Shown piece by piece: positions 1 to 64,000 of a DNA stretch of 64,000 nt. The stretch comes from Haloarcula mannanilytica. Its GTDB lineage: Archaea > Halobacteriota > Halobacteria > Halobacteriales > Haloarculaceae. The position numbers were made by a program, and so were the translations under genes. Within the stretch, counting starts at the first letter, position 1; each line of letters begins with the position of its first letter. Location of the stretch: NCBI RefSeq assembly GCF_005406125.1, contig NZ_BIXZ01000001.1:1-64000 (forward strand), read 5' to 3'. A model generated the notes under the pieces. It saw only the letters and a list, made by a program, of their open reading frames with translations, made no database searches and was not told where the DNA came from.

Positions 1-795
1 ATCCATTACTTCTACTGGCTCCGCCTCTGTCCCAACAACTTCTATTCCTGAGGCTATAGTCTGTACTATAAGAAGTGTGAGGTAATTTTTATATGTTTGG
101 AACGGCACTGATAAAATAATCCAAAGACCAGCAGTTGATATTCCAATACTAGCTAGCAGTTTGTGTTTTTGCGCAATCAAGTAACACAGACTTGTGAAAA
201 GTATGAGTAATGAAGATAGAAAGAACAGTCTTGGCTTGTTGTATAGTAGGTGAAATATTAGAATTGGAAGTATCAGGGTAGAATTCCTTTCGAACCTCTT
301 GTTCGATCTTATCTGGCGTGTTAGAATATAAACAATCAAAAAATAGACTATCAATTTTGCAGTCCGCAGTCCTGCTGAATTAAATCCAAGATATGGAGCT
401 ATTGCACCCCCTGCAATTGCTATTGCTATTGCAGTTTTTGATTGCAGGAACTCACGACTGATCAGATAGAATATAAGAAACGCAATTGGATAGAGCGGGA
501 GGTGGCTTCTTAAAAGATATACTGGAAGCCCACTAATAACATGTCCTACTGCAGAATAAATAGGGAGTATCGGTTGGCGTTGCCTTGTACCAACTTTACC
601 CCAGAACTGGAGTATATTTTCATCAAGAACGTGTGGAATCTGTCCAGTAGCAATTATATGAGTGGATACATATTGGTCTGCGAAGAAAAATACATCACGA
701 AAACTAGCGGAGGGCGCAAAGTGGTTTGTTACTAATGTGGGAATTGCAACCCCCCAGAAACAGATTATGAGGACTTTTTTGTCGGTCCTATTCAT
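1..795 (-). CDS. Partial polytopic membrane protein, possibly a membrane glycosyltransferase
   Basis: An open frame starts at an ATG at 795 and stays open through 265 codons to the left edge, so the C-terminus lies outside the window. The N-terminus has one hydrophobic segment followed by a soluble loop containing FRDVFFFADQYVSTH, then a series of hydrophobic segments (from about residue 90 onward) separated by short basic loops. This layout resembles GT-C type glycosyltransferases or polysaccharide-repeat polymerases, which would suit the sulfatase-like gene nearby, but no catalytic motif is visible and the function is inferred from topology only. The DNA is clearly more AT-rich than the rest of the window, suggesting transfer. 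Confidence 0.7.
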   Translation of the reverse strand, partial: MNRTDKKVLIICFWGVAIPTLVTNHFAPSASFRDVFFFADQYVSTHIIATGQIPHVLDENILQFWGKVGTRQRQPILPIYSAVGHVISGLPVYLLRSHLPLYPIAFLIFYLISREFLQSKTAIAIAIAGGAIAPYLGFNSAGLRTAKLIVYFLIVYILTRQIRSNKRFERNSTLILPILIFHLLYNKPRLFFLSSLLILFTSLCYLIAQKHKLLASIGISTAGLWIILSVPFQTYKNYLTLLIVQTIASGIEVVGTEAEPVEVMD

Positions 796-891
796 TTGTG
801 CTATTGGATAATGCGCTTCGACAATTAAATAATATGTTGTTTACTGGAGTGCTATCTAAATGATATAATGAATACATTAGTTAATTAGAAG

Positions 892-1023
892 GTGATTTCA
901 ATAACACTCAAATCTGCCAAAATCTCTCTTTTATCCGCAAAACTGCCTGGAAATGGCGCAACAGTTACGAATCTGGCCGGCCTGGGCTTGTTGACAAGCC
1001 TTGGCATGGCCCTCTTCCTATGA
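892..1023 (+). pseudogene. Short membrane-protein N-terminal remnant
   Basis: A GTG-initiated frame of 43 codons encodes a basic stretch followed by a hydrophobic segment (NLAGLGLLTSLGMALFL) and ends at a TGA at 1021. It looks like the N-terminal end of a transporter or flippase cut short by decay. The sequence from 1024 to 1267, before the sulfatase-like gene, has no recognisable coding content. The start may really be a Shine-Dalgarno-like GAAGGTGAT rather than a codon, so this is tentative. Confidence 0.3.
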
Positions 1024-1267
1024 ATATCTACATGGGCGCTTGGACTATAATGGCATTTGAACTCACCATTGACCGCTGGCTAACACTATCTCGATTTAGT
1101 TCCGCCGATATTCATGCTGAAGTGTGCAAGAACTCGATCCGTGTTCTAGCACAATCAATCACTTTTTCCTACCTCAAGCAGGTGGCGATTCGACCCCGGG
1201 AGGTAACTTAACACGATCCCTTCAAGAAGGTAAAGAGCTAAAAATTATCAGTGTAAATAGAAGGGTG

Positions 1268-2212
1268 ATGGCTGGAATTTATGGAAAATTCGTAAAAGTG
1301 CTTAAATCGAATTTGGATGAACACGGGTTGCGCGGGCTACCCATGACGTTCTCTGCTGGTTTACATGAACTACGGAAGCCAATTCATCATGAAATAAATA
1401 AAAGACGGGGTACTAATATTTACGATCGGGATTGGGATGTGCTTATCTTGCTAGATTGCACTCGTGTGGACATGTTACAATCTTTGTCAGACGAATTCAA
1501 TATGATAGGCGAGATTGACAGTCACCCTACACCAGGTACTTCTTCTGCTGAGTGGATGGAGACCACCTTTACGGAGGAATATAGTGATGAAATGCAAGAG
1601 ACAGTACATGTGACGGCGAATCCGAATTCTTCGGAGCGATTATCTTCTCATGACTTTAGACATTTAGAAGAAGTTTGGCGTGATGGTTGGGATAGCGAAT
1701 TAGGGACGATACCTGCTAGGGAGGTAACGGACAGAGCAATCGCTTTGCACAGGCAATTAAATCCATGCCGCATGATTGTGCATTATATGCAACCACATCC
1801 GCCATTTATTGCGAATGATGAAATTGAGGCTGTCGATGTTAAAAAGCCAGGCATGGAAAAAAGTAAAATGAATGTCCGTGAATTGCATGAACAAGAGAAT
1901 TACACATCCAACGACCTTTGGAATGCTCACCTAGATAATCTTCGATACGTTCTTAAAGATGTTGAACTAGTGAGATCGAATATTGATGCAGACCCCCTAG
2001 TCATTTCTGCTGATCATGGTCAAGCCTTTGGAGAGCGAGATGTCTGGGGTCATCCTGAATCCACTCTTGCAGAATCTGTTCGCCTTGTTCCATGGTGCGA
2101 AACGGTAGCTCATGATAAACGAGAATATTCTCCTGAATTTGATGTTAACCAGTCAATCGATTCGTCTGATCAGTCGCTGGAAAAAAAGCTCGAACATTTG
2201 GGATACAAATAA
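1268..2212 (+). CDS. Sulfatase-like protein (alkaline phosphatase superfamily)
   Basis: The 314-residue protein has the layout of haloarchaeal sulfatase-like proteins found in surface-polysaccharide clusters. Near the N-terminus DWDVLILLDCTRVDML (residues about 55-70) supplies the first metal-binding Asp and is followed by GTSS (90-93), where the nucleophile Ser or Thr of the superfamily is expected. Near residue 248 SADHGQAFGE carries the second metal site. No secretion signal is seen. The ATG at 1268 (or GTG at 1265) is chosen because family members begin shortly before a conserved basic region; the frame is open up to an ATG at 1124, but that extension is low-complexity and unlike the family. 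Substrate is unknown; phospho- or sulfo-ester cleavage or transfer is inferred. Confidence 0.7.
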   Translation: MAGIYGKFVKVLKSNLDEHGLRGLPMTFSAGLHELRKPIHHEINKRRGTNIYDRDWDVLILLDCTRVDMLQSLSDEFNMIGEIDSHPTPGTSSAEWMETTFTEEYSDEMQETVHVTANPNSSERLSSHDFRHLEEVWRDGWDSELGTIPAREVTDRAIALHRQLNPCRMIVHYMQPHPPFIANDEIEAVDVKKPGMEKSKMNVRELHEQENYTSNDLWNAHLDNLRYVLKDVELVRSNIDADPLVISADHGQAFGERDVWGHPESTLAESVRLVPWCETVAHDKREYSPEFDVNQSIDSSDQSLEKKLEHLGYK

Positions 2213-2590
2213 ATAACCTGTACTTCATTATCTTTTGTGCATTTGTGGAGGATTGTTGGTGAGTTTGAACCTGTAGCTATAATTCATAACGATGGTGTCC
2301 TTGCTCTGTTTCTTCGTCATGTCATCGTTATCATCAAATACGAACGAGGAAACACTCTCATCACGGTATGAGAAGAGTTCTATGATATCACTGCGAATCC
2401 CGCTATCTGAACAAACTACGCTAATCGACTTAGATTTTCAGGGCACCAGAAGATGGCCTCATACACTGGTGAGAAACCCACAGCAAGCAGTTGAATCAGC
2501 CACTGCCACGTCCGCCGTGGGAGGGTCTTCATCCGACACACCAGTCACTCATCGTGCGATAGCCCGCCTAAAGAGAGACGCAAGTGTCTC

Positions 2591-2816
2591 TCAGGCGCTC
2601 ACCTCCGGTGGGTCGTACGGTTCGATCTTACTGAGCACGTTGAACAACGCCACTAACAACTGACGTGCTTTTGCCACGATCGCTACCTTGTGCGGCGTGT
2701 TTCGCTTGTTACGTAACCGTCATTAGAACTAGCTCAGGTACGGATTCTTCGCATTGTGGACAACGCTCGCACACTGGACTAGTGTCGCTTCAGCTCTGAT
2801 CTGCTAGAATTAATCG
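2591..2816 (-). pseudogene. IS110-family transposase C-terminal relic
   Basis: On the minus strand, translation gives LVQCASVVHNAKNPYLS, then in-frame stops, then RLRNKRNTPHKVAIVAKARQ and a terminal DPPEVSA before a TGA at 2591. This matches the C-terminal region of haloarchaeal IS110-family transposases. Several stops and upstream frame changes show it is dead. An inverted GAGAC/GTCTC pair just beyond the stop may mark the old element end. The surrounding 2213-3150 contains no intact gene; part of it is probably further transposon debris. Confidence 0.65.
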
Positions 2817-3150
2817 AGAGACGCTATAGCCCGTGTATCTAGCGTTTCACGGCTGAAGCCGCACTAGGATCCACCCCAAGTAGCCGTTTCATTCCTTGCG
2901 AACCTTCTCTCCGTCAGTCGTAAGATTCCGGATTACAGGTATAATCCGGAGTAATTCACTACTTTAGCTAAGCGGCCAAAGAGCTATACTTCATCAATCT
3001 CGCTGTGGTTCTTCAAGCCAGAAAAGTCCGTTTTACCTGGTGCAGACATCAGTGTATTCCGTCCATCTACGTTAACTGCTATCTCTTTACCGCCGCTGCA
3101 TCTCCGTTTGATCCTCATTGTGAACTCGACAATTGCTTCCAGCCACTCCT

Positions 3151-3336
3151 TTAATAACAACTCCGACGCGCTCCAAGTCCATCATTGAATTCGATTTGGA
3201 GTTCCGTGGGTGCGACAATGTCATCGTACGACGTTGACTTGACTAACGGTTCGAGTTCGAACCAGAGATCACGAATACGCTGCAGCGCCGGGAGATAGAT
3301 TGGACCGAACTCACCGGCACGGTCGTCGTCGGTCAT
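3151..3336 (-). pseudogene. Truncated partner of the upstream regulator (toxin-like family)
   Basis: The 61-residue product starts at an ATG overlapping the stop of the winged-helix gene (ATGA), the arrangement seen for translationally coupled pairs. In haloarchaea such regulators are usually followed by a partner of about 100 residues or more; here the frame breaks off after QIEFNDGLGA, followed by an unrelated tail. It abuts the transposon debris at 2.2-3.15 kb, so truncation by insertion or deletion is likely. The partner's function is not established. Confidence 0.5.
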
Positions 3337-3845
3337 ACAGCGAGTTGGTGACTCGCTTCGTCATAGGCGAGCGCTGCTTGTGCGACAGCGAGATTCTGTC
3401 GGGTGGTTTTCCACGCCGTGAGGTCGTCCCAGCCCGCCGTTTCGTCGGCATCGAGTTGCTGGGCGAGTTGCTCAGGAGACACCACATCGTAGCGGTCCTC
3501 ATACCTGCGGATCTCGACTTTCATCTCCTTGATCCCTTCTAGCAACTCCGACCGGTCCGCTTCCTCGCGGAGTTCCCGGATCCGCGACATCAGAATTCGG
3601 TCGCTGTTGCGCCGGTACAGCGTCGTCTGCCCGTCTTGGTCCGTCTCAGCGAACCCCGTATTTACGAGAGATTTGCAGTGGCGACGGGCTGTCGGCTCGC
3701 TCACTAGCGCACGGTCGGCAATCTCGGCTGCCGACTGCCCCTCGTGGGTCTGTTCGATGATTTCGTACACCCGCTCGAATGGCGTGGTCTCATCTTTCCA
3801 CTCCGCTTTGACGTGCTCGTTGACGTCATCCCACGTCTCAGTCAT
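3333..3845 (-). CDS. Winged-helix transcriptional regulator
   Basis: The 170-residue protein opens with an acidic segment (WDDVNEHVKAEWKDETTPFERV) followed by an HTH of TrmB/ArsR-like shape: QSAAEIADRALVSEPTARRH at about residues 37-56, with a wing near DQDGQTTLYRR. The C-terminal half is helical and acidic. This matches a widespread haloarchaeal family often annotated as a sugar-specific TrmB-like regulator (I believe DUF7342, not checked). The coupled downstream gene is truncated. It may control its own operon; targets are not visible from sequence. Confidence 0.65.
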   Translation of the reverse strand: MTETWDDVNEHVKAEWKDETTPFERVYEIIEQTHEGQSAAEIADRALVSEPTARRHCKSLVNTGFAETDQDGQTTLYRRNSDRILMSRIRELREEADRSELLEGIKEMKVEIRRYEDRYDVVSPEQLAQQLDADETAGWDDLTAWKTTRQNLAVAQAALAYDEASHQLAV

Positions 3846-4373
3846 ACTTTAGATTACGTATTGGAGAAGCAAATAGTTTCGTGGAATAATTATTCTTTTT
3901 TCTGATGATCGTACAGCAACCAGGCTATCTGCTCCGTTATCGACTTCACTTGTCTATGACATCCAAAATGACGCGACAGAGCACAATATTGAGTGACTTG
4001 GGGACTACCACGACTTGTTCGACTGGGTCCCCGATTGGTCTGGATCTGCAGATCGAATCGCCTCGCTGGGCTCCTGAATACTTCACCGCCATTCAATGGC
4101 CTCATTGAGCCGCTGTGAATTTGAATTTCATTCTCACCGATGTTATTTATTTGTATATCGGTATAGTTGGAATCGATGAGGAAAACGGCGCTACAGGTCA
4201 TCGATTGATTGCGGGACCGATCATACGCCGTCGGTGAGTTAGCCGATGCGATCGGCAAGAGTCAAAGCTGGACGTCGATGGTCGTCAGTGATTCGTGCAC
4301 CGATTACTGATCAACTCGTCTCGTACTGTCTTGAGAACGCGTTGCTCGTATCGCTGAAAGACCCGAAGACAAG
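3846..4373. other. Gene-poor AT-rich stretch
   Basis: Between the winged-helix gene and the TnpB relic there are only short overlapping frames on both strands with no family resemblance and no start signal. It is probably degraded accessory DNA. Confidence 0.5.
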
Positions 4374-4640
4374 TCAACGCCCCCACCCTACTTCGCTCAC
4401 CTCCACGGGTTCGCTTGTGGAGGGAGGGGCTTGTCCATGAACTCGGCCTCGAACCCGCCCGGGTGGGCGGTAAATCGCGCCACTCGGTGTCACCGTTCCA
4501 GACTTCAGGGCAGGCTGACTGTTGCCCGTCTGCCGAGACGACTGTCGGCCCCGACGGACATACCGCATCCCGATGTTCTTTGCCGCATCGGAGACCGGTG
4601 TTGATCGGCATTGTACTCGTGCCCATGGCAAACGCTTATA
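4374..4640 (-). pseudogene. TnpB (IS200/IS605, IS1341-type) C-terminal relic with element end
   Basis: Reading leftwards, the minus strand encodes DAAKNIGMRYVRRGRQSSR, the C-terminal signature of IS1341-type TnpB just after its zinc finger, followed by SQPALKSGTVTP. The catalytic parts are missing and the frame is disrupted. Beyond the coding end lies a GC-rich tail ending in GTAGGGTGGGGGCGTTGAC (about 4375-4395), which resembles the conserved right end of haloarchaeal TnpB elements. Only the 3' portion of the element survives, next to the promoter of the following gene. Confidence 0.65.
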
Positions 4641-4667
4641 GTTTACAGTTTCGTAACTCTACACAAC
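4634..4667 (+). promoter_or_regulatory. Leaderless promoter with partial inverted repeat
   Basis: A TATA-like CTTATAGTTT lies about 30 bp before the ATG at 4668, as expected for a leaderless haloarchaeal transcript. It overlaps an imperfect inverted repeat GTTTAC-agtttc-GTAAC, a plausible operator for the autoregulated downstream pair. Confidence 0.45.
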
Positions 4668-5291
4668 ATGAGCTACGACACGGAACACGTGCGAAACGCG
4701 GGGGAAACCCCGAGTTCGATCACGAATCTCCCGACGTTCACGGAGTTACTTGACAATACGGATCTTGCTGCTCTCTACACGTCGATCAGACGGGCAGAAA
4801 CGACGACCGGTCCGGAACTCGTGGAAACGACAACGGTCTCAAAGAAGACTGTCTACGACTATCTCCACAAGTTGGAACAGGCTGGCTTGATCAGCAGGGT
4901 TGGAGACGACGCCGGGACTGCCGTTTACGCAGCCGAGGAGTTCGAACTGACGCTGACAGTTCGTAACACGGAGGTCTCGATTACACCTGAACTCGTCGAA
5001 ATCATCGCGCATGAAGATGAGTATCCAGTTATCCAGCGCAGTCTCAACGACCATGGTCTCGTCACGTTCGCACTCGCATACGATCTCGTAAATGCACACA
5101 GCGAGGGAGAGGTCACGATCCGACAAATGGCCGAGCTTACAGGCCTCTCCACTGGGACCACATACGATCTAGTCGAGGCATTCTATTCGATTCTTGACCT
5201 CGGTGGCGACAATTCGGTACCGACAACATACACACCGGGTGATTTCGACGACGAAGAGAGCAATCCACTTGACGAACTCTTTGACGAGTAA
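4668..5291 (+). CDS. Winged-helix regulator, candidate antitoxin of a PIN pair
   Basis: The 207-residue protein contains a clear N-terminal HTH (GPELVETTTVSKKTVYDYLHKL, about residues 50-70) followed by a wing, then a second all-helical domain that also resembles an HTH (TIRQMAELTGLSTGTTYDL, about 148-166) and an acidic C-terminal tail. The ATG at 4668 is favoured over an in-frame ATG at 4611 because it sits at the correct distance from a TATA box and the earlier codons fall in relic DNA. It precedes the PIN-domain gene by 5 bp, a common haloarchaeal pairing, so an autoregulating antitoxin role is inferred. Confidence 0.65.
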   Translation: MSYDTEHVRNAGETPSSITNLPTFTELLDNTDLAALYTSIRRAETTTGPELVETTTVSKKTVYDYLHKLEQAGLISRVGDDAGTAVYAAEEFELTLTVRNTEVSITPELVEIIAHEDEYPVIQRSLNDHGLVTFALAYDLVNAHSEGEVTIRQMAELTGLSTGTTYDLVEAFYSILDLGGDNSVPTTYTPGDFDDEESNPLDELFDE

Positions 5292-5296
5292 CCGTA

Positions 5297-5866
5297 ATGG
5301 CGAAGAGATATACTGCAAATATCGCGGACACGGTGATGTTTCGGAATCTGGGGAAACATCCCAGTCGGCACTTACAATCGCTTCAGCGTGCCGTTGAGGA
5401 AGCTGGGACAGAGATCTGGGTGCCAGCAGCGGTCTATCACGAACTGGCAGATACTGGAACCGCTGATTCATCAGTGAACCCGTATCTCGATACGGCTATC
5501 GAAGACGGGTGGCTTCGAGTGGCGACACCACTCCCTGGAAATCGATCTGACGGCTTCGATTCAAGCGCTGGTCAGGTCAAGAAAGCGCGGTTCGTCGCGG
5601 ATGAGTTTCTCAATCAGCAGAGCAAGTACCCAGAGACGAACAACTGGACAGACGCAGCGTTAGTCGCATTAGCGGTTCGACTATTCGAGCAGAATTCCCG
5701 AATTCGTGTTATCATTCACACGGCCGACGCAAATCTGGCAGAGGCTTGCACTCGTATCCCACCGGAGTTCGGATACTATGATATCAAGTCACGATACTAC
5801 CATCCGCCGCAAACCGCGAAAACTGAATTTCCGACCGTTGAGAGCCTTACTTGGGACGAACGATAG
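5297..5866 (+). CDS. PIN-domain protein, candidate toxin nuclease
   Basis: The 189-residue protein carries spaced acidic residues typical of PIN nucleases: Asp in NIADTVMF near the N-terminus, Glu in AVYHELAD, Asp in NNWTDAALVALAV and Asp in HTADANLAEA. Together these could bind the catalytic metal for RNA cleavage. It follows the winged-helix gene by 5 bp and the two are probably co-transcribed. It is longer than a typical VapC (about 130-140 residues) and may belong to a larger haloarchaeal PIN family, so a toxin role is inference. Confidence 0.6.
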   Translation: MAKRYTANIADTVMFRNLGKHPSRHLQSLQRAVEEAGTEIWVPAAVYHELADTGTADSSVNPYLDTAIEDGWLRVATPLPGNRSDGFDSSAGQVKKARFVADEFLNQQSKYPETNNWTDAALVALAVRLFEQNSRIRVIIHTADANLAEACTRIPPEFGYYDIKSRYYHPPQTAKTEFPTVESLTWDER

Positions 5867-5894
5867 TTGAACGAACCGTGGTCAGTACTTCGTC

Positions 5895-6110
5895 GTGGCA
5901 CCGACACGAGAATCCTATCTACTGTCTTCCGCCAAATCGCCTAACAGTCAAGCGATTAATTGCTACCACCACGTCGAAGCATTTCGGGCTCCAATTCTTC
6001 TATTTCGCGTTCGCGTGTCTCCTCTACTCGATCTGGCGAGCCATCGACCTGCTTGTCCAGGTCCAGTTAATTGGTGAGTACGAGTATGCACCACTCGTCA
6101 CCGATCACTC
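5895..6110 (+). pseudogene. IS4/IS5-like transposase C-terminal relic
   Basis: The plus-strand frame reads NRLTVKRLIATTTSKHFGL followed by FFYFAFACLLYSIWRAIDLL and VQVQLIGEYEYAPLVT, closely resembling the C-terminal end of a common haloarchaeal DDE transposase. The N-terminal two thirds, including the DDE residues, are missing. It abuts the 3' end of the VirB4-like gene on the other strand, so an insertion next to the conjugation operon was followed by decay. Confidence 0.65.
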
Positions 6111-8036
6111 CCCGATGATATCTACCTCGTACTCACTTGCTCGAACCCGGATCGGGAACCAGCCCTCTTCGTCAACCCCAAGCAGTGCTTCAGAGTATCC
6201 GTCGTTCCCGTTCCCGGCTTTCGCCGACCTCACCCAGTCCACCTCCCGGTCACTGAGACCGAACCAGTCGGCCAGCTGCTCGGCCGCCTCGTCAACGCGG
6301 TGGATGACGGTCATCGAACAGAGGTTCGCGATTGTCCGGGCTTCGGGTGTCAACGCAAACTCGCCACCCGTCTGCGTGATGAACTGCAACGAGATGTCGT
6401 AGTGACGGCTGTGACGCACGGCCGTTTCGAGGAACTCCAGCGATGTCGTGTCGTTCAGTAGGTAATGGGCTTCGTCGATGGCGAACACGACCCGCTTGTC
6501 CGTCTGCTTGGCGCGTTCGTACACCGCGTTGAACAACACCTGCATCATCAGACTCGTCTCTGACCGGCCACGCGTCCCTTCCTCCTGATGCAAGTCGAGA
6601 TACACAACGTCGTTCGAGATATCGAACTCCGTTGGTTCCGACAGATTCGCTAGGTCGCCGCCGTCCCTGAAAGACGGCCGCAAGTCGATCAGTAGCGACT
6701 CCGCGTCAGATTTGACGTTCTCTTGCTCACCGTCCGTGACATAGCCGAACTCGTCGGGCGCTTCCAGCAGTTGTTCAAGCACGTCGATCACGTCACGGAC
6801 GGTCGGCGACGGGTTGTCGTGTGTCGTCGGGTCGCGAGTGATTCCCTGCTGTTCGTACGCTTCTTGGATACACCGGCGCAAGGTCTGTTTCCGATCGTCT
6901 AGCGGATTCCCTGCCACGTGCTCGAAAAACGTCTCGAAGAACGTGAGCACCCACGCGATTTGCTCGGACCACGGATCAAGATCCGGGACCGAATCTAACA
7001 CCGACGCGGGTGTGGGTTGGATCTCCAGCGGGTTGAACGCTCGTGAGCCACCAACTGTCACGCGCTCACCGCCCAATGCTTCGTTGAGCGTTGCGAATCC
7101 TTCGAGCGGGTCCAGCATCACCAAGATGGTGTCCTGATCGTGCATCGCCCGACGAAGGAGTTGCAGTTTCGTTGAGAACGACTTCCCCGCACCGAGCTTC
7201 CCGATGACCATCGTACAGTAGCCCGTTTCCCTGGCAAAACGGTCAAGCAACAACGGGCTCTCGTTGAGCGCATACGTCCCGTACTCGATGCCGTGTTCGG
7301 CCAGGGCGCCCGAGACGAACGGGAACATTGCTCCCAGCGCGCCGCCAAGCATCGGCGTCTGTGTGTCCTGTTCGAGATTCATTTTGTCCACGCCGACCGG
7401 GCTGGCCGACACCAGCGCGTCCAGTTGCGCCCACCGCGGGGTCACGGGAGTCAGGTTCGCTGGCGACCGCCGGGCTGCATTCGCAACCGCGTCACCCGTC
7501 ACGTCCTCACGTGTCTCGCCGTGTTCGGTGAGATACATTGAGACGTCGAACGCCTCCATCGACGTGTTTCGCAACACGTCGTACAACTCTTGGTAGTCCT
7601 GCAGGTCCTTGCTGACGCCGCGTGCTCCGGCCCGGCGTTTCTCCGAGAGATACTCCATCTCCGCCTCCAGGTCCTCAATCTTGTTCTCCAGGGAATCCAG
7701 CGTCGCCTCCGTGTCTCTGGGCGTGATATGCAGCGAGATATCCGTCGTCCGTGTGTCTGCTGTCGAGTACAGCTTCTCGAAGAGGCCGTCTTTCGGAGCA
7801 TCCGGGAACTGACCAACCCAGTGTGTGCGCGCCCACCGCTCACCAGTTCGGAGCGCTGTTGGCGTTCGTTCGAGTTCCGACGGCGCGACCAGTGACTGGT
7901 GGATCGCTTCCGGTGTGTCCAGCGATCGGTCACTCTCCATCTCGACTATCTCGACGGCGGAATCCCCCTCACCCTGCAAGTCTCCGTCTGGGTCCGTCTC
8001 CTCACTATTGACGAAGGGAAGCCACGGCCAGCTCAT
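6105..8036 (-). CDS. VirB4-like conjugation ATPase
   Basis: The 643-residue cytoplasmic protein contains a P-loop MVIGKLGAGKSFS near residue 280, an Asp/Glu box VVFAIDEAHYLL near residue 515, and a coiled-coil segment (ENKIEDLEAEMEYLSEKRR) in its N-terminal part. This is the VirB4/TraC class of ATPase that energises type IV secretion and conjugation. The ATG at 8036 overlaps the stop of the upstream gene (ATGA), which decides the start against a longer frame from 8111. It is the last gene of a five-gene minus-strand operon. Its 3' end touches a transposase relic, but the C-terminus looks complete. Confidence 0.8.
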   Translation of the reverse strand: MSWPWLPFVNSEETDPDGDLQGEGDSAVEIVEMESDRSLDTPEAIHQSLVAPSELERTPTALRTGERWARTHWVGQFPDAPKDGLFEKLYSTADTRTTDISLHITPRDTEATLDSLENKIEDLEAEMEYLSEKRRAGARGVSKDLQDYQELYDVLRNTSMEAFDVSMYLTEHGETREDVTGDAVANAARRSPANLTPVTPRWAQLDALVSASPVGVDKMNLEQDTQTPMLGGALGAMFPFVSGALAEHGIEYGTYALNESPLLLDRFARETGYCTMVIGKLGAGKSFSTKLQLLRRAMHDQDTILVMLDPLEGFATLNEALGGERVTVGGSRAFNPLEIQPTPASVLDSVPDLDPWSEQIAWVLTFFETFFEHVAGNPLDDRKQTLRRCIQEAYEQQGITRDPTTHDNPSPTVRDVIDVLEQLLEAPDEFGYVTDGEQENVKSDAESLLIDLRPSFRDGGDLANLSEPTEFDISNDVVYLDLHQEEGTRGRSETSLMMQVLFNAVYERAKQTDKRVVFAIDEAHYLLNDTTSLEFLETAVRHSRHYDISLQFITQTGGEFALTPEARTIANLCSMTVIHRVDEAAEQLADWFGLSDREVDWVRSAKAGNGNDGYSEALLGVDEEGWFPIRVRASEYEVDIIGE

Positions 8037-9046
8037 GGCTGGTCCCCCACAAGTGGGCGTGTCCGAAGTGTCTGCTCGAAGTCCCCATACTCTAGCGTCT
8101 GGCCAGCCCAAAACTCGCCGATGAGCTGTGTTGCGTCACTCGCATCGACGACTCTCGCCTCGCATCCCTCCAGATCACGGAGACCGGACTGCACGCGCGA
8201 GAGGCGCTCGTCGAGTTCTGTGAACAGCTCTCGGCGCTGGACCGCAAGCGGTGGCGCAGTGACCGCCCGAATGAACACACCAAGGAGAGGCACGTCACTG
8301 AGTGTCGCCAGTATACTTTCTTGCTCGAACTGGATCTCTTCTGGCCTGACCGTGACGACCACGTAGTGATCGCGAATCGTCATCTGGCGCGCCTCTAGGT
8401 CCCGCTCGTACCACTCGATATACTGCTCGATGAGCGTCCGCAACTTCGGATTCGCTTTCACATCCGGGTCGTCCAGTCGCTCCCGATAGTGATCGAGATA
8501 CGTCTCGACGGGGAATGGCTGGGTTGTTGAGTAGATCTGTATCGGGAACGTCACCGTCGTGTTCAGGAAGTCCTGAAAACTCTCGGCCATCGCTCCCCAT
8601 TCCTCGTCCGTTGCCAGTGCCATCGACGGTGGCGACACCCGAACGAGACCGATGACGGCCCCGTCCTGGCGCTCAATCGCGTCATGAGTCGGATACACAC
8701 GCTCAAGCTGGTGGTGTTCCAGCGCCTCTGAATGCGGTTCCTCTGTCGTGGTCGTGTGAAAGCGGACCATCGTCACCAGCCAGTCAAGACTCGACGTGTA
8801 CGCCGGTGTCACGTACACGAACACCGCGCCCATGCACACCGCGACAGCAGCAACCGAGAGTAATACTGTTTGGATCGTGTACCCGGCTACCCGTGTCGAT
8901 GACGGAACGACCAACTGAACGAGCAAGATGATAGCAACTGCTGGGAACAGCGCAACGCCGGCATCACCCAGAGTGTACGACCCCAGGAGTTTCGTTTCCG
9001 TACCGAGCGACTTTGGGATTCGTTTCGAAGGAGTTCTCTCAACCAT
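8033..9046 (-). CDS. PrgI/VirB3-like membrane protein with VirB4-type N-terminal domain
   Basis: The 337-residue protein begins with a short basic segment and two adjacent membrane helices (about residues 24-82), the pattern of VirB3/PrgI proteins. The remaining 250 soluble residues resemble the N-terminal domain of VirB4 proteins (for example DHYVVVTVRPEEIQFEQES). It lacks any P-loop. It overlaps the VirB4-like ATPase gene by 4 bp, so the two are probably made together and form one membrane-anchored ATPase unit. The role is inferred from family layout and operon position. Confidence 0.65.
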   Translation of the reverse strand: MVERTPSKRIPKSLGTETKLLGSYTLGDAGVALFPAVAIILLVQLVVPSSTRVAGYTIQTVLLSVAAVAVCMGAVFVYVTPAYTSSLDWLVTMVRFHTTTTEEPHSEALEHHQLERVYPTHDAIERQDGAVIGLVRVSPPSMALATDEEWGAMAESFQDFLNTTVTFPIQIYSTTQPFPVETYLDHYRERLDDPDVKANPKLRTLIEQYIEWYERDLEARQMTIRDHYVVVTVRPEEIQFEQESILATLSDVPLLGVFIRAVTAPPLAVQRRELFTELDERLSRVQSGLRDLEGCEARVVDASDATQLIGEFWAGQTLEYGDFEQTLRTRPLVGDQP

Positions 9047-9048
9047 TG

Positions 9049-10338
9049 TCAGTAGATGTACCGCGGTGGATCGTCGTCCGAGTCACTGTCAGCGTCCTCG
9101 GACTCGTTCGATTCGGCGTCAGACTCGCGCTCGTCCGACGGCTCCGAATCGGTCGATTCAGTTTCGTTGGAGTTCGCTTGCGTGTCATCGTCGTCTTGAT
9201 TCGTGTTGTCTCTCGACTCAGCAGATGGGACGTGATCGGGGCCCTCGCCTGGTCCCGAGCTATCGGTCGTCGAAGTGTCAAGCCTGGAGCGAATCGTTCG
9301 CCTCGTCCGTGACGCCTTCCGTCCCACAGCGTGTGCCTTGGACGAGCCGGACCCCAGCACTTCCTGCCCGCTGGCTCTGATCGCCGACTGGCCGGCGAGT
9401 CCGCGACGGAGATTCTTCACGCTCAGTCTCCCTCGCTGGCCCGTATTTTCCACAGTCTCCTTCCGATCACGCATATGATGGCGTGAGCTATGCTGGGCCG
9501 CACGGTCGGCCATGAAGAACAGCGCTCCGGCCTGCCAGAACAGCACGAACGGGACGATAACCGCGATTAGTGGCGCCACGATGGCCAATAGCCACTGCCC
9601 GAAGCCACCGATAGAGAGCGTGACCGACTCACCTAGCACCTCGCCCAGGCGAAATAGCACTGCGACCGGCACTGCCATGAACAGAAACGGGACATAAAAG
9701 CCCGCGAGCCGCGACATCAGCCGTTCGACCGGTGCGAACGGGCCGACGCTGGGGATCCAGAACACAATCACTAGCGGCATCAGCAAGACATACAGGTACA
9801 GCGCCATCTGCCGGACGAGATAGATAAGTGCGAGGACGAGGAATATCGCCAGATCGAGCGACGCAGCGAGTGTTATCCCCGCGACACCCATCGCACCGAA
9901 CGACACTGTCTCGAACAGGCCGATACTATCGAGGCTTGGCACGAGAAACTCGACCAGTCCGTCGACGAACCGCAACGATATCGCAGCCAGCCACCACCAC
10001 GACAGGATGCCAAGCAAGCCCGCGAACGCCCGCTTTTTGAGCTTCGTCCGGTGATAGCCGCTGAACAGGTGGCTCGTCGATTCCAGGAAGATGACCACGC
10101 CCAGCGAGAGTCCCCACAACAGGAGTGACAGCGGCACCATTGTCTCCCAGTAGTACGTGTACAGTGACGGCCAACCACCGTTCGTCGGTGCACTGAACAC
10201 TGCATCCGGGCGCGGTGTCGTGACGATGAGGTCGATTAGCGCCTCGACGTTGTCACCGACGAATTCGAACACCGACTCTGCCAACTTCTCGAGGAACCGC
10301 TCAAATGAATCGACGAGAACATCCCCTAAGGACTGCAT
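9049..10338 (-). CDS. VirB6/TrbL-like membrane channel protein
   Basis: The 429-residue protein has an amphipathic N-terminus, roughly seven or eight hydrophobic segments between residues 55 and 275, and a 150-residue hydrophilic C-terminal tail that becomes extremely acidic and Ser-rich (DADSDDDP near the end). This matches the layout of VirB6/TrbL inner-membrane channel components of conjugation systems. The stop lies 2 bp from the start of the next gene. The long disordered acidic tail is probably a haloarchaeal adaptation. Confidence 0.7.
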   Translation of the reverse strand: MQSLGDVLVDSFERFLEKLAESVFEFVGDNVEALIDLIVTTPRPDAVFSAPTNGGWPSLYTYYWETMVPLSLLLWGLSLGVVIFLESTSHLFSGYHRTKLKKRAFAGLLGILSWWWLAAISLRFVDGLVEFLVPSLDSIGLFETVSFGAMGVAGITLAASLDLAIFLVLALIYLVRQMALYLYVLLMPLVIVFWIPSVGPFAPVERLMSRLAGFYVPFLFMAVPVAVLFRLGEVLGESVTLSIGGFGQWLLAIVAPLIAVIVPFVLFWQAGALFFMADRAAQHSSRHHMRDRKETVENTGQRGRLSVKNLRRGLAGQSAIRASGQEVLGSGSSKAHAVGRKASRTRRTIRSRLDTSTTDSSGPGEGPDHVPSAESRDNTNQDDDDTQANSNETESTDSEPSDERESDAESNESEDADSDSDDDPPRYIY

Positions 10339-10429
10339 TGTACCGTCTCCCGGCCGAAATCGGCCACTCGGATCGGTCCTTGCCTGTCCGACTCTCCAAC
10401 AGTCTTTCGTGACGATAACACCTGTCTCA

Positions 10430-12124
10430 TCACAGATTCCTCCACGGCGGCCAGAACCCCCACCCGGTGATCCGGTCGATCAGAAACCCGGCCAGCAGGA
10501 GTGTACCGACCTGAACTCCGAGCGTGAACAGCAGGTGGACGTACCGCAGGACCGTTCCCCCCACGTGGACAGTCTCTGAATCACTTACATACCCGGGAAC
10601 GGTCCGCCACCAGTCGTCCGGCTTGTACGTCGCGGTAATGGCGTCACCCTGTCGCGGGATCGTCGTCTGGACAGTCCCGTTTGCCGTCGTGTTGATGCGC
10701 TGTCCGTCCAGTTGGATGTACCCGTCACGCGACACCGTTGCGATGGGCACACCTGTCTTGGCGTCCTTGAGTGTCACTTCAACGGTGACGGTATTCGCGG
10801 TCGTGTTCTGGATGGTGAGGTTGATTTCGCTCTTGTTCACCGGGATGGTCGCCGTTGAGTCAGATGACAACCGAGTCTGTGACCCTCGAACGAGCCCCGT
10901 GGCTCGAACTGACTGATCGCGGTCTCTCGACGGCGCTCTGGCGGCGATTCCAAAGCTACCCACGTAGGTTCCCTGGATGGAGTCCAGTGCGACCGACGAG
11001 CTGAGGTCAGGTGCCTGGAACTCGCGTCCGTACGAATCGAGGACCGTAATATCACGGTAGGCGTCCTGTGTCGTCTCGGTTCGAATCGGGTAGGCATGCA
11101 CCTGGACTGGATGGACTGGCGAGTGTCGTGTTGTCGTCGTTTCCTCATCCGTTTCGACGAGCGTGTCCCATTGCTGATCACGCGCGACGTAGAACCGCCA
11201 ACTGCCGCGGATTCCACCTGCTGGCAGGTGGAGCCCGTACCAGGGATGGCTTCGGAAGACAACGACTCCCGTGTCGCCGTTGGGATACGTCGTCCGATAG
11301 CCCGACAGTTCTGGATTGTAGACGCTTACCTGTCGCGTCTGTTCGACGGTGACTGTCTCGTTGTGGGTCTCTACGTGCTTCGTCCACCAGTCACGACACG
11401 TTCGGTTCCCATTGACCGGCCGACAGACGGTTTTCTCTCTGTAGACGGTCTCCATCAACTGGACAGTGGCCGTCGCTCGAAGCGTCAGCGACTGGCTGCC
11501 CGTGGCGTTTTTCGACTGGTTACGGTACGCGATCCGGACGACGTTGTCTGTCGTCGTGTTCTTGACCGGTTCTCCGTCCATCAGGAGTGTCACGGACTGG
11601 ACCTCGTGGCCGGTCACGTTCCACTCCGTTCGTCGCGTCGGGGTGTCCGTCTCGTCCGGGATGGCAACACGATAGTCAACCGTCCCGAAGACTGTCCCGT
11701 TGGGCGGGACGTACAGTGGCTGTTGTCGCTCCGACAACAGCGCCTTTGTCGACGGCGTGATCCCCGCGATTGCGACACCGACGTCCTTGAGATACGTGCC
11801 ATCGGTACGCGTTGCGCCAGTCGGGTGTATCGCTGTTGAGCGATCCGTCGCAGGCATCTCCGCTATATCGCGTCTATTCCACGTCTCGGCAGCTGCCGGT
11901 GGTTTATCGAGTGGAACGTCAGTTGTGATCCTGAGCGCTCTGGGCGCCGACACGTTGTCGCTATCCGCGATCTGGCGCTCCTCGTCGCCGCTCCAGAGAT
12001 CCCAGAACGACGACCCGTTCACGCCGTGGTCCGGTTCCTCCGGTGGATGACCCGCTACGACCGGAGTAACGGTAGCGAGGACCACGTTGAAACAGACGAA
12101 CCCGAACATTAGCGTTCGAGACAT
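10430..12124 (-). CDS. Secreted, C-terminally anchored surface protein of the conjugation operon
   Basis: The 564-residue protein has an N-terminal signal-like hydrophobic segment (LMFGFVCFNVVLATVTPVVA), a large extracellular region rich in Thr, Asn-X-Ser/Thr sites and beta-strand-like sequence, and a C-terminal membrane helix (LGVQVGTLLLAGFLI) with a short basic tail. A Cys pair sits around residue 250 (TVCRPVNGNRTCRDW). The ATG at 12124 lies just after the upstream stop and directly before the signal segment, so it is preferred over 12151. It has no named family that I recognise; its place between pilin-like and VirB6-like genes suggests an adhesin or surface component of the mating apparatus. 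Confidence 0.6.
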   Translation of the reverse strand: MSRTLMFGFVCFNVVLATVTPVVAGHPPEEPDHGVNGSSFWDLWSGDEERQIADSDNVSAPRALRITTDVPLDKPPAAAETWNRRDIAEMPATDRSTAIHPTGATRTDGTYLKDVGVAIAGITPSTKALLSERQQPLYVPPNGTVFGTVDYRVAIPDETDTPTRRTEWNVTGHEVQSVTLLMDGEPVKNTTTDNVVRIAYRNQSKNATGSQSLTLRATATVQLMETVYREKTVCRPVNGNRTCRDWWTKHVETHNETVTVEQTRQVSVYNPELSGYRTTYPNGDTGVVVFRSHPWYGLHLPAGGIRGSWRFYVARDQQWDTLVETDEETTTTRHSPVHPVQVHAYPIRTETTQDAYRDITVLDSYGREFQAPDLSSSVALDSIQGTYVGSFGIAARAPSRDRDQSVRATGLVRGSQTRLSSDSTATIPVNKSEINLTIQNTTANTVTVEVTLKDAKTGVPIATVSRDGYIQLDGQRINTTANGTVQTTIPRQGDAITATYKPDDWWRTVPGYVSDSETVHVGGTVLRYVHLLFTLGVQVGTLLLAGFLIDRITGWGFWPPWRNL

Positions 12125-12128
12125 CTGG

Positions 12129-12542
12129 TCAGAAACTGCAACTGGTCCCACCCGAGACGACCGACGTTAGGAGGAACTGGATGATCGTCGTCGCCAGCGG
12201 TGCGACGATAACTCCCCACACCAGTCCCTGCGTTCGGATCTGTTTGAGCTCCATTTTCATATCGGACTGGCGTACCATCGGCGTCGCGACTGCGGCACCG
12301 AGTGCAAGCGTGCCGCCGACCAGTGGCCCCCCGAACTGGATCAGCATGAAGATGTTCTTGATCGTCACCGCCATCTCCGTTTGACAGAACTCTTCGCCAA
12401 TATCCTGGGCAGCGGCCGGCTCAACACACAATAGCGCCAGTGCCACCATCCCGACGGATGCCTGTAGGCTGTACTGTTTCAGCAGTGCGATGCGACTGCG
12501 TCCGTTCGCCGAATCATCGGCGTTCGATATGACCCCCGTCAT
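12129..12542 (-). CDS. Small TrbC/VirB2-like membrane protein
   Basis: The 137-residue protein has a signal-like segment ending in EPAAAQ (about residues 28-46), then two membrane helices (about 65-88 and 110-130) separated by a short charged loop. A Cys near residue 53 and another near the C-terminus flank the helices. This is the general shape of TrbC/VirB2 pilin-like subunits. It is the first gene of the operon, so it would be transcribed most strongly, as expected for a structural subunit. The call rests on shape and position rather than sequence identity. Confidence 0.55.
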   Translation of the reverse strand: MTGVISNADDSANGRSRIALLKQYSLQASVGMVALALLCVEPAAAQDIGEEFCQTEMAVTIKNIFMLIQFGGPLVGGTLALGAAVATPMVRQSDMKMELKQIRTQGLVWGVIVAPLATTIIQFLLTSVVSGGTSCSF

Positions 12543-12610
12543 GCTTCGATAGTCGTCACTGAAGCAGTGGTTCCCCCCAGGGAACCTCCCTTTCCTCAGC
12601 GACTATTCTG

Positions 12611-12653
12611 TAGTATAATACTATACAAGTATAAATTTAACTATATTATATAG
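12611..12653. promoter_or_regulatory. Paired palindromic operators in a divergent promoter
   Basis: Two 13-bp palindromes, TAGTATAATACTA (12611-12623) and CTATATTATATAG (12641-12653), lie with centres 30 bp apart, about three helical turns. They sit in a very AT-rich patch between the conjugation operon and the divergent winged-helix gene and overlap the likely TATA boxes of both. They are good candidates for binding sites of that winged-helix protein. Confidence 0.55.
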
Positions 12654-12749
12654 TAAGACAAAAATCTAGATCTAATCAATAAACACCAGCCATCTTCGGT
12701 GATAACACCCCTCACAGTCGTCGGCATCGGCTTCCAGTACTTTCATGAT

Positions 12750-13133
12750 ATGACACTAACATCGAAATGTATGAAGGAGTTAGTTGAATCGGCTGATCCA
12801 TTCGAACAGTTCGTCTTACTCTCAGTTGTGGAGTTGACGATGGCCGATGAGACGCCGGCGCATTCATACGATGTCTCCCGGACGGCGAAGGCACACCTCG
12901 ATGAGATTGAACGGGAACCGTTCGGCGGCGTTGAACGACAGGAGGTTATCGCAACGCTCGGGACGCTCGCCGAGGACGGATTGCTGACGAAAGCACGAAC
13001 GAAATCGCCGACTGGGAAGGGGCGTTCGGTCTACGAGTTGGCAGTCGAACCAGACAACATCCTTGCAACGCTGTCGAGAACGGACTTATTCGATCCCTAC
13101 ATCGAGTCGATTCGAACAGAGTCCGCGGAGTAA
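12750..13133 (+). CDS. Winged-helix protein divergent from the conjugation operon
   Basis: The 127-residue protein has a helix-rich N-terminus (KELVESADPFEQFVLLSVVELTM) and a winged-helix region with VERQEVIATLGTLAEDGLLTKAR followed by a wing with GKGRSVYEL. The start at 12750 is chosen because it begins the family-like sequence; the open frame extends to 12699 but without an obvious signal. Its position across from the five-gene secretion operon, with paired palindromes in between, suggests it controls conjugation genes. I do not recognise a named family. Confidence 0.6.
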   Translation: MTLTSKCMKELVESADPFEQFVLLSVVELTMADETPAHSYDVSRTAKAHLDEIEREPFGGVERQEVIATLGTLAEDGLLTKARTKSPTGKGRSVYELAVEPDNILATLSRTDLFDPYIESIRTESAE

Positions 13134-13239
13134 TGACTTCGGAGGTGACGACAGTGACGAAGCGTTCGATTGCGACGGTCACCCGCTCCAGGAGGGGTGT
13201 TGACGGGCTCTCGGTTCTTACGCCTGTCTCAAAAACGAA

Positions 13240-16200
13240 CTACGAGCGGTGAACGCCAGTAATCTCGACACGTAGTCCGCCCGCATCACTATCCGTAATC
13301 GAGAGTTCCCACTCATGTGCGTCGGCGATTTCCTTAACGATGGCCAACCCAAATCCAGTTCCGTCCTGTATGGTAGAATAGCCCACCTCGAAGATGTCTT
13401 CTTGTTCGTTCGGCGGGATTCCGGGCCCGTCGTCCGATACGTAAAAGCCGTCTTCCATGTCTCCGACCGTTACAGTCACATCACGGCCGCCGTGTTCCAC
13501 AGCGTTTCGGATGAGATTCTCGAACAGTTGCTGCAGGCGGCTGGAATCAGCACGAATCTTTCGGGTAGTGTGTGTCTCAAGCGCTGCATCAGCCGTTTCG
13601 ACGGTGTGCCAGCATCGCTGGGCGAGTGCGGCTACCTCGACCGATTCGAGGTCTTGAATTTCTTCACCTTCGCGTGCGAGGGTCAGCAGATCATCAATCA
13701 GGGTATCCATCCGATTGAGTGCCCGATCGAGAGCGCGCAGATGCTCGTTCTCACACTCTTCCTGTAGCAGTTCCAGGCGGCCTTCGGCCACTCGTAATGG
13801 GTTCCGCAAGTCGTGTGAGATGACACCAGCGAACTCTTCGAGGCGGTTATTCTGGCGCGTCAGTTCCCGCTCGCGTTCGCGCAATCGGTCTGTCTGTTCG
13901 ACCTGTTCGAGTGCCGTCGCGATGGTCCGCGCCAAAATCTCGCCCATGACGATGTCTGCTTCATCGAAGGCCGCTGTCGTGTTCGAACAGGCGATGAGGA
14001 GACCGCGTTCTCCGATCGGCAGATGGAGTTCGCTCTGGGCCGGTGAGTCCGGGTTGTAGATATCCGGATCCGCGTGGACGTCATCGAGTGCGAGTGGCTC
14101 TCCCGTTTCGTAGACACGCCATGCAATGCTATCGCCGTCCGTGAACGCCGGCGGGTCGCCGACAAGCTCTCGACCGGCGTCTGTGACCGCAACAGGGACG
14201 AGTGCCGACCGCTTGTCGTCGTACAGATGGACGGCATTTGCGTTCATCTGTAAAATATCGGAGGCGGCATGGGCTCCGATTTCGGCGACTTCTTGGGCCG
14301 TCTCGGCGGTTATCAGCTCTTGTGCCGTCTCGTTGAGGGCTTCAAGGCGTTTCTCTCGTGTCTTCTGGGCGGTGTTATCGCTGTACACCCATAGATGTCC
14401 ATCGCCATCTGGTAGTTCGATCGGCTCGTATCGCCGCTTAAAGGTACGACCGTCTGTAAGGTGCAATTGCTCGTCCCACGTTGATTCGCGCGTATCGACC
14501 AGCGTCCGGATCCGCTCAGTGAACTCATCTGGCCTGTCGAACATAGTGCTGACATCTCCGGCCATGGCTTCGCAGTCCCTGCCGATTACCTCGTCGGGCG
14601 TTTCCGAGATTTCGAATAGCTCAAACAGGCGTTCATTGACAGTCAGGACGTTCCGCGATTCGTCTTCGGCGATAACGCCAACAGGAAGCGTCTTGAAGAG
14701 CGTCGATAGCAACGCGTTCGTCCGTTCGAGCTCGCGTTCGTAGTCCTTCCTATCCGTGATGTCTCGGTTGTTGGTGACGATTCCATTGATCACAGGATGG
14801 TCGAGTTGGTTCTTTCCACGGACTTCGAGCCATCGCCACTCGCCGTCGGCAGTTCGGAAGCGAGCTTCGGCTGTGATGGTTTCGTCTGGCCTGGAAACGA
14901 GATCTGTAAACTTCTCGAAAAGATCGTCGATATCGTCAGGATGGACGAGTTCGAACCCGTTCACCCCGAGGAGTTCATCGCGCTCGTACCCCAGAATGCG
15001 CGTCACGGACGGGCTCTGATACTGCACGGTACCAGATTCGTCCAGCACAGTGATGATATCGTTTGATTCTTGCAGATACGCCTCGTACTGCTCAAGCTCT
15101 CGTTCGCGCTGCTTGCGTTCGGTGATATCCCGGTCGGAGACGATGACTGAGACCACCTCACCCTCCTCGTTCGTGACCGGCCTGAACACTCCCTCGACTG
15201 TATACTGCTCACCAGTTGACTTTCTGAGATCAGCTTCGAACTCGACGTACTCGCCGCTCGCAGCGCGGTCGATCCACGTCTTGACGCGGCCTCGAAGAGC
15301 CGCTGAGTGATCGAACCACGGCGACTCCCAAAACGGCTTCCCGATTACGTCTGCACGTGTCGCATCTACGTACTCCATCGCCGTCTCGTTGATGTCAACA
15401 ACCGTTCCGTCCGTGTCGACCAGGCCAACGAGGATGTTTGGGTCGTCGAAAATCGCCTGATACTGTCGCTCTTTCTGCCGTAGTTCCAGTTTGCGTTCTT
15501 TATACTCGGTAACGTCGCGGGCAATCCCGATGATCTGCTGCGAGTCAGTGTGTGAATCGGCCTGGATGAAGGCACTATCTCGAATCCAGCGGACGCGCCC
15601 CATGTCGGGATTCGTTCGGTATTCGAGTTCGCCGGACTCACGGTCTCCATTGGTCAGTTGGCGATAGAACTGGTGAAATCGAGCTCGGTCGTCTGGGTGG
15701 ACCGCCTGCTCCAGATGCCCTCTCCACGTCGGCGTTTCGTCCGGTTCGAGATCGAAAAATTCGCGATAGGCTCCGTGACGAATGACCGTATCGGAATCGC
15801 AATCAATCTCGAAGATAACGGAGTCGGTCTGTTCGAGCGCGAGTTGCATTCGTTCACGCGTCTGTTCGAATTCGGTCTCTCGCTCTCTCCGTTCAGTGAT
15901 CTCAGCGGCGATACCGAGGACAGCCTGCGTATCTGCACCTGGCCCGTCGTACGGGAGCAATTGGAGTTCGAAAAGATGTGTCTCACCGGAGGAGTCGGCG
16001 AGTTCAATCGTGGAAGCCCACTTCGAGGTGTCCGACGCCAGTACGTCGGAAATATCTGTCCGGAGTCGGTTGGCTACTCGGTCACCAAGTACGGACGCTA
16101 GCTCTTCCCCTTCGATAGCTCCCACTGAACTGTCGTGAAACTCTGCGAGGACTTCGTTCGCAAGTATCAACTGTCCGTCTTTATCAACGGCAAACAGGTG

Positions 16201-16689
16201 ATGCGGAAGCGAATCGATAATCTCCCGCAGCCGAGTTTCACTCCGTTCGACTACCTGTTGTGACCGAAAGTGCTCGACAGCATTGGTAATCCGGTTAGCC
16301 AGTACGGTGTACTGCTCGGTGCCATGCTCCTTCTGGAGGTAATCAGTCACGCCTGCGGAGATCGCATCGCTGGCTACCTCCTCTGAGCCCTTTCCAGTGA
16401 ACAAGATAAACGGCAACTCGGGCTTCTCTGCACGGACGGCTTCGAGAAACTCGATGCCGTTTTGTCTGGGCATATCGTAGTCAGACACGACACAGTCGAA
16501 TTCCGCAGTATGCAGTCGGTCCAGTCCAGCACGTGCACTGGGCGCCGTTTCAACGACAAACCGATCGTTCTCCTGTTCGAGAAACTCGCAAGTCAGCTCG
16601 GTGAAATCTGGATCGTCGTCGACATGGAGGATTCGAATAGAATCGGAGAACGAATTGATCATTATGTCATTCAAGCCTAAAGGGGTCAA
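13240..16689 (-). CDS. Multi-PAS sensor histidine kinase with N-terminal receiver domain
   Basis: The 1149-residue protein begins with a receiver domain (residues about 17-130; phosphoacceptor Asp70 in VVSDYDMP), followed by several PAS/PAC repeats between about 155 and 780, a GAF domain (about 790-920), then HisKA with the H-box VISHDLRNPL and HATPase_c with N-box ENLIRNAVEHGG and G-box SDDGPGIPP. It has no membrane segment, so it is a cytoplasmic sensor. An in-frame ATG at 16662 is an alternative start, nearer to the receiver domain. No cognate output regulator is adjacent; the signal is unknown, though PAS and GAF domains often sense redox, light or small ligands. Confidence 0.9.
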   Translation of the reverse strand: MTPLGLNDIMINSFSDSIRILHVDDDPDFTELTCEFLEQENDRFVVETAPSARAGLDRLHTAEFDCVVSDYDMPRQNGIEFLEAVRAEKPELPFILFTGKGSEEVASDAISAGVTDYLQKEHGTEQYTVLANRITNAVEHFRSQQVVERSETRLREIIDSLPHHLFAVDKDGQLILANEVLAEFHDSSVGAIEGEELASVLGDRVANRLRTDISDVLASDTSKWASTIELADSSGETHLFELQLLPYDGPGADTQAVLGIAAEITERRERETEFEQTRERMQLALEQTDSVIFEIDCDSDTVIRHGAYREFFDLEPDETPTWRGHLEQAVHPDDRARFHQFYRQLTNGDRESGELEYRTNPDMGRVRWIRDSAFIQADSHTDSQQIIGIARDVTEYKERKLELRQKERQYQAIFDDPNILVGLVDTDGTVVDINETAMEYVDATRADVIGKPFWESPWFDHSAALRGRVKTWIDRAASGEYVEFEADLRKSTGEQYTVEGVFRPVTNEEGEVVSVIVSDRDITERKQRERELEQYEAYLQESNDIITVLDESGTVQYQSPSVTRILGYERDELLGVNGFELVHPDDIDDLFEKFTDLVSRPDETITAEARFRTADGEWRWLEVRGKNQLDHPVINGIVTNNRDITDRKDYERELERTNALLSTLFKTLPVGVIAEDESRNVLTVNERLFELFEISETPDEVIGRDCEAMAGDVSTMFDRPDEFTERIRTLVDTRESTWDEQLHLTDGRTFKRRYEPIELPDGDGHLWVYSDNTAQKTREKRLEALNETAQELITAETAQEVAEIGAHAASDILQMNANAVHLYDDKRSALVPVAVTDAGRELVGDPPAFTDGDSIAWRVYETGEPLALDDVHADPDIYNPDSPAQSELHLPIGERGLLIACSNTTAAFDEADIVMGEILARTIATALEQVEQTDRLRERERELTRQNNRLEEFAGVISHDLRNPLRVAEGRLELLQEECENEHLRALDRALNRMDTLIDDLLTLAREGEEIQDLESVEVAALAQRCWHTVETADAALETHTTRKIRADSSRLQQLFENLIRNAVEHGGRDVTVTVGDMEDGFYVSDDGPGIPPNEQEDIFEVGYSTIQDGTGFGLAIVKEIADAHEWELSITDSDAGGLRVEITGVHRS

Positions 16690-16761
16690 TAACCGTTCGG
16701 ACGTAAGTATCGAAATTGAAACTGAGGAGCTATCAATTAGGTATCGAAGTGTTGGAACGCG

Positions 16762-18444
16762 TCACAACCTATCATCGATATGATCGGCTGTTTTCAGCGC
16801 CAGGGCGGCAATTGTAAGCGTCGGATTGTTCGCACCACCGGTGGGGAATACGCTCGAGGAAGCGATCCAGAGGTTCGAGAGGTCATGTGTCCGACACTCT
16901 TCATTTACCACACTTTCATCCGGGTCGGTCCCCATCCGCGTAGTTCCCATATGGTGTGTACTCATGCTTCTCCCCTCCAGCGTCGACACATCGGTAATTT
17001 CGGCTCCGAGTTCCGACATGATCGATTCCTGAACTTCGAGACAGTGCTCCATCGTCTCCCGGGCGTGATCCCCATCGGAGAGGGTAATTGACGGAACTGG
17101 CCGACCGTAGCTATCTGTCCGTGACCGATCCAACGTGACGCGATTGTCGGGTCGAGGGAGCATCTCACCCGCGCCCCGGATCGAAAGTGGGTACGGCGGA
17201 CCTGCTGCGGTCGGTCGGTTGAGCGCGTCACCGAGTTCCGTCTCGTTGAGCGGATCCGTCGCCAGTTCAGCTAATGCATCCGGAGTTGGGTTCCCTACCG
17301 TTTCGAGAATATTCGACGGGGATGTCGGTGGTAGTCGATACTGCGCACCCCCTGACGTTGATTTCGCGGTATTACTGAACGTGAGATGATAGCTTCCAGG
17401 ACCGGGTGCTTCGTAGGCGTAGAACTGATCACTCCGACTGGAGACCCATCCGATATTGCTCTGTCGCGTTGGGACTGGGAGTACTCCTCTCGTCGTGACA
17501 CTGGGGTGGTCCATCAGGTACCGACCGACAGCGTCGCTGGAGTTGGCCAATCCATTGGGGTACACATCCGAATCCGACAACAACAGCAATCGTGGCGTTT
17601 CGATGCCACCACACGCGATGACGAACTGATCTGCCTCCTGTCGATATTCCTGTCCGTCGGGAGTCGCGTAGACGACTGATTCGACGGTGTCTCCCGCCCG
17701 GTCATGTTCTACGGACAGTACCTGTGCTTGATCGACGATTCGCGCACTCTCGATCTCCGCTTTCCGAACGTGGACTTCGGCGCTATATTTCGCGCCCGAC
17801 GGACAGGCATTACAGACACCGTATCCGACACACTCGGAGCGGTCGTCATACGCTTCGGAGTTAATCGCCTTGGGCTGGGAGGCCATCGAAATACCGAGTT
17901 CTTCACACGCTTCGGCGAACAGCGAGTCCGAGTAGCTCGGTTCGAACGCTTTCATTGGATACGGTTCTTCCCGCGGCGGTCCGTGTGGATTGTCGTCTGC
18001 CCCCGAGACACCCATCTCCCGCTCGGCCTGCACGTAGTATGGTCTGAGGTCGTCGTAGCTGATCGGCCAGTCCTGAGCCACACCGTACCGGGTATTCATC
18101 TCGAAGTCCTCCTCGTGGAGCCGAGGCGTGTTCGCATCCCAGTGAAGGGAGGTGCCACCTACTGCCTTCACACGTGTCTTGTTCAGGCGTGCATCGATGT
18201 CTCCAGTAGAGGTGTACGCATCCCGCGACTCGTCGAGCCAGAACGCGTTCCGCTCGAAGTTCGGCCGCAGCCACATTTCCATGCGTCGGTGATGGTCCTC
18301 GGGTGTCAGCCGTTCGCCAGCCTCGAGTACAACGACATCGTGTCCGCTGCGTGCCAGAGAGTAAGCAGTGAAGGCCCCAGCTGGGCCCGCTCCGACGATA
18401 CAGACATCTGCCTCAGTCGGTGTTCGGTCGTCTGTGCTCGTCAT
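16762..18444 (-). CDS. GMC-family oxidoreductase (gluconate dehydrogenase-like flavoprotein)
   Basis: The 560-residue flavoprotein starts with an FAD-binding Rossmann motif (CIVGAGPAGAFTAYSLARSG, residues about 15-34). It contains the Cys-rich segment CVGYGVCNACPSG near residue 205 and ends with the conserved GMC C-terminal region (STHHMGTTRMG, then FPTGGANNPTLTIAALA), which includes the catalytic His area. It resembles the large subunit of membrane gluconate or sorbitol dehydrogenases. Its start overlaps the stop of the Tat-signal subunit gene by 4 bp (ATGA), indicating a two-subunit enzyme. The substrate cannot be read from the sequence. Confidence 0.85.
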   Translation of the reverse strand: MTSTDDRTPTEADVCIVGAGPAGAFTAYSLARSGHDVVVLEAGERLTPEDHHRRMEMWLRPNFERNAFWLDESRDAYTSTGDIDARLNKTRVKAVGGTSLHWDANTPRLHEEDFEMNTRYGVAQDWPISYDDLRPYYVQAEREMGVSGADDNPHGPPREEPYPMKAFEPSYSDSLFAEACEELGISMASQPKAINSEAYDDRSECVGYGVCNACPSGAKYSAEVHVRKAEIESARIVDQAQVLSVEHDRAGDTVESVVYATPDGQEYRQEADQFVIACGGIETPRLLLLSDSDVYPNGLANSSDAVGRYLMDHPSVTTRGVLPVPTRQSNIGWVSSRSDQFYAYEAPGPGSYHLTFSNTAKSTSGGAQYRLPPTSPSNILETVGNPTPDALAELATDPLNETELGDALNRPTAAGPPYPLSIRGAGEMLPRPDNRVTLDRSRTDSYGRPVPSITLSDGDHARETMEHCLEVQESIMSELGAEITDVSTLEGRSMSTHHMGTTRMGTDPDESVVNEECRTHDLSNLWIASSSVFPTGGANNPTLTIAALALKTADHIDDRL

Positions 18445-19034
18445 TGTTCATCCTCCCGTGGCGATCGCTGGTATGCCTCCCGACCACCGGGATGGCCCGG
18501 TGGATTATCGATTCCCGTCAGTTCGCTGCTCTTCGGGGACGTAAACAGGACGTACAGCAAATCGTTTATGAGGTAAAACCGAACCCGCTCTGCAGTCGTC
18601 CCATCAGCGGTCGGATGCACTGTTGTCACACCCATCGATTGCAAGACCTGTCGTCGTCGGCCTGGGGGTAGCTCAGTGATTTCCCCACCGAACCGGGCCT
18701 GAGCGTAACTGTCAACGGCTTCAATAGTGGTGATGAGGCCCTCAAAATGTCCCGGTTTTGGTTCAATCCGACCGAACACACGACTTTCAATGAAGGACTT
18801 CTCCACGGAGACAGCCGATGGATACACTGCCCGTGCAATGGCAGTCATCACATCGATGTGATACTGCGACGCCGGATCGGCGCTGGATTGTGTCGCTGTC
18901 GCGGAACTCGACGATGTCATGGCATCGAGTCCATACCCGTATCCCGCAGCCCCAAGCGTTGACCCCACGAGAGCTGTAAGGAACTGTCGTCTGGTCGGAC
19001 CAACAGCAGCCGATTCGTCCGGGCGGTCAGTCAC
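18441..19034 (-). CDS. Gluconate 2-dehydrogenase subunit 3-like protein with Tat signal
   Basis: The 197-residue protein carries a Tat signal (TRRQFLTALVGSTLGAAGYGYG) in its first 35 residues, so the folded complex is probably exported. The rest resembles the gluconate 2-dehydrogenase subunit 3 family (for example ARAVYPSAVSVEKSFIESRV and FYLINDLLYVLFTSP). The GTG at 19034 overlaps the stop of the upstream membrane-protein gene; a second GTG at 19049 is possible. It is coupled to the GMC flavoprotein, which lacks its own signal and may ride through Tat with this subunit. A cytochrome c subunit, usual in bacterial systems, is not adjacent. Confidence 0.75.
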   Translation of the reverse strand: MTDRPDESAAVGPTRRQFLTALVGSTLGAAGYGYGLDAMTSSSSATATQSSADPASQYHIDVMTAIARAVYPSAVSVEKSFIESRVFGRIEPKPGHFEGLITTIEAVDSYAQARFGGEITELPPGRRRQVLQSMGVTTVHPTADGTTAERVRFYLINDLLYVLFTSPKSSELTGIDNPPGHPGGREAYQRSPREDEQ

Positions 19035-19971
19035 TCGTCGTCCCCCCACTGTTCAGGCTGCTTCGACGAATCGTGGACGCAAGTATCAGCTGGTGGTACT
19101 GCTGCCAGCCCACCAAAACGATCACCGCGACCGGTGCCGAGAGAAGCACTGCCAGTTCACCGTATCGATAGAGTCCGACGAGCACAGTCGTCCCGACAAC
19201 TGCCACCGGCGATCCAGTGCCGAGGAACCCGGTGACGAATGTGCGGAATTCGCTCACCGTCGCAAACAGTCCCAGATCGTGAACTAACAGATCAAGCGCT
19301 GCCGCACCTCCCAACCACACACTGCCGATCGCGAGCAGGCCGACAGTCATTGCGAGCGTCGGTCCAGCAGAGCCGTTGCGTTCCTGTGTTCCCGGTCCAG
19401 ACACCGAGCTATCTGCCGTAGCGGTTCGGTCAGGCATGCGGTCGAAATGCCGTGCAATCCACCCAGCAACCACCACAAAGACGCTGGTTACAATGACAAC
19501 TGCGACACCCGGGAGGAATCCCAGTATGGCCGTGTAGAATCGCTCCCCGCCCAAGATCAGCACTAGCCACGCCGCAAGCGCCGTCGCATTGATGCCAGCG
19601 ACGGTAACGCTCCCGGTGTCGGCTGGACCGAGTCGAGCTATCGATTCGGGACCGGTGTCGTTCCCTGGGCGAGGCAATCCAACGAGCCATGTGACTAACC
19701 CGGCAAAGGCCAGTATCCAGACCGCAGATGTCAGCGTCCAGTACCCGAGCGCGCCGTGGAACAGGTCATGGAGGATGAGTCCAGCAGCACCACCGAGTGG
19801 TGCGGCGGGTCCGATCAGAAGGACGCCAGCAACGAATCCGGCGCCGACGTACGCGACTGGTGTCGCAGTTTCCGTTGCTATCTTTACTAACAAAAAGCTC
19901 ACTGCAATCGCGACTCCAACTTGTCTTGGAAACCCCGGAGCCATCCTTACCCACTTACGTTTGCCCCACAT
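19027..19971 (-). CDS. Polytopic membrane protein upstream of the GMC dehydrogenase genes
   Basis: The 314-residue protein has about eight hydrophobic segments, including IAVSFLLVKIATETATPVAY at the N-terminus and VVIVTSVFVVVAGWIARHF in the middle, with a hydrophilic loop (about residues 180-205). Its 3' end overlaps the Tat-signal subunit gene, so the three genes form an operon. No named family or redox motif was recognised. A role as membrane anchor or electron-acceptor partner of the dehydrogenase is possible but only inferred from position. An ATG at 19944 is an alternative start. Confidence 0.6.
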   Translation of the reverse strand: MWGKRKWVRMAPGFPRQVGVAIAVSFLLVKIATETATPVAYVGAGFVAGVLLIGPAAPLGGAAGLILHDLFHGALGYWTLTSAVWILAFAGLVTWLVGLPRPGNDTGPESIARLGPADTGSVTVAGINATALAAWLVLILGGERFYTAILGFLPGVAVVIVTSVFVVVAGWIARHFDRMPDRTATADSSVSGPGTQERNGSAGPTLAMTVGLLAIGSVWLGGAAALDLLVHDLGLFATVSEFRTFVTGFLGTGSPVAVVGTTVLVGLYRYGELAVLLSAPVAVIVLVGWQQYHQLILASTIRRSSLNSGGTTSD

Positions 19972-20062
19972 ACACTACTGATACTATGAAGTTATACACA
20001 TTGTTAGATACTCTATAATCACCAAAATATCGCATATTCAGTGTGTCATACAAACTGTACTG

Positions 20063-20518
20063 CTACTCGTCAAACGTCTGCCGACCCAGCCGATAGCATT
20101 CCCAGCAGGGTAGGTCCGGAAGACAGTCTTCGCAGGCGTCACTGTCTGCTTCTGCTGCGTGTTGCTGTGGCTCCGCCGGTGACGATACGTCTTCAGTACC
20201 CAGGTCAACTGACGGCCCACCGTCACCGCGAATTCGTGTATGGTTCTCAGACGGGTTCGATGCCAAGTCACGATCCGGGCGATGAATAGCGATTGCGACC
20301 CGGTGTTTGCACGCGCCGTCGAATCGCTCGTCGGCTGGACAGGTACACGCTATCGGGACTTTCCCGTCCATCTTGACGCAGTATTCGTGTTCTGCTGGGT
20401 TCGCGTGGCTCTCGTTGCGAACACGGAATCCAGAAGCAACAGGTCTGATGTCAAACCGTTCGTACTGTGCGCGCTTTGCGACTCGTGACGAAAACGTGAG
20501 TGCTGCGAGTGGATGCAT
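20063..20518 (-). CDS. SWIM zinc-finger protein
   Basis: The 151-residue protein contains a SWIM motif: CTCPADERFDGACKH (CxC spaced from CxH) near residues 60-75. SWIM domains bind zinc and usually mediate DNA or protein contacts; haloarchaeal copies are frequent on plasmids. The C-terminal third is acidic and ends with a second Cys cluster, CEDCLPDLPCWEC, which may bind another metal. The ATG at 20518 starts the family-like sequence (MHPLAALTF); the frame is open to 20572 but that part looks non-coding. Confidence 0.7.
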   Translation of the reverse strand: MHPLAALTFSSRVAKRAQYERFDIRPVASGFRVRNESHANPAEHEYCVKMDGKVPIACTCPADERFDGACKHRVAIAIHRPDRDLASNPSENHTRIRGDGGPSVDLGTEDVSSPAEPQQHAAEADSDACEDCLPDLPCWECYRLGRQTFDE

Positions 20519-20809
20519 AATCGATTCCGCGGCGCACCGCAATGCGCCCGCACGTCTCAGGGCGCACAACAAACACTACAGAGAACCACGAGCAGAGTTA
20601 TTGCCTGCGTAGGATATTTTGGAGTGGTGCTGTCCTAGCTTGATATATTAAGCGAACTACGGGTTATTGGTCAAGTCAGCATTCTAAACACACATTTATT
20701 GGTGGGTCGAACAAGAGAAGACTCTCAGTAAACTTGGGAGCCGCTAACAACATTGTCACAACGAATATAGGGCCAATACAGGGAGCGGATATACTGACAG
20801 GGCGCCCAC
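20519..20809. other. Intergenic region, nothing recognised
   Basis: This AT-rich spacer separates two minus-strand genes and presumably holds the promoter of the SWIM gene. No ORF with family resemblance, RNA gene or strong repeat was found. Confidence 0.5.
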
Positions 20810-21025
20810 TTAGTCAACGACTATAACATCTTCTGCCCGGGGTCCACGCTCACTGGATTCTATGTCGAATTCAACTGATGCACCTTCGATTAAATCACCA
20901 CGAATGACATTCCGAACGTGTACGAAGACATCCGCTCCTGGTCCATCCCGTTCGATGAATCCGTATGCACCCCGTTCGTTACGAAATCGCACCTCCCCGC
21001 TGAATCGACGACCATCTTCGGTCAT
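20810..21025 (-). CDS. Cold-shock-domain protein
   Basis: The 71-residue protein is a single cold-shock domain. It has an RNP1-like GAYGFIERD and an RNP2-like DVFVHV, a charged loop, and a terminal EDVIVVD strand. Such proteins bind single-stranded RNA or DNA and act as chaperones. RNP1 is divergent (GAYGFI instead of KGFGFI). It is transcribed divergently from the pentapeptide-repeat channel gene, with 48 bp between starts. Confidence 0.8.
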   Translation of the reverse strand: MTEDGRRFSGEVRFRNERGAYGFIERDGPGADVFVHVRNVIRGDLIEGASVEFDIESSERGPRAEDVIVVD

Positions 21026-21073
21026 GATATGACAAGTTCGACAGGGATAACTTAATAGATACTGCTTCTAGAG

Positions 21074-22990
21074 ATGCAACCATCAATGAGTGAGGGGTGT
21101 GAGTTTTTCTCTTCAGATGCTTGGAATCAACGACTTACCGAGTTCGTGGTTATGTCGTGGGATGTCGAGACATTTTTGCGCAAATCACAGACGCGAACCA
21201 GTACCGTGGCTACATTCGAAAAATTCACAGGTAGTGATGAAACGGTTGATGCCGACACAGTTGCGCAGTTGCCCATCGGGCAGGCCATTGAAGATACCGA
21301 CAACGAACTCGATATAACGCGGTCAGAAGTACTGGAAACTTGGCGGTCCCACAACCAAGACAGGATTCCCGATAAATGTCCACATGATTGTTATACCACA
21401 GATGCGGAGTATTGCCTCTTCCACATGGATCCAGAGGCTCACCCAAAGCAGGACATCACCACCAACGAGATCTCGAAGCAGGTTGCCGAAACAATATCGA
21501 AGCAAGGAGAGCAAACCAAATGTTTTGTTGGCAGCCGATTTAGTCAGTTAGATCTATCGAATAAGACGCTTCAGGCCCCTGACAACCATCCGATCGATTT
21601 CCGGTTTAGTACTTTTCAGCAAGAAACCTCATTCTCGGAGACTGTCTTTGAACAGAATGTTAAATTCAAGGGCGCGAAATTCGAGACTGTAGGGGATAAT
21701 AGCTCGCAATCCAAGAGTGAATACAATGCACACTATGTTGATTTCAAAGGAGACTTCGACTTTATGCGAGCGGAATTTCGCTCCGAGGCTGATTTTAAAT
21801 TCTGTACCTTTCTGGGTGACGTACGTTTTAATTCAGCTGAGTTTGCCGCTGCTGCGATGTTCAATTATTCCCGATTTGAAGGGCGGTCTGACTTTATGGC
21901 ATCAACATTCACTGGCAAAGCTGATTTCAGTAAGTGCCGATTCGACGAGGTCGCATACCTGAACGGGACTTATGATACTGCAGGCATATTCAATTACACT
22001 GTGTTCGCTGGGGATGTTGTTTTGTACCGTACGATATTCAGTGGGAAAGCTGAGTTTTTTGCGACGAAATTCGGTGGAGAGTTTGACAGTGGGTATGCCA
22101 AATTCCGAGGTGAAGCGCGATTTAACGAGGCCGAGTTTACCGATGACACGTCATTCGAAAATAGTGTCTTCAGTGATGAGATATACCTCAAGAACGTATC
22201 CACGGAGTCATTGATCAATCTAACGCACAGTCGCATTGCTGGTGGTGAGATCGTTCTCCCGAAAGGAATTGACACCCCAATCTTTGATTTTAGCTTTGCA
22301 ACTTTGGGTGCAGTTTCGTTCGATGCACCGGTAGAGATTGTAGATGAGCTTTTTGAGTATGTAATATTCAACCGGACAAAGTTCAAGGAGTTTAATTTCA
22401 ACGAACATCAAGAAAATCTCAAACCATCATGGCGGATCCACACGACTGTGGGTGACAGTCCAGGCAGCCTGCTTGAGAGACGGCCACGTGACAGAGAAAT
22501 GTTGAATGCCTTGGAAAGCACATACAACCGCGCAAAGGTCGGGGCGAAAGATGTGGGCCATAACAAGGCTGCCTCAGAGTTTTTCTTCAAGCAAATGAGT
22601 ACAAGACGCCGACAGTATCTCGCAAGATTTTGGAATACTCCCGATTGGAGAAAAAAGGGAGTTTTACTCGCTCGGTGGGCCAGTAACGGTACTATCGGAT
22701 TGATCACCGGATATGGAGAGCGACCGAGCTATGTAATAGGTACATCAATGTTGGTGATTCCATTATTCTCAGTTGTCTACTGGGCTTTACCTTCAGATCC
22801 GCCAACTAGTGGGAAATTCGGATTAGAGTATCTCATATTCAGTATACAGAGTTTTGTTACCCTGATTCTTGGCTCGGCTCCAGCAGATTCATCGGTAGCG
22901 TTTCAGTTCGTCAGCGCGATTGAGGCATTTATTGGAGCATTTCTGATCGCTTTGTTGGTTTTTACACTAACTCGATCTATTCATCGGTGA
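21074..22990 (+). CDS. Pentapeptide-repeat protein with C-terminal two-helix channel domain
   Basis: The 638-residue protein has three parts: an N-terminal segment with a Cys/His cluster (KCPHDCYTTDAEYCLFHMD), a long run of pentapeptide-type repeats (pattern A/F-x-F-x-x, such as ADFKFCTF and ADFSKCRF), and a C-terminal membrane unit with helices VIGTSMLVIPLFSVVYWA and AFIGAFLIALLVFTLTR flanking a pore-like loop. The latter resembles two-helix potassium channels, but the loop reads SFVTLILGSAP instead of a canonical selectivity filter. The ATG at 21074 suits a leaderless start after TTAATAGATA; 21152 is an alternative. The gene is AT-rich with loose codon use, a sign of transfer. Role unknown; signalling or defence is possible. 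Confidence 0.75.
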   Translation: MQPSMSEGCEFFSSDAWNQRLTEFVVMSWDVETFLRKSQTRTSTVATFEKFTGSDETVDADTVAQLPIGQAIEDTDNELDITRSEVLETWRSHNQDRIPDKCPHDCYTTDAEYCLFHMDPEAHPKQDITTNEISKQVAETISKQGEQTKCFVGSRFSQLDLSNKTLQAPDNHPIDFRFSTFQQETSFSETVFEQNVKFKGAKFETVGDNSSQSKSEYNAHYVDFKGDFDFMRAEFRSEADFKFCTFLGDVRFNSAEFAAAAMFNYSRFEGRSDFMASTFTGKADFSKCRFDEVAYLNGTYDTAGIFNYTVFAGDVVLYRTIFSGKAEFFATKFGGEFDSGYAKFRGEARFNEAEFTDDTSFENSVFSDEIYLKNVSTESLINLTHSRIAGGEIVLPKGIDTPIFDFSFATLGAVSFDAPVEIVDELFEYVIFNRTKFKEFNFNEHQENLKPSWRIHTTVGDSPGSLLERRPRDREMLNALESTYNRAKVGAKDVGHNKAASEFFFKQMSTRRRQYLARFWNTPDWRKKGVLLARWASNGTIGLITGYGERPSYVIGTSMLVIPLFSVVYWALPSDPPTSGKFGLEYLIFSIQSFVTLILGSAPADSSVAFQFVSAIEAFIGAFLIALLVFTLTRSIHR

Positions 22991-23139
22991 GAAGAGTGCC
23001 AGTCTTGGTGACATAGAATTCACTCACTGTATTCTGACAAGAGATACCCTGCAAGATAGACGCCCTGAGCCTTGTAAGATTCTCATGCCAGAAACGTGGA
23101 ACTAATTGATTCGATACATTGTCCTGCTGTACTGACCGC

Positions 23140-23292
23140 TCACGGAAGTTCGTAGACGGCAATACCGGTATGCCCACACTGGGGACACGCGTCAGTCTCA
23201 GTCTCCTTCGCGATGGTCATTCCACACCGCCGGCATTCCCGATACACCGTCTTCTCGTGCCTGAACAACCCCCGAAACCAGTCGCCGATCAT
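23140..23292 (-). CDS. Small zinc-ribbon protein coupled to TFB
   Basis: A 50-residue open frame starts at an ATG that overlaps the stop of the TFB gene (ATGA). It encodes two CxxC knuckles, CRRCG (residues 20-24) and CPQCGH (36-41), spaced as in a zinc ribbon. The N-terminus MIGDWFRGLFRHEKTVYREC is basic and amphipathic. Translational coupling with TFB suggests a role beside it, perhaps contacting DNA or RNA polymerase, but this is inference. Similar tiny zinc ribbons are common in haloarchaea. Confidence 0.7.
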   Translation of the reverse strand: MIGDWFRGLFRHEKTVYRECRRCGMTIAKETETDACPQCGHTGIAVYELP

Positions 23293-24227
23293 CCGTCTTC
23301 GGCGAGGAACGCCGTGAGTCGGTCACGATGACTCCGAACCGTCGCCGCCGACACGTCTGCCGCGTCTGCGAATGCCAGTTGCGTCGGTGGGTCAACCATG
23401 GACGATGCTGCGACCTCGAGACAGGCCGCTGCGAAGCCAGCGGGATGAGTGCCACTACTCACACCCGCTTCGTGGGCTCGGGTAGCGAACTGTCGTGCTC
23501 GCTGTTCCACTCTGGCAGGCAGGTCGAACTTGCCGGCGATTGACGGAATGAACGCAACCGGTGACTGCGGTGGGACGGGAAGTTCGAGTTCAGCGTTGAG
23601 TGTTCGATAGCCATTCTCAACGCTATCTACGTCGACAGGAGCAACGGCTGCAACTTCCGCCAGGGTTCGTGTCGTTTCATTCAGGCGGCACGTCGCGTAC
23701 ACGCTCGCCGCCGCAATGGATTCGATTGAGCGACCCAGCAGTAGGTCACTGTCCTGTGCGGTTCGAAACAGCGAGCTCGCCTGTTCCCGCAGTGATTTGG
23801 ACAGGTCCAGATCGCCACTGATCCGTGCGATTTCGGCCAGTCCGGTCGCGAGGTTGCGTTCGGCTTTCGACTGCCACTGTGCCCTGCTGTGTTCCCGTCG
23901 GAGACGACTGAGTTGGCGCTGTTTCTTCCCCGACAGAGTGTTCCCCTTCGCATCCCGCTTGTAGCCGATCTCTGTCGAAAGCCCCCGATCGTGTCTCGTG
24001 TCCGTAAGCGGCGCTCCGGTTCGTGCTTTTTCGCTATCCTCCTCGGCGAATATCCGCGGCCCACGACGGTCCAGGCGACAACTTTCGAGGACAACGCCGC
24101 ACTCACGACAGGTGATTTCACCGCCGTCCGTATTGAGGCGACTACCGCACTCCGGACAGGTGTCTGCTGCAATCGTTCGACCGCTCGATTCGTCGAAGCC
24201 ATGTTCGTAGATATCTCTCGAAGCCAT
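23289..24227 (-). CDS. tfb: Transcription initiation factor TFIIB (TFB)
   Basis: The 312-residue protein carries an N-terminal zinc ribbon (CPECGSRLN and CRECGVVLE), the B-finger/reader region with DRRGPRIFAEEDSEKARTG, and two cyclin-like repeats. It recruits RNA polymerase to TATA/TBP complexes. Haloarchaea have several TFB paralogs that select different promoter sets; this one lies in mobile DNA and may serve element genes. The ATG at 24227 (MASRDIYEHGF) is preferred because it sits 25 bp from a leader motif also found before the ArdC-like gene. The spacing and ATGA overlap link it to the small zinc-ribbon gene. Confidence 0.9.
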   Translation of the reverse strand: MASRDIYEHGFDESSGRTIAADTCPECGSRLNTDGGEITCRECGVVLESCRLDRRGPRIFAEEDSEKARTGAPLTDTRHDRGLSTEIGYKRDAKGNTLSGKKQRQLSRLRREHSRAQWQSKAERNLATGLAEIARISGDLDLSKSLREQASSLFRTAQDSDLLLGRSIESIAAASVYATCRLNETTRTLAEVAAVAPVDVDSVENGYRTLNAELELPVPPQSPVAFIPSIAGKFDLPARVEQRARQFATRAHEAGVSSGTHPAGFAAACLEVAASSMVDPPTQLAFADAADVSAATVRSHRDRLTAFLAEDG

Positions 24228-24251
24228 CTGTGAGTACGAGGCTACGTCTGG

Positions 24252-24281
24252 CTGGCCCCGCAACCTTCAGGGGGTGAAAAA
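24252..24281 (-). promoter_or_regulatory. Leader motif of the TFB gene
   Basis: On the plus strand this reads CTGGCCCCGCAACCTTCAGG followed by GGGTGAAAAAAC. It is nearly identical to the sequence at 26064-26094 and sits at the same distance (about 24 bp) from the following start codon. It contains a possible small stem from CCTTCAGG. It is a candidate operator or 5'-leader element shared by the two genes. Confidence 0.5.
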
Positions 24282-24296
24282 ACTCTGCGGTGGCTG

Positions 24297-24629
24297 TTAC
24301 TCGTCTTGGTAGCCAGCAAAGGCTGCCATTCGACGCACCGCCGTTTCGGTCACACCTTCTGTAATCCGAGCAACCGCTTGTTCGATATTACTGTTTCTGA
24401 GCGAGACGACTGCCCACGGAGCAACGAACGACTGTCAATCGAGTCGTCCTTCAACGAATGAATCCGCGAGCGATATCGACTCATCGTACTCTTTCGTCGA
24501 GATTCCCAGAGCGATGTACTGCTCGCCAGCAAACGGATGGGTTTCGTCGCTGATGACGAGATACGGTCGGCGTGGTGTGTTCCCGAACGGATCCGACGCG
24601 ACGACGACAGTGCCTCGGCGGTGCATCAT
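24297..24629 (-). pseudogene. PemK/MazF-like toxin with an in-frame nonsense codon
   Basis: The reading frame starts with MMHRRGTVVVASDPFGN, typical of the MazF/PemK fold, and runs for 110 codons to a TAA at 24297. It is interrupted by a TGA at 24435-24437. After that stop the same frame continues with QSFVAPWAVVSLRNSN and AVRRMAAFAGYQDE, the normal C-terminal part of the family. A single CGA-to-TGA change explains the break. A functional protein would be a ribosome-independent mRNA interferase; the truncated 64-residue product is probably inactive. The ATG overlaps the antitoxin's stop. Confidence 0.75.
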
Positions 24630-24988
24630 TCGTCGGGTTGCTCGGCGTCGAGATCAGGAAGGTCCGAATCCCAATCCGGGTTCTGGTCGTAGTAGTCTCC
24701 CTTGAACTGGTCCGCGACAGCTTCCAATCCTATTTCGCTGGCCGTGTGCGCATCGTATGCCTCGACGTTGATAGCCCAGTACTTGCCTTTGTGTCGGACA
24801 AACCCACGCTGTTCGAGTCGGCAAAGCGTCGTTCCGACGCTCCCACGGGGAATGTCCAGTTCCTCAGCAAGCTCACTCGCACGGAACCCGAGTTCGGGGT
24901 GGCTGGCTAGAAACTCGAGGATCTGCCGTCCGTTGGTGTCCTCATCGGGCAGATCATTCGGGTGGTAACTCTCGAAATCAACAGGTAT
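24626..24988 (-). pseudogene. Antitoxin gene of the PemK pair lacking a start codon
   Basis: A 120-codon frame encodes DFESYHPNDLPDEDTN, then a winged-helix region (FRASELAEELDIPRGSVGTT with LCRLEQRGFVRHKGKYW) and an acidic tail, matching antitoxins paired with haloarchaeal PemK-like toxins. At the position expected for the start, the codon is ATA (24988), and no in-frame ATG, GTG or TTG lies upstream before non-coding sequence. Loss of the start by an ATG-to-ATA transition is the simplest reading. Non-canonical initiation at ATA cannot be excluded. Confidence 0.65.
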
Positions 24989-25004
24989 TGTAACGGTATG
25001 TAAC
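24984..25004. promoter_or_regulatory. Direct repeat at the toxin-antitoxin promoter
   Basis: Two tandem boxes, GGTATTGTAAC (24984-24994) and GGTATGTAAC (24995-25004), overlap the start of the antitoxin frame. They are likely operator sites for autoregulation by the former antitoxin. Confidence 0.4.
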
Positions 25005-25099
25005 AGTATGCCACTAGACGTAATTACAATGGGGGGCTGAGATGATCGAATCGAAGTTAGGACTCGAAGCGGTGATGCGTCTTTTCGGTGAGGCAGTGG

Positions 25100-26041
25100 T
25101 CACCTGCCTTGGCACGCTCTAATTGCTTCGATTACCTCGGTTACGGTTCGACTGATTCGGTCAAGACGGTCCAGAATCTTCTCCGGTTCGTCAGACTGCC
25201 ACGCGGCCAGATACAGCGCTGACCCGCTCATGTCCAGGCCGAAGTGACGACCAACGACGTAGGCGACCGCTTCGGCTTCGACTTCGCGTTTCTCTCGTTC
25301 AGGTTTCTCGGTGACACCGTTGTGAAGCAATGTGTGTGCGTACTCGTGGACCAGGACTGCAGCCATCGCGGCAGTGCTCTCCTGAGCTTTGATTTCGATT
25401 TCGGCGTCGCCCTCGTCTTCGTCGTCGGCCGATCGACAGATGCCTTCCGCAGCGCCATGGTCCCACTCCGCGGCATCAACGACTGCTACTTCCACTCCCA
25501 GCGTGTCCGCAGCTCCAGTGACTGCTGGAAACAGATCGGTGGCGTCTCCACGTGCCGCCGTTTCCAGTTCTGGAAGGGGCTCACCCTCAGTCTGGGAGAT
25601 ATCGAAGACAGGAACGGGTTTGAAGGCGACAGGTCCCTCCGACCACTCTTCAGGTGGCGTTTCGTCGTACTCACAATCAGTGTTCTCGTGGTAGTTTGGT
25701 GAGTTGCCGCAGTCTGGACACTGCCTGGCGATGATTGGTGCCCAGATCCAGATAGCCTGTTCGCCGTCCTGGACCTGTCTGTCGAACTCCTCTTGCCACG
25801 TCCGGTAGCCTGCGACTTTCGTCGCTTCTGGACACTGTCGTGCGATCAGCAGTGTGTTCCGATACGAGTAGTCATGGAACTGACTCTGGACATCCAGCCA
25901 CTGCTGGAACTGTTGGCTGGATTTCGCCGCTTCGACTTCGGTGACCAACTCCTCCGCCCACTGTTCGATCGTCCTGTGCATCTCGTCATTGCGAGTGTCC
26001 GTCGTCTCGAATGTCACTCGCGTCTTCGTATCAGAAGCCAT
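25100..26041 (-). CDS. ArdC-like anti-restriction protein with zinc-peptidase domain
   Basis: The 313-residue protein opens with an ArdC-type ssDNA-binding region (HDYSYRNTLLIARQCPEATK followed by YRTWQEEFDRQVQDGEQAIW). A zinc-finger-like insertion (CPDCGNSPNYHENTDC) follows, then a metallopeptidase signature HEYAHTLLH near residue 235 with further Glu residues after it. ArdC proteins protect incoming plasmid DNA from restriction during conjugation, which fits the type IV secretion genes in this region. The insertion with Cys/His is a haloarchaeal variation. The start is preceded by the shared leader motif at 26064. Confidence 0.75.
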   Translation of the reverse strand: MASDTKTRVTFETTDTRNDEMHRTIEQWAEELVTEVEAAKSSQQFQQWLDVQSQFHDYSYRNTLLIARQCPEATKVAGYRTWQEEFDRQVQDGEQAIWIWAPIIARQCPDCGNSPNYHENTDCEYDETPPEEWSEGPVAFKPVPVFDISQTEGEPLPELETAARGDATDLFPAVTGAADTLGVEVAVVDAAEWDHGAAEGICRSADDEDEGDAEIEIKAQESTAAMAAVLVHEYAHTLLHNGVTEKPEREKREVEAEAVAYVVGRHFGLDMSGSALYLAAWQSDEPEKILDRLDRISRTVTEVIEAIRACQGR

Positions 26042-26063
26042 CTTGAATCACGCGCGGCCGCTG

Positions 26064-26094
26064 CTGGCCCCGCACCCTTCAGGGGCAGAAAAAC
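26064..26094 (-). promoter_or_regulatory. Leader motif of the ArdC-like gene
   Basis: The plus strand reads CTGGCCCCGCACCCTTCAGG followed by GGCAGAAAAAC, nearly identical to the TFB leader at 24252-24281. It lies 23 bp from the ATG at 26041. The palindromic core CCCTTCAGGG could form a short stem. Confidence 0.5.
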
Positions 26095-26187
26095 GACCTG
26101 GGGAGCGGTTCTACGGAATAGAGTACTGAGCGACAGCAGTCTGGCTTCGCTTGTGGCTCCGGCGAGCTACTCTGACGAAATCTGTCG

Positions 26188-26205
26188 CAGGAGGATTACC
26201 TCCTG
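26188..26205. repeat. Short perfect inverted repeat
   Basis: CAGGAGG-ATTA-CCTCCTG forms a 7-bp stem with a 4-base loop. It lies in the spacer between the ArdC-like gene and the small membrane protein gene. The stretch 26095-26371 otherwise holds no recognisable gene. It may be an operator or a transcript hairpin. Confidence 0.4.
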
Positions 26206-26371
26206 ATGTGCTTCTCGAACAGGTACTGTCAGCCCCCTCTCTACCTCGGTACAGCAGGAGAAAAGAAGGATCGATAGATTTCGCGATTTGGACATGATAC
26301 GGCCTCGTATGATGGCGAGCGTGGCTAACCCTGGCGGTGTAGAGGAAAGGGTTTGAGAAGACCCTCTTCGT

Positions 26372-26578
26372 ATGGAATGCATGGACAAAGATCAACTGCT
26401 GGAACTCGCTCCACACTACATTGCGATGTTGCTGCTGGTGTTTTTCATCCTCGAAGTCTCTCAAGTAGTTGTCGGTGAGATCGCGTTCTGGCTCGAATTA
26501 GTGCTTATTATGTTTGTTGTCTTCGCGTATCGACTCGCCGTGGTGAGGCTGGGTTTCGCTCCCAGTAGTTGGGAGTAG
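26372..26578 (+). CDS. Small two-helix membrane protein
   Basis: The 68-residue product has two hydrophobic segments (YIAMLLLVFFILEVSQVVV and LVLIMFVVFAYRLAVV) separated by a short acidic turn. No family was recognised. The start at 26372 is an ATG (MECMDKDQ), with a second ATG three codons on. Its short size, location among plasmid-type genes and clean ORF suggest it is real, but the function is unknown. Confidence 0.45.
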   Translation: MECMDKDQLLELAPHYIAMLLLVFFILEVSQVVVGEIAFWLELVLIMFVVFAYRLAVVRLGFAPSSWE

Positions 26579-26770
26579 TGAGAGCGGTACGTCGAGCCAG
26601 TCAGAAATGACGGTTCTGAGGGCTATTTGAACTCTGTGTGGAACGCGGGAAGAGTGAGGCATAATTCGCATATAGTATTCTGAACTACAACGAAAGAGCA
26701 TAATTTGTGTCATGTTTTCATTTAGAGTACCTATATTCATGTACTACCCTCACATAGAGTGGGTACGTGC

Positions 26771-27952
26771 ATGAGAGATCTGGAGATCGAAGATGCTGCG
26801 CCCGGAAAACTCGTCTCATATGGGAGAGAGTCATACTATCGGCCAGACCCACTTCCGCCTTCGCGTGACCTCACATTAGAGACGGAGTTTTACGACGTGC
26901 TTGCTGAGGCAACATTCTGGCTTGGCAAACTCAGCGGTATTAGTCTCGAAATCGACTTCCCACCCGTCCTCTATACGTCTCTCCTCCGGAAAGAAGCGAT
27001 GGAATCCGCTGAAATCGAAGGTGCCGATATCGACTACAACGCGCTCTATAGCCTCGAAACCCGTAATCTCGATGAGGCTACAGAGGAGTCTGCTATTGAT
27101 GCGACCACAAGTGTGTCGGAGACAAAAGACACCCAAGAGGTTCTCAACTACGAGCAGGCTATCGAAGAGGGTATTGAAACACTTGACAGCGGCGGTGAGA
27201 TCTCTGTTACACTCCTTCACGATCTTCACAAAACGCTACTCACGGACGTTCCAGCGGACCGGATCGAGACTGACACAATTGGTGCATACAAGACTGTCCC
27301 CAACCATCTGGGAGACTTCTTACCACCGGTTCCGGGTGAGGTCGACGGACTGATGGATGCACTCGTCACGTACTATCGAACTGGCGGAAGCTATCATCCG
27401 CTCGTGGATATCGCGCTGTTCCACTACCAGTTTGAAACGATCCACCCATATGGAGACGGGAACGGACGGCTCGGTCGGCTGCTCATCACGCTCCAACTAT
27501 ACGATGCTGGGTTGCTCGAACGGCCCAACCTCTACCTCAGCGAGTATTTCAACCGGAACAAAGCCACGTATGTTGACCGCATGGACGGGGTTCGAGCGCA
27601 CGGTGACTGGGAAGCCTGGCTCTCGTTTTTCATTGAGGGTGTGGCACAGCAAGCTGAAGAGTCCGTTGACCGGACGTTGGCATTGGACGAACTGCGACGT
27701 CGCTACGAGGATGAATACGGTGGCGTCCAATATGCGAAACATCGCCTGGCGTGCAGGCTTTTCGACCGCCCGTACGTGACAACAAAAACGGTCGCTGAGA
27801 TGCTCGATATAGAGCGTTCAACTGCCTACCGTGCTATTGACGATCTCGAAGCCGACGGAGTCCTAGAAGAGGTCACCGGCAAACAGCGCAACAAAGAATA
27901 CCGGGCAAAGGAAATCTTCGATATCTTGGAGCGGCCGCCGCAGACTTACTGA
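26771..27952 (+). CDS. Fic-family protein with C-terminal winged helix
   Basis: The 393-residue protein contains the Fic core motif HPYGDGNGRLGR (residues 225-236), whose His is the base for AMP or nucleotide transfer to a target hydroxyl. An N-terminal segment SAEIEG (79-84) matches the inhibitory helix motif, whose Glu blocks ATP binding, so activity is probably autoinhibited (class II Fic). A C-terminal winged-helix region (TTKTVAEMLDIERSTAYRAIDDL) suggests DNA binding. The ATG at 26771 is preferred to a GTG at 26759. Fic proteins with this arrangement are widespread; the target is unknown. Confidence 0.85.
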   Translation: MRDLEIEDAAPGKLVSYGRESYYRPDPLPPSRDLTLETEFYDVLAEATFWLGKLSGISLEIDFPPVLYTSLLRKEAMESAEIEGADIDYNALYSLETRNLDEATEESAIDATTSVSETKDTQEVLNYEQAIEEGIETLDSGGEISVTLLHDLHKTLLTDVPADRIETDTIGAYKTVPNHLGDFLPPVPGEVDGLMDALVTYYRTGGSYHPLVDIALFHYQFETIHPYGDGNGRLGRLLITLQLYDAGLLERPNLYLSEYFNRNKATYVDRMDGVRAHGDWEAWLSFFIEGVAQQAEESVDRTLALDELRRRYEDEYGGVQYAKHRLACRLFDRPYVTTKTVAEMLDIERSTAYRAIDDLEADGVLEEVTGKQRNKEYRAKEIFDILERPPQTY

Positions 27953-28034
27953 ATGTAGAGGTGCTTAATTGGCCTTACATTCTCCTACGGCCAAGATAGC
28001 GAATATAGGACTCTGCAGGCTCTATTTGGAGCGT

Positions 28035-28060
28035 CTAACCGGCCATCTTCTCCCGGTTAG
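28035..28060. repeat. Inverted repeat downstream of the Fic gene
   Basis: CTAACCGG (28035-28042) and CCGGTTAG (28053-28060) form an 8-bp stem with a 10-base loop. It lies 80 bp after the Fic stop. The rest of 27953-28377 shows no convincing gene; one plus-strand frame from about 28136 is open but unrecognised. It may act as a terminator hairpin or operator. Confidence 0.4.
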
Positions 28061-28377
28061 TGAGCCCGAATTCAGGGGTTCGAAAACGGTCGCGGGGCCG
28101 CGATTCGTAGCCCACGAGGGAAGCAAATTCATGAAGTGTCTGTAAAGCGCGTCGGTCAACTCAATGCCGCACGGAGCGTACAGACATTGGTGCCCCATCA
28201 GCAACACGTAACGGACGTAGCGGACGAGATCATCGAAGCGAGCGACAAGTCCGATACTGATTCAGCATCAATTCGGTCGTGGCTGCGCGCACAGCGTAGC
28301 GAGCACGGAGCGGTGGGTGGGGAGGTGGGGTCTGGGCCGGTCCGGCACGGAATAAAAAAGAGAGCTGGCTCAGCCCG

Positions 28378-29226
28378 CTATTCCCACCACCGACCGCGTT
28401 CGGGGAAATGGATGGACGACCAGCCAGTCACAGCCAGCGAGGCGCGTCCCTCGTACCAGCTCACCGAGGCCCCGTGGATCCGCACATGCTCGCCTTCTTC
28501 GATCCATGGCGCCGCCGAAGCTTTCCAGATAGTCACTCGTATCCGTTCATTGTCGTCCTCAATGAGCCCAACTTGAGCGATACTCGAATGTGATGGATCC
28601 CACAGTTGTTCTACCCGACCTTCGACACTCACCTCGCCACGATTGACTTCTCCAACCTTCGCTATCGGGATCACCGTCCCGGCTGCCGTTTCGAGTTCGT
28701 CGTAGACGTCGACGACTGCGTCGGTCATGTCACGACCATCAACCAGCCGCTCGGCCAGCCGGCAACTGATTGCCGCTCGCGTCCAGCCGTCGAGTTTCTC
28801 CGCCAACCGCGCCGCCTGCTTGTTGACCGCCGCGAGGTCTTCCTGCGATAGCATCGTCCGAGGGTCCGCCCTGTCTGGATCCCGCCAACCGTCCACGCTC
28901 GCTGCGCGCTTGTCGAACCGCTCTCGTGCCTGCTGTCTCGCTTCCTGCACTGCATGTCGCGACCCGGCTTCCCGCGTTGGGATCTGCTCGCCGACTCTCG
29001 CCCGAGTTCGTGCAATCTCGATGTCCCGCGCCATCGCTTCCTCTTCCTGCTCAAGGGTCATGCTTGCCCGGCAACTGTCCGGGTGATTCGTATCGACTTT
29101 CCCCTGAATCTCCTGTTCGACCGACCGCCGTAGCTCGGGTGTCTCCTCAACGACCCAACCGCGCTTCTCATCTTTTCGCTTCTGTTCGACCGTACGCTTA
29201 TCACGAATGACCTTCTTACCTGACAT
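28378..29226 (-). CDS. OB-fold single-stranded DNA-binding protein (RPA-like)
   Basis: The 282-residue protein has a long basic and helical N-terminal half (KKVIRDKRTVEQKRKDEKRG, then repeated Arg/Glu-rich helices). The C-terminal 100 residues resemble an OB fold: VEGRVEQLWDPSHSSIAQVG, RVTIWKASAAPWIEEGEHVR, ASLAVTGWSSI. Related proteins occur on haloarchaeal plasmids, where they probably bind ssDNA during replication or transfer. The GC-rich region just upstream (29227-29857) contains strong inverted repeats. Function inferred from fold only. Confidence 0.65.
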   Translation of the reverse strand: MSGKKVIRDKRTVEQKRKDEKRGWVVEETPELRRSVEQEIQGKVDTNHPDSCRASMTLEQEEEAMARDIEIARTRARVGEQIPTREAGSRHAVQEARQQARERFDKRAASVDGWRDPDRADPRTMLSQEDLAAVNKQAARLAEKLDGWTRAAISCRLAERLVDGRDMTDAVVDVYDELETAAGTVIPIAKVGEVNRGEVSVEGRVEQLWDPSHSSIAQVGLIEDDNERIRVTIWKASAAPWIEEGEHVRIHGASVSWYEGRASLAVTGWSSIHFPERGRWWE

Positions 29227-29857
29227 TGGAACTCACAGGTTCCTGAAGGCGCTCACGCGCCGACGCCGCGATGCGCCCACATCGCGGTTTGCTACGGACA
29301 CCGACCGACCAGCCACGCCTGCGCTCTCGCTCGCGCCTTCGCGAGCGCCCTGGGGGGCGCGAGCGAGAGCGCTTTCGTGCGATGACAAAACCAGCCCCAC
29401 GCGCCGGCAGGCCGCCCGGAGCGAGCGGCCAGCGGGATTAGCTTGCTCGTGTCCGGCCCGGAGAGCGGGGCCGTGTCCAGTGTGACTGTCGACGAGCACT
29501 CGCGCCGTCAGGTGGCGCGAGGGCGCAGTCGGCACCAAACACTGGAACGCGAAAGCCCGCGAGGGGCGCAACCGACAAGCTAACCCGCTGGCGTCGAAGG
29601 CACATCCATTTTAGCCCGGAACGGGGAGCTTGCTCGCCGCAGGCCCGGAATGGTCAGTCGCGAGCGTCGCGAGACGCGACCGTCGTGAGCGGGGAGGAAC
29701 GACCCGCGAGCAGGGAGCGACTCGCTGCGAACGGGGAACGGAGTGACCCGTGAGCACGCGGAGGGCGGCCTAGGCGAGCGGGGCGGGCCGGTATAACCAG
29801 CAGAGCCATCGGCCACCGAAGCAGAGTCCAGTTCGTCATTCGGGGCCGTTTACACGC
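29227..29857. other. GC-rich non-coding block
   Basis: This 630-bp block between the OB-fold gene and the DoxX gene is extremely GC-rich, with repeated GCGAG/CTCGC words on both strands. The open frames seen are short or symmetrical on both strands and have no family resemblance, as expected of GC-rich non-coding DNA. It resembles structured regions near plasmid origins or transfer origins, but no iteron array or nick site was recognised. Confidence 0.5.
29321..29372. repeat. Perfect 16-bp inverted repeat
   Basis: Arms GCGCTCTCGCTCGCGC (29321-29336) and GCGCGAGCGAGAGCGC (29357-29372) are exactly complementary, with a 20-base spacer. They could form a very stable cruciform or RNA hairpin. Confidence 0.65.
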
Positions 29858-30250
29858 TCAGTCAGTATACCAGTACGCCCAGAGGATCAACACGCCCTGC
29901 AGGGGCAATCGGGCCCAGCGGGCCAGTACAGAGGGATCGCCGCCGCCCGGGGCCCCCTCGATAGTAACCATGGAAACAGCCATATAGACGTTCGCAGGAA
30001 AGATCGCGACAAGCAACGCGATTGTTGCCCATGCGGCGTACGAACGCGTCTGTGGTACCAGTAGGCCGAGTCCGACAGCAATCTCGGCGACACCCGAGAG
30101 ATACACCAGCGCAAGCGGTGCGGGCAATACTGGCGGCACGATCTGGACGTACAGGCCCGGCACGACAAAATGCAAGCTCCCCGCGACGACATACAGAAGC
30201 GCCATTACGTAGAGCAACGGCCGTTTCAACTGCTTCAAGCCAACACGCAT
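29858..30250 (-). CDS. DoxX-family membrane protein
   Basis: The 130-residue protein has four membrane helices with the DoxX-like pattern: VMALLYVVAGSLHFVVPGLY at the N-terminus, then AEIAVGLGLLVPQTRSYAAW and a C-terminal helix. DoxX proteins are small inner-membrane proteins; some are subunits of quinol oxidases, others affect redox homeostasis. The next gene encodes an aldo/keto reductase on the other strand, starting 119 bp away. A functional link is not shown. Confidence 0.75.
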   Translation of the reverse strand: MRVGLKQLKRPLLYVMALLYVVAGSLHFVVPGLYVQIVPPVLPAPLALVYLSGVAEIAVGLGLLVPQTRSYAAWATIALLVAIFPANVYMAVSMVTIEGAPGGGDPSVLARWARLPLQGVLILWAYWYTD

Positions 30251-30368
30251 CTATCATCGGCTACGGCGACCAGCGGAAAGCCAGTTGGGATGTAATTTCC
30301 AGTGTCGAATACAGACTCGTCACGCTCATCAGCACAGGAGCTTTTTTCCAGTCGGTCCAAGCCCTCAC

Positions 30369-31181
30369 ATGGAATACGTCACCACGGAGCAGACACGGGT
30401 TCCAGCACTCGGATTAGGGACTTACCGCCTGCGTGGCCAGACCTGCACCGAGGCGGTTGCCCAGGCACTGGAGATGGGGTATCGTCATATCGATACGGCC
30501 GAGTACTACGAGAACCAGGCCGCGATCGGCCAGGCACTCGCAGACACGGCTGTCAGCAGAGACGAGCTGTTCATCACAACCAAGGTCTGGCGAACCAACC
30601 TGGGCTACGAGGATACCAAACAGGTCGCCAGAGCGAGTCGTGAAAAGCTCGGTCTCGACACGATCGATTTACTCTTGATTCACTGGCCGAGTCGATCCGT
30701 CCCCATTGAGGAGACGATCAGAGCAATGAACGAACTCCAGAGCGATGGAGTGGTTCGACACATCGGCGTGAGCAACTTTTCGGTTGAGCAACTCACGAAT
30801 GCACGCGAAGCCTCTGAGACACCGATCTGTACGAACCAGGTCGAGTACAACCCCTACACCGACCAGTCCGACGTACTCGAATACTGCATCGATCACGACA
30901 TCATGCTCACGGCGTACAGTCCGTTAGCAAAAGGCCGCATCAACGACGACACTACATTGGAGACGATCAGTGACCGGTATGGGAAATCACCAGCACAGGT
31001 GGCGCTTCGCTGGCTCGTCCAGCAACAACAGGTCGCTGCGATACCGAAGGCAGCCAGCCGTGCCCATCTGCAATCCAATCTCTCGATCTTTGATTTCGAG
31101 TTGACTGACGAGGAAATGGCACAAATCTTCGACCTGCAGGGTGGACTGATAGACCGGGTACGGTCGATGTTGGGACTGTAG
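30369..31181 (+). CDS. Aldo/keto reductase
   Basis: The 270-residue protein has the hallmark residues of the AKR superfamily: DTAEYYENQ (catalytic Asp and Tyr), TTKVW (Lys), DLLLIHWPS (His), and cofactor-binding segments GVSNFS near the middle and IPKAASRAHLQSN near the end. It should reduce carbonyl compounds with NADPH. The ATG at 30369 starts the family-like sequence (MEYVTTEQT) and follows a short untranslated region; the open frame extends back to 30285 without family resemblance. Substrate unknown. Confidence 0.85.
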   Translation: MEYVTTEQTRVPALGLGTYRLRGQTCTEAVAQALEMGYRHIDTAEYYENQAAIGQALADTAVSRDELFITTKVWRTNLGYEDTKQVARASREKLGLDTIDLLLIHWPSRSVPIEETIRAMNELQSDGVVRHIGVSNFSVEQLTNAREASETPICTNQVEYNPYTDQSDVLEYCIDHDIMLTAYSPLAKGRINDDTTLETISDRYGKSPAQVALRWLVQQQQVAAIPKAASRAHLQSNLSIFDFELTDEEMAQIFDLQGGLIDRVRSMLGL

Positions 31182-31317
31182 TCAGTAGATTTGAACATAC
31201 GATCCAGCGGATTCCCATATTTTTGTAGTAGCGTATCAGTGATCGAGCCGTGCGGCCGACAGTCTGGTGTTGCAAAAGACCGAAGTTATTTATATTCAGT
31301 TCGTAAATATACAACAA

Positions 31318-32238
31318 GTGTACACCGAAGCGGAGCTTCGGGCGCTCGAAGCCCTTCAGGGTGAGTTGACGGTTTCGGGACTCGCCGAGGAGTTAAACCG
31401 GAGTCGCAGTTACGTGTCCGAACTTGTTGATCGGATGGAGTCAAAGGGGTTGGTTCACACCAGCCGTGAGGGAAAACAGAAGCGGATCAATCGCTCAGAC
31501 GCACGAGCCATCGAACTTTTCGACAGTTTCGTCCAACAGTATACTCACATCCCGTTTCCCGAACTGCTCGGCGGCGCGACGCTACGTATTCTGTACTACC
31601 TGCAGTCGCCGGCGACTGCCGCCCAACTCGCGGAGCGAGTCGACGTTCACCGGAGTACGGTACATCGGTCGCTCTCCCCGCTGGAGCACCGCGGGATGAT
31701 CTACAAGTCGGACGGAAAATACAGGCTCAACGATGAATTCGAGGAGCTGTCAACGCTAGCCCGCGAGTTTGCACACCTGCGGCACAGACACCGCGCCGAA
31801 GGCCATGCGGAGTCGTTCACGCTTCTCTGGGAATCGCTGGATGAATTTCTTGTCCAGACACGCACCGTGATTGACGAAGACATGTTCCATCTGACTGGGC
31901 CGGAACTGTTCCAAGCGTACGATCTCCCGTTGATGGCTCGCCAGCGCCGATATTACCTGTACTCGGAGTCAGTTGATGACGTATCGCCGGCGGAACTGTG
32001 TTGTCATATGCTCGTGATTGATGACGGAACGCGCTCGCAGTCCTACTGTCTCCTCTTGATCAGCGAGACAGCAATCGACCGCGACGAGTTGCTCGAAGCC
32101 GCCCGAAAGTACGAGGTCGGCGAACGAGTATCGAACCTGCTTGAATACCTCGATACCGAGGGCGAGAGTCGGTCGGGACACCTCCCGCGATGGAAAGAGT
32201 TCCGTGACCTCGCCGACGACTACGGGGTGACAGTATGA
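31318..32238 (+). CDS. HTH regulator coupled to a nucleotidyltransferase-like gene
   Basis: The 306-residue protein contains two winged-helix domains: TVSGLAEELNRSRSYVSELV (about residues 17-37) and TAAQLAERVDVHRSTVHRSL (about 99-118). The C-terminal half is a separate alpha/beta domain ending at DDYGVTV. The GTG at 31318 is chosen because it begins the family-like sequence and lies about 26 bp after a TATA-like TTATTTATA, fitting a leaderless transcript. Its stop overlaps the ATG of the nucleotidyltransferase-like gene, so the pair resembles AbiEi/AbiEii-type antitoxin/toxin organisation; this is inference. Confidence 0.6.
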   Translation: MYTEAELRALEALQGELTVSGLAEELNRSRSYVSELVDRMESKGLVHTSREGKQKRINRSDARAIELFDSFVQQYTHIPFPELLGGATLRILYYLQSPATAAQLAERVDVHRSTVHRSLSPLEHRGMIYKSDGKYRLNDEFEELSTLAREFAHLRHRHRAEGHAESFTLLWESLDEFLVQTRTVIDEDMFHLTGPELFQAYDLPLMARQRRYYLYSESVDDVSPAELCCHMLVIDDGTRSQSYCLLLISETAIDRDELLEAARKYEVGERVSNLLEYLDTEGESRSGHLPRWKEFRDLADDYGVTV

Positions 32239-33047
32239 GGCGGCGGTTCGACAGCGAGTACATCGAGTCTGAACTCCGGCGCGTCGGCAGGCAGCTCGAA
32301 ACCGATTTGACCGTCTATTTGATCGGCGGCGGCGCGATGGCGTTCCGCGGTCTCAAGGAGACGACCAAAGACATCGATCTCATTGTTTCTGACGGCGACG
32401 ATCTCCGAGTACTACAGTCGATCTTGCTGGGTAATGGGTACGACATCGTCAAAGAACCCGGAAAGGAGTACGACGACCTCGGAGCACAGCGGATCCTTGA
32501 GAACGACGATGGCTGTCGCATCGACATCTTCAACCGACAGGTGATCGACAAGCTCGTCCTCTCTGAGGGGATGCACCGGCGTAGTGAAACCTATCTCGAC
32601 GCCGGTGGGCTGTCGGTCGCGCTGGTCAGTGCCGAGGACATCTTCCTGTTCAAGTCGGTCGCCGGGCGAACAGACGACATCGAGGACATGTTCTCGCTCG
32701 TGCAGACCGAACTCGATTTCGACGTTATCGAGGACGAGTTGGAGCACCAGATCGACCTGCTGGGACAGGAGCTGTTCGTCACGCATGTGAACGAGGCACT
32801 GTTTGAACTCGCAGACCGGCACAACATCTGGACACCGTTAGCCGAGCGGGTCTCCGAAATCACCGAACGTGTGTACCGGGAACTCGAAGTGTTACAGGCC
32901 TTCGACGAGTCAATCTCCTGGTCAGAGTTGGAAGCCGCAGTCGATCTCTCTCCCGAGGGTGTCGACGAAGCTATCGAACATCTCCTCGAGAAGGATGTCG
33001 TCGCGGTCGAAGACGGTGTGATAGTCCGGAAATCAACAAATCCGTAA
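32235..33047 (+). CDS. Nucleotidyltransferase-fold protein, candidate AbiEii-like toxin
   Basis: The 270-residue protein carries a nucleotidyltransferase-like motif, LIGGGAMAFRGLKETTKDID (Gly-rich turn and DxD, about residues 31-50), with a third acidic residue likely in CRIDIFNRQVID. The middle is helical and the C-terminus contains a winged-helix segment (ISWSELEAAVDLSPEGVDEA). It matches haloarchaeal DUF6036-like proteins related to AbiEii/MNT toxins, which modify tRNA or partner proteins by nucleotide transfer. It overlaps the upstream regulator by 4 bp. Toxin activity is inferred. Confidence 0.6.
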   Translation: MRRRFDSEYIESELRRVGRQLETDLTVYLIGGGAMAFRGLKETTKDIDLIVSDGDDLRVLQSILLGNGYDIVKEPGKEYDDLGAQRILENDDGCRIDIFNRQVIDKLVLSEGMHRRSETYLDAGGLSVALVSAEDIFLFKSVAGRTDDIEDMFSLVQTELDFDVIEDELEHQIDLLGQELFVTHVNEALFELADRHNIWTPLAERVSEITERVYRELEVLQAFDESISWSELEAAVDLSPEGVDEAIEHLLEKDVVAVEDGVIVRKSTNP

Positions 33048-33464
33048 CGTTGGCAGCCGTTTTTGATTGCGCTTCCACGGTTGAAAGAGCCATCTCTGGA
33101 AGCAAAAATATTCAGTGAGTAAAAGAGAGATATTGCTCTATTCGTCTCGACGAACGGACCGGGGCATTCTGGAACGAACAGCTGTCCATTGTGGAACCAA
33201 AGAGGGTGGTTCTTCAGATAAGCAAGGCGAGTGCCTTGGGGCCGTCCGAAAGCTGCGATTTCTCTACAGGACCACTGAGTCAGGTTCTCACAGATCTCGC
33301 TGGACGGGACTGGAAGGACAGCGAATTCCGGGCCGACGGTGAGAACGGGGCTTTCGGGCGGTCTGAATCTCTCTCCAACGAGGAACCGTCCCAGAGCACC
33401 ACTCAATCTGCAACTCTCGCTTAATTCCACACCTTTATACTGGATTATATACACGTAAATTACA
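33048..33464. other. Intergenic spacer with promoter of the coupling-ATPase gene
   Basis: No gene with family resemblance was found; the open frames on both strands are unrelated to known proteins. At the right end TTTATAC (33434-33440) lies about 28 bp before the ATG at 33465, a good leaderless promoter, and a second AT-rich box (TTATAT) follows it. Confidence 0.5.
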
Positions 33465-36400
33465 ATGGAAGCAGACGATGAATTACCGGTTCCGGTCGAC
33501 GAAACCCGGCAGTACATCCGCGTCACACCAACGGATGCGCCACTCGATCCACACACGGTCGAAGCGCAGTTCGAGCGCCTCCATCAGCTCAAGTCCCAGG
33601 AGATCGACTCGAAACTCTGGGGACTTCTGGAAGCACCACCGCCAACGGTCGAAGTCTACCTCGTCGCACCCCAGGAAGATACTCAGACGATTCAGTACTA
33701 TTTCGGGATCGACACACCAGATCTACACGAATCCCTGGAACGCGTCCTTCGGACAGTGTTTCCGGACAGCTACGAGTTCCAAACGGTCCAGTGGGCGCCG
33801 ACACTCGTCCCCGACCAGCCGGCGACTGGCGTCCAGTTCGAGGGCCGACCGGACATGAAACAGGACTGGCAGACACGACTCACACCACTCGAAACGTTCC
33901 ACCAAGACAGCGATCATGTCCGAACCCCGCTCGCAACCGTCGTTGAGGCGTTCGCAGCCACAGAGGGGCCGGCACTGCTCCAGATGCTCATCCGTCCCAA
34001 GTCGGACTGGACAGTCGAGCGGGATATGTACAAACACGCCCTGGAGGAAGGGAAGGAAACCTGGGTTGGCAAGCTCATCGGCGCACTGCTTGGGCCGTCC
34101 GACCTGGACCAGCCCGACAGACCGATTCCAGTCGCTGACCGCGCTCGCCTGGAGGAACTCGACGAACGAAACCCACGACGCTCGTTCGAGCTCAACATTC
34201 GCGGCCTCCTGTTCGACGAGCGCGACAGACACGTCGCCGACGACCTCGCGACGGCCTTCTCGGAAGTCAGTCACTCCTGTTACGAACTTAGCGGCACGGT
34301 CCACAGAGACACAGACGCACAGGCACTCAGAACCAAAGTCTGTAACCGGGAGTTCGACCCCGCAGACTACGAAACGCTCGACACCTACCTCCCACTCACC
34401 TCTCCCACCAGCCCGGGTATCGTCGTCGACGCGAGCGAACTCGGGAGTCTCTGTCTGCTCGATGGGAGTGCGCTCCCGGCCGAAGCACGGCGACAACTCG
34501 CGACGACGCCAGGCGAGCGACAGGGACTCCCGCTGCCGCCGCCAGAACAACTTCAGACGTATCGAGGACCAGGATTCACGATCGGCAACCCGATATCACA
34601 GGACGGGACGGTCCAGCCCGACCCGATATCGCTGCCGCCGTCACTCCAGCCACTCCACATCGGCTTGATCGGCAAGACCGGCTCGGGGAAATCCACGAGT
34701 GGCACGAATGCCCTCTGTCGAAATCACGCGGCAACCGATGGCGCGAGCATCATCATCGAGCCAAAGGGTGACGGGATGGTTCGGTCGTATTTGCGCGCCC
34801 ACTACGCGACCTACGGGACACTCGAGAACGTCCTGTACTTCGACTGTTCGAAGGTCGTCCCAGCGTTCTCGTTTTTCGACATCCGTGATGACCTCGATGC
34901 GGGCGTGGCCCGAACCACGGCCGTCGAGGAGACGGCTGATCATTACCTCGAAATCCTCGCCGGGATCATGGGCCCCGACCGATTCCAGCAGGCTGTCCGC
35001 TCGCCCGACATCATCCGCTATCTCGTCAAAGCGCTGTTCGACCCGGTCAACGGCGATGACGCGTTCTCCCACCGCGACCTGCATTCGGCGGTCCGACAGA
35101 TGCACGAACGCCAGTCCGCTCCGGCCGTCTCCGATGACGACCTCGAACGGATGCTCGCCGGCGTCGTTGCCAACAGAGCCCGCTCGTTCGACGAGATCAT
35201 GCAAGGGGTCGCGAACCGCCTCGAGAAGATTCCGATGGATCGCCGCCTCGCTCGTGTGTTCAATCACGTCCCACAGGAGGGTGATCCCCACTTCGATCTC
35301 GAGGACTATCTCGACGAAGATACCGTTATTATCTTCGATACGAGCGGGTTGCGAAGCGACGCCCGACAGGCAATGACTCGTGTTATTCTCTCGAACCTTT
35401 GGACCGCACTGCGGCGACGTGCGAAACGATCGCCCGATGCTGATTCATATAACTTAGTTAATGTATACCTCGAAGAAGCAGCGACTGTGGCATCATCAGA
35501 TATCCTACAGGAATTGCTCGCCCAGTCCCGTAGTTTCGGCTGTTCGATCACGCTGGCGATGCAGTTCCCGGAGCAACTCCGGGCCGCTGATGAGAACGCC
35601 TACCGGGAGTTGTTGAACAACGTCTCGACATATGTGATCGGGAACGTCCCCATCGACCGTCGGTTGGCTGAACGGCTAGCGACCACGGACCTGTCAGCTG
35701 ACGAGATTGGTGCCGTCCTCCGTGCCATCCGGCGTGGGGAGTGGCTGGCCCGGCTTCCGGCCGACTTCGGCCAACCCGAGCCACGTCCGTTTCGGGTGGA
35801 GTCACTTCCCCTGCCGCCAGGCCATCCCGACAGCCCCGGTGAGACGGTTGCGAGCGAGACCGTCGACGACCTCGAGCGCTCGGTCGCCGAGCGAACACGC
35901 GAGCAAGCCGGGCTGACACTCGGGACGCCGAGTACACCCGACGAGGACGAAACCGATGACGGGGCGGCGTCGCCGACTGCCGACCGACTCGACAGCGTCT
36001 TGCCGAGGACGAACCGGCTCCCCCCGACAGTGCGGTATGACGGTACGGTCCATGCGCTGTGCTGTACGGGCTGTGAAAACCGGTATGACACGGGTATTGA
36101 AGGGATGAAACGTGCGATTTCCTGCTGTTCATCTCTTGATGCCGTCGACCGCGATGACGTTCCCATCTGTTCGATTCAGCTCAAACTCACGCCCGACGAG
36201 CGCGACGCCTCCGAATGGTCGGACACGCAACTACTGTTCCTCCAAGCCGTGTACAACGCCCAGCAACTCCGATACGTCCCGCTCGAATACGACTTGCTGT
36301 CCGATTCGATGCTCCGGCTCCAGGAGTACGTCGATATCGACAGTGAAGCCATTCAGGATCTACGTGACGCTAGCCTGCTCTCCCACGATACAGATCATCC

Positions 36401-37028
36401 CCACCGGCTGTACAGCGTGACACCGGCTGGTCGGGACGAGATCAGCGAACACTATCGCCGTGGCGTGGAGTACGGCCACGGCAAGGGTGACCTTGAGGAG
36501 TCGAGCGAACACGTCCTGGCTGTCGAGGTGGGTCGCCGCTATCTCGAGGCCGAGTACCTCGAAGACGACGAGTCGCCCGTCGTTGATGTCGTCCCTTATT
36601 ACGAACCCTCGGCCAACGAAACTGCGACTGTGCCCGCAGCCGCCGCGATGGGGAGTGATTCCGACGATATCGCCGATGCAATCGCCGAGTCCGAGCAGCG
36701 GCGACTGGACGTTGCTGGGCTCGACGCCGATGGATCCGTCGTCGTTGCCGTCGAGGCCGAACGGATCAACAACGACGTGCATCGCGCTGCCCCAGCTGAT
36801 TTCGACAAGATGGCTGCCTGCGACGTTGAGGAGGCGATCTGGGTCGTCATGTCACAGTCGGACGGCCACGACCTCCTCGATATCCTTCGATCGCCCGCCG
36901 ATGGCGAACCACGCGTCGAGAAGTCCTATGCCGAGACAACCCCACCTCAGCAGTTCCGCCTCGATGCACCCGGCTGTACGGCGATCTATCCCGTGTCCTG
37001 GCTCCAGGGAAAGTTACCTGATAAATAA
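33465..37028 (+). CDS. VirD4/TraG-like conjugation coupling ATPase
   Basis: The 1187-residue protein has an acidic N-terminal region, then a P-loop LIGKTGSGKST near residue 405, a Walker B-like NVYLEEAA near residue 670 and a downstream ALRAIRRGEWL segment, as in TraG/VirD4 and HerA-type ATPases. A long C-terminal extension includes a Cys-rich knuckle (CCTGCENRYDTG) and further helical domains. No membrane helix is seen at the N-terminus, unlike classical VirD4, which is typical of haloarchaeal versions. It probably couples DNA or protein substrates to the VirB-like channel encoded at 6.1-12.5 kb. A dedicated leaderless promoter precedes it. Confidence 0.75.
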   Translation: MEADDELPVPVDETRQYIRVTPTDAPLDPHTVEAQFERLHQLKSQEIDSKLWGLLEAPPPTVEVYLVAPQEDTQTIQYYFGIDTPDLHESLERVLRTVFPDSYEFQTVQWAPTLVPDQPATGVQFEGRPDMKQDWQTRLTPLETFHQDSDHVRTPLATVVEAFAATEGPALLQMLIRPKSDWTVERDMYKHALEEGKETWVGKLIGALLGPSDLDQPDRPIPVADRARLEELDERNPRRSFELNIRGLLFDERDRHVADDLATAFSEVSHSCYELSGTVHRDTDAQALRTKVCNREFDPADYETLDTYLPLTSPTSPGIVVDASELGSLCLLDGSALPAEARRQLATTPGERQGLPLPPPEQLQTYRGPGFTIGNPISQDGTVQPDPISLPPSLQPLHIGLIGKTGSGKSTSGTNALCRNHAATDGASIIIEPKGDGMVRSYLRAHYATYGTLENVLYFDCSKVVPAFSFFDIRDDLDAGVARTTAVEETADHYLEILAGIMGPDRFQQAVRSPDIIRYLVKALFDPVNGDDAFSHRDLHSAVRQMHERQSAPAVSDDDLERMLAGVVANRARSFDEIMQGVANRLEKIPMDRRLARVFNHVPQEGDPHFDLEDYLDEDTVIIFDTSGLRSDARQAMTRVILSNLWTALRRRAKRSPDADSYNLVNVYLEEAATVASSDILQELLAQSRSFGCSITLAMQFPEQLRAADENAYRELLNNVSTYVIGNVPIDRRLAERLATTDLSADEIGAVLRAIRRGEWLARLPADFGQPEPRPFRVESLPLPPGHPDSPGETVASETVDDLERSVAERTREQAGLTLGTPSTPDEDETDDGAASPTADRLDSVLPRTNRLPPTVRYDGTVHALCCTGCENRYDTGIEGMKRAISCCSSLDAVDRDDVPICSIQLKLTPDERDASEWSDTQLLFLQAVYNAQQLRYVPLEYDLLSDSMLRLQEYVDIDSEAIQDLRDASLLSHDTDHPHRLYSVTPAGRDEISEHYRRGVEYGHGKGDLEESSEHVLAVEVGRRYLEAEYLEDDESPVVDVVPYYEPSANETATVPAAAAMGSDSDDIADAIAESEQRRLDVAGLDADGSVVVAVEAERINNDVHRAAPADFDKMAACDVEEAIWVVMSQSDGHDLLDILRSPADGEPRVEKSYAETTPPQQFRLDAPGCTAIYPVSWLQGKLPDK

Positions 37029-38098
37029 GGTATATAGTCAGTAGTCGGGAGATCGGGCGCGTTCGCGACGCTGCATCGCAGCTAGGTCTGCTGTGTTCCA
37101 GTCTCTGTCGCCATGGTGAACATTCACTCGTTTGATCCCATCCTAACCGTCGGGAGTAGCTCTCTACTGCCGGTTTTGGACTCTGCCGCTGGGTGTTCGT
37201 TGTTGCGGTGATTTTCATAATCGGCGCTGAGGGCCGCAAGAACACTCCCAGCTACGAGCGCGGGGCTGAACTAGGACGAACTCACCGGTGGACAGGCACT
37301 CTGCTGTCGCCCGGTGGATTCACGATCTGCCTGAAACAGGCGTCTCCCTCCCGATTTGTGTTTTCGACGATCTCCGGGAGTCGCCGCTTCGTCCATACCT
37401 ACTAATCGCCAGACGGGATCCGATTATGACTCGCTCAGGTGGGGTGTTCGACAGCCGATTCAGGCAGGTCGGTAGACAATCTTGCGATCGGATTCCCGCG
37501 TTTCAGGCGTGCTTAGGGGATTATTGTCGGGAACTCGTGTTTCGAAAGGTTTCGTCATAGTCTGAACAAGAGAGGGAATAGAACGTTTCTTGCGGTCTTT
37601 GAAGCCGTTTATGAGGATATACTGGTGTGTTTCGCCGTAGTGTCTTGTTGGTCCAGTTGATCCTTGGCAGCGGATAGTGCTCACTGACGACAGACAAGAC
37701 CTGGGTCAACTGTGGGAGGGCCGTAGTTCGGGGAGAAGGGACGGAAATAAAGGGTAGAATGGCACCGGTGTTGTGGCTTTGGTTCGCGGGACTGATCTAT
37801 CACGAACCACGGCTCGCTGTCGTTCAAGAGAACAATGCTTCCTTGTGGTACCGAAAGACCTCCAATCTTTCAAGCCACGCTCTAGTTGATTCTTACGCTA
37901 CCGGGAGAGCACAACGTTCCCGAACCCACGGCATAGCTGCTAATGTCGTGGGTGGCTGCGGAGACGGTGACTTTCTGGCTGTCCGCACACTGGTTTGTTT
38001 AACCACGTGATCATATAATACATCCAATAAGACTGGTGAGTCAACTCACACAAGGGATTTACTCACACAGCATCTCATCACTACTACGCTGACTGCGA
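37029..38098. other. Gene-poor spacer
   Basis: About 1.07 kb without a recognisable gene. Open frames on both strands are short and mutually overlapping. An inverted repeat with arms CCCACG and CGTGGG lies near 37923-37952, and tandem ACTCACACA repeats occur near 38048-38077. Parts could be worn transposon or RNA sequence, but nothing supports a specific call. Confidence 0.45.
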
Positions 38099-38611
38099 AT
38101 GGTCCTCCCTATTGAGCATTTTATCATCGCCCTCCTTCCCGTTGCAGTCTACGCGCTGCTCCGCGACAGACACCTCCCGTCGCTCCAGTTAGTCGCTGTA
38201 ACGTTTTTCGGCAGCCAGTTTCCGGATTTAATTGACAAGCCTCTGGCTCACGAACTGTATGTGATCCCTTCCGGTCGGGTGTTCATGCACTCGCTGCCGT
38301 TTGCGATTCCACTTTCGATTGTCGTCATCGGATATGCAATCCGGACGAAACGGACCCGGCTCGGAGTGGCGTTTGTGTTCGCCCATATCTCACACCTGGT
38401 GGCCGATAATCAGCAGTTATTCCGGCCCGACCCACACGTCTCTTCGGATTTACTCTGGCCTCTCCAGGCACCTGTCGCTCGACCGATCGTGCCACATTGG
38501 GCAGGTGAAGGTTCGGTGAATCTCCATCTCTGGACAGTATTTTCGATGATCATCATTTCTATGGTAGCGTACATCTTGATGGTTGACCTGAAAACCCAGT
38601 TTGACCTGTAA
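38099..38611 (+). CDS. DUF457-like membrane protein (YdjM family)
   Basis: The 170-residue protein has four or five membrane segments and the conserved polar residues of the membrane-bound metal-dependent hydrolase-like family: the His in MVLPIEHFIIA at the N-terminus, FPDLIDKPLA, PSGRVFMHSLPF and HISHLVAD. These His and Asp residues could bind a metal in the membrane. A clear paralog is encoded at 55402-56004 with the same motifs. Function is unknown in haloarchaea. Confidence 0.7.
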   Translation: MVLPIEHFIIALLPVAVYALLRDRHLPSLQLVAVTFFGSQFPDLIDKPLAHELYVIPSGRVFMHSLPFAIPLSIVVIGYAIRTKRTRLGVAFVFAHISHLVADNQQLFRPDPHVSSDLLWPLQAPVARPIVPHWAGEGSVNLHLWTVFSMIIISMVAYILMVDLKTQFDL

Positions 38612-38830
38612 TTGATTTCGTAACTCACCGGTACACAACTGTGCCAAAGGCGGTGTCGGATGATTGAAACCGACAAACCAGCCAAACACCGCCCCTTGTC
38701 GAGCTCCGGGTGTCCAACCCAGATATCTCCCGCCGCAAGAACGTGTGTGACCGCTGTCGAACCTAGCTAGACCGGTGGCTTGCACAGTCGGCACACTATC
38801 GTCGCTATTTGCTCCATCGGTATCAGCGGT

Positions 38831-39448
38831 TCACTGTTCGATTTCGAGTGGGGCGGTTTCGAATGCCCCTTCGTCAGCCTCGGCGTCGTACTGCTCAATA
38901 GCTGCCCGAACGAGTTCGAAGACGCCTTTCTGGCTCCATCGTGCGGTGTTCAGATGCAGATCGTAGAACGCTAAGTCATCGACATCAACTTCGTAGTATG
39001 ACTGGTAGCGGCCGGCTTCGCCAACCTCCCGGACGCCCATCTCGGCCTTGGTCTCCGCTCGGTTCTCGACACGCTCCTTGCGCACTTCCTCGGGGGCATC
39101 GAGGTAGATCCGCAGGTCAGCACGGTCACCGGCGATTCGTCCGGCGAGGCGGGATTCGAGAATGAACGGCTTGTTCGCCATGCCCCACTCCTCGGCGATC
39201 TCACGGAGACGCCGGTCAAGCGCCCGATCAATCTCGTCTGACTCCTGTGCCGCTGCACTCAGTTGCGTGAGCGTCATGTCCCGGTTCTCGGCGATTTCCC
39301 GGAAGATGTCCCCACCCGAGACGTAGGGACAGTCCATCGACTCTGACAGGCGGTTACACAGTGTTGTCGCACCACAGCCGGGCGGGCCCGAGACTGTGAT
39401 GAAGAGGTTCGTATCGATCAACGGAATCTCGGTGGCTGTCTCGTTCAT
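38831..39448 (-). CDS. Cytidylate-kinase-like protein with altered P-loop
   Basis: The 205-residue protein resembles archaeal (d)CMP kinases throughout: YVSGGDIFREIAENRDMTL, EIDRALDRRLREIA, ILESRLAGRIAGDRADLRIY, LDAPEEVRKERVENR and a final DLHLNTARW. In place of the Walker A GxxxxGK[ST], it reads GPPGCGATT, so the catalytic Lys is Ala. This could reduce or alter phosphate transfer. The ATG at 39448 (MNETATEIPL) is chosen because it begins family-like sequence; the frame is open to 39619 but that part overlaps the tRNA-derived repeats. It lies at the boundary between mosaic and core DNA. Confidence 0.7.
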   Translation of the reverse strand: MNETATEIPLIDTNLFITVSGPPGCGATTLCNRLSESMDCPYVSGGDIFREIAENRDMTLTQLSAAAQESDEIDRALDRRLREIAEEWGMANKPFILESRLAGRIAGDRADLRIYLDAPEEVRKERVENRAETKAEMGVREVGEAGRYQSYYEVDVDDLAFYDLHLNTARWSQKGVFELVRAAIEQYDAEADEGAFETAPLEIEQ

Positions 39449-39580
39449 ACGGATCAAACGGTATTCGATTAAAAAGAAGCCGTGGTTCGATAGCGAGTGA
39501 ATCGCCACGGGCCACCAGTTACGCTGCGTCGTCCAGACAGTCTCATGGACTGCACTACTCACTGCTGTTCGGAGCAAAAC

Positions 39581-39601
39581 AGTTGGGATAGGATTTGAAC
39601 C
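39581..39601 (-). repeat. Diverged copy of the tRNA-Ser 3' end
   Basis: This 21-bp segment matches the 3' end of the intact tRNA-Ser gene at 17 of 21 positions and is preceded by GGAGCAAAAC, as is the intact gene. It may be the oldest of the integration-derived copies. Confidence 0.5.
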
Positions 39602-39701
39602 GGAGCAAGACGGTCGCACTCACTGCGTTCATGCGCTGCGACTTGCAGGGCTCAAATCCTAGTTGACGTATTTGCCGCTCACGAGTTGTTCGTGGCAAAA
39701 T

Positions 39702-39724
39702 ACGGTGGGGCTGGGATTTGAACC
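39702..39724 (-). repeat. Exact partial copy of the tRNA-Ser 3' end
   Basis: The 23 bp here are identical to the T-arm half and acceptor 3' strand of the intact tRNA-Ser at 39827-39849. It has no matching 5' part, so it is not a gene. It is a probable attachment-site copy left by integration at the tRNA. Confidence 0.65.
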
Positions 39725-39828
39725 GAGCCGAGACAGTCCTGCTCGCGTCGCTGTGCAGGCTGTGACTCGTCGGCTTCAAATCGCCAGCGTACACACGTTG
39801 CTCCTCGCGAATATGCTCGGAGCAAAAC

Positions 39829-39911
39829 GGTGGGGCTGGGATTTGAACCCAGGAATCCGTGAGGATACCTGCTTTCAAGGCAGGCGCAATAGGCCGCTCT
39901 GCCACCCCACC
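39829..39911 (-). tRNA. tRNA-Ser(UGA)
   Basis: The 83-nt minus-strand sequence folds as a class II tRNA. The acceptor stem is GGTGGGG/CCCCACC, the D arm begins GCAGAGCGGCC, the anticodon stem-loop is CCTGC-CTTGAAA-GCAGG with anticodon TGA (Ser), followed by a long variable arm and a T arm CTGGG-TTCAAAT-CCCAG. CCA is not encoded. Its 3' end faces the mosaic region, the usual orientation for integration of mobile elements, and two partial copies follow it. Confidence 0.92.
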
Positions 39912-39937
39912 GCAATCGGGCATACTGTGTGGGCCTT

Positions 39938-40687
39938 CTAAGACCTGTCGGTCTCTCGGACCACGGTCGGCGCGCCGTCGTCGATGACACGCACGCCGAG
40001 ATCATCAAGGAATGCCGTCGTCCGTTGTGGCACGACCCGGCCCGCCCGATTCCGAGCACGGAGAAGCGGAACCACGGTCTTGAGATCTGCGCGTGTTTCA
40101 AGCACCGGATTCGACGGGAGAAAGTCCACGTCGAGGCCGGCATCCGCGGCACGCTCGCCGAGGGTTTCGACGGTCGGGATCGCGTAGCTGTCCTCGAAAT
40201 CTATCGGGTCGCCGAAGCCGGCGTAGTAGACGCGACCGCCGTCAGCAGGGCCAAGGACCACGCCGCTGGACCGGAGTTTCATCGCTGCGCTGTCGATGAG
40301 CTGGCGGTTCAACAGCACGGCAGTCGGTTCGACAGCGGCAACAGTCGCTACGTCTTCCCTGTCGAGGAGATGGGTAACGGTGTTGCCGACGCGGCCGGCG
40401 AACGTCGACCCGACCTGCACCTCGAACCGGGCGTTGCTCGGCGAATCGAGGGCGTCCATCACCGGTTCCCGAACCGCGGCTTCGGGATCTACGCCGTCCG
40501 GGACCTGCTCCGACGGGCGGTAGTTCACCAGCAACTCGGCCCCGCTGGACTCCACCGCGCGACAGACATCGAGCAGCATCGCTTCGTACAGCTCGGCAGC
40601 CTCGTCGTCATCCAAGAGGTCGCCTGCGAGGTCCTGTAACACGAACCCCGAAACCGGCGGATCCGCCAGCACAGTTACCGTAGTCAT
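39938..40687 (-). CDS. DUF2064-like nucleotidyl/glycosyltransferase-fold protein
   Basis: The 249-residue protein has an N-terminal MTTVTVLADPP strand and a mid-region (SAAMKLRSSGVVLGPADGGR) that resembles the nucleotide-sugar-transferase-like fold of DUF2064 proteins. Haloarchaeal copies are conserved chromosomal genes of unknown role. The ATG at 40687 (three codons into the longer frame) gives the family-like N-terminus. It runs toward tRNA-Ser on the same strand and is the first core-type gene to the right of the tRNA. Confidence 0.5.
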   Translation of the reverse strand: MTTVTVLADPPVSGFVLQDLAGDLLDDDEAAELYEAMLLDVCRAVESSGAELLVNYRPSEQVPDGVDPEAAVREPVMDALDSPSNARFEVQVGSTFAGRVGNTVTHLLDREDVATVAAVEPTAVLLNRQLIDSAAMKLRSSGVVLGPADGGRVYYAGFGDPIDFEDSYAIPTVETLGERAADAGLDVDFLPSNPVLETRADLKTVVPLLRARNRAGRVVPQRTTAFLDDLGVRVIDDGAPTVVRETDRS

Positions 40688-40788
40688 ACTCACCACTCGG
40701 CCCGACGGTGGTTAGTCGCTTGCGTTCCGACCCAACGACCGAACAGTTATAAGATGTGAGTAATACTTGATAACTAAGAAGAAACTAC

Positions 40789-41331
40789 ATGGAATCAGCC
40801 CAGACCTACAGATGCGACGGATGTGGGTCGGAGTATCGAGTCCTCGGCGATCCACAGCCGAAAGTCGTCTGCCGGAACTGTGACCGAGAGGCTACGCTGT
40901 GCGGGACGGCGGCGGCCCAGCGAGCGTACCACGTCGGCTACACGCGGTATCGGGAGGCACGACGGCAACTCTCGGACGCGCTCTCGACAGTCGAAGATGG
41001 GGAGATGACGCTCGCCCGCGGGAGTTTCGACAACGCGGCGACCGACTTCGAAGCGAGCGTCGAGGAGTTCACGACGGCAGTCCGTGAAGCCGAGGACGAT
41101 ACACTGGCCGACCAGGCGGAACAGGCGCGCAAGAAGGCGACCTGTCTCTGGCAGGCCGCCGAGTGGCTCAGTGGCATGACCTTCGCCAGCGAGCAGGGGG
41201 AGACTGACCAGGCGACGACGTATCGCCAGGACGCCGAAAACAGATTACAGGCCGCCAGAGAGTACGGAACGGTGCCGCGCCCGGACGAAGTGCTTCAGAC
41301 CGCTGAGGTCGAAATCCAGTCTGAGGCCTGA
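40789..41331 (+). CDS. Zinc-ribbon and coiled-coil protein
   Basis: The 180-residue protein begins with a zinc ribbon (CDGCGSEYRVL and CRNCDREATLCG) followed by a helical region (residues about 45-165) rich in Ala, Glu and Arg, resembling a coiled coil or TPR-like bundle. Family resemblance is to conserved haloarchaeal proteins of unknown function. It is transcribed divergently from the DUF2064-like gene. No function can be assigned. Confidence 0.55.
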   Translation: MESAQTYRCDGCGSEYRVLGDPQPKVVCRNCDREATLCGTAAAQRAYHVGYTRYREARRQLSDALSTVEDGEMTLARGSFDNAATDFEASVEEFTTAVREAEDDTLADQAEQARKKATCLWQAAEWLSGMTFASEQGETDQATTYRQDAENRLQAAREYGTVPRPDEVLQTAEVEIQSEA

Positions 41332-41958
41332 CTACCGACCGCGGCGACCCTTCGTCTGTCGGTAGTCCTGTCCGAGCGTCTCGCTGAAGTGGTCCAGGAA
41401 CGCCGTTCGTTCCTCGTCGGTCTGTTCGGCCGGTGGAATCATCGGGAGAATTTCGAATCCGCGACCCCGAATCGTCGTCGCGTGTCGCTCCTCGATATCC
41501 AGTTCGTCCTCGCTCATCGTCGTGTACTCGAAGGCCAGTTCCTCGAGTGGGCGCTGCCCGACCGGCAGCAGGATTTCGGGGTTAATCATCCGTATCTCGC
41601 TGTTGAGATACGGCTCGCAGTTGATAACCTCCTCGTCGGTCGCCACCCTGTCGGGATGGCGACAGCGGGTCACGTAGGTCAGGAAAGTGTTCTCCAGCTG
41701 CGGTCGCTCTGCGTCCGGGTCCGCGCACATGTCGACCGCGGCGAGGATGTCGAGCAGTTCGCGCTCCTGGTCGCCGGTGAAGGGGATGCCGGACGCATCG
41801 GAACCAGCCGCGGGCGAGTTGCCGAGGACGATGAACTCAGCGCCCACGTCGCCGTAACCGTGGACGACGTTCTCGCGCGTCTCACACAGCGCGGGACAGT
41901 TCTGGCACGCCTCGTCCATCCCGAACGGGTTCGACCTGGACTCCTGTTCGGCGTCCAT
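41332..41958 (-). CDS. Uracil-DNA glycosylase-family protein (Fe-S type)
   Basis: The 208-residue protein resembles haloarchaeal uracil-DNA glycosylases. CQNCPALCETR near the N-terminus supplies two cluster Cys residues, LGNSPAAGSDASGIPF is the uracil-pocket motif, and RCRHP with the later INCEPYLNSEI supply two more Cys residues for a 4Fe-4S cluster; LLPVGQRPLEEL is also typical. It removes uracil from DNA. The ATG at 41958 is 1 bp past the aroC stop; the open frame extends back to 42744, but that part is the shadow of aroC. Confidence 0.8.
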   Translation of the reverse strand: MDAEQESRSNPFGMDEACQNCPALCETRENVVHGYGDVGAEFIVLGNSPAAGSDASGIPFTGDQERELLDILAAVDMCADPDAERPQLENTFLTYVTRCRHPDRVATDEEVINCEPYLNSEIRMINPEILLPVGQRPLEELAFEYTTMSEDELDIEERHATTIRGRGFEILPMIPPAEQTDEERTAFLDHFSETLGQDYRQTKGRRGR

Positions 41959-41959
41959 C

Positions 41960-43159
41960 TTACTCCTCGTCGACGGTCTTTGCGTGGGTATCCGCGTCCT
42001 CGGGGTCGTTCTGCGGGCTGGACGGGTGGTAGTCTGTATTGTACTCGCCCGGCCGGTCGTCGAGCCGGTCTGGGTTGATGCGGCCGCCAAGCAGCATGAA
42101 ATCCAGAACCGTGCAGGCCAGCATGGCCTCGACGACCGGGACCGCTCGCGGCGGCAGCACCGGGTCGTGGCGGCCGGTGACGGTAATCTCCTTCTCCTCG
42201 CGGGTCTCCCAGTCGACCGTCTTCTGGGTTTTGGGTATCGAGACGGGTGCGTGCCAAGAGACTTCCCCGTAGATGGGTTGGCCGGTCGTGATACCGCCCT
42301 GAATGCCGCCGTGGTCGTTGCCCACGGGCGTCGGGTGGCCGTCCTCGTCGAACTCCCAGTTCTCGGTGTACTCGCTGCCCTTGGTCGTCCGGGCTTCGCG
42401 GCCAATGCCGTACTCGAAGTCGTTGACGGCCGGGATGGAGTACATCGCCTGGCCGAGCCGGGACGGGAAGCTATCGAACCGCGGCGCGCCGAGACCCGAC
42501 GGGACGCCGCGACACTCGAAGTAAATCGCGCCGCCGATGGAGTCGCCTTCCGTCTGGTGCTGGTCGGCCACCTCGCGCATCTCCTCGGCGGCCTCGGGGT
42601 CGGCACAGCGGACCTCGTTTTCCTCGCTGTGTTCGAGCATGTCCTCGAAAGTGACCGGTCCCGACTCGACATCGCCGATCTGGCAGACGTGGGCTTTGAT
42701 CTGGATATCGTAGTCGGACTGTTCAAGAACCTGTTTGGCGACACCGCCGGCGGCGACCCAGTTCACTGTCTCGCGGGCGGAGGAGCGGCCACCGCCGCCC
42801 CAGTTCCGGGTCCCGAACTTCGCAGAGTAGGTGTAGTCCCCGTGGGACGGTCGCGGAGCCGTGATGAACGGCTCGTACTTGCCCGAGCGGGCATCCTTGT
42901 TCTGGATGACCATCCCGATCGGCGTCCCTGTGGTGTAGCCGTCCTGAATCCCGGAGTTGATCGATACCTTATCGGGTTCGCCCCGGGAAGTGGTAATCAT
43001 CGACTGGCCGGGTTTGCGCCGGTCAAGGTCTTTCTGTATCTCCTCCTCGGAGAGTTCGACGCCCGCTGGAACGCCGGAGACGGTACAGCCCATCGCCTCC
43101 CCGTGAGACTCGCCGTAGGTCGTCATGCGGAACAGACGACCGAACTCGTTGCCGTTCAT
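41960..43159 (-). CDS. aroC: Chorismate synthase
   Basis: The 399-residue enzyme converts EPSP to chorismate, the last common step of aromatic biosynthesis, using reduced FMN. It shows the family hallmarks: GRLFRMTTYGESHG at the N-terminus, RRKPGQSMITTSR, a GTRNWGGGGRSSARET segment and VGNDHGGIQGG. Length is typical. It lies between aroA and the uracil-DNA glycosylase gene on the same strand, 96 bp after aroA. This is a core chromosomal cluster. Confidence 0.95.
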   Translation of the reverse strand: MNGNEFGRLFRMTTYGESHGEAMGCTVSGVPAGVELSEEEIQKDLDRRKPGQSMITTSRGEPDKVSINSGIQDGYTTGTPIGMVIQNKDARSGKYEPFITAPRPSHGDYTYSAKFGTRNWGGGGRSSARETVNWVAAGGVAKQVLEQSDYDIQIKAHVCQIGDVESGPVTFEDMLEHSEENEVRCADPEAAEEMREVADQHQTEGDSIGGAIYFECRGVPSGLGAPRFDSFPSRLGQAMYSIPAVNDFEYGIGREARTTKGSEYTENWEFDEDGHPTPVGNDHGGIQGGITTGQPIYGEVSWHAPVSIPKTQKTVDWETREEKEITVTGRHDPVLPPRAVPVVEAMLACTVLDFMLLGGRINPDRLDDRPGEYNTDYHPSSPQNDPEDADTHAKTVDEE

Positions 43160-43255
43160 TACAGTGGTGTCGGGGGCGGGGGCATTTGAACCTTGTAGAT
43201 GTGGCTGATCCCAATCCCGGCTACTGGCGGCGATAGCGTCGGTGTTGCCGCCGTC

Positions 43256-44545
43256 CTACCGGTCGACAGCAGCGCCGAGTGACTCCAGCACGTCGAAGAA
43301 GTTCGGGAAGGACACGTCGACGTGTTCCGCGCCGGCCACCGTCGTCTCGCCGTCGGCGACCAGACCCGCGACGGCCAGCGACATGATGATGCGGTGGTCC
43401 GCACGGCCCTCGACGGTCGTCCCGACGAGGTCGCTGTCTTCGCCGTAGACGATGAGTTCGTCCTGTTTCTCCTCGACCTCTGCGCCCATCTTGGTGAGTT
43501 CTTCCGCCATCGCGCTCACGCGGTCGGTCTCCTTGTACCGGACGTGTTCGGCGTCGGTAATCCGCGTGACGCCGTCGGCGGCCGCTCCCAGTGTGGCGAT
43601 GGTCGGCAGGAGGTCCGGCGTGTCCTCGACGCCGACCTCGATACCCGTCAGCGCGGACTGCGAGACAGCAATCTCCCCGCTTTCCTCGTTCCAGTCGAGG
43701 TCGGCCCCCATCCGGTCGAGAATATCGACGATTGCGGCGTCGCCTTGGGCGCTGGGGAACGCCGACGTGACGCGCAGGCCGTCTTCGGCGGCGAGCGCAC
43801 CCGCGGCGAGCAGGTAACTCATCGACGAGAAGTCCCCGGGGACGTTGTAGTCGCCGCCTTCGGGCGCGTAGGACTGGCCGCCGTCGACAGTGAATCCGGC
43901 GTCGGTCTTCTCGGCCTCAACGCCGAAGTCGTCCAGCACTTCCAGCGTGATGTCGACGTACGGCGAGGACTTCAGTTCGGTCGTCAGGTCGATGTCGATG
44001 CCCGCCGGCGAGACGGCTCCGGCCATCAGCAGTGCGGTGATGTACTGCGAGGACACGTCCCCCGGAATTTCGACTGCACCGCCGTCGACGCCGCCACCAA
44101 CCACGAGCGGGGCCTGCCCGTTCCGGCGGGTCGACTCGGCGTCGCCGTCCAGTTGGTCGATGGCATCGAGCAGCGGTCCCTGCGGGCGCGACCGGAGGGA
44201 TTCGTCACCAGTGAGCACCGTGAGGTTGTCCTGCAGCGCTGCGGTGGCGGTGACCAGTCGCATCGTCGTCCCGCTGTTGGCACAGTCGATGATGTCATCG
44301 GGGGTGTCCGGCAGGCCGTCGAAGCCCGTCACCTCGGCCGTCGAACCGTCCTCGGCCAGCGAGACGCTGCCGCCGTAGGCCTCGACTGCTCGCATCGTCG
44401 CCTTTGTGTCCGCGCTCACGAGCGGATCACGGACGACTGCGCCGTCGGCGTAGCCCGCGGCCAGCACCGCCCGGTGCGTGTAGCTCTTCGAGGGTGGGGC
44501 TTGTGCTGTCCCCTCAACTGTCGACTCCGCGATAGTGATGTCCAT
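43256..44545 (-). CDS. aroA: 5-enolpyruvylshikimate-3-phosphate synthase
   Basis: The 429-residue enzyme joins shikimate 3-phosphate and PEP to give EPSP, the substrate of the next gene's product. Signatures include [48 protein letters not shown] and [15 protein letters not shown]. The ATG at 44545 (MDITIAEST) starts the family alignment; a longer frame from 44572 adds nine unrelated residues. It is upstream of aroC on the same strand, forming a shikimate cluster. Confidence 0.95.
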
Positions 44546-44650
44546 GCCCGGTCGGTAGCGGGCGTTCGACAAGAGGCTACCGCTCTCGGGGACTCGCCCG
44601 CTGCCAGCGTTGGGAACAACGACCTTGTGGCTGGCAGTGGTACCGCCGCT

Positions 44651-45358
44651 ATGGCCTCAGGGATGGACAGTGCGACGGCTGTCGTCACGGGCGCGAGCAG
44701 AGGCATCGGCGAGCAGATAGCCCACGCGGTGGCGGAGGCGGGCGCACATACGGTCATCTGCGCCCGCGACACCGAGGCGCTGGATGCGGTCGCGGCCGAC
44801 ATTCGGGACGCGGGCGGCTCCGTGACCGCGGTTCGGGCCGACGTGCGCGACGAGTTCGATGTGGAACGACTGGTCGAAACCGCCACACGCGAGGGCGACG
44901 GCGCGATACAGTATATCGTCGCCAACGCCGGGGTCTACCACGGAACCGCCGGCGAGACACCGCTGACTGAGGAGTCCTACGCCGCCTTTGACGACCACCT
45001 CCGGACGAACGCTCGCGGCGTGTTCTCGACGATTCGCGAAGCCCTGCCACACCTCGAATCGGCGGCCCGCATCGTCGTCCCGACGGGCGCTGTCGCCCGC
45101 AAGGGGATGCCCGGATACGGCTCCTACGCCGTCTCGAAGGCCGCCGCGGAGGCCGTCGCCCGCGGGTTCGCGGCGGAACTCGATTTCCCGGTCGGTGCGG
45201 TCGACCCCGGACGGGTCGCGACGGACCTCTCCGGCGACGGCGGCCGCGACCCCGAAACGGTCGCCGAGATGGTGCTGTGGGCGCTCCGGGACGTGGACCC
45301 GTCGGCGCTGGACGGCGCGGTCCTCGACTGGGGAGACTATCGGTCTGCGACACAGTGA
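44651..45358 (+). CDS. Short-chain dehydrogenase/reductase
   Basis: The 235-residue protein has the SDR cofactor motif [12 protein letters not shown] (residues about 11-22), the structural motif VANAGVYHG and the catalytic [10 protein letters not shown] (Tyr and Lys). It should act as an NAD(P)H-dependent oxidoreductase; substrate unknown. It is slightly shorter than many SDRs. It begins 105 bp from aroA on the opposite strand. The open frame extends far upstream as an antisense shadow of aroA, so the ATG at 44651 is selected; 44663 is an alternative. Confidence 0.85.
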
Positions 45359-45403
45359 CCGCCACCGATGGGTTTATTGGCAACAGACAGGTGTTAGTAA
45401 CCA

Positions 45404-46270
45404 ATGAATATTAACCTGGAACGGATGTTTAATAACACTGGCCGGGTATCACCGGTCGGTATTGCGAGCGTGGTCGGTCTGCTGCTCCTCTCGGGCCTCG
45501 CGGTCACGGGCGACGCGCCGAAGGTCCTGGTCATCTCCTGGGTCGCCTTTATGGCGATGGGGTTGGGTGCGTGGCTCGGTGCGCGGGCAGACGAGACGAA
45601 CCCGTACCGACTGGTCTGGGGCTACGGGCTCGCAAGCGGGGCGATGGTCACGTCGGCGGCCATGTTCCTCGTCCCGCAGGCGATGGGCCTGGGCGGTCAG
45701 GCGGGCACGGCACGCATCGGCGGTGTCGGCATCGCGGCGGGGATCGTCATCGGGTACGGAACCCACACTATCGGCCACCGGCTGACTCACGTCGAGACTG
45801 CCTTCGACATGACAACGCTCGCCATCGCCGCCCACGCGCTCTCGGCCGGGCTGGTCATCGGCCTGGTCTACGCCTCGATGCCCGAACTGGGTATCCTGCT
45901 TGGACTCGCCATCATCTCGCACAAGGGACCGGCTGGCTACGCCGCCGCCCGGCGACTCGGACGCAACGGCAAGTCCGCGACCGCACTGTTGCTCCCCGCG
46001 GCCGGCGTCGGCCTGACGGCGATCCCCTCGGCACTGCTCCCGGTTCCGGAATCCGCCCTGCTCAACGCGCTCATCTTCGGGTTTGCAGCCGGTATCTTTC
46101 TCCACGTCGCGATGGACTTCCTGCCGAATTGCGAGGCCGGAAGCGAGATCGACGAAGTCTGTGAACTCCACGACCACTCCCACGACCTGCTTGATGAACT
46201 CCGAACGCACGCCGTCGCCTCGACAGTCGTCGGCGCTGCCGCTATTGTGCTGGCGTGGGTCGCTATCTAA
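45404..46270 (+). CDS. ZIP-family metal transporter
   Basis: The 288-residue membrane protein has about eight hydrophobic segments. The conserved transport-site helices read AIAAHALSAGLVIG and ISHKGPAGYAAA, similar to the HNxPEG-type metal-binding motifs of ZIP transporters, and a late acidic/His loop ends in CELHDHSHD. It probably moves divalent metals such as zinc or iron. A TATA-like TTTATT lies about 30 bp before the ATG. It is next to an SDR gene on the same strand. Confidence 0.7.
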   Translation: MNINLERMFNNTGRVSPVGIASVVGLLLLSGLAVTGDAPKVLVISWVAFMAMGLGAWLGARADETNPYRLVWGYGLASGAMVTSAAMFLVPQAMGLGGQAGTARIGGVGIAAGIVIGYGTHTIGHRLTHVETAFDMTTLAIAAHALSAGLVIGLVYASMPELGILLGLAIISHKGPAGYAAARRLGRNGKSATALLLPAAGVGLTAIPSALLPVPESALLNALIFGFAAGIFLHVAMDFLPNCEAGSEIDEVCELHDHSHDLLDELRTHAVASTVVGAAAIVLAWVAI

Positions 46271-46416
46271 GTACCAGTACCCCAGCAACTGTTCCGCCAG
46301 AATCGGCACGAACGTCCGCAATCCACCTTTTTCCCGTCGGGTGTGTCCCTGGGGTCGCACACCACTCGGCAAAAACGTGGGCGAAAAAACGATCACTCGC
46401 TCCGCTCGTGGTCGTC

Positions 46417-47646
46417 CTATTCCTCGTCCATCAACTGCTCCGCCAGAATCGGCACAAAGGTCCCAATGTCGGTGACCATCCCGACCGCCTGCGCGGAGCC
46501 GCGGTCGAGGAGCTGCGTGACGGTGGCGGGGTTGATGTCGACACAGACCACTCGGGTCGTCGAGGGGAGGCAGTTCCCGACAGCGACGGAGTGCAACAGC
46601 GTCGAGAGCATCAACACCATGTCGGCCTCGTGGGCCTGCTCGCGGATGGCGTTCTGGGCCTCGACGGCGTCGGTGATGGTGTCCGGGAGCGGGCCGTCGT
46701 CGCGGATCGAGCCCGCGAGGACGAAGGGCCGGTCGTTGTCGACGCACTCGTACATGACGCCCGACTCGATAGTCCCGGACTCGACGGCGGCTTCGATGCC
46801 GCCCTCGCGGATGACCTCACTGATGGCGTAGATGTGGTGTTTGTGGCCGTGGCGTGGGTGGTCCAGGCTCTCAGTATCCATCCCGAGCGACGTGCCGTAG
46901 ATGTCCCGCTCAATGTCGTGGACGGCGAAGCCGTTGCCGGCCGAGAGCATGTCGACGTACCCCTCGCGGACGAGGCGCGCGAGGTCCTCGCGCGCGCCGG
47001 AGTGGATGAGTGCCGGGCCACAGACTGCCATCACCTTGCCACCCTCTTTTTTCGTCTCCTTGATCGCGTTCGCGATCTTGCGGATGGTCGACTCCGAGGG
47101 GCGTTCCGATGAGACGCCGCCCTGCATGAAGCCGAACGCGCCGCCGGAGTCGCGAGGTCGTTCCGGTGGCTGGACCTTGATGCCGGTCTCATCGGTGACG
47201 ACCATGTCACCCTCCTCGATGGCGTTCAGTACCTTCGTTTTCGCTGTCGGATCGTCGCCGTCTTCCACGACGACCGCACAGTCCATTTCCATGTCTTCGA
47301 CCTCGACCCACTCGCCGTCGTGGCGGATGAACGTCGGGTGATTCGTCGTCGAGTAAAAGCCATGTGGGACGACCTGGTCGTCGGGCGCGGGAACGAGCGT
47401 GGCGTCTTTCGGGTCCGAGGGGTTGACCCCATGCTGGTGGAGTTCGTGGACGATCGACTGTAGCGTGTCCATGTCGTCGGCTTCGACGAGCAATCGGGCG
47501 TAGGATTCCTCGTCCTTGTGACGGCCGATATCGAACTCTTCGACGGAGAAGGAGCCGCCCATGTCCATGATGATGCCGAAACAGGACTGCATCATCCCGG
47601 AGTCGATGATGTGGCCCTCTAGCTCGACTTCGCGAGAGACGGTCAT
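46417..47646 (-). CDS. TIGR00300-family protein with LOR/SDH domain
   Basis: The 409-residue protein shows an N-terminal region with EGHIIDSGMMQSCFGIIMDM (LOR/SDH-like) and a C-terminal Rossmann-like region with VMAVCGPALIHSGAR and VVCVDINPATVTQLLDRGS. It matches the archaeal TIGR00300 family, for which ornithine cyclodeaminase activity has been reported in some members. The ATG at 47646 is the start of the family alignment. It runs opposite the ZIP gene and divergently from the lipoprotein gene. Confidence 0.75.
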   Translation of the reverse strand: MTVSREVELEGHIIDSGMMQSCFGIIMDMGGSFSVEEFDIGRHKDEESYARLLVEADDMDTLQSIVHELHQHGVNPSDPKDATLVPAPDDQVVPHGFYSTTNHPTFIRHDGEWVEVEDMEMDCAVVVEDGDDPTAKTKVLNAIEEGDMVVTDETGIKVQPPERPRDSGGAFGFMQGGVSSERPSESTIRKIANAIKETKKEGGKVMAVCGPALIHSGAREDLARLVREGYVDMLSAGNGFAVHDIERDIYGTSLGMDTESLDHPRHGHKHHIYAISEVIREGGIEAAVESGTIESGVMYECVDNDRPFVLAGSIRDDGPLPDTITDAVEAQNAIREQAHEADMVLMLSTLLHSVAVGNCLPSTTRVVCVDINPATVTQLLDRGSAQAVGMVTDIGTFVPILAEQLMDEE

Positions 47647-47751
47647 GGCGGAGACATGGAGGCAGGTGTGTAAGACGGTTTTGGGTCCGCATTGAGCCAA
47701 CCCGGGTCGGACCCGCGATGTTTTTAGATGGCACGCGTACGAGAACAATGT

Positions 47752-48519
47752 ATGCGACGACTGGTCCTCGCCGTCTGCATCGCTGCCCTCCTCGCTGGCT
47801 GCGGGACGTTCGTGGATGATAGCCCGCCGCCGAGTGACGAGCGGGCCGTTGTGGCCATTGAGGAGGCGAATACTTCGGTCGCTGCTGTCGAATCGTACCG
47901 GTTCGAGATGGAGATGCACGTGGCCGCGTCGGACGGTGACCGATCACAGACCGTCCGCGTTGACGGCGGCGGAGCGGTAAACGTCTCCACAAAGCGGATG
48001 CAAGCGACGACACGGTCCCAGGACCAAACAGTCGACTCCTACGTCGACGGGTACAAAGCGTACCAGGAATGTCAGGACCCGTGGGGCGGGTACGGTGTCG
48101 AGAACGTTTCGCGCTCCGAACCGTGGGCGACTGCGACGCCGCTTCATCGACAGCTACTGCTGTTTGAACGCTCGAACGTGTACTGGAAGGGGAACGAGAC
48201 GCTCGACGGCAACCAGACCGTTCTCGTCACCGCATCCCCGAGTACCGAAACCCTGCAGTCGATCATGGACCGTCGCCAGGGCAGTACCGTCGATCTAAAC
48301 CCTGGGTCGCTTGAGAATGCGACGGCTCGGTTGTGGCTCGATCCGGAGACGAACCGACCGGTCCAGTCGGAACTCCGGCTCAAAATCTCACAGCGTGGCG
48401 CGACTGCGACTGCGACGATCACGCTCCACTACACTGAGTACGGCGAGCCGGTCTCTGTCTCTGTTCCGTCGGATATCCACGACAACCAATACGAACTCGG
48501 CTGTCCCGGTTCCGACTGA
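47752..48519 (+). CDS. Secreted lipoprotein
   Basis: The 255-residue protein begins with a lipoprotein signal, RRLVLAVCIAALLAGCG, with lipobox LAGC near residue 18, so it is lipid-anchored outside the cell. The mature part is rich in Asn-X-Thr/Ser sites and has a repeated beta-like layout (VESYRFEMEMHVAASDGDRS near the N-terminus, ATATITLHYTEYGEPVSV near the C-terminus), resembling conserved haloarchaeal lipoproteins of the LppX/LolA-like type. The ATG at 47752 matches the signal. Function unknown. Confidence 0.7.
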   Translation: MRRLVLAVCIAALLAGCGTFVDDSPPPSDERAVVAIEEANTSVAAVESYRFEMEMHVAASDGDRSQTVRVDGGGAVNVSTKRMQATTRSQDQTVDSYVDGYKAYQECQDPWGGYGVENVSRSEPWATATPLHRQLLLFERSNVYWKGNETLDGNQTVLVTASPSTETLQSIMDRRQGSTVDLNPGSLENATARLWLDPETNRPVQSELRLKISQRGATATATITLHYTEYGEPVSVSVPSDIHDNQYELGCPGSD

Positions 48520-48652
48520 TAGTGATTATTTAGATTATCTCCGGATAGCGCCGCCCCCGGGGTCGGCGCATACCGGTAAATCGCTGCAATAAGCACTATG
48601 AAACGGTTCGAAAGCGACGGAGAACGGGTACAGCTGCGTTCCGACGGATTGC

Positions 48653-49219
48653 TCAGTCAGCCCACTCCTCGTACACGTCCCGTCCGACGACGCCGAGGCC
48701 GACGAGCGTGATGAGGTTGAGGAGGAAGCCACCCACGACCGGAATCGCGAAGAGGACGGCCAGCAACAGGCCGCCGGCGACACCATCGGTGGCGCTGACG
48801 GTTCCGTCGTCGCCGATCACCGAGTTCCCGATCCAGACAGCTGTAACGCCGTTGCCGACGATACCGAGCACGACGAGGAGGAGCAGTCCGGGGATGGAGA
48901 TCAGCGCGCCGATAATTGTGAATGTGAGCAGGATCAGTCCGATTGGGAGCAGGATCCCGACCAGAATCCCCCAGCTGATGGCAGCGGCGGGGTCGTCCTG
49001 AATCTCTCGGACGGCGTTGGTCGTGTACTTCGGGCCGAGTCCGGCAGCAGCGGCGCCCAAAATTGCGAAAATGACGAATCCGACGCCGAAGCGGAGCACG
49101 ATTTCGAGGCCCGGACCGATGCCACTACCCGGGGCTGTGGACTGTGCTGTTGCGACCCTGGAGAGTCCGAGTACAGCGACGAGACTCCCGAGGCTACTGA
49201 CGGCTTGCTTGGAGGGCAT
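48653..49219 (-). CDS. Four-helix membrane protein
   Basis: The 188-residue protein has a signal-like N-terminus (VAVLGLSRVATAQ) and about four further hydrophobic segments rich in Gly, Ile and Leu (for example ISIPGLLLLVVLGIVGNGVT), ending with EEWAD. No named family was recognised. It is monocistronic and conserved in appearance, with good codon use. Function unknown. Confidence 0.55.
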   Translation of the reverse strand: MPSKQAVSSLGSLVAVLGLSRVATAQSTAPGSGIGPGLEIVLRFGVGFVIFAILGAAAAGLGPKYTTNAVREIQDDPAAAISWGILVGILLPIGLILLTFTIIGALISIPGLLLLVVLGIVGNGVTAVWIGNSVIGDDGTVSATDGVAGGLLLAVLFAIPVVGGFLLNLITLVGLGVVGRDVYEEWAD

Positions 49220-49472
49220 TGTAGCGTTAGTCCAGTTTTAACTGCGTTTGTAAACTTTTTCTGGGTGTTCAGAACGAGACATGAGTGCAAACACGTGTCT
49301 TCTGGCTCCGAATATTCTCTCTGTTCTCAATTCGGGGAGACACCTCAATTGAGAGTTACCGGAATCCTGACAAAATGGTGACAACTCTTCTTCTGAAAAG
49401 GACACTCCAGCGTAAGTTCTACAATGAGCGACGCTGGCTGTTTCGATCTGGCGGGACCACTACGAAAACGTC

Positions 49473-50261
49473 TCAGTCCAGCAGTCCGATCCGATCCGCA
49501 GTAAAGCCAAACACGTCCTCGTAGCCGTTGGCTGAAAGCAGGATCGGGTGGAACGGCTCCTCCGCGACGACCGTTTCGTCGTCGGCCGCTGCAACAGGGT
49601 CGCCTTCGGGCACCTGCTCGAAGTTCCGGACGAACACCTCGTACTGGTCGGCCGCCGCCTTCGGAATCGGTTCGCCGAGCTGAAACACCGGCAGTGGGTC
49701 GTCCCGTTGCAGGGGTGGCCCGGCGGTCACGCCGGTCGCGGCGAGGAACTCGCGGATGACTTTTTCGGCGTTTTCGGCCGCTTCAGCCGACCCCTGATAG
49801 CCACACTCGACTTCGACGACAGAGTCCACCGTCGCGAACAATCGGCCCTCGTTTGCCCCCTTCGTCTGTACGACGGCGTCGACGGAGAGGGCGCTACAGA
49901 GTTCCTCCATTTCCGATGTGAGGTCGTCGACGAGGGCGAACAGCCCCTCGTAGGACTGCGTCGAATGCAGCGAGAGCACGGTACAGTCCTGCAGCTCTGC
50001 AGCGAGTTCCACGGCTAGACGCGTCTCGTGGGACTCGCTGTCGGCGTCGCCGGGGAACGACCGGTTGAGGTCAGTATCGAGATACCGCTGGTTCGCTTCG
50101 AGCGCGGCTTCGTTCGCGATGATGAATTTGACCGGGGTGTTGACTTCGGGCGGATCGGCGAGAACGGCTTCGATACCGTCCCGTCCGCACGGTTCGTCGC
50201 CGTGGATGCTCCCCACGACAGCCACCTCAGGAACCCGGTCTCCCAGTTGCTCGATTCGCAT
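49473..50261 (-). CDS. Succinylglutamate desuccinylase/aspartoacylase-like protein
   Basis: The 262-residue protein carries the zinc-binding HxxE of the M14-like family in VVGSIHGDEPCG (residues about 15-26), the second zinc His in VLSLHSTQSYEG, and conserved NRSFPGDAD. These enzymes remove acyl groups from N-acyl amino acids. It lies on the minus strand after the DUF309 gene. The exact substrate is unknown. Confidence 0.75.
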   Translation of the reverse strand: MRIEQLGDRVPEVAVVGSIHGDEPCGRDGIEAVLADPPEVNTPVKFIIANEAALEANQRYLDTDLNRSFPGDADSESHETRLAVELAAELQDCTVLSLHSTQSYEGLFALVDDLTSEMEELCSALSVDAVVQTKGANEGRLFATVDSVVEVECGYQGSAEAAENAEKVIREFLAATGVTAGPPLQRDDPLPVFQLGEPIPKAAADQYEVFVRNFEQVPEGDPVAAADDETVVAEEPFHPILLSANGYEDVFGFTADRIGLLD

Positions 50262-50306
50262 CTATGCGTCCTAACGCCCCCAGCCTTTAGAATTGCCCGG
50301 ATTCGG

Positions 50307-50789
50307 TCAGTGTTCGAGCGACTCTGCGAACTCGATGTCCTCCGGGCGACATGTGGGGTACTCGCCGTCAAGGCGAATCTGCCAGCCGTGCAGTGCTGTC
50401 GGATCCGATAGCGCGTTCGTGACCGTTGTCCGCACATCAAGCAAGTCGACGCCGTAGTAGTCGTTGGGGACGCCACGGAAGTACTGCAGCGACGTTCGGA
50501 ACAGCGACCGCATTCCGTCGTCGTCCTCGAAGTCGAAGTGCTTGTACGCGCCGGCGGCGACCTGTACCATCCCGTGGAGGAATTTGCTCTCCGTGTTCCC
50601 ACGGCCGTAGTTGTACCACTCGTCCTCGAAGCAGTCGTGTGACTCGTGGAACTCACCGGAGTTGTAGAGGCGGACACCGTGGACGACGGCCCGCCTGAGC
50701 GTCTCGTGTTCCCACTGCCCGTCGGCTCGCCAGCCCGACGGGTTCCCGTCGGGGGGCTCGACGGTGGGGTCTCGCGTGTGGTCGTCCAT
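50307..50789 (-). CDS. DUF309-family protein
   Basis: The 160-residue helical protein has the DUF309 core: [20 protein letters not shown] (His and Glu that may bind metal) followed by [15 protein letters not shown]. The family is of unknown function. The ATG at 50789 starts the protein; the frame is open to 50891 without family resemblance. It is transcribed away from the tRNA-Leu gene. Confidence 0.75.
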
Positions 50790-50914
50790 GCCAACGCTAC
50801 TGTCTCGCAGGGGGTCAAACCACCGGTTCTGTCGGCTATCGACCCACTGGCTCCGAGTCGCTTCCGTACGACATTTATACTGCACTGCCATGTGTACCGT
50901 AATGCACTACGCGT

Positions 50915-50998
50915 GCGAGGGTAGCCAAGCCAGGAAACGGCGGCGGACTCAAGATCCGCTCCCGTAGGGGTCCAAGGGTTCAAATCCCTTCCCTCGCA
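50915..50998 (+). tRNA. tRNA-Leu(CAA)
   Basis: The 84-nt sequence folds as a class II tRNA. The acceptor stem is GCGAGGG/CCCTCGC with discriminator A, the anticodon stem-loop is GCGGA-CTCAAGA-TCCGC with anticodon CAA (Leu, UUG codon), a long variable arm follows, and the T arm is AAGGG-TTCAAAT-CCCTT. CCA is not encoded. A TATA-like TTTATACTG lies about 40 bp upstream. Confidence 0.93.
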
Positions 50999-51625
50999 CT
51001 GTTGGACCGACACGGTCCCTCGCAAACAGCGAGCGGCCATCGTCACGGTCGCGAGCACTCCATCGACCTCGGTGGAATCTCGCTGAGCCGACGATAGCCG
51101 ACCGGTGCTGGAAGACTCGCACGGAGCGGTCTTCCCTCGCAATTTTCCGACCTACTGAACTAGAGATCTGTCTCCGCAATGAACTACAGCGTATTTGGTC
51201 CCACAGATACTGGATTCCGATGAGCGCGGTCCTTGTCACGAACGGCCTGAAAACCGGGCCGGTGTCACGCTGCCGAGTATTTCATAGGGGCGGTTGGAGT
51301 TCAAGTGGCGACTATCCAGTTGGTTGTTAACGTTTTGCACGAGTTATATCCACTCACGAAGTTGTGCAGTCTGTGCTTTGTACCAGGTAGCTTCAGTAAC
51401 AACAGTTCTAGCTGTTGCCTACAGCTAATAACATACCATCTAAACTGTTATTATAATAGTTGGTTACGTCTTATCTACAGATACTTATACTAATACCTCA
51501 ATTAAAAAGTATCCGTCATTTCCAACCCCGTTTGTATATAATGGCGGGTTTGAGTCCGTCTGACACTACTTTAGATATTATCCCTGCACAAGAAATATAC
51601 CACAGGCTTCTGTAATGTTTCAGTA
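50999..51625. other. Intergenic region after tRNA-Leu
   Basis: No gene was recognised. A short copy of the tRNA-Leu 3' end, CTTCCCTCGCA, recurs about 140 bp downstream (about 51132-51142), hinting at an old attachment site. From about 51300 the DNA turns AT-rich, with an inverted repeat CAACAG-ttctag-CTGTTG at 51400-51417. Confidence 0.4.
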
Positions 51626-52933
51626 ATGGTAAAAACTCCAATACTAAAACCGGCTGTCATCTTCGTGATGGCAGTTGCGTTAGTACTGGCTAGTCCGTTA
51701 GCAGTGTCGTCCACTGCTGGTGCAACCCCAGTTGCTGAGAGCCAATCGATTTCGGTGTCGGACAACATCAGCGTGTGGGAGCGGTCGCCGCTCACGCTTC
51801 GAACCACCTCCGAGGGACCGACGACGATAGTGGCACCGCAGACGTTCATCAACGTCGAGTCGGCCGCAACCGGCGACCTTCCGCTCAATAAACGCACCGT
51901 GACGATCCACGAGCGCAACGAACCGATCAACATGTCCTTCGAACCGAGAGTCGGTGCCGGAACACGGTCACTCGCCGGCGATGAGGCACAACTGCTTGCC
52001 GTCAAGCTAGACCGGGCACCGACTACCGGTGGGGCAAACGTCAGCAACGTTTCCCCCGGTGACATCCTCGCAAACAATTCGGATATCACGTCGGAGGAGC
52101 TACTCGATGACGCCGAGGGCGTCGGAACAATAAACGAGGACGGTGAACTGCACGCGTCCTACACCCCCGAGTCGGGTGGCGTGTACGGCTTCGTCCTGGT
52201 GACTGTCGACGACGGTGCGGGACTGTCGGTTTCGGATGGCAACGTCTCCGTCGACGGGGACGTGACTGTCGTCGGCGTCGAACAGGCTGTGGTGCAGGAT
52301 AACGCCTCGACCGCTGCGCGGACGCAGAACCCGGTCAACCCCGGCGATAACGTCACGCTGGATATCGACACCGAAATGGAAAACGAGTCTGTCGTCCATG
52401 CAGTCATGCTGGTCCGACAGGGCGAACTCCAGCGGCAGTCGAGTACGGTGACCGTGTCGGGCGACCTGAACGAGAACTTCTCGTCGGACCAGATATCCGT
52501 CGAGAACTCCTTCGATGGCGTCAGTGGCGTTGCGACGGTCGGGAACGACACGGGAGTCGCAGGTATCAACCTCTCGGAGAACCAGTCGATACCCCCGCTC
52601 GGGGTGCAGGGACTGTTCGGCATGGTGATTACCGACGCCGAATCGGACACTGATGGCGACGTTATCCATGCCTCCGCGACGGTTGTAGAAGACGATCCCG
52701 ATGCTAGCGTGACGGTTCAAACGCTGGACTCCTGGCCAAACGGTGCGTACCAGTACGTCCACGTCGCAGTCGGCACCGAGTCCGGGACCATCAACTCGGA
52801 TACCGGAACGGTGGCACTGAGTCCGGGTGGCGGACCTGACAACGGTGGCGGGCCTGGCAACAGTCCGGGCAACGGCGGCGGTCCCCCGGACAACGCTGGC
52901 GGACCGGATACTGACGACGACGAGGACGAGTAA
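51626..52933 (+). CDS. Secreted surface-type protein, paralog of 53268-54962
   Basis: The 435-residue protein has a signal peptide (AVIFVMAVALVLASPLAVSST) and a mature region that closely follows the protein encoded 340 bp downstream, for example WERSPLTLRTTSEGPTTI, EELLDDAEGVGTINEDGE and QISVENSFDGVSGVATVGND. The C-terminus is a Gly/Pro/Asn-rich linker (GGGPDNGGGPGN) ending in an acidic tail, without a membrane anchor or PGF-CTERM. It is therefore probably secreted or loosely bound, unlike its anchored paralog. Function unknown. Confidence 0.6.
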   Translation: MVKTPILKPAVIFVMAVALVLASPLAVSSTAGATPVAESQSISVSDNISVWERSPLTLRTTSEGPTTIVAPQTFINVESAATGDLPLNKRTVTIHERNEPINMSFEPRVGAGTRSLAGDEAQLLAVKLDRAPTTGGANVSNVSPGDILANNSDITSEELLDDAEGVGTINEDGELHASYTPESGGVYGFVLVTVDDGAGLSVSDGNVSVDGDVTVVGVEQAVVQDNASTAARTQNPVNPGDNVTLDIDTEMENESVVHAVMLVRQGELQRQSSTVTVSGDLNENFSSDQISVENSFDGVSGVATVGNDTGVAGINLSENQSIPPLGVQGLFGMVITDAESDTDGDVIHASATVVEDDPDASVTVQTLDSWPNGAYQYVHVAVGTESGTINSDTGTVALSPGGGPDNGGGPGNSPGNGGGPPDNAGGPDTDDDEDE

Positions 52934-53267
52934 CTAGCCGAGAGCGCCCGTTCAGCGGTTTCGGTGTATTAAACAACTGCTCCACTGCGGCACCACATCC
53001 TGCAGATTCGGATTGGTGCCGCCGCCTTACTTTATATATAAATGACACTAAAAGTGACTACGCCGGGGTTCGTCTACTCCCACATGTATATTATTTCCTA
53101 CAATTCTCAACAGTGTTAGTTGGGACTGGAACTGAAGCACATGTCGAAATTCGAACCGTGAAATCCCCGGACAGAGTAGCCGTGTTTTATCGGTTCCGTG
53201 TGCTACTGCGTACCGCCCAATGTCACTGCATAAGAATTAAACCGGACCCCTCCGAAAAAATTCAGTA

Positions 53268-54962
53268 ATGTGTAAAACAACAATAAGAAAACACGCTGTA
53301 ATTTGTGCGATTACAGCGATGCTGGTGTTAGCCGCCCCCCTGTCGATAACATCGGTGGCGGCGACGCCAATCGATGACGGACAAACGGCGTCGATAACGG
53401 ACAACGTGGATGTTTGGGAGCGGTCACTGCTCCCGCTGCGGACAACCTCCGAAGGGCCAACGACGATAGCAGCGCCACAGACGTACATCAACATCGAGTC
53501 CGCCCAGACCGGTGACGTTCCTCTCAACAGAGACCAGTACACGATTCACGAGGCGGGCGAATCGGTCGATCTCGCGTTCGAATCGACCACCGGCGCTGGG
53601 ACTTCGGCGGTCGCTGGTGACGAGGCACAACTACTCGCAGTGAAGCTCTCTGAGGGACCAGAGGCCGCTGGATTCAGTGAGGGAAGCGTCAGAACCGAAC
53701 TGTCTAGTATCTTCACGAACGACTCCAGTGCCAACTCAGTTGAACTGCTAGACGATGCGGAAGGCGTCGGTTCGATTGATGACAATGGTGCGCTCGAAAC
53801 CACCTATACGCCTGACTCGGGTGGAGCGTACGGTTTCATCCTGGTCACTGTCGATGATGGAGAGGGCCTGTCTGTTTCCGATACCAACGTCTCCGCTGAC
53901 GGGAACGTGACTGTCGTCGGTGTCGAACAGACGCTCGTTCAGGAAAGCCCATCAACTGTCGAAGCAACCGCTGACAACGTTACCGCCGGCGACAATGTGA
54001 CGCTCGATGTCGAAACCGAACTAGACGACGACGCCGCTACGCACGCGGTGCTGGTGTTCAACGGTGACGAACTGCAACAGCAGACGAGTACTGTCCGGGT
54101 GACTGGTCCCGTTAACGAGGATCTCTCCGAGGACCAGATCACCGTCGAGAACTCCTTCGACGGCGTCAACGGTGTGTCGACGACCGGTAACGACGCTTCC
54201 TTCTTCGGTGGGGAGTCTTCAGTGATAGGCGCGATGCCTTCAGCGGGACTGCTCGGCCTGTTCGGGTTCGTCCTCTCCGAGGCATCACCCGGCACGACCG
54301 GCGACAACGTGATGCATGCATCGGCGACGACGGTGTCTGATAGCCCCGACACCACTATGTCCGTCGAAACGGTCGATTCCTGGCCAAACGGGACGTACAC
54401 GTACGTTCACATCGCTGTCGGCGAAGACTCCAACGAGATCAACTCCGACACCGGAACGATTTGGCTGACTCAGTCAAACGAGACCGATTCAGGCGACGAT
54501 TCCGATGGTAGCAGTGACAGCGACGATGAGAGTGGTGATAACGGCGATAGCAACACCGGCGGTAGCGATGATGGCGACAACGGTGACGACGATGATGGGA
54601 GTAGTAATAACGGCGACAGCAACAACAGCGGCGACAGTAACAACGGAGACAGCGGTGACGGAAGCAGTGACAACGGCGATAGCGACGACAACGCAACGGA
54701 GGACGACACTGAGGGCGAAACGACGACTGGAACGGACGACGAGACTGTCACGGACGACGGCACTGACACTGCCGAAACTGAAGACGGAAACACGCCGACG
54801 GAAGCCGCTACGACCGCAGGTGGTGGGGCACAGCAACCCGATGAAGCCGCGACCGAAACGCAGGATTCAGTCGAATCCACGAGTTCGAGTGGACCCGGCT
54901 TCACGGTACTCGTGACGGTCCTAGCGCTGCTAGGTGCTGGATTCCTAGCACGCCGCGACTGA
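53268..54962 (+). CDS. PGF-CTERM surface protein, paralog of 51626-52933
   Basis: The 564-residue protein has a signal peptide (AVICAITAMLVLAAPLSITS), a globular region paralogous to the upstream protein, and a 150-residue Ser/Asp/Asn/Gly-rich repetitive stretch followed by Thr-rich sequence. It ends in GPGFTVLVTVLALLGAGF then ARRD, the PGF-CTERM pattern processed by archaeosortase and used to attach proteins to the cell envelope. The low-complexity region probably spans the S-layer or is glycosylated. Both paralogs start in the context TTCAGTAATG. Function unknown. Confidence 0.7.
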   Translation: MCKTTIRKHAVICAITAMLVLAAPLSITSVAATPIDDGQTASITDNVDVWERSLLPLRTTSEGPTTIAAPQTYINIESAQTGDVPLNRDQYTIHEAGESVDLAFESTTGAGTSAVAGDEAQLLAVKLSEGPEAAGFSEGSVRTELSSIFTNDSSANSVELLDDAEGVGSIDDNGALETTYTPDSGGAYGFILVTVDDGEGLSVSDTNVSADGNVTVVGVEQTLVQESPSTVEATADNVTAGDNVTLDVETELDDDAATHAVLVFNGDELQQQTSTVRVTGPVNEDLSEDQITVENSFDGVNGVSTTGNDASFFGGESSVIGAMPSAGLLGLFGFVLSEASPGTTGDNVMHASATTVSDSPDTTMSVETVDSWPNGTYTYVHIAVGEDSNEINSDTGTIWLTQSNETDSGDDSDGSSDSDDESGDNGDSNTGGSDDGDNGDDDDGSSNNGDSNNSGDSNNGDSGDGSSDNGDSDDNATEDDTEGETTTGTDDETVTDDGTDTAETEDGNTPTEAATTAGGGAQQPDEAATETQDSVESTSSSGPGFTVLVTVLALLGAGFLARRD

Positions 54963-55129
54963 GACACACGCATCGTTTCTGGAGTAGTTGGCTTGTTTTT
55001 CCCGCGATTGTGTATCCCACTCTTGTGTAGTCCCGGACTGTGTACAGTAACAGTATGTACAGTGAGATGTTGCTGAAAGGGATAATTTTACATCAGTTTG
55101 CGAACAACATTCTTACGTAAGGTACATCC

Positions 55130-55270
55130 ATGGGGGACTACGCAAAACCATCTCGCGCGGCGAAGATCAAATGTATCGAGTGTAATTCACCGGTCGTACT
55201 CACGGTTGACGAAGAGTACATCTGTGTCAACTGCGGCGAAACGCCGATCAAATCCGTGACCCCGGCCTGA
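55130..55270 (+). CDS. Small zinc-ribbon protein
   Basis: A 46-residue frame starts at an ATG and contains two CxxC pairs, CIEC (residues 15-18) and CVNC (34-37), spaced by a strand-rich segment (VVLTVDEEY). It lies alone between the surface-protein gene and the DUF457-like gene. Similar tiny zinc ribbons are frequent in haloarchaea; function unknown. A near-palindromic ACTGTGTACAGT occurs upstream, near 55036-55047. Confidence 0.65.
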   Translation: MGDYAKPSRAAKIKCIECNSPVVLTVDEEYICVNCGETPIKSVTPA

Positions 55271-55401
55271 CGCAGCCGGTGGGTGTCCAGCTTGTGGACC
55301 TGGCACGATGAACGATATTTTCGACCCACTGACTGTGGGGAGCTGTAGTCCCTCGGGATTCTATATTCTGGCCAGTGACAACGGCCGGACGACCCGCCAG
55401 C

Positions 55402-56004
55402 TTACTGGTGTGGCACTTCCGACAGGTGTCGGTCGCGTCTCCGGTACATCGCTATGACGCTGTAGCTGGCGGCCAGTCCAAAGACGACGAGTGGGACGAG
55501 AAGCGAGGACAGGCTGTCCGGTGCGTGGGCCGCAAATGACGCCACTCGGTCAGGGTTTGCCGGCAACAGCGGCCAGAACAGGTTCGGGAAGAAGTAGTAG
55601 TCCGTCCCGAGACGCAGTATCGGATAGAAGTCGCCGGCGATGTGTGAGAGGTAGGCGGCTGAGAACACCACTGCGTAGCGCCCGTATCCCCGGCGAGTGG
55701 CCAGCAATACGAGTACGGAAAGAACAGGCAGACAGACGACCAGCGAATGAGCGAGCATCCGGCCGCTGGGAAGGACAGAGAACGTCCACGCCAGTGGCTT
55801 GTCGATCACGTCCGGGAGCTGTGTCGCGACAAGCAGGAGGAGCACCATCGGACCGGAGGGAAACCGACGCCACCGCGCCACCGTATAAGCCGTCAACGGC
55901 ACGGCTGCGAGGAGGAAGTGGCCTTCGGGGTACACTGTGGAGGCAACGGTCCGAGAAAACAAAAGCTGTTCGCCGGACTCGATCACCAGCGAACGGAGTG
56001 TCAC
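55402..56004 (-). CDS. DUF457-like membrane protein, paralog of 38099-38611
   Basis: The 200-residue protein has about five membrane segments with the conserved polar motifs QLPDVIDKPLA, PSGRMLAHSLVV and YLSHIAGD, the same set as in the protein at 38099-38611. The family is related to membrane-bound metal-dependent hydrolases (YdjM). The GTG at 56004 is the likely start. It follows the DUF1616 gene on the same strand by about 45 bp and may be co-transcribed with it. Confidence 0.7.
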   Translation of the reverse strand: MTLRSLVIESGEQLLFSRTVASTVYPEGHFLLAAVPLTAYTVARWRRFPSGPMVLLLLVATQLPDVIDKPLAWTFSVLPSGRMLAHSLVVCLPVLSVLVLLATRRGYGRYAVVFSAAYLSHIAGDFYPILRLGTDYYFFPNLFWPLLPANPDRVASFAAHAPDSLSSLLVPLVVFGLAASYSVIAMYRRRDRHLSEVPHQ

Positions 56005-56049
56005 AAGGCCGATTTCGAGGGCCGGCTCGGATCTCTGTGGGAAAACGGG

Positions 56050-57063
56050 TCAGCCGGTCACGTTCACCCAGAGGTGGACTTCCCGGTATGCGGTCGATTG
56101 GTTGACGGTCTCGGGCGGTGCGCCGCGATACAGGAGGTACTGGAGTCGGAGGCCTTCACCCGTCATTCCGGGCGTCACCTCGTGCTGCCCATGCCATGTC
56201 TCGTTATGTCCCAGCGTCGGCTGGAAGCGCCGCAGTTCCGTCCGCTCCTGGACCCGCGTTTCGTTGCCGACGCGCTCGACCCGCTGTAACTCGGCGATGA
56301 CCGTGTACTCCGTCCGCTCGTGTTCCTGATTCCCGATACCGACGATCAGCGACCCGCTTTCGCCTTGCTGAAACTCCGTCCGATAGTTGTCCGCGACGAG
56401 TTCGCCGTCGTCGGTTTCGGTCAGCAGGTAGAACTCGCTGAACCGCTCGCCGTCTTTCGGAACCGTGACGGCGTACCCAACGCTGGCGGCTGCAAGCAAG
56501 ATGCTCAGTACTAACAGCACGTTCAGGGCGGCGTCCGTCCGTGAAGCCGGCGAGAACAGTTCTTCCCGGCCGGCGCTGAGCCACGTGCGATACGGGACGT
56601 GAAATTGCTCCTCGGGGGGCAACGCCCAGCGTCGAACGGCGGCGACGGCAGTTAGCACGAGCGTCAGTCCGCTGAGTGACACGAGAATCGGAAGCAGACG
56701 GATGCCCCACGGCGTGAAGTTTAACACCAGACCGACGAGGGGAACGAGCGCGATGCTGAGGCCGAACGAGAGCGCCACCCGTTCGATGCCATCGATGCCG
56801 TCGGCCTCGGAGTTCGTGTCAGCTTCACCGTCGGCAGTGGGACCGCTCCCGTCTTCCGGAAACAGCGCGGCAATGAACGCATAGCCGGGAATAAAGAGGA
56901 CAAACACCAGTCCGACGACGATGCGGACCGGTGTCTCGGAGAGGATCGGCAGCAGGGCAGCCAGGTTCGTCAGCAGCACCACGCCGATAACGCCGGCCAG
57001 ATCGGCCGGGAGGTAGCGGAGTTGGCGCGGCAGGAGCAGTTTCCACGCCGGAGTTTCTGCCAT
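56050..57063 (-). CDS. DUF1616-family membrane protein
   Basis: The 337-residue protein has several membrane helices (including VIGVVLLTNLAALLPIL and IVVGLVFVLFIPGYAFIAAL, where FIPGYAF is characteristic of DUF1616), an acidic loop near residue 80, and a C-terminal extracellular domain of about 125 residues with Asn-X-Thr sites. In haloarchaea these genes often accompany surface glycosylation or S-layer genes. The ATG at 57063 is the family start. It is divergent from the DUF4129-type gene. Confidence 0.7.
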   Translation of the reverse strand: MAETPAWKLLLPRQLRYLPADLAGVIGVVLLTNLAALLPILSETPVRIVVGLVFVLFIPGYAFIAALFPEDGSGPTADGEADTNSEADGIDGIERVALSFGLSIALVPLVGLVLNFTPWGIRLLPILVSLSGLTLVLTAVAAVRRWALPPEEQFHVPYRTWLSAGREELFSPASRTDAALNVLLVLSILLAAASVGYAVTVPKDGERFSEFYLLTETDDGELVADNYRTEFQQGESGSLIVGIGNQEHERTEYTVIAELQRVERVGNETRVQERTELRRFQPTLGHNETWHGQHEVTPGMTGEGLRLQYLLYRGAPPETVNQSTAYREVHLWVNVTG

Positions 57064-57192
57064 TAGCGGTGTCTCATGTCGGCACGGTAAAAAAATAGCT
57101 GATTGCTCCGCCTGCCGTTTCCCTGCATGATTGGAACGATGACGAGGTGGACCAACCGAACGCATTTTATCAAACGGGGAGAATAACCCAGT

Positions 57193-59349
57193 GTGTTCCA
57201 GAGCCAGTCGTGGGCCGTACTTGTCACCCTGGCAGTAGTGGGACTTACAGCCGGTGCGGGCGGGGTGACAGCGATGCAAGCCGACGACGGCGGTTCGGAT
57301 ATGAACCTCCAGGTAGAGACGCCAACGGATGACAACGAGACCCAGCAGGAAAACCCGGATTCAGTGTCTGACGGCGAATACAGCGACGAAACGGCTGCCT
57401 GGTTGGCTCGGACGATGGGTTCCCAGCTTGAAAACAGCAGTATCGCGTTATCGAACCAACAGTACGACCGGGCGCGGTCGGTCCTCGGTGACGACTACGA
57501 CGAGCGTTTAGAGCAATACGTCGAGGTTGCCGGTGACACATCCTCGGAGACGGACGACACTGCCGCACGAGAGTTCGAGGCCGCGCGCGGAAACCAGCAG
57601 AACTTCACGAACGAGGTACAGCGGTACCGACAGCAGTACGCCGCGTATCAGGCGGCACGGGAGAACGGGAACGAGCGGGAAGCACGCATCACTGCCCGTG
57701 CGATGGAGCGGACAGCAGCGAACATCTCCGACAGCAGCCAGCGACTGAATCGGAACTTCGAACAGATCGAGAACACAACTTCGGTCGATCTCTCCAACGG
57801 ACAGGGCGAGATAAACGAGACGACGGAAAACATCACGGCGACGCAGTCGGCGGTCCGGGAAGAAACGCTCGTCGGAACCACGCTCACGGTGCAGGCGATA
57901 GACCAGACCGCATCGTTCAGCGATCCGGGAACCATCTCCGGCCAGATACAGACCGAGAACGGGTCGGTCATCGCTGACGAGCCGGTCGAACTCAGGGTCG
58001 GAAACCGGACGCGAACGGTCCAGACTGACTCCAACGGAACCTTCGAAACGCAGTATCGACCACGATCGGTCGGGCTCGGGCCACAGTCCGTGCCGGTCGA
58101 GTATATCCCGAGTGCCGACTCAGTGTACCTGACAGACAACGCCTCGTTCACGATCACTGTCCAGCAGGTGACACCCGACGTGACGAACGATATCTCGCCG
58201 GAGGCAGTGGGCTACGGCGACCGACTTGACGTTTCGGTGTCCGTGGCGGTCAATTCGACCGGTGTGTCGGATATTCCGGTCGAATTTCTCGTGGGCGATG
58301 CTGTCGTCGCACGGACGACGACCGGACCGAACGGCACTGTCACGGCAGCGGTTCAGGTCCCGGCGTCGGTAGACGACGGTGACCGGCAGGTCGTCGCCCG
58401 GATTCCATACCAGGACCGCGCTATCGCCGGTTCGCAGTCTGAACACCCAGTGGTCGTCGTCGAGACAGAGACAACCCTCTCAGTGAGTGCGTCACGAACG
58501 GACAATGGAATTGTCGCCCGCGGCCAGCTACAGACCGCTGCTGGAGACCCTGTCGCTGACCGCCCGGTCCAGATTCAGGCTGGCGACGGCGAGGCCCAGG
58601 TCGTCGAAACAACCCAGAACGGCTCATTCCAGACTGTGGTTGCGGACCCACAGACTGGGGAGTCAGTTACCGTTACTGCGACGTACACCGAGCCGCGTTC
58701 GAACCTCGGTAACGCCACAGCAACGGCGACGGTGGCTGCAGGGACCGGCGGCGGGAACCCACCGGTCGGCTCCGGCTCAGACCGCGATATCCTCATCGAT
58801 ACGTTGCTGGGGATCCTGTTCGGGTCAGACGAGAACCCGGGAATCGGCTTCGGGAACGGAGTCATCGGGTACAGCTGGCTGCCGGTCCTTGGCGGCGGTC
58901 TGGCGTTGATCGTCGTCGGCGCATCCTGGTTCGTCGTGGCGCGGTTTAATCAGACTCAGGACACAGACACGACTGCATCGGTGGAGACGGCCGACCCGCC
59001 GTCGACTGAGCCTGACAAGCCGCCGACTATTTTGGACGACGCTGGCCCAACGTTCGAGGAGCGTATCGAGACATATCTGGACAGCGGGAACTACGACGCC
59101 GCAACGGTGCTGGCCTACACCGCCGTCCACGACGAACTGGTGACGAAAAACGGGATTGACGAGGGGACGACCCACTGGGAACTGCTCCGGGAAAGCCGGG
59201 AACACGGTGTCCCCGAGGACCAAGTGGCAGACATCGAGACAGTCGTCGAAGCCTTCGAAATGGCGGCGTTCGCACCCACCTCAGTCGAGCCGTCGCGAGC
59301 CCAGGCGGCCGTCGAGCGCGCCCAGGACTTCCAGGCCGACAGCCGGTAA
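57193..59349 (+). CDS. Large surface protein with Ig-like repeats and cytoplasmic DUF4129-like domain
   Basis: The 718-residue protein starts at a GTG and has a signal peptide (AVLVTLAVVGLTAGAGGVTA), a helical region (to about residue 230), three Ig-like beta domains (for example SVIADEPVELRVGNRTRTVQ), then a membrane helix (VLGGGLALIVVGASWFVVA) and a cytoplasmic DUF4129-like domain (ATVLAYTAVHDELVTKNG). It is the first gene of a plus-strand run with a membrane protein and an ABC exporter. It may be an envelope protein tied to that system. Confidence 0.65.
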   Translation: MFQSQSWAVLVTLAVVGLTAGAGGVTAMQADDGGSDMNLQVETPTDDNETQQENPDSVSDGEYSDETAAWLARTMGSQLENSSIALSNQQYDRARSVLGDDYDERLEQYVEVAGDTSSETDDTAAREFEAARGNQQNFTNEVQRYRQQYAAYQAARENGNEREARITARAMERTAANISDSSQRLNRNFEQIENTTSVDLSNGQGEINETTENITATQSAVREETLVGTTLTVQAIDQTASFSDPGTISGQIQTENGSVIADEPVELRVGNRTRTVQTDSNGTFETQYRPRSVGLGPQSVPVEYIPSADSVYLTDNASFTITVQQVTPDVTNDISPEAVGYGDRLDVSVSVAVNSTGVSDIPVEFLVGDAVVARTTTGPNGTVTAAVQVPASVDDGDRQVVARIPYQDRAIAGSQSEHPVVVVETETTLSVSASRTDNGIVARGQLQTAAGDPVADRPVQIQAGDGEAQVVETTQNGSFQTVVADPQTGESVTVTATYTEPRSNLGNATATATVAAGTGGGNPPVGSGSDRDILIDTLLGILFGSDENPGIGFGNGVIGYSWLPVLGGGLALIVVGASWFVVARFNQTQDTDTTASVETADPPSTEPDKPPTILDDAGPTFEERIETYLDSGNYDAATVLAYTAVHDELVTKNGIDEGTTHWELLRESREHGVPEDQVADIETVVEAFEMAAFAPTSVEPSRAQAAVERAQDFQADSR

Positions 59350-59415
59350 CGAACCCCCGAGTCGTCCGTCGGAATGCGGTAACTATCTTACACCCACCCG
59401 CTGTAGGGCCGGGCA

Positions 59416-61104
59416 ATGAGTGACGGCCGTAAGGGGCGATTGCTGCTCATCGTGGCTGTGGTGGCCGTGGCGGTCGCGGCCCGACTGACGACGCTTCACT
59501 GGACACCGCTGCCCTCAACGCTAGACGGATTCGGCTACGTCGCTCTGGCGAGGGACACGCTCGAGACGGGGACGTTTCCGCTCACGCGGTTCCGCGCGGA
59601 CAACATCGTGTTTACCGCTGTGCTGACGCTCACCGGCGCCATCACCGGCGAGCGGCCGCTGTATATCGCTCAGCCGGTCGTCGCGGTCACCGGGGCGGCG
59701 TCCTGTCTGACCGCCATGGCGCTTGTCAAACGGCTCGCACAATCGATTCGCTGGCGGCACTCCCGAACGACTCTCGCAATGGGTATCGTCGGGATGGGGC
59801 TCGCGGTCGAGGGTATCTATCTCCGGCGAACCGGGCAGACGGACGAGGAGGCACTGGCGTTCCTGTTGCTCCCGCTGTTTGCGATTGCCGTCCATCGGCT
59901 GCTTAGGACCGAGCGCTACAGACGCCGCTGGGGCGCGGTCGTGGTGGTCCTGTTCGCTGCCTTCCCGCTCCTGCATACGTTCAGCTCGCTCATCGTCGGG
60001 TTGGTACTCACGGGGGTGCTAGCGGCACATCTTGCCCGGATTCCGTCGCGCCGTGACGCCGTTACCGCTCTGGCAGTCGTCGCTGGCTTCTGGGTGTACA
60101 TGTGGGGGTACTACCGGTTCGCCGAACGGTCGCTTCTGGAGGTCCCGTACGTCGACCGTATCAGCGCGTATCCGGGGCTGTTCCTGGCCTGGGTCGTCGT
60201 GCTGGTGGCGACGCTGATCTGGTTCCAGCGGACGAGCGCCCGCCTGCAGCGAGCGACACTGGGCGGCGCAGTCGGTCTCTGGTTCCTGACGCTCGCAGCC
60301 AACGCCACACAGACCGTGTTTCCCGGGACACAGACTACACCGGTCGGACTCCTGGTGCTCGTCGTGGCCTTTGCCGTCCCAGTGCTGTTTGCGGTCGTCG
60401 GACTCCCGCATGCGAGCCGCGACCGCCGGCGGATCGGTCCGGTCGTGCTAGCGCTGCTGCTAGCGCCGGTCGTCATCGTGTACTTCTCGCTGACCGCCTC
60501 CCTGACGCCGGAGTACTACGGGACCGCGCTCCGGGGCCAGACGTTCGTTCACCTTCCCGTGTTCGTCCTCGCCGGTATCGGCATCGCAGCAGTCGCCTAT
60601 CACCGGTCGCCGACACCGGATGGCGGGCTCGGAACGTCACGGACTCACAGCCACCGGATCGCAACCGTCCTGACAGTTGTAATCTTGGTGGCCGCGGTCG
60701 TGACAATGCCGATCGCGTTCGTCAATCTCGATACCTTTGCGTTCCCGACCGGGGCGACCGAATCGCAGTTCGCCGCCGCGACGTTCACTGCGGACCATGT
60801 CGACGAGCAGTGGGCGTCGGACCACCCGTTTAGCCGTATTGTCGCCCTGTACTATCCGGGCGCGTCCAACGGAACGTACCAGCCAGTTGCCCGGTGGCTT
60901 GGGGGCGGCTCAAAACCCACCTGTCCGACGCTATCGCGGGCGTCCTGGGGCACGACTGGGGCGCACCTGTTCCCGGCAGGGAGCGAGAAGACCACGCCCG
61001 CAGCGCTGGAGGAGTGGCGCTACGAGAACGACGTGGTCTACGATACTCGTAGTCTCGATTCCGTGTATCTCGTTCGGCCGGGCGGAAACCGAACGGGCTG
61101 TTGA
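59416..61104 (+). CDS. Polytopic membrane protein, possible GT-C-type glycosyltransferase
   Basis: The 562-residue protein has about twelve membrane helices and a C-terminal extracellular domain of about 110 residues. The first loop (STLDGFGYVALARDTLE) contains acidic residues placed like the catalytic Asp of GT-C glycosyltransferases, but the assignment is weak. It lies between the DUF4129-type and the ABC genes on the same strand, with short gaps. An envelope-related role is inferred from neighbours. Confidence 0.5.
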   Translation: MSDGRKGRLLLIVAVVAVAVAARLTTLHWTPLPSTLDGFGYVALARDTLETGTFPLTRFRADNIVFTAVLTLTGAITGERPLYIAQPVVAVTGAASCLTAMALVKRLAQSIRWRHSRTTLAMGIVGMGLAVEGIYLRRTGQTDEEALAFLLLPLFAIAVHRLLRTERYRRRWGAVVVVLFAAFPLLHTFSSLIVGLVLTGVLAAHLARIPSRRDAVTALAVVAGFWVYMWGYYRFAERSLLEVPYVDRISAYPGLFLAWVVVLVATLIWFQRTSARLQRATLGGAVGLWFLTLAANATQTVFPGTQTTPVGLLVLVVAFAVPVLFAVVGLPHASRDRRRIGPVVLALLLAPVVIVYFSLTASLTPEYYGTALRGQTFVHLPVFVLAGIGIAAVAYHRSPTPDGGLGTSRTHSHRIATVLTVVILVAAVVTMPIAFVNLDTFAFPTGATESQFAAATFTADHVDEQWASDHPFSRIVALYYPGASNGTYQPVARWLGGGSKPTCPTLSRASWGTTGAHLFPAGSEKTTPAALEEWRYENDVVYDTRSLDSVYLVRPGGNRTGC

Positions 61105-61184
61105 GGTATCAATGACACCCTCCGCCCCCTTGAACCAAGTATGTAACCGTGGCATACAATACGGGGCCGGCAGAAAGGCCGATA

Positions 61185-61886
61185 ATGACTGACCCCGTCC
61201 TCGTCGGGTCGGAGCTGTGTGTCACACGGCGGGGAACCAAGATTCTCGACGGCGTCTCACTCTCGGTTGGGTCCGACGCGGCGATGCTCGTCCAGGGGCC
61301 AAGCGGGGCCGGAAAGTCGACGCTGTTCAACGTCCTCGGACTGCTAGAGCCACCGTCTAGCGGTCGGCTGGAAATCGACGGCAGGGACGCGAGCAAACTG
61401 TCCGAACGCCAGCGCGCTAGCCTGCGGCGGACGACGCTGGGGTTCGTCTTTCAGGACTTCCAGCTCATCGGTGACCTCACCGCCCGCGAGAACGCGTCAC
61501 TCCCGCAGGAACACGCCGGCGACCGCGACCCCGACTGGCTGGACACGCTGTTCGACCGCCTTGGAATCGCCGGGCTCGAACACCAGTATCCCGCGACGCT
61601 GAGCGGGGGCGAGAAACAGCGGGTCGCCATCGCGCGGGCGCTCGCCAACAGACCCGAGATCGTCCTCGCCGACGAACCGACGGGACAGCTAGACCCGGAC
61701 ACGGCCGAGTCGGTGCTGAATCTCCTGTTCAGCATGAAGGAATCGACGGAAACCGCGCTCGTCGTCATCAGCCACGACCCGCAGTTGGCCCAGCGGTTCG
61801 ACGAACGGCTGTTCATCCGCGGCGGCACGCTCGTTTCCGACGCCGCTTCGACGCCGAACGCGAGTCCGTCCACGGAGACGAACTAA
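61185..61886 (+). CDS. ABC transporter ATP-binding protein (MacB/LolD type)
   Basis: The 233-residue ATPase has all nucleotide-binding motifs: Walker A GPSGAGKST, Q-loop FVFQDFQL, signature LSGGEKQR, Walker B IVLADEPTGQLD and the H-loop ISHDP. The DEPTG sequence after Walker B and the ADEPTGQLD form are typical of MacB/LolD/FtsE exporters. It lies 7 bp before the permease gene, so the two form one transporter. The ATG at 61185 is preferred over an earlier GTG. Confidence 0.9.
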   Translation: MTDPVLVGSELCVTRRGTKILDGVSLSVGSDAAMLVQGPSGAGKSTLFNVLGLLEPPSSGRLEIDGRDASKLSERQRASLRRTTLGFVFQDFQLIGDLTARENASLPQEHAGDRDPDWLDTLFDRLGIAGLEHQYPATLSGGEKQRVAIARALANRPEIVLADEPTGQLDPDTAESVLNLLFSMKESTETALVVISHDPQLAQRFDERLFIRGGTLVSDAASTPNASPSTETN

Positions 61887-61893
61887 CGAACCG

Positions 61894-64000
61894 ATGGGAT
61901 ACCGAAACGCCCTCCTGTTTCGCTGGTCCAGACGGGACCGGCTCACCGTCGTCGTCGTCGCCGTGACGGCCGCGTTTCTCATCGGCACGGTCCTGCTGTT
62001 GTTCACCGCTGTCACGTACTCGGAAACGTTCGCCGAACCGCTTGCGAACTCAGGGACGGTCACCTACCACGACGCGGGGAACGGCCCGCCGGACCCCGGT
62101 GGGGATGTCACCGTCCTCCCGACAGCGACGGCGACCACAAACGGAACTGCGGTTCGGCTCGTCGGCATCCCGCCCGATACGCCGCGGGTCCTTATCGAGG
62201 GGTCGGCCCAGTGGCAAGAGGGGAGGTTACCGACGATACCGGACGGCGTTGACGGCCGGGGACCGGTCTCCCAGCAGCGGACCCGAACGGTGAGCGGGTC
62301 CAACGGCACCATCTCGCTCTCGGTCGTGCCACAGGAGCGGGGGACGACGTTCCTCTCCAACCAGTGGTACGCCACGAACGCCTCGACCGCACAGCAGGTC
62401 GGTGTCACGGGCTATTTCGTCATCGACCACAGCCCGAGCGGGACCGGCCTTGGAAGCCTGCCCAGCGAGGGGTCACCGCTCGTCAGCGCGCTCCTGTACG
62501 TGCTCGGCGGCCTGGAGCAGGTGCTCTGGGCGCTGGGCATCGCGGCTGCCGCAGGCGGCTTGTTGGTCCTCATCGTCGTCTACAACGTCACGAAGATGAG
62601 CGTCCGCGACCGACTCGACGCGATCCGGGTCATCCGCTCGACCGGCGCGTCGGGCTGGCGCGTCGGGCTCCTGTTTACGCTTCGGGCTGGGCTTCTCGTG
62701 ACGACGGGCGTGGTTCTGGGCTACGCTGCCGGACTCATTCTCATCAAGGCGCTTGTCAACGTCGCGATTTACGTCGGCCTGCCCATCGCGCTCGATGTCA
62801 CCGTTACGGGTCAGAGCGCGACCGTCGTCGCCGGCGTCGCCGGTGTCTTCGTTCTGATGGGCCTCGTCGCCGGCGCGTTTGCGGCCTATCCCGCGGCGAC
62901 TCGCCCACCGGCCTCGCTCGGCAGCCGTCACGCCCGGTCCGGCCAGTCCGGCCAGTCGACGCGTGCGAAGGTCCGGAACTGGGTCGCGCCGACGTTTCTG
63001 TCGTGGCGCTCGGTCGTGCCGACGGCGGCAACGCTGACCGTGTTCGGCATCACATTCTTGCTCGTCGTTTCGCTGGCCGGCCTCGCTTCTCCGCTCGGCG
63101 GTGGGGCGGGCGATTCCGGAACTATCACCGAAGCCGGCGCGCCTCATCCCCTGAACAGCCGCCTCGACGCCGAGTATGCGTCGGCGCTCCGTGCCGACGG
63201 GACGCCGGCCAGCCCGGAGATCATCTACGCGCAGGTTTCCGACGGCCAGCCGTACATGGCCCACGGAGCGGAGTACGATGAGTTCGCGAACGTCACCGGA
63301 GCTACGCTAGTCGAGGGCCAGCGACCACAGCGACACGACGAGGCCGTCATCGGGAGTGACCTCTCGCAGACGCTGGATGTCGAAGTCGGCGACGAACTGA
63401 CCGTCAGCGGGAGCGTCAAGCCCGGGATTCGCCGGGTCACCGTTGTCGGACGGTACGACGCCCCGAGAACGCTCGATGACCTCCTCATTCTGCCGCTTGA
63501 CTCCGCGGCCGATCTGGCGACCGGGCCGGGAGAGGTCCACATGATTCGCGTCAAGGGGCCGGTGTCCGAGATCGACGACGCCGACGGCGTCGCTGCTAAC
63601 CAGTCGGGTGCTGTCGTGACGGGGCTGTCGGGTCCGGAGCGAGTCACGGAAGGCGACAGTATCAACCTCTCCGTGGCTGTGCGAAACGTCGGTAACGAGC
63701 GGGCGACTCGGGAGGTAACAGTCCGGTATCGAGGTGCGCGCAAGGCAACGACGGTGACCGTCCCGCCGGGACAGGAGCGGACCGGGACCGTCTCCTTCAG
63801 GGCGTCGGAACTGGGGCCGGCAAACGCCACTGCCGGGGAGTACACCCATTCGGTGACTGTCGTCTCGCCGGACGCCATCGAGATCCCGAACCAGTTACCC
63901 TCACAGGCCCCACCCGGGTCGGGACTTTCCGTTCCCGTCGTCACGAAAACCGGGGACCGCGTTTCGAACGCCACCGTCTCGGTGAACGGGCCGTCGCTCA
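61894..64000 (+). CDS. ABC transporter permease (FtsX-like), partial
   Basis: The frame starts at an ATG at 61894 and is open to the right edge (more than 700 codons). It has an N-terminal membrane helix (LTVVVVAVTAAFLIGTVLLL), an extracellular domain, an FtsX-like helix bundle (ALGIAAAAGGLLVLIVVYN then LDAIRVIRSTGASGW, characteristic of FtsX/MacB), a second extracellular MacB-like domain, and near the edge a CARDB/Ig-like segment (INLSVAVRNVGNERATREV). It is the partner of the ATPase gene 7 bp upstream. The Ig-like domain within a permease is unusual. Confidence 0.85.
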   Translation, partial: MGYRNALLFRWSRRDRLTVVVVAVTAAFLIGTVLLLFTAVTYSETFAEPLANSGTVTYHDAGNGPPDPGGDVTVLPTATATTNGTAVRLVGIPPDTPRVLIEGSAQWQEGRLPTIPDGVDGRGPVSQQRTRTVSGSNGTISLSVVPQERGTTFLSNQWYATNASTAQQVGVTGYFVIDHSPSGTGLGSLPSEGSPLVSALLYVLGGLEQVLWALGIAAAAGGLLVLIVVYNVTKMSVRDRLDAIRVIRSTGASGWRVGLLFTLRAGLLVTTGVVLGYAAGLILIKALVNVAIYVGLPIALDVTVTGQSATVVAGVAGVFVLMGLVAGAFAAYPAATRPPASLGSRHARSGQSGQSTRAKVRNWVAPTFLSWRSVVPTAATLTVFGITFLLVVSLAGLASPLGGGAGDSGTITEAGAPHPLNSRLDAEYASALRADGTPASPEIIYAQVSDGQPYMAHGAEYDEFANVTGATLVEGQRPQRHDEAVIGSDLSQTLDVEVGDELTVSGSVKPGIRRVTVVGRYDAPRTLDDLLILPLDSAADLATGPGEVHMIRVKGPVSEIDDADGVAANQSGAVVTGLSGPERVTEGDSINLSVAVRNVGNERATREVTVRYRGARKATTVTVPPGQERTGTVSFRASELGPANATAGEYTHSVTVVSPDAIEIPNQLPSQAPPGSGLSVPVVTKTGDRVSNATVSVNGPSL

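What the first reader, a model, noticed from the sequence alone, without database searches (positions are those of the whole stretch)
24297..24988. PemK/MazF-type toxin-antitoxin pair killed in both genes
The toxin frame is intact except for one TGA (24435-24437) where the family would have Arg, after which the normal C-terminus continues in the same frame. The overlapping antitoxin frame is intact but its first codon is ATA with no in-frame ATG, GTG or TTG upstream. Toxin loss followed by antitoxin loss is a plausible order. The neighbouring genes are intact, so this pair has lost selection.
Basis: partly seen in the sequence, partly recalled or inferred. Interest (0 to 1): 0.65.

Follow-up and report, generated by a model that had tools for sequence, protein, structure and literature searches.

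The report
Recently silenced haloarchaeal toxin-antitoxin gene pair
A two-gene toxin-antitoxin unit in a salt-loving archaeon carries a premature stop in the toxin and a lost start codon in the antitoxin, both apparently recent; about half of its relatives also carry broken toxins beside intact antitoxins, so this is a clear example of a common kind of gene decay.

Summary
On the minus strand, antitoxin codon 1 is ATA (24988-24986) where 39 of 42 close haloarchaeal loci have ATG; no ATG, GTG or TTG lies in frame upstream or inside. The toxin has TGA (24437-24435) where most relatives have Arg, and family sequence continues after it. Best reading: a PemK/MazF-like toxin with a winged-helix antitoxin, silenced in both genes. 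In haloarchaeal short-leader reporters UUG is undetectable and GUG weak, so AUA should be near null. The decay is recent: since the split from the sister species the antitoxin was under strong purifying selection (omega about 0.10; neutrality rejected) and the toxin largely so (about 0.2). 'Lost selection' therefore holds only for the latest part of the branch. Toxin-first decay fits the relatives: 17 loci have dead toxin frames, nearly all beside an open antitoxin, and no intact close toxin was found alone. Stop/start overlap may couple toxin to antitoxin translation, so the order here is not proven. A Haloferax plasmid shows the same double loss (ATC start, toxin gone) with relaxed antitoxin evolution. 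Sequencing error is unlikely but untestable here. Ordinary biology, useful as a clean decay series.

The parts
24626..24988 (-). Antitoxin pseudogene (or start-codon mutant): 120-codon winged-helix frame, MarR_2-like, open from the ATA slot to TGA
24986..24988 (-). ATA in place of the ATG start codon (ATG in 39 of 42 loci, GTG in 1, ATC in 1)
24297..24629 (-). Toxin pseudogene, PemK/MazF-like frame with one internal TGA; its ATG overlaps the antitoxin stop codon
24435..24437 (-). Premature TGA at residue 64 of about 109; CGN (Arg) in the sister ortholog and most relatives
24989..25023 (-). Probable promoter/operator: TTAC words at -35, -15 and -5 (10-bp phase), overlapping a TATA-like element; conserved across the family
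23289..24263 (-). Intact neighbour: transcription factor B (TFIIB) gene; ortholog in the same position in G035
25100..26041 (-). Intact neighbour: ArdC-N/M78-peptidase-like protein; ortholog in the same position in G035

Best explanation
This is a recently decayed type II toxin-antitoxin locus. The ancestral unit was a leaderless or short-leader bicistronic mRNA. Its first gene encodes a winged-helix (MarR-like) antitoxin that probably binds the 10-bp-phased TTAC words over its own promoter. Its second gene encodes a MazF/PemK-like ribonuclease started from a codon overlapping the antitoxin stop. In the window lineage a CGN-to-TGA change truncated the toxin at residue 64 of about 109, and an ATG-to-ATA change removed the antitoxin start. 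AUA is not expected to start translation usefully in haloarchaea, so the antitoxin is effectively off, and by translational coupling any toxin translation would fall too. Shown here: both lesions, their absence from nearly all relatives, purifying selection before the lesions, and the recurrence of toxin loss. Inferred: no translation from AUA, no activity of the 63-residue toxin fragment, operator function of the TTAC words, and toxin lost before antitoxin.
For: Start slot ATA against ATG in 39 of 42 loci. TGA against CGN in most relatives. Syntenic ortholog pair with open frames in G035, same order TFB-toxin-antitoxin-ArdC. Joint codon model with shared branch lengths: window antitoxin omega 0.10, omega = 1 rejected (delta lnL 8.15); window toxin about 0.2, omega = 1 rejected (delta lnL 3.6), i.e. 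constraint until recently. Natural comparison: the ATC-start, toxin-less antitoxin of Haloferax alexandrinus (L046) has omega 0.51 against 0.086 background (2 delta lnL 8.3) and a damaged TTAC word. Published Haloferax reporters: UUG gives no detectable product, GUG is 5-37 times weaker than AUG with or without a short leader (PMC4574771). Overlapping gene pairs were strictly coupled in 9 of 9 H. volcanii cases (PMC6728339). No tRNA-Sec reaches the gathering score in the genome.
Against: The antitoxin frame and its TTAC words show no decay beyond the start codon, which would also fit a gene still in use. No read data or second strain of the species is available. The toxin family is only remotely linked to MazF by sequence and its structure prediction failed (pLDDT 45). 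Toxicity of any close family member is untested. AUA itself was not among the codons tested in the reporter papers read.
Confidence: 0.84

Rival explanations
1. Only the toxin is dead; the antitoxin is still made at a low level from the ATA (or a nearby non-AUG codon) and acts as a solitary autoregulator or as protection against related toxins.
For: Antitoxin constrained on the window branch; TTAC words intact; frame fully open; antitoxins at other toxin-dead loci are still constrained (tip omega 0.13, omega = 1 rejected); an intact paralogous pair exists on contig C13.
Against: Even UUG is undetectable in haloarchaeal short-leader reporters (PMC4574771); the Haloferax ATC-start copy evolves with relaxed constraint; constraint on the window branch is explained equally well by recent loss; window-only changes at conserved sites (residue 56 to Cys, residue 96 Glu to Lys) do not suggest careful preservation.
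Confidence: 0.08
2. Sequencing or assembly error in one or both codons; the pair is intact.
For: Draft genome of 33 contigs, no reads available; the rest of both frames is undamaged and was constrained.
Against: Two independent substitution errors, exactly at the start codon and making a stop, within about 550 bases and with no other frame damage, are improbable; other loci show the same kinds of lesion, including TGA at the same toxin codon (L067) and ATC at the same start slot (L046).
Confidence: 0.05
3. The TGA is recoded or read through and the toxin is still produced.
For: The frame after the TGA is intact and family-like.
Against: No tRNA-Sec above the gathering score; stops in the family differ in type and position (TGA at residue 64 twice, TGA at 19, TAG at 47, TAG at 71), which is random nonsense, not a programmed site; toxin made without antitoxin should be harmful.
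Confidence: 0.03

Closest known systems
MazEF / PemIK type II toxin-antitoxin systems (PF02452 toxins)
   Same: Two-gene operon, DNA-binding antitoxin first, small toxin second with overlapping genes; the toxin-family profile matches M. tuberculosis MazF6 (E 0.001) and keeps Arg-Pro and Thr positions that correspond to B. subtilis MazF R25/P26/T48.
   Different: The antitoxin is a MarR-like winged helix, not an AbrB-type MazE; toxin similarity is below Pfam's cut-off for the close relatives scored; this copy is broken in both genes.
MazF-hw of Haloquadratum walsbyi
   Same: A MazF endoribonuclease from a haloarchaeon, with a seven-base target (reviewed in PMC5408214).
   Different: No sequence comparison could be made here; orthology is not claimed.
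wHTH + PemK/MazF pair on Natronomonas pharaonis plasmid PL131 (NP_RS13420/NP_RS13425)
   Same: Same gene order and families; antitoxin about 50% identical; the toxin is annotated PemK/MazF and passes PF02452 (28.2 bits).
   Different: Intact frames; a more distant subfamily.
Solitary antitoxins and solo TA genes (PMC2701414, PMC3874152)
   Same: Antitoxin genes without functional toxin are common in genomes.
   Different: Here the antitoxin has also lost its start, and the sequence of decay steps can be seen across relatives.

Membership tests
PemK/MazF toxin family | Profile match to PF02452 at or above the curated cut-off | tested here: inconclusive
   Close relatives: 10 of 19 match at E up to 1, best 4e-4; example 15.4 bits against a cut-off of 23.1. 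The more distant N. pharaonis homolog passes at 28.2 bits.
PemK/MazF toxin family | Sequence relation to a solved MazF | tested here: met
   Family profile against PDB: the only hits below E 0.01 are MazF6 chains (E 0.001-0.003), aligned over profile 13-97.
PemK/MazF toxin family | Conserved RNA-binding/catalytic Arg-Pro and Thr | tested here: met
   R20, P21 and T44 invariant in the family alignment; compare R25, P26, T48 of B. subtilis MazF in PMC8634880. The window fragment keeps them but loses S66, P70, W71 and R83. Correspondence is by sequence alignment and spacing, not by structure.
PemK/MazF toxin family | SH3-like MazF/CcdB fold | tested here: inconclusive
   AlphaFold2 on a 3-sequence alignment gave pLDDT 44.9; not used.
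Type II toxin-antitoxin pair | DNA-binding antitoxin gene immediately upstream, overlapping or adjacent | tested here: met
   MarR_2 31.0 bits over a cut-off of 27; stop/start overlap in most intact relatives.
Type II toxin-antitoxin pair | Toxin inhibits growth; antitoxin neutralises by binding | not testable with these tools
   No experiment on this subfamily found in the searched literature.
Pseudogene | Disrupted frame or lost start relative to intact orthologs | tested here: met
Pseudogene | Relaxed selection after disruption | tested here: inconclusive
   Over the whole window branch antitoxin omega is 0.10 and toxin about 0.2, not significantly raised; the test cannot see a loss confined to the last part of the branch. 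Relaxation is seen in the parallel case L046.

The most novel reading that the evidence does not exclude
The antitoxin is translated from AUA in a haloarchaeon, giving a low-level solitary winged-helix regulator that keeps its phased-TTAC operator after the toxin has died: an AUA start codon in natural use in this group.
Probability: 0.06. Interest if true: 0.6.

Novelty: new member of a known kind. Interest (0 to 1): 0.3.

Why it matters
The locus is a recent stage in a decay series that the relatives lay out: intact pair, toxin with one stop, frameshift or deletion beside an open antitoxin, then antitoxin start loss and drift. About half of the evaluable loci carry a damaged toxin and almost none a damaged antitoxin, so the family could be used to measure how toxin-antitoxin units die and whether orphan antitoxins are kept for a purpose. 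The 10-bp-phased TTAC words give a directly testable operator.

Tried and rejected
Viral contig scans with the antitoxin and with the toxin alignment found no relatives. AlphaFold2 of the toxin family failed for lack of alignment depth, so no fold search was run. A single-gene codon model gave omega 20 for the window toxin; it was rejected because synonymous sites are saturated against the outgroups and changes were mis-assigned between the two sister branches; the joint two-gene fit replaces it. Selenocysteine recoding was considered and rejected. RNA structure around the start was unremarkable (z 1.16). The association of antitoxin damage with toxin death is only suggestive (3/17 against 0/21, p 0.08).

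Full report
What is there. On the minus strand the window holds an overlapping gene pair. The first frame (24988..24626) encodes a 120-codon winged-helix protein that passes Pfam MarR_2. The second (24629..24297) encodes a small PemK/MazF-like protein. Codon 1 of the first frame is ATA, and neither the open stretch upstream to 25099 nor the frame itself contains ATG, GTG or TTG. The second frame has one TGA at 24437-24435 and continues afterwards in family-like sequence.

Relatives. Close relatives were collected from whole haloarchaeal genomes, named genome contigs and plasmids. Reduced to 42 non-redundant loci, the antitoxin start slot, followed by Pro-Val-(Asp/Glu), is ATG in 39, GTG in one, ATC in one (L046, a Haloferax alexandrinus plasmid) and ATA only in the window. 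In these counts L114 has its ATG in place but the frame is shifted further downstream. The toxin codon that reads TGA in the window is CGG in the sister-species ortholog G035 and CGN in most others, so a C-to-T change in an Arg codon is the simple reading. The organism was placed in Haloarculaceae because one genome of the same family contains a contig of exactly the length of the Natronomonas pharaonis plasmid PL131; the genus is not named by the tools.

Context. The TFB gene downstream and the ArdC-N/M78-like gene upstream are intact and under purifying selection against G035 (omega 0.136 and 0.127). G035 has the same order TFB-toxin-antitoxin-ArdC with open frames. G026 has both neighbours but other sequence between them and no pair, so the pair is variable cargo at this site.

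Recurrent toxin death. Of 42 loci, 21 have a toxin with a usable start and an open frame. Seventeen have a dead toxin frame: in-frame stops in the window, L067 (TGA at the same codon as the window), L068, L110 and L112; frameshifts in L062 and L076; truncations in L116, L079, L113, L114 and L045; deletions in L044, L046, L077, L111 and L069. Two have lost the toxin start (L048 reads ATA; in L055 the overlapping stop/start is changed so that both the toxin start and the antitoxin stop are gone). One has a C-terminal frameshift (L047) and one ends at a contig edge (L059). Antitoxin start loss or frameshift is seen in only three loci (window, L046, L114), all with dead toxins (3/17 against 0/21, p 0.08). 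A reciprocal search with the toxin found no intact close toxin without its antitoxin; the only orphan was a fragment in G063. Toxin-first decay is therefore the common route. Sampling by antitoxin query biases the first count; the reciprocal search is the control for that.

Timing. Pairwise antitoxin divergence from G035 is dN 0.046, dS 0.64. In a joint codon model in which both genes share branch lengths, the window-branch antitoxin omega is 0.10 (95% upper bound about 0.28; omega = 1 rejected by 8.15 log units) and the toxin omega about 0.2 (upper bound about 0.66; omega = 1 rejected by 3.6 units); backgrounds are 0.086 and 0.137. Read as a mixture of constrained and neutral time, at most about a fifth of the branch can have been neutral for the antitoxin and about three fifths for the toxin (own arithmetic from those bounds). 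The lesions are recent, and 'lost selection' describes only the latest period. These numbers allow but do not prove toxin-first order.

Does ATA kill the antitoxin? In Haloferax reporters with short or no leader, UUG gave no detectable product and GUG was 5-37 times weaker than AUG (PMC4574771); 6% of leaderless H. volcanii transcripts start with GUG and these are weakly expressed (PMC4983044). AUA was not tested in the papers read. The Haloferax L046 locus is a natural comparison: the toxin is gone, the start is ATC, one TTAC word is damaged, and its antitoxin evolves at omega 0.51 against 0.086 (2 delta lnL 8.3; not different from 1). So an Ile codon at this slot goes with loss of constraint in the one case old enough to show it, though loss of the toxin could also contribute there. 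Strict translational coupling of overlapping genes in H. volcanii (9 of 9 pairs, PMC6728339) means that the ATA may also silence the toxin. For this reason antitoxin-first loss is not automatically lethal, and the order cannot be deduced from toxicity alone.

Is it a MazF pair? By sequence the link is remote but consistent: PF02452 matches in 10 of 19 members, weak; a match over the cut-off for the N. pharaonis relative; MazF6 as the only PDB profile hits below E 0.01; and invariant Arg-Pro and Thr that line up with MazF R25/P26/T48. Structure prediction was uninformative. Toxicity is untested, so 'toxin' and 'antitoxin' are inferred names.

An extra feature. Upstream of the start slot 38 of 42 loci have two TTAC words exactly 10 bp apart, in two fixed geometries (-5/-15/-35 or -6/-16/-26), overlapping a TATA-like element. 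This looks like the antitoxin's operator (inference). The window copy keeps -5, -15 and -35.

Verdict.

Noticed in passing
window 24989-25023 and the upstream regions of 42 loci: TTAC words phased at exactly 10 bp (38 of 42 loci have two such words 10 bp apart) in two geometries over the promoter/start; a probable operator of the winged-helix antitoxin.
   Followed up: partly
L055 (G235), antitoxin stop/toxin start overlap: The overlap reads CTGCTG, so the antitoxin stop and the toxin start are lost together; the antitoxin frame extends to 148 codons.
   Followed up: partly
L048 (Haladaptatus pallidirubidus plasmid), toxin start: Toxin start slot reads ATA; the annotated CDS instead starts at an internal GTG, leaving out the invariant Arg4.
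   Followed up: partly
L067 (G216) and window 24435-24437: Two distant lineages carry TGA at the same toxin Arg codon; L068, sister of L067, has CGA there and a different stop, so these are independent events.
   Followed up: yes
G000:C13:53416-54177 (L006): An intact paralogous pair (winged helix 132 aa + MazF-like 118 aa, about 40% identical) elsewhere in the same genome.
   Followed up: partly
L008/L080 (G035) toxin: The sister-species toxin is open but has changes at conserved sites (F14S, R19H) and a somewhat raised omega (about 0.25), so it may be impaired by missense.
   Followed up: partly
L114 and L115 (G063:C1:921625 and 789411): Toxin gene split: an N-terminal piece beside a frameshifted antitoxin and the remaining toxin part about 130 kb away, suggesting a rearrangement inside the toxin gene.
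   Followed up: no
window 23140-23292 (-): A 50-codon small protein with paired cysteines overlaps the end of the TFB gene; conserved next to TFB in G035 and G026 (74-78% identity).
   Followed up: no
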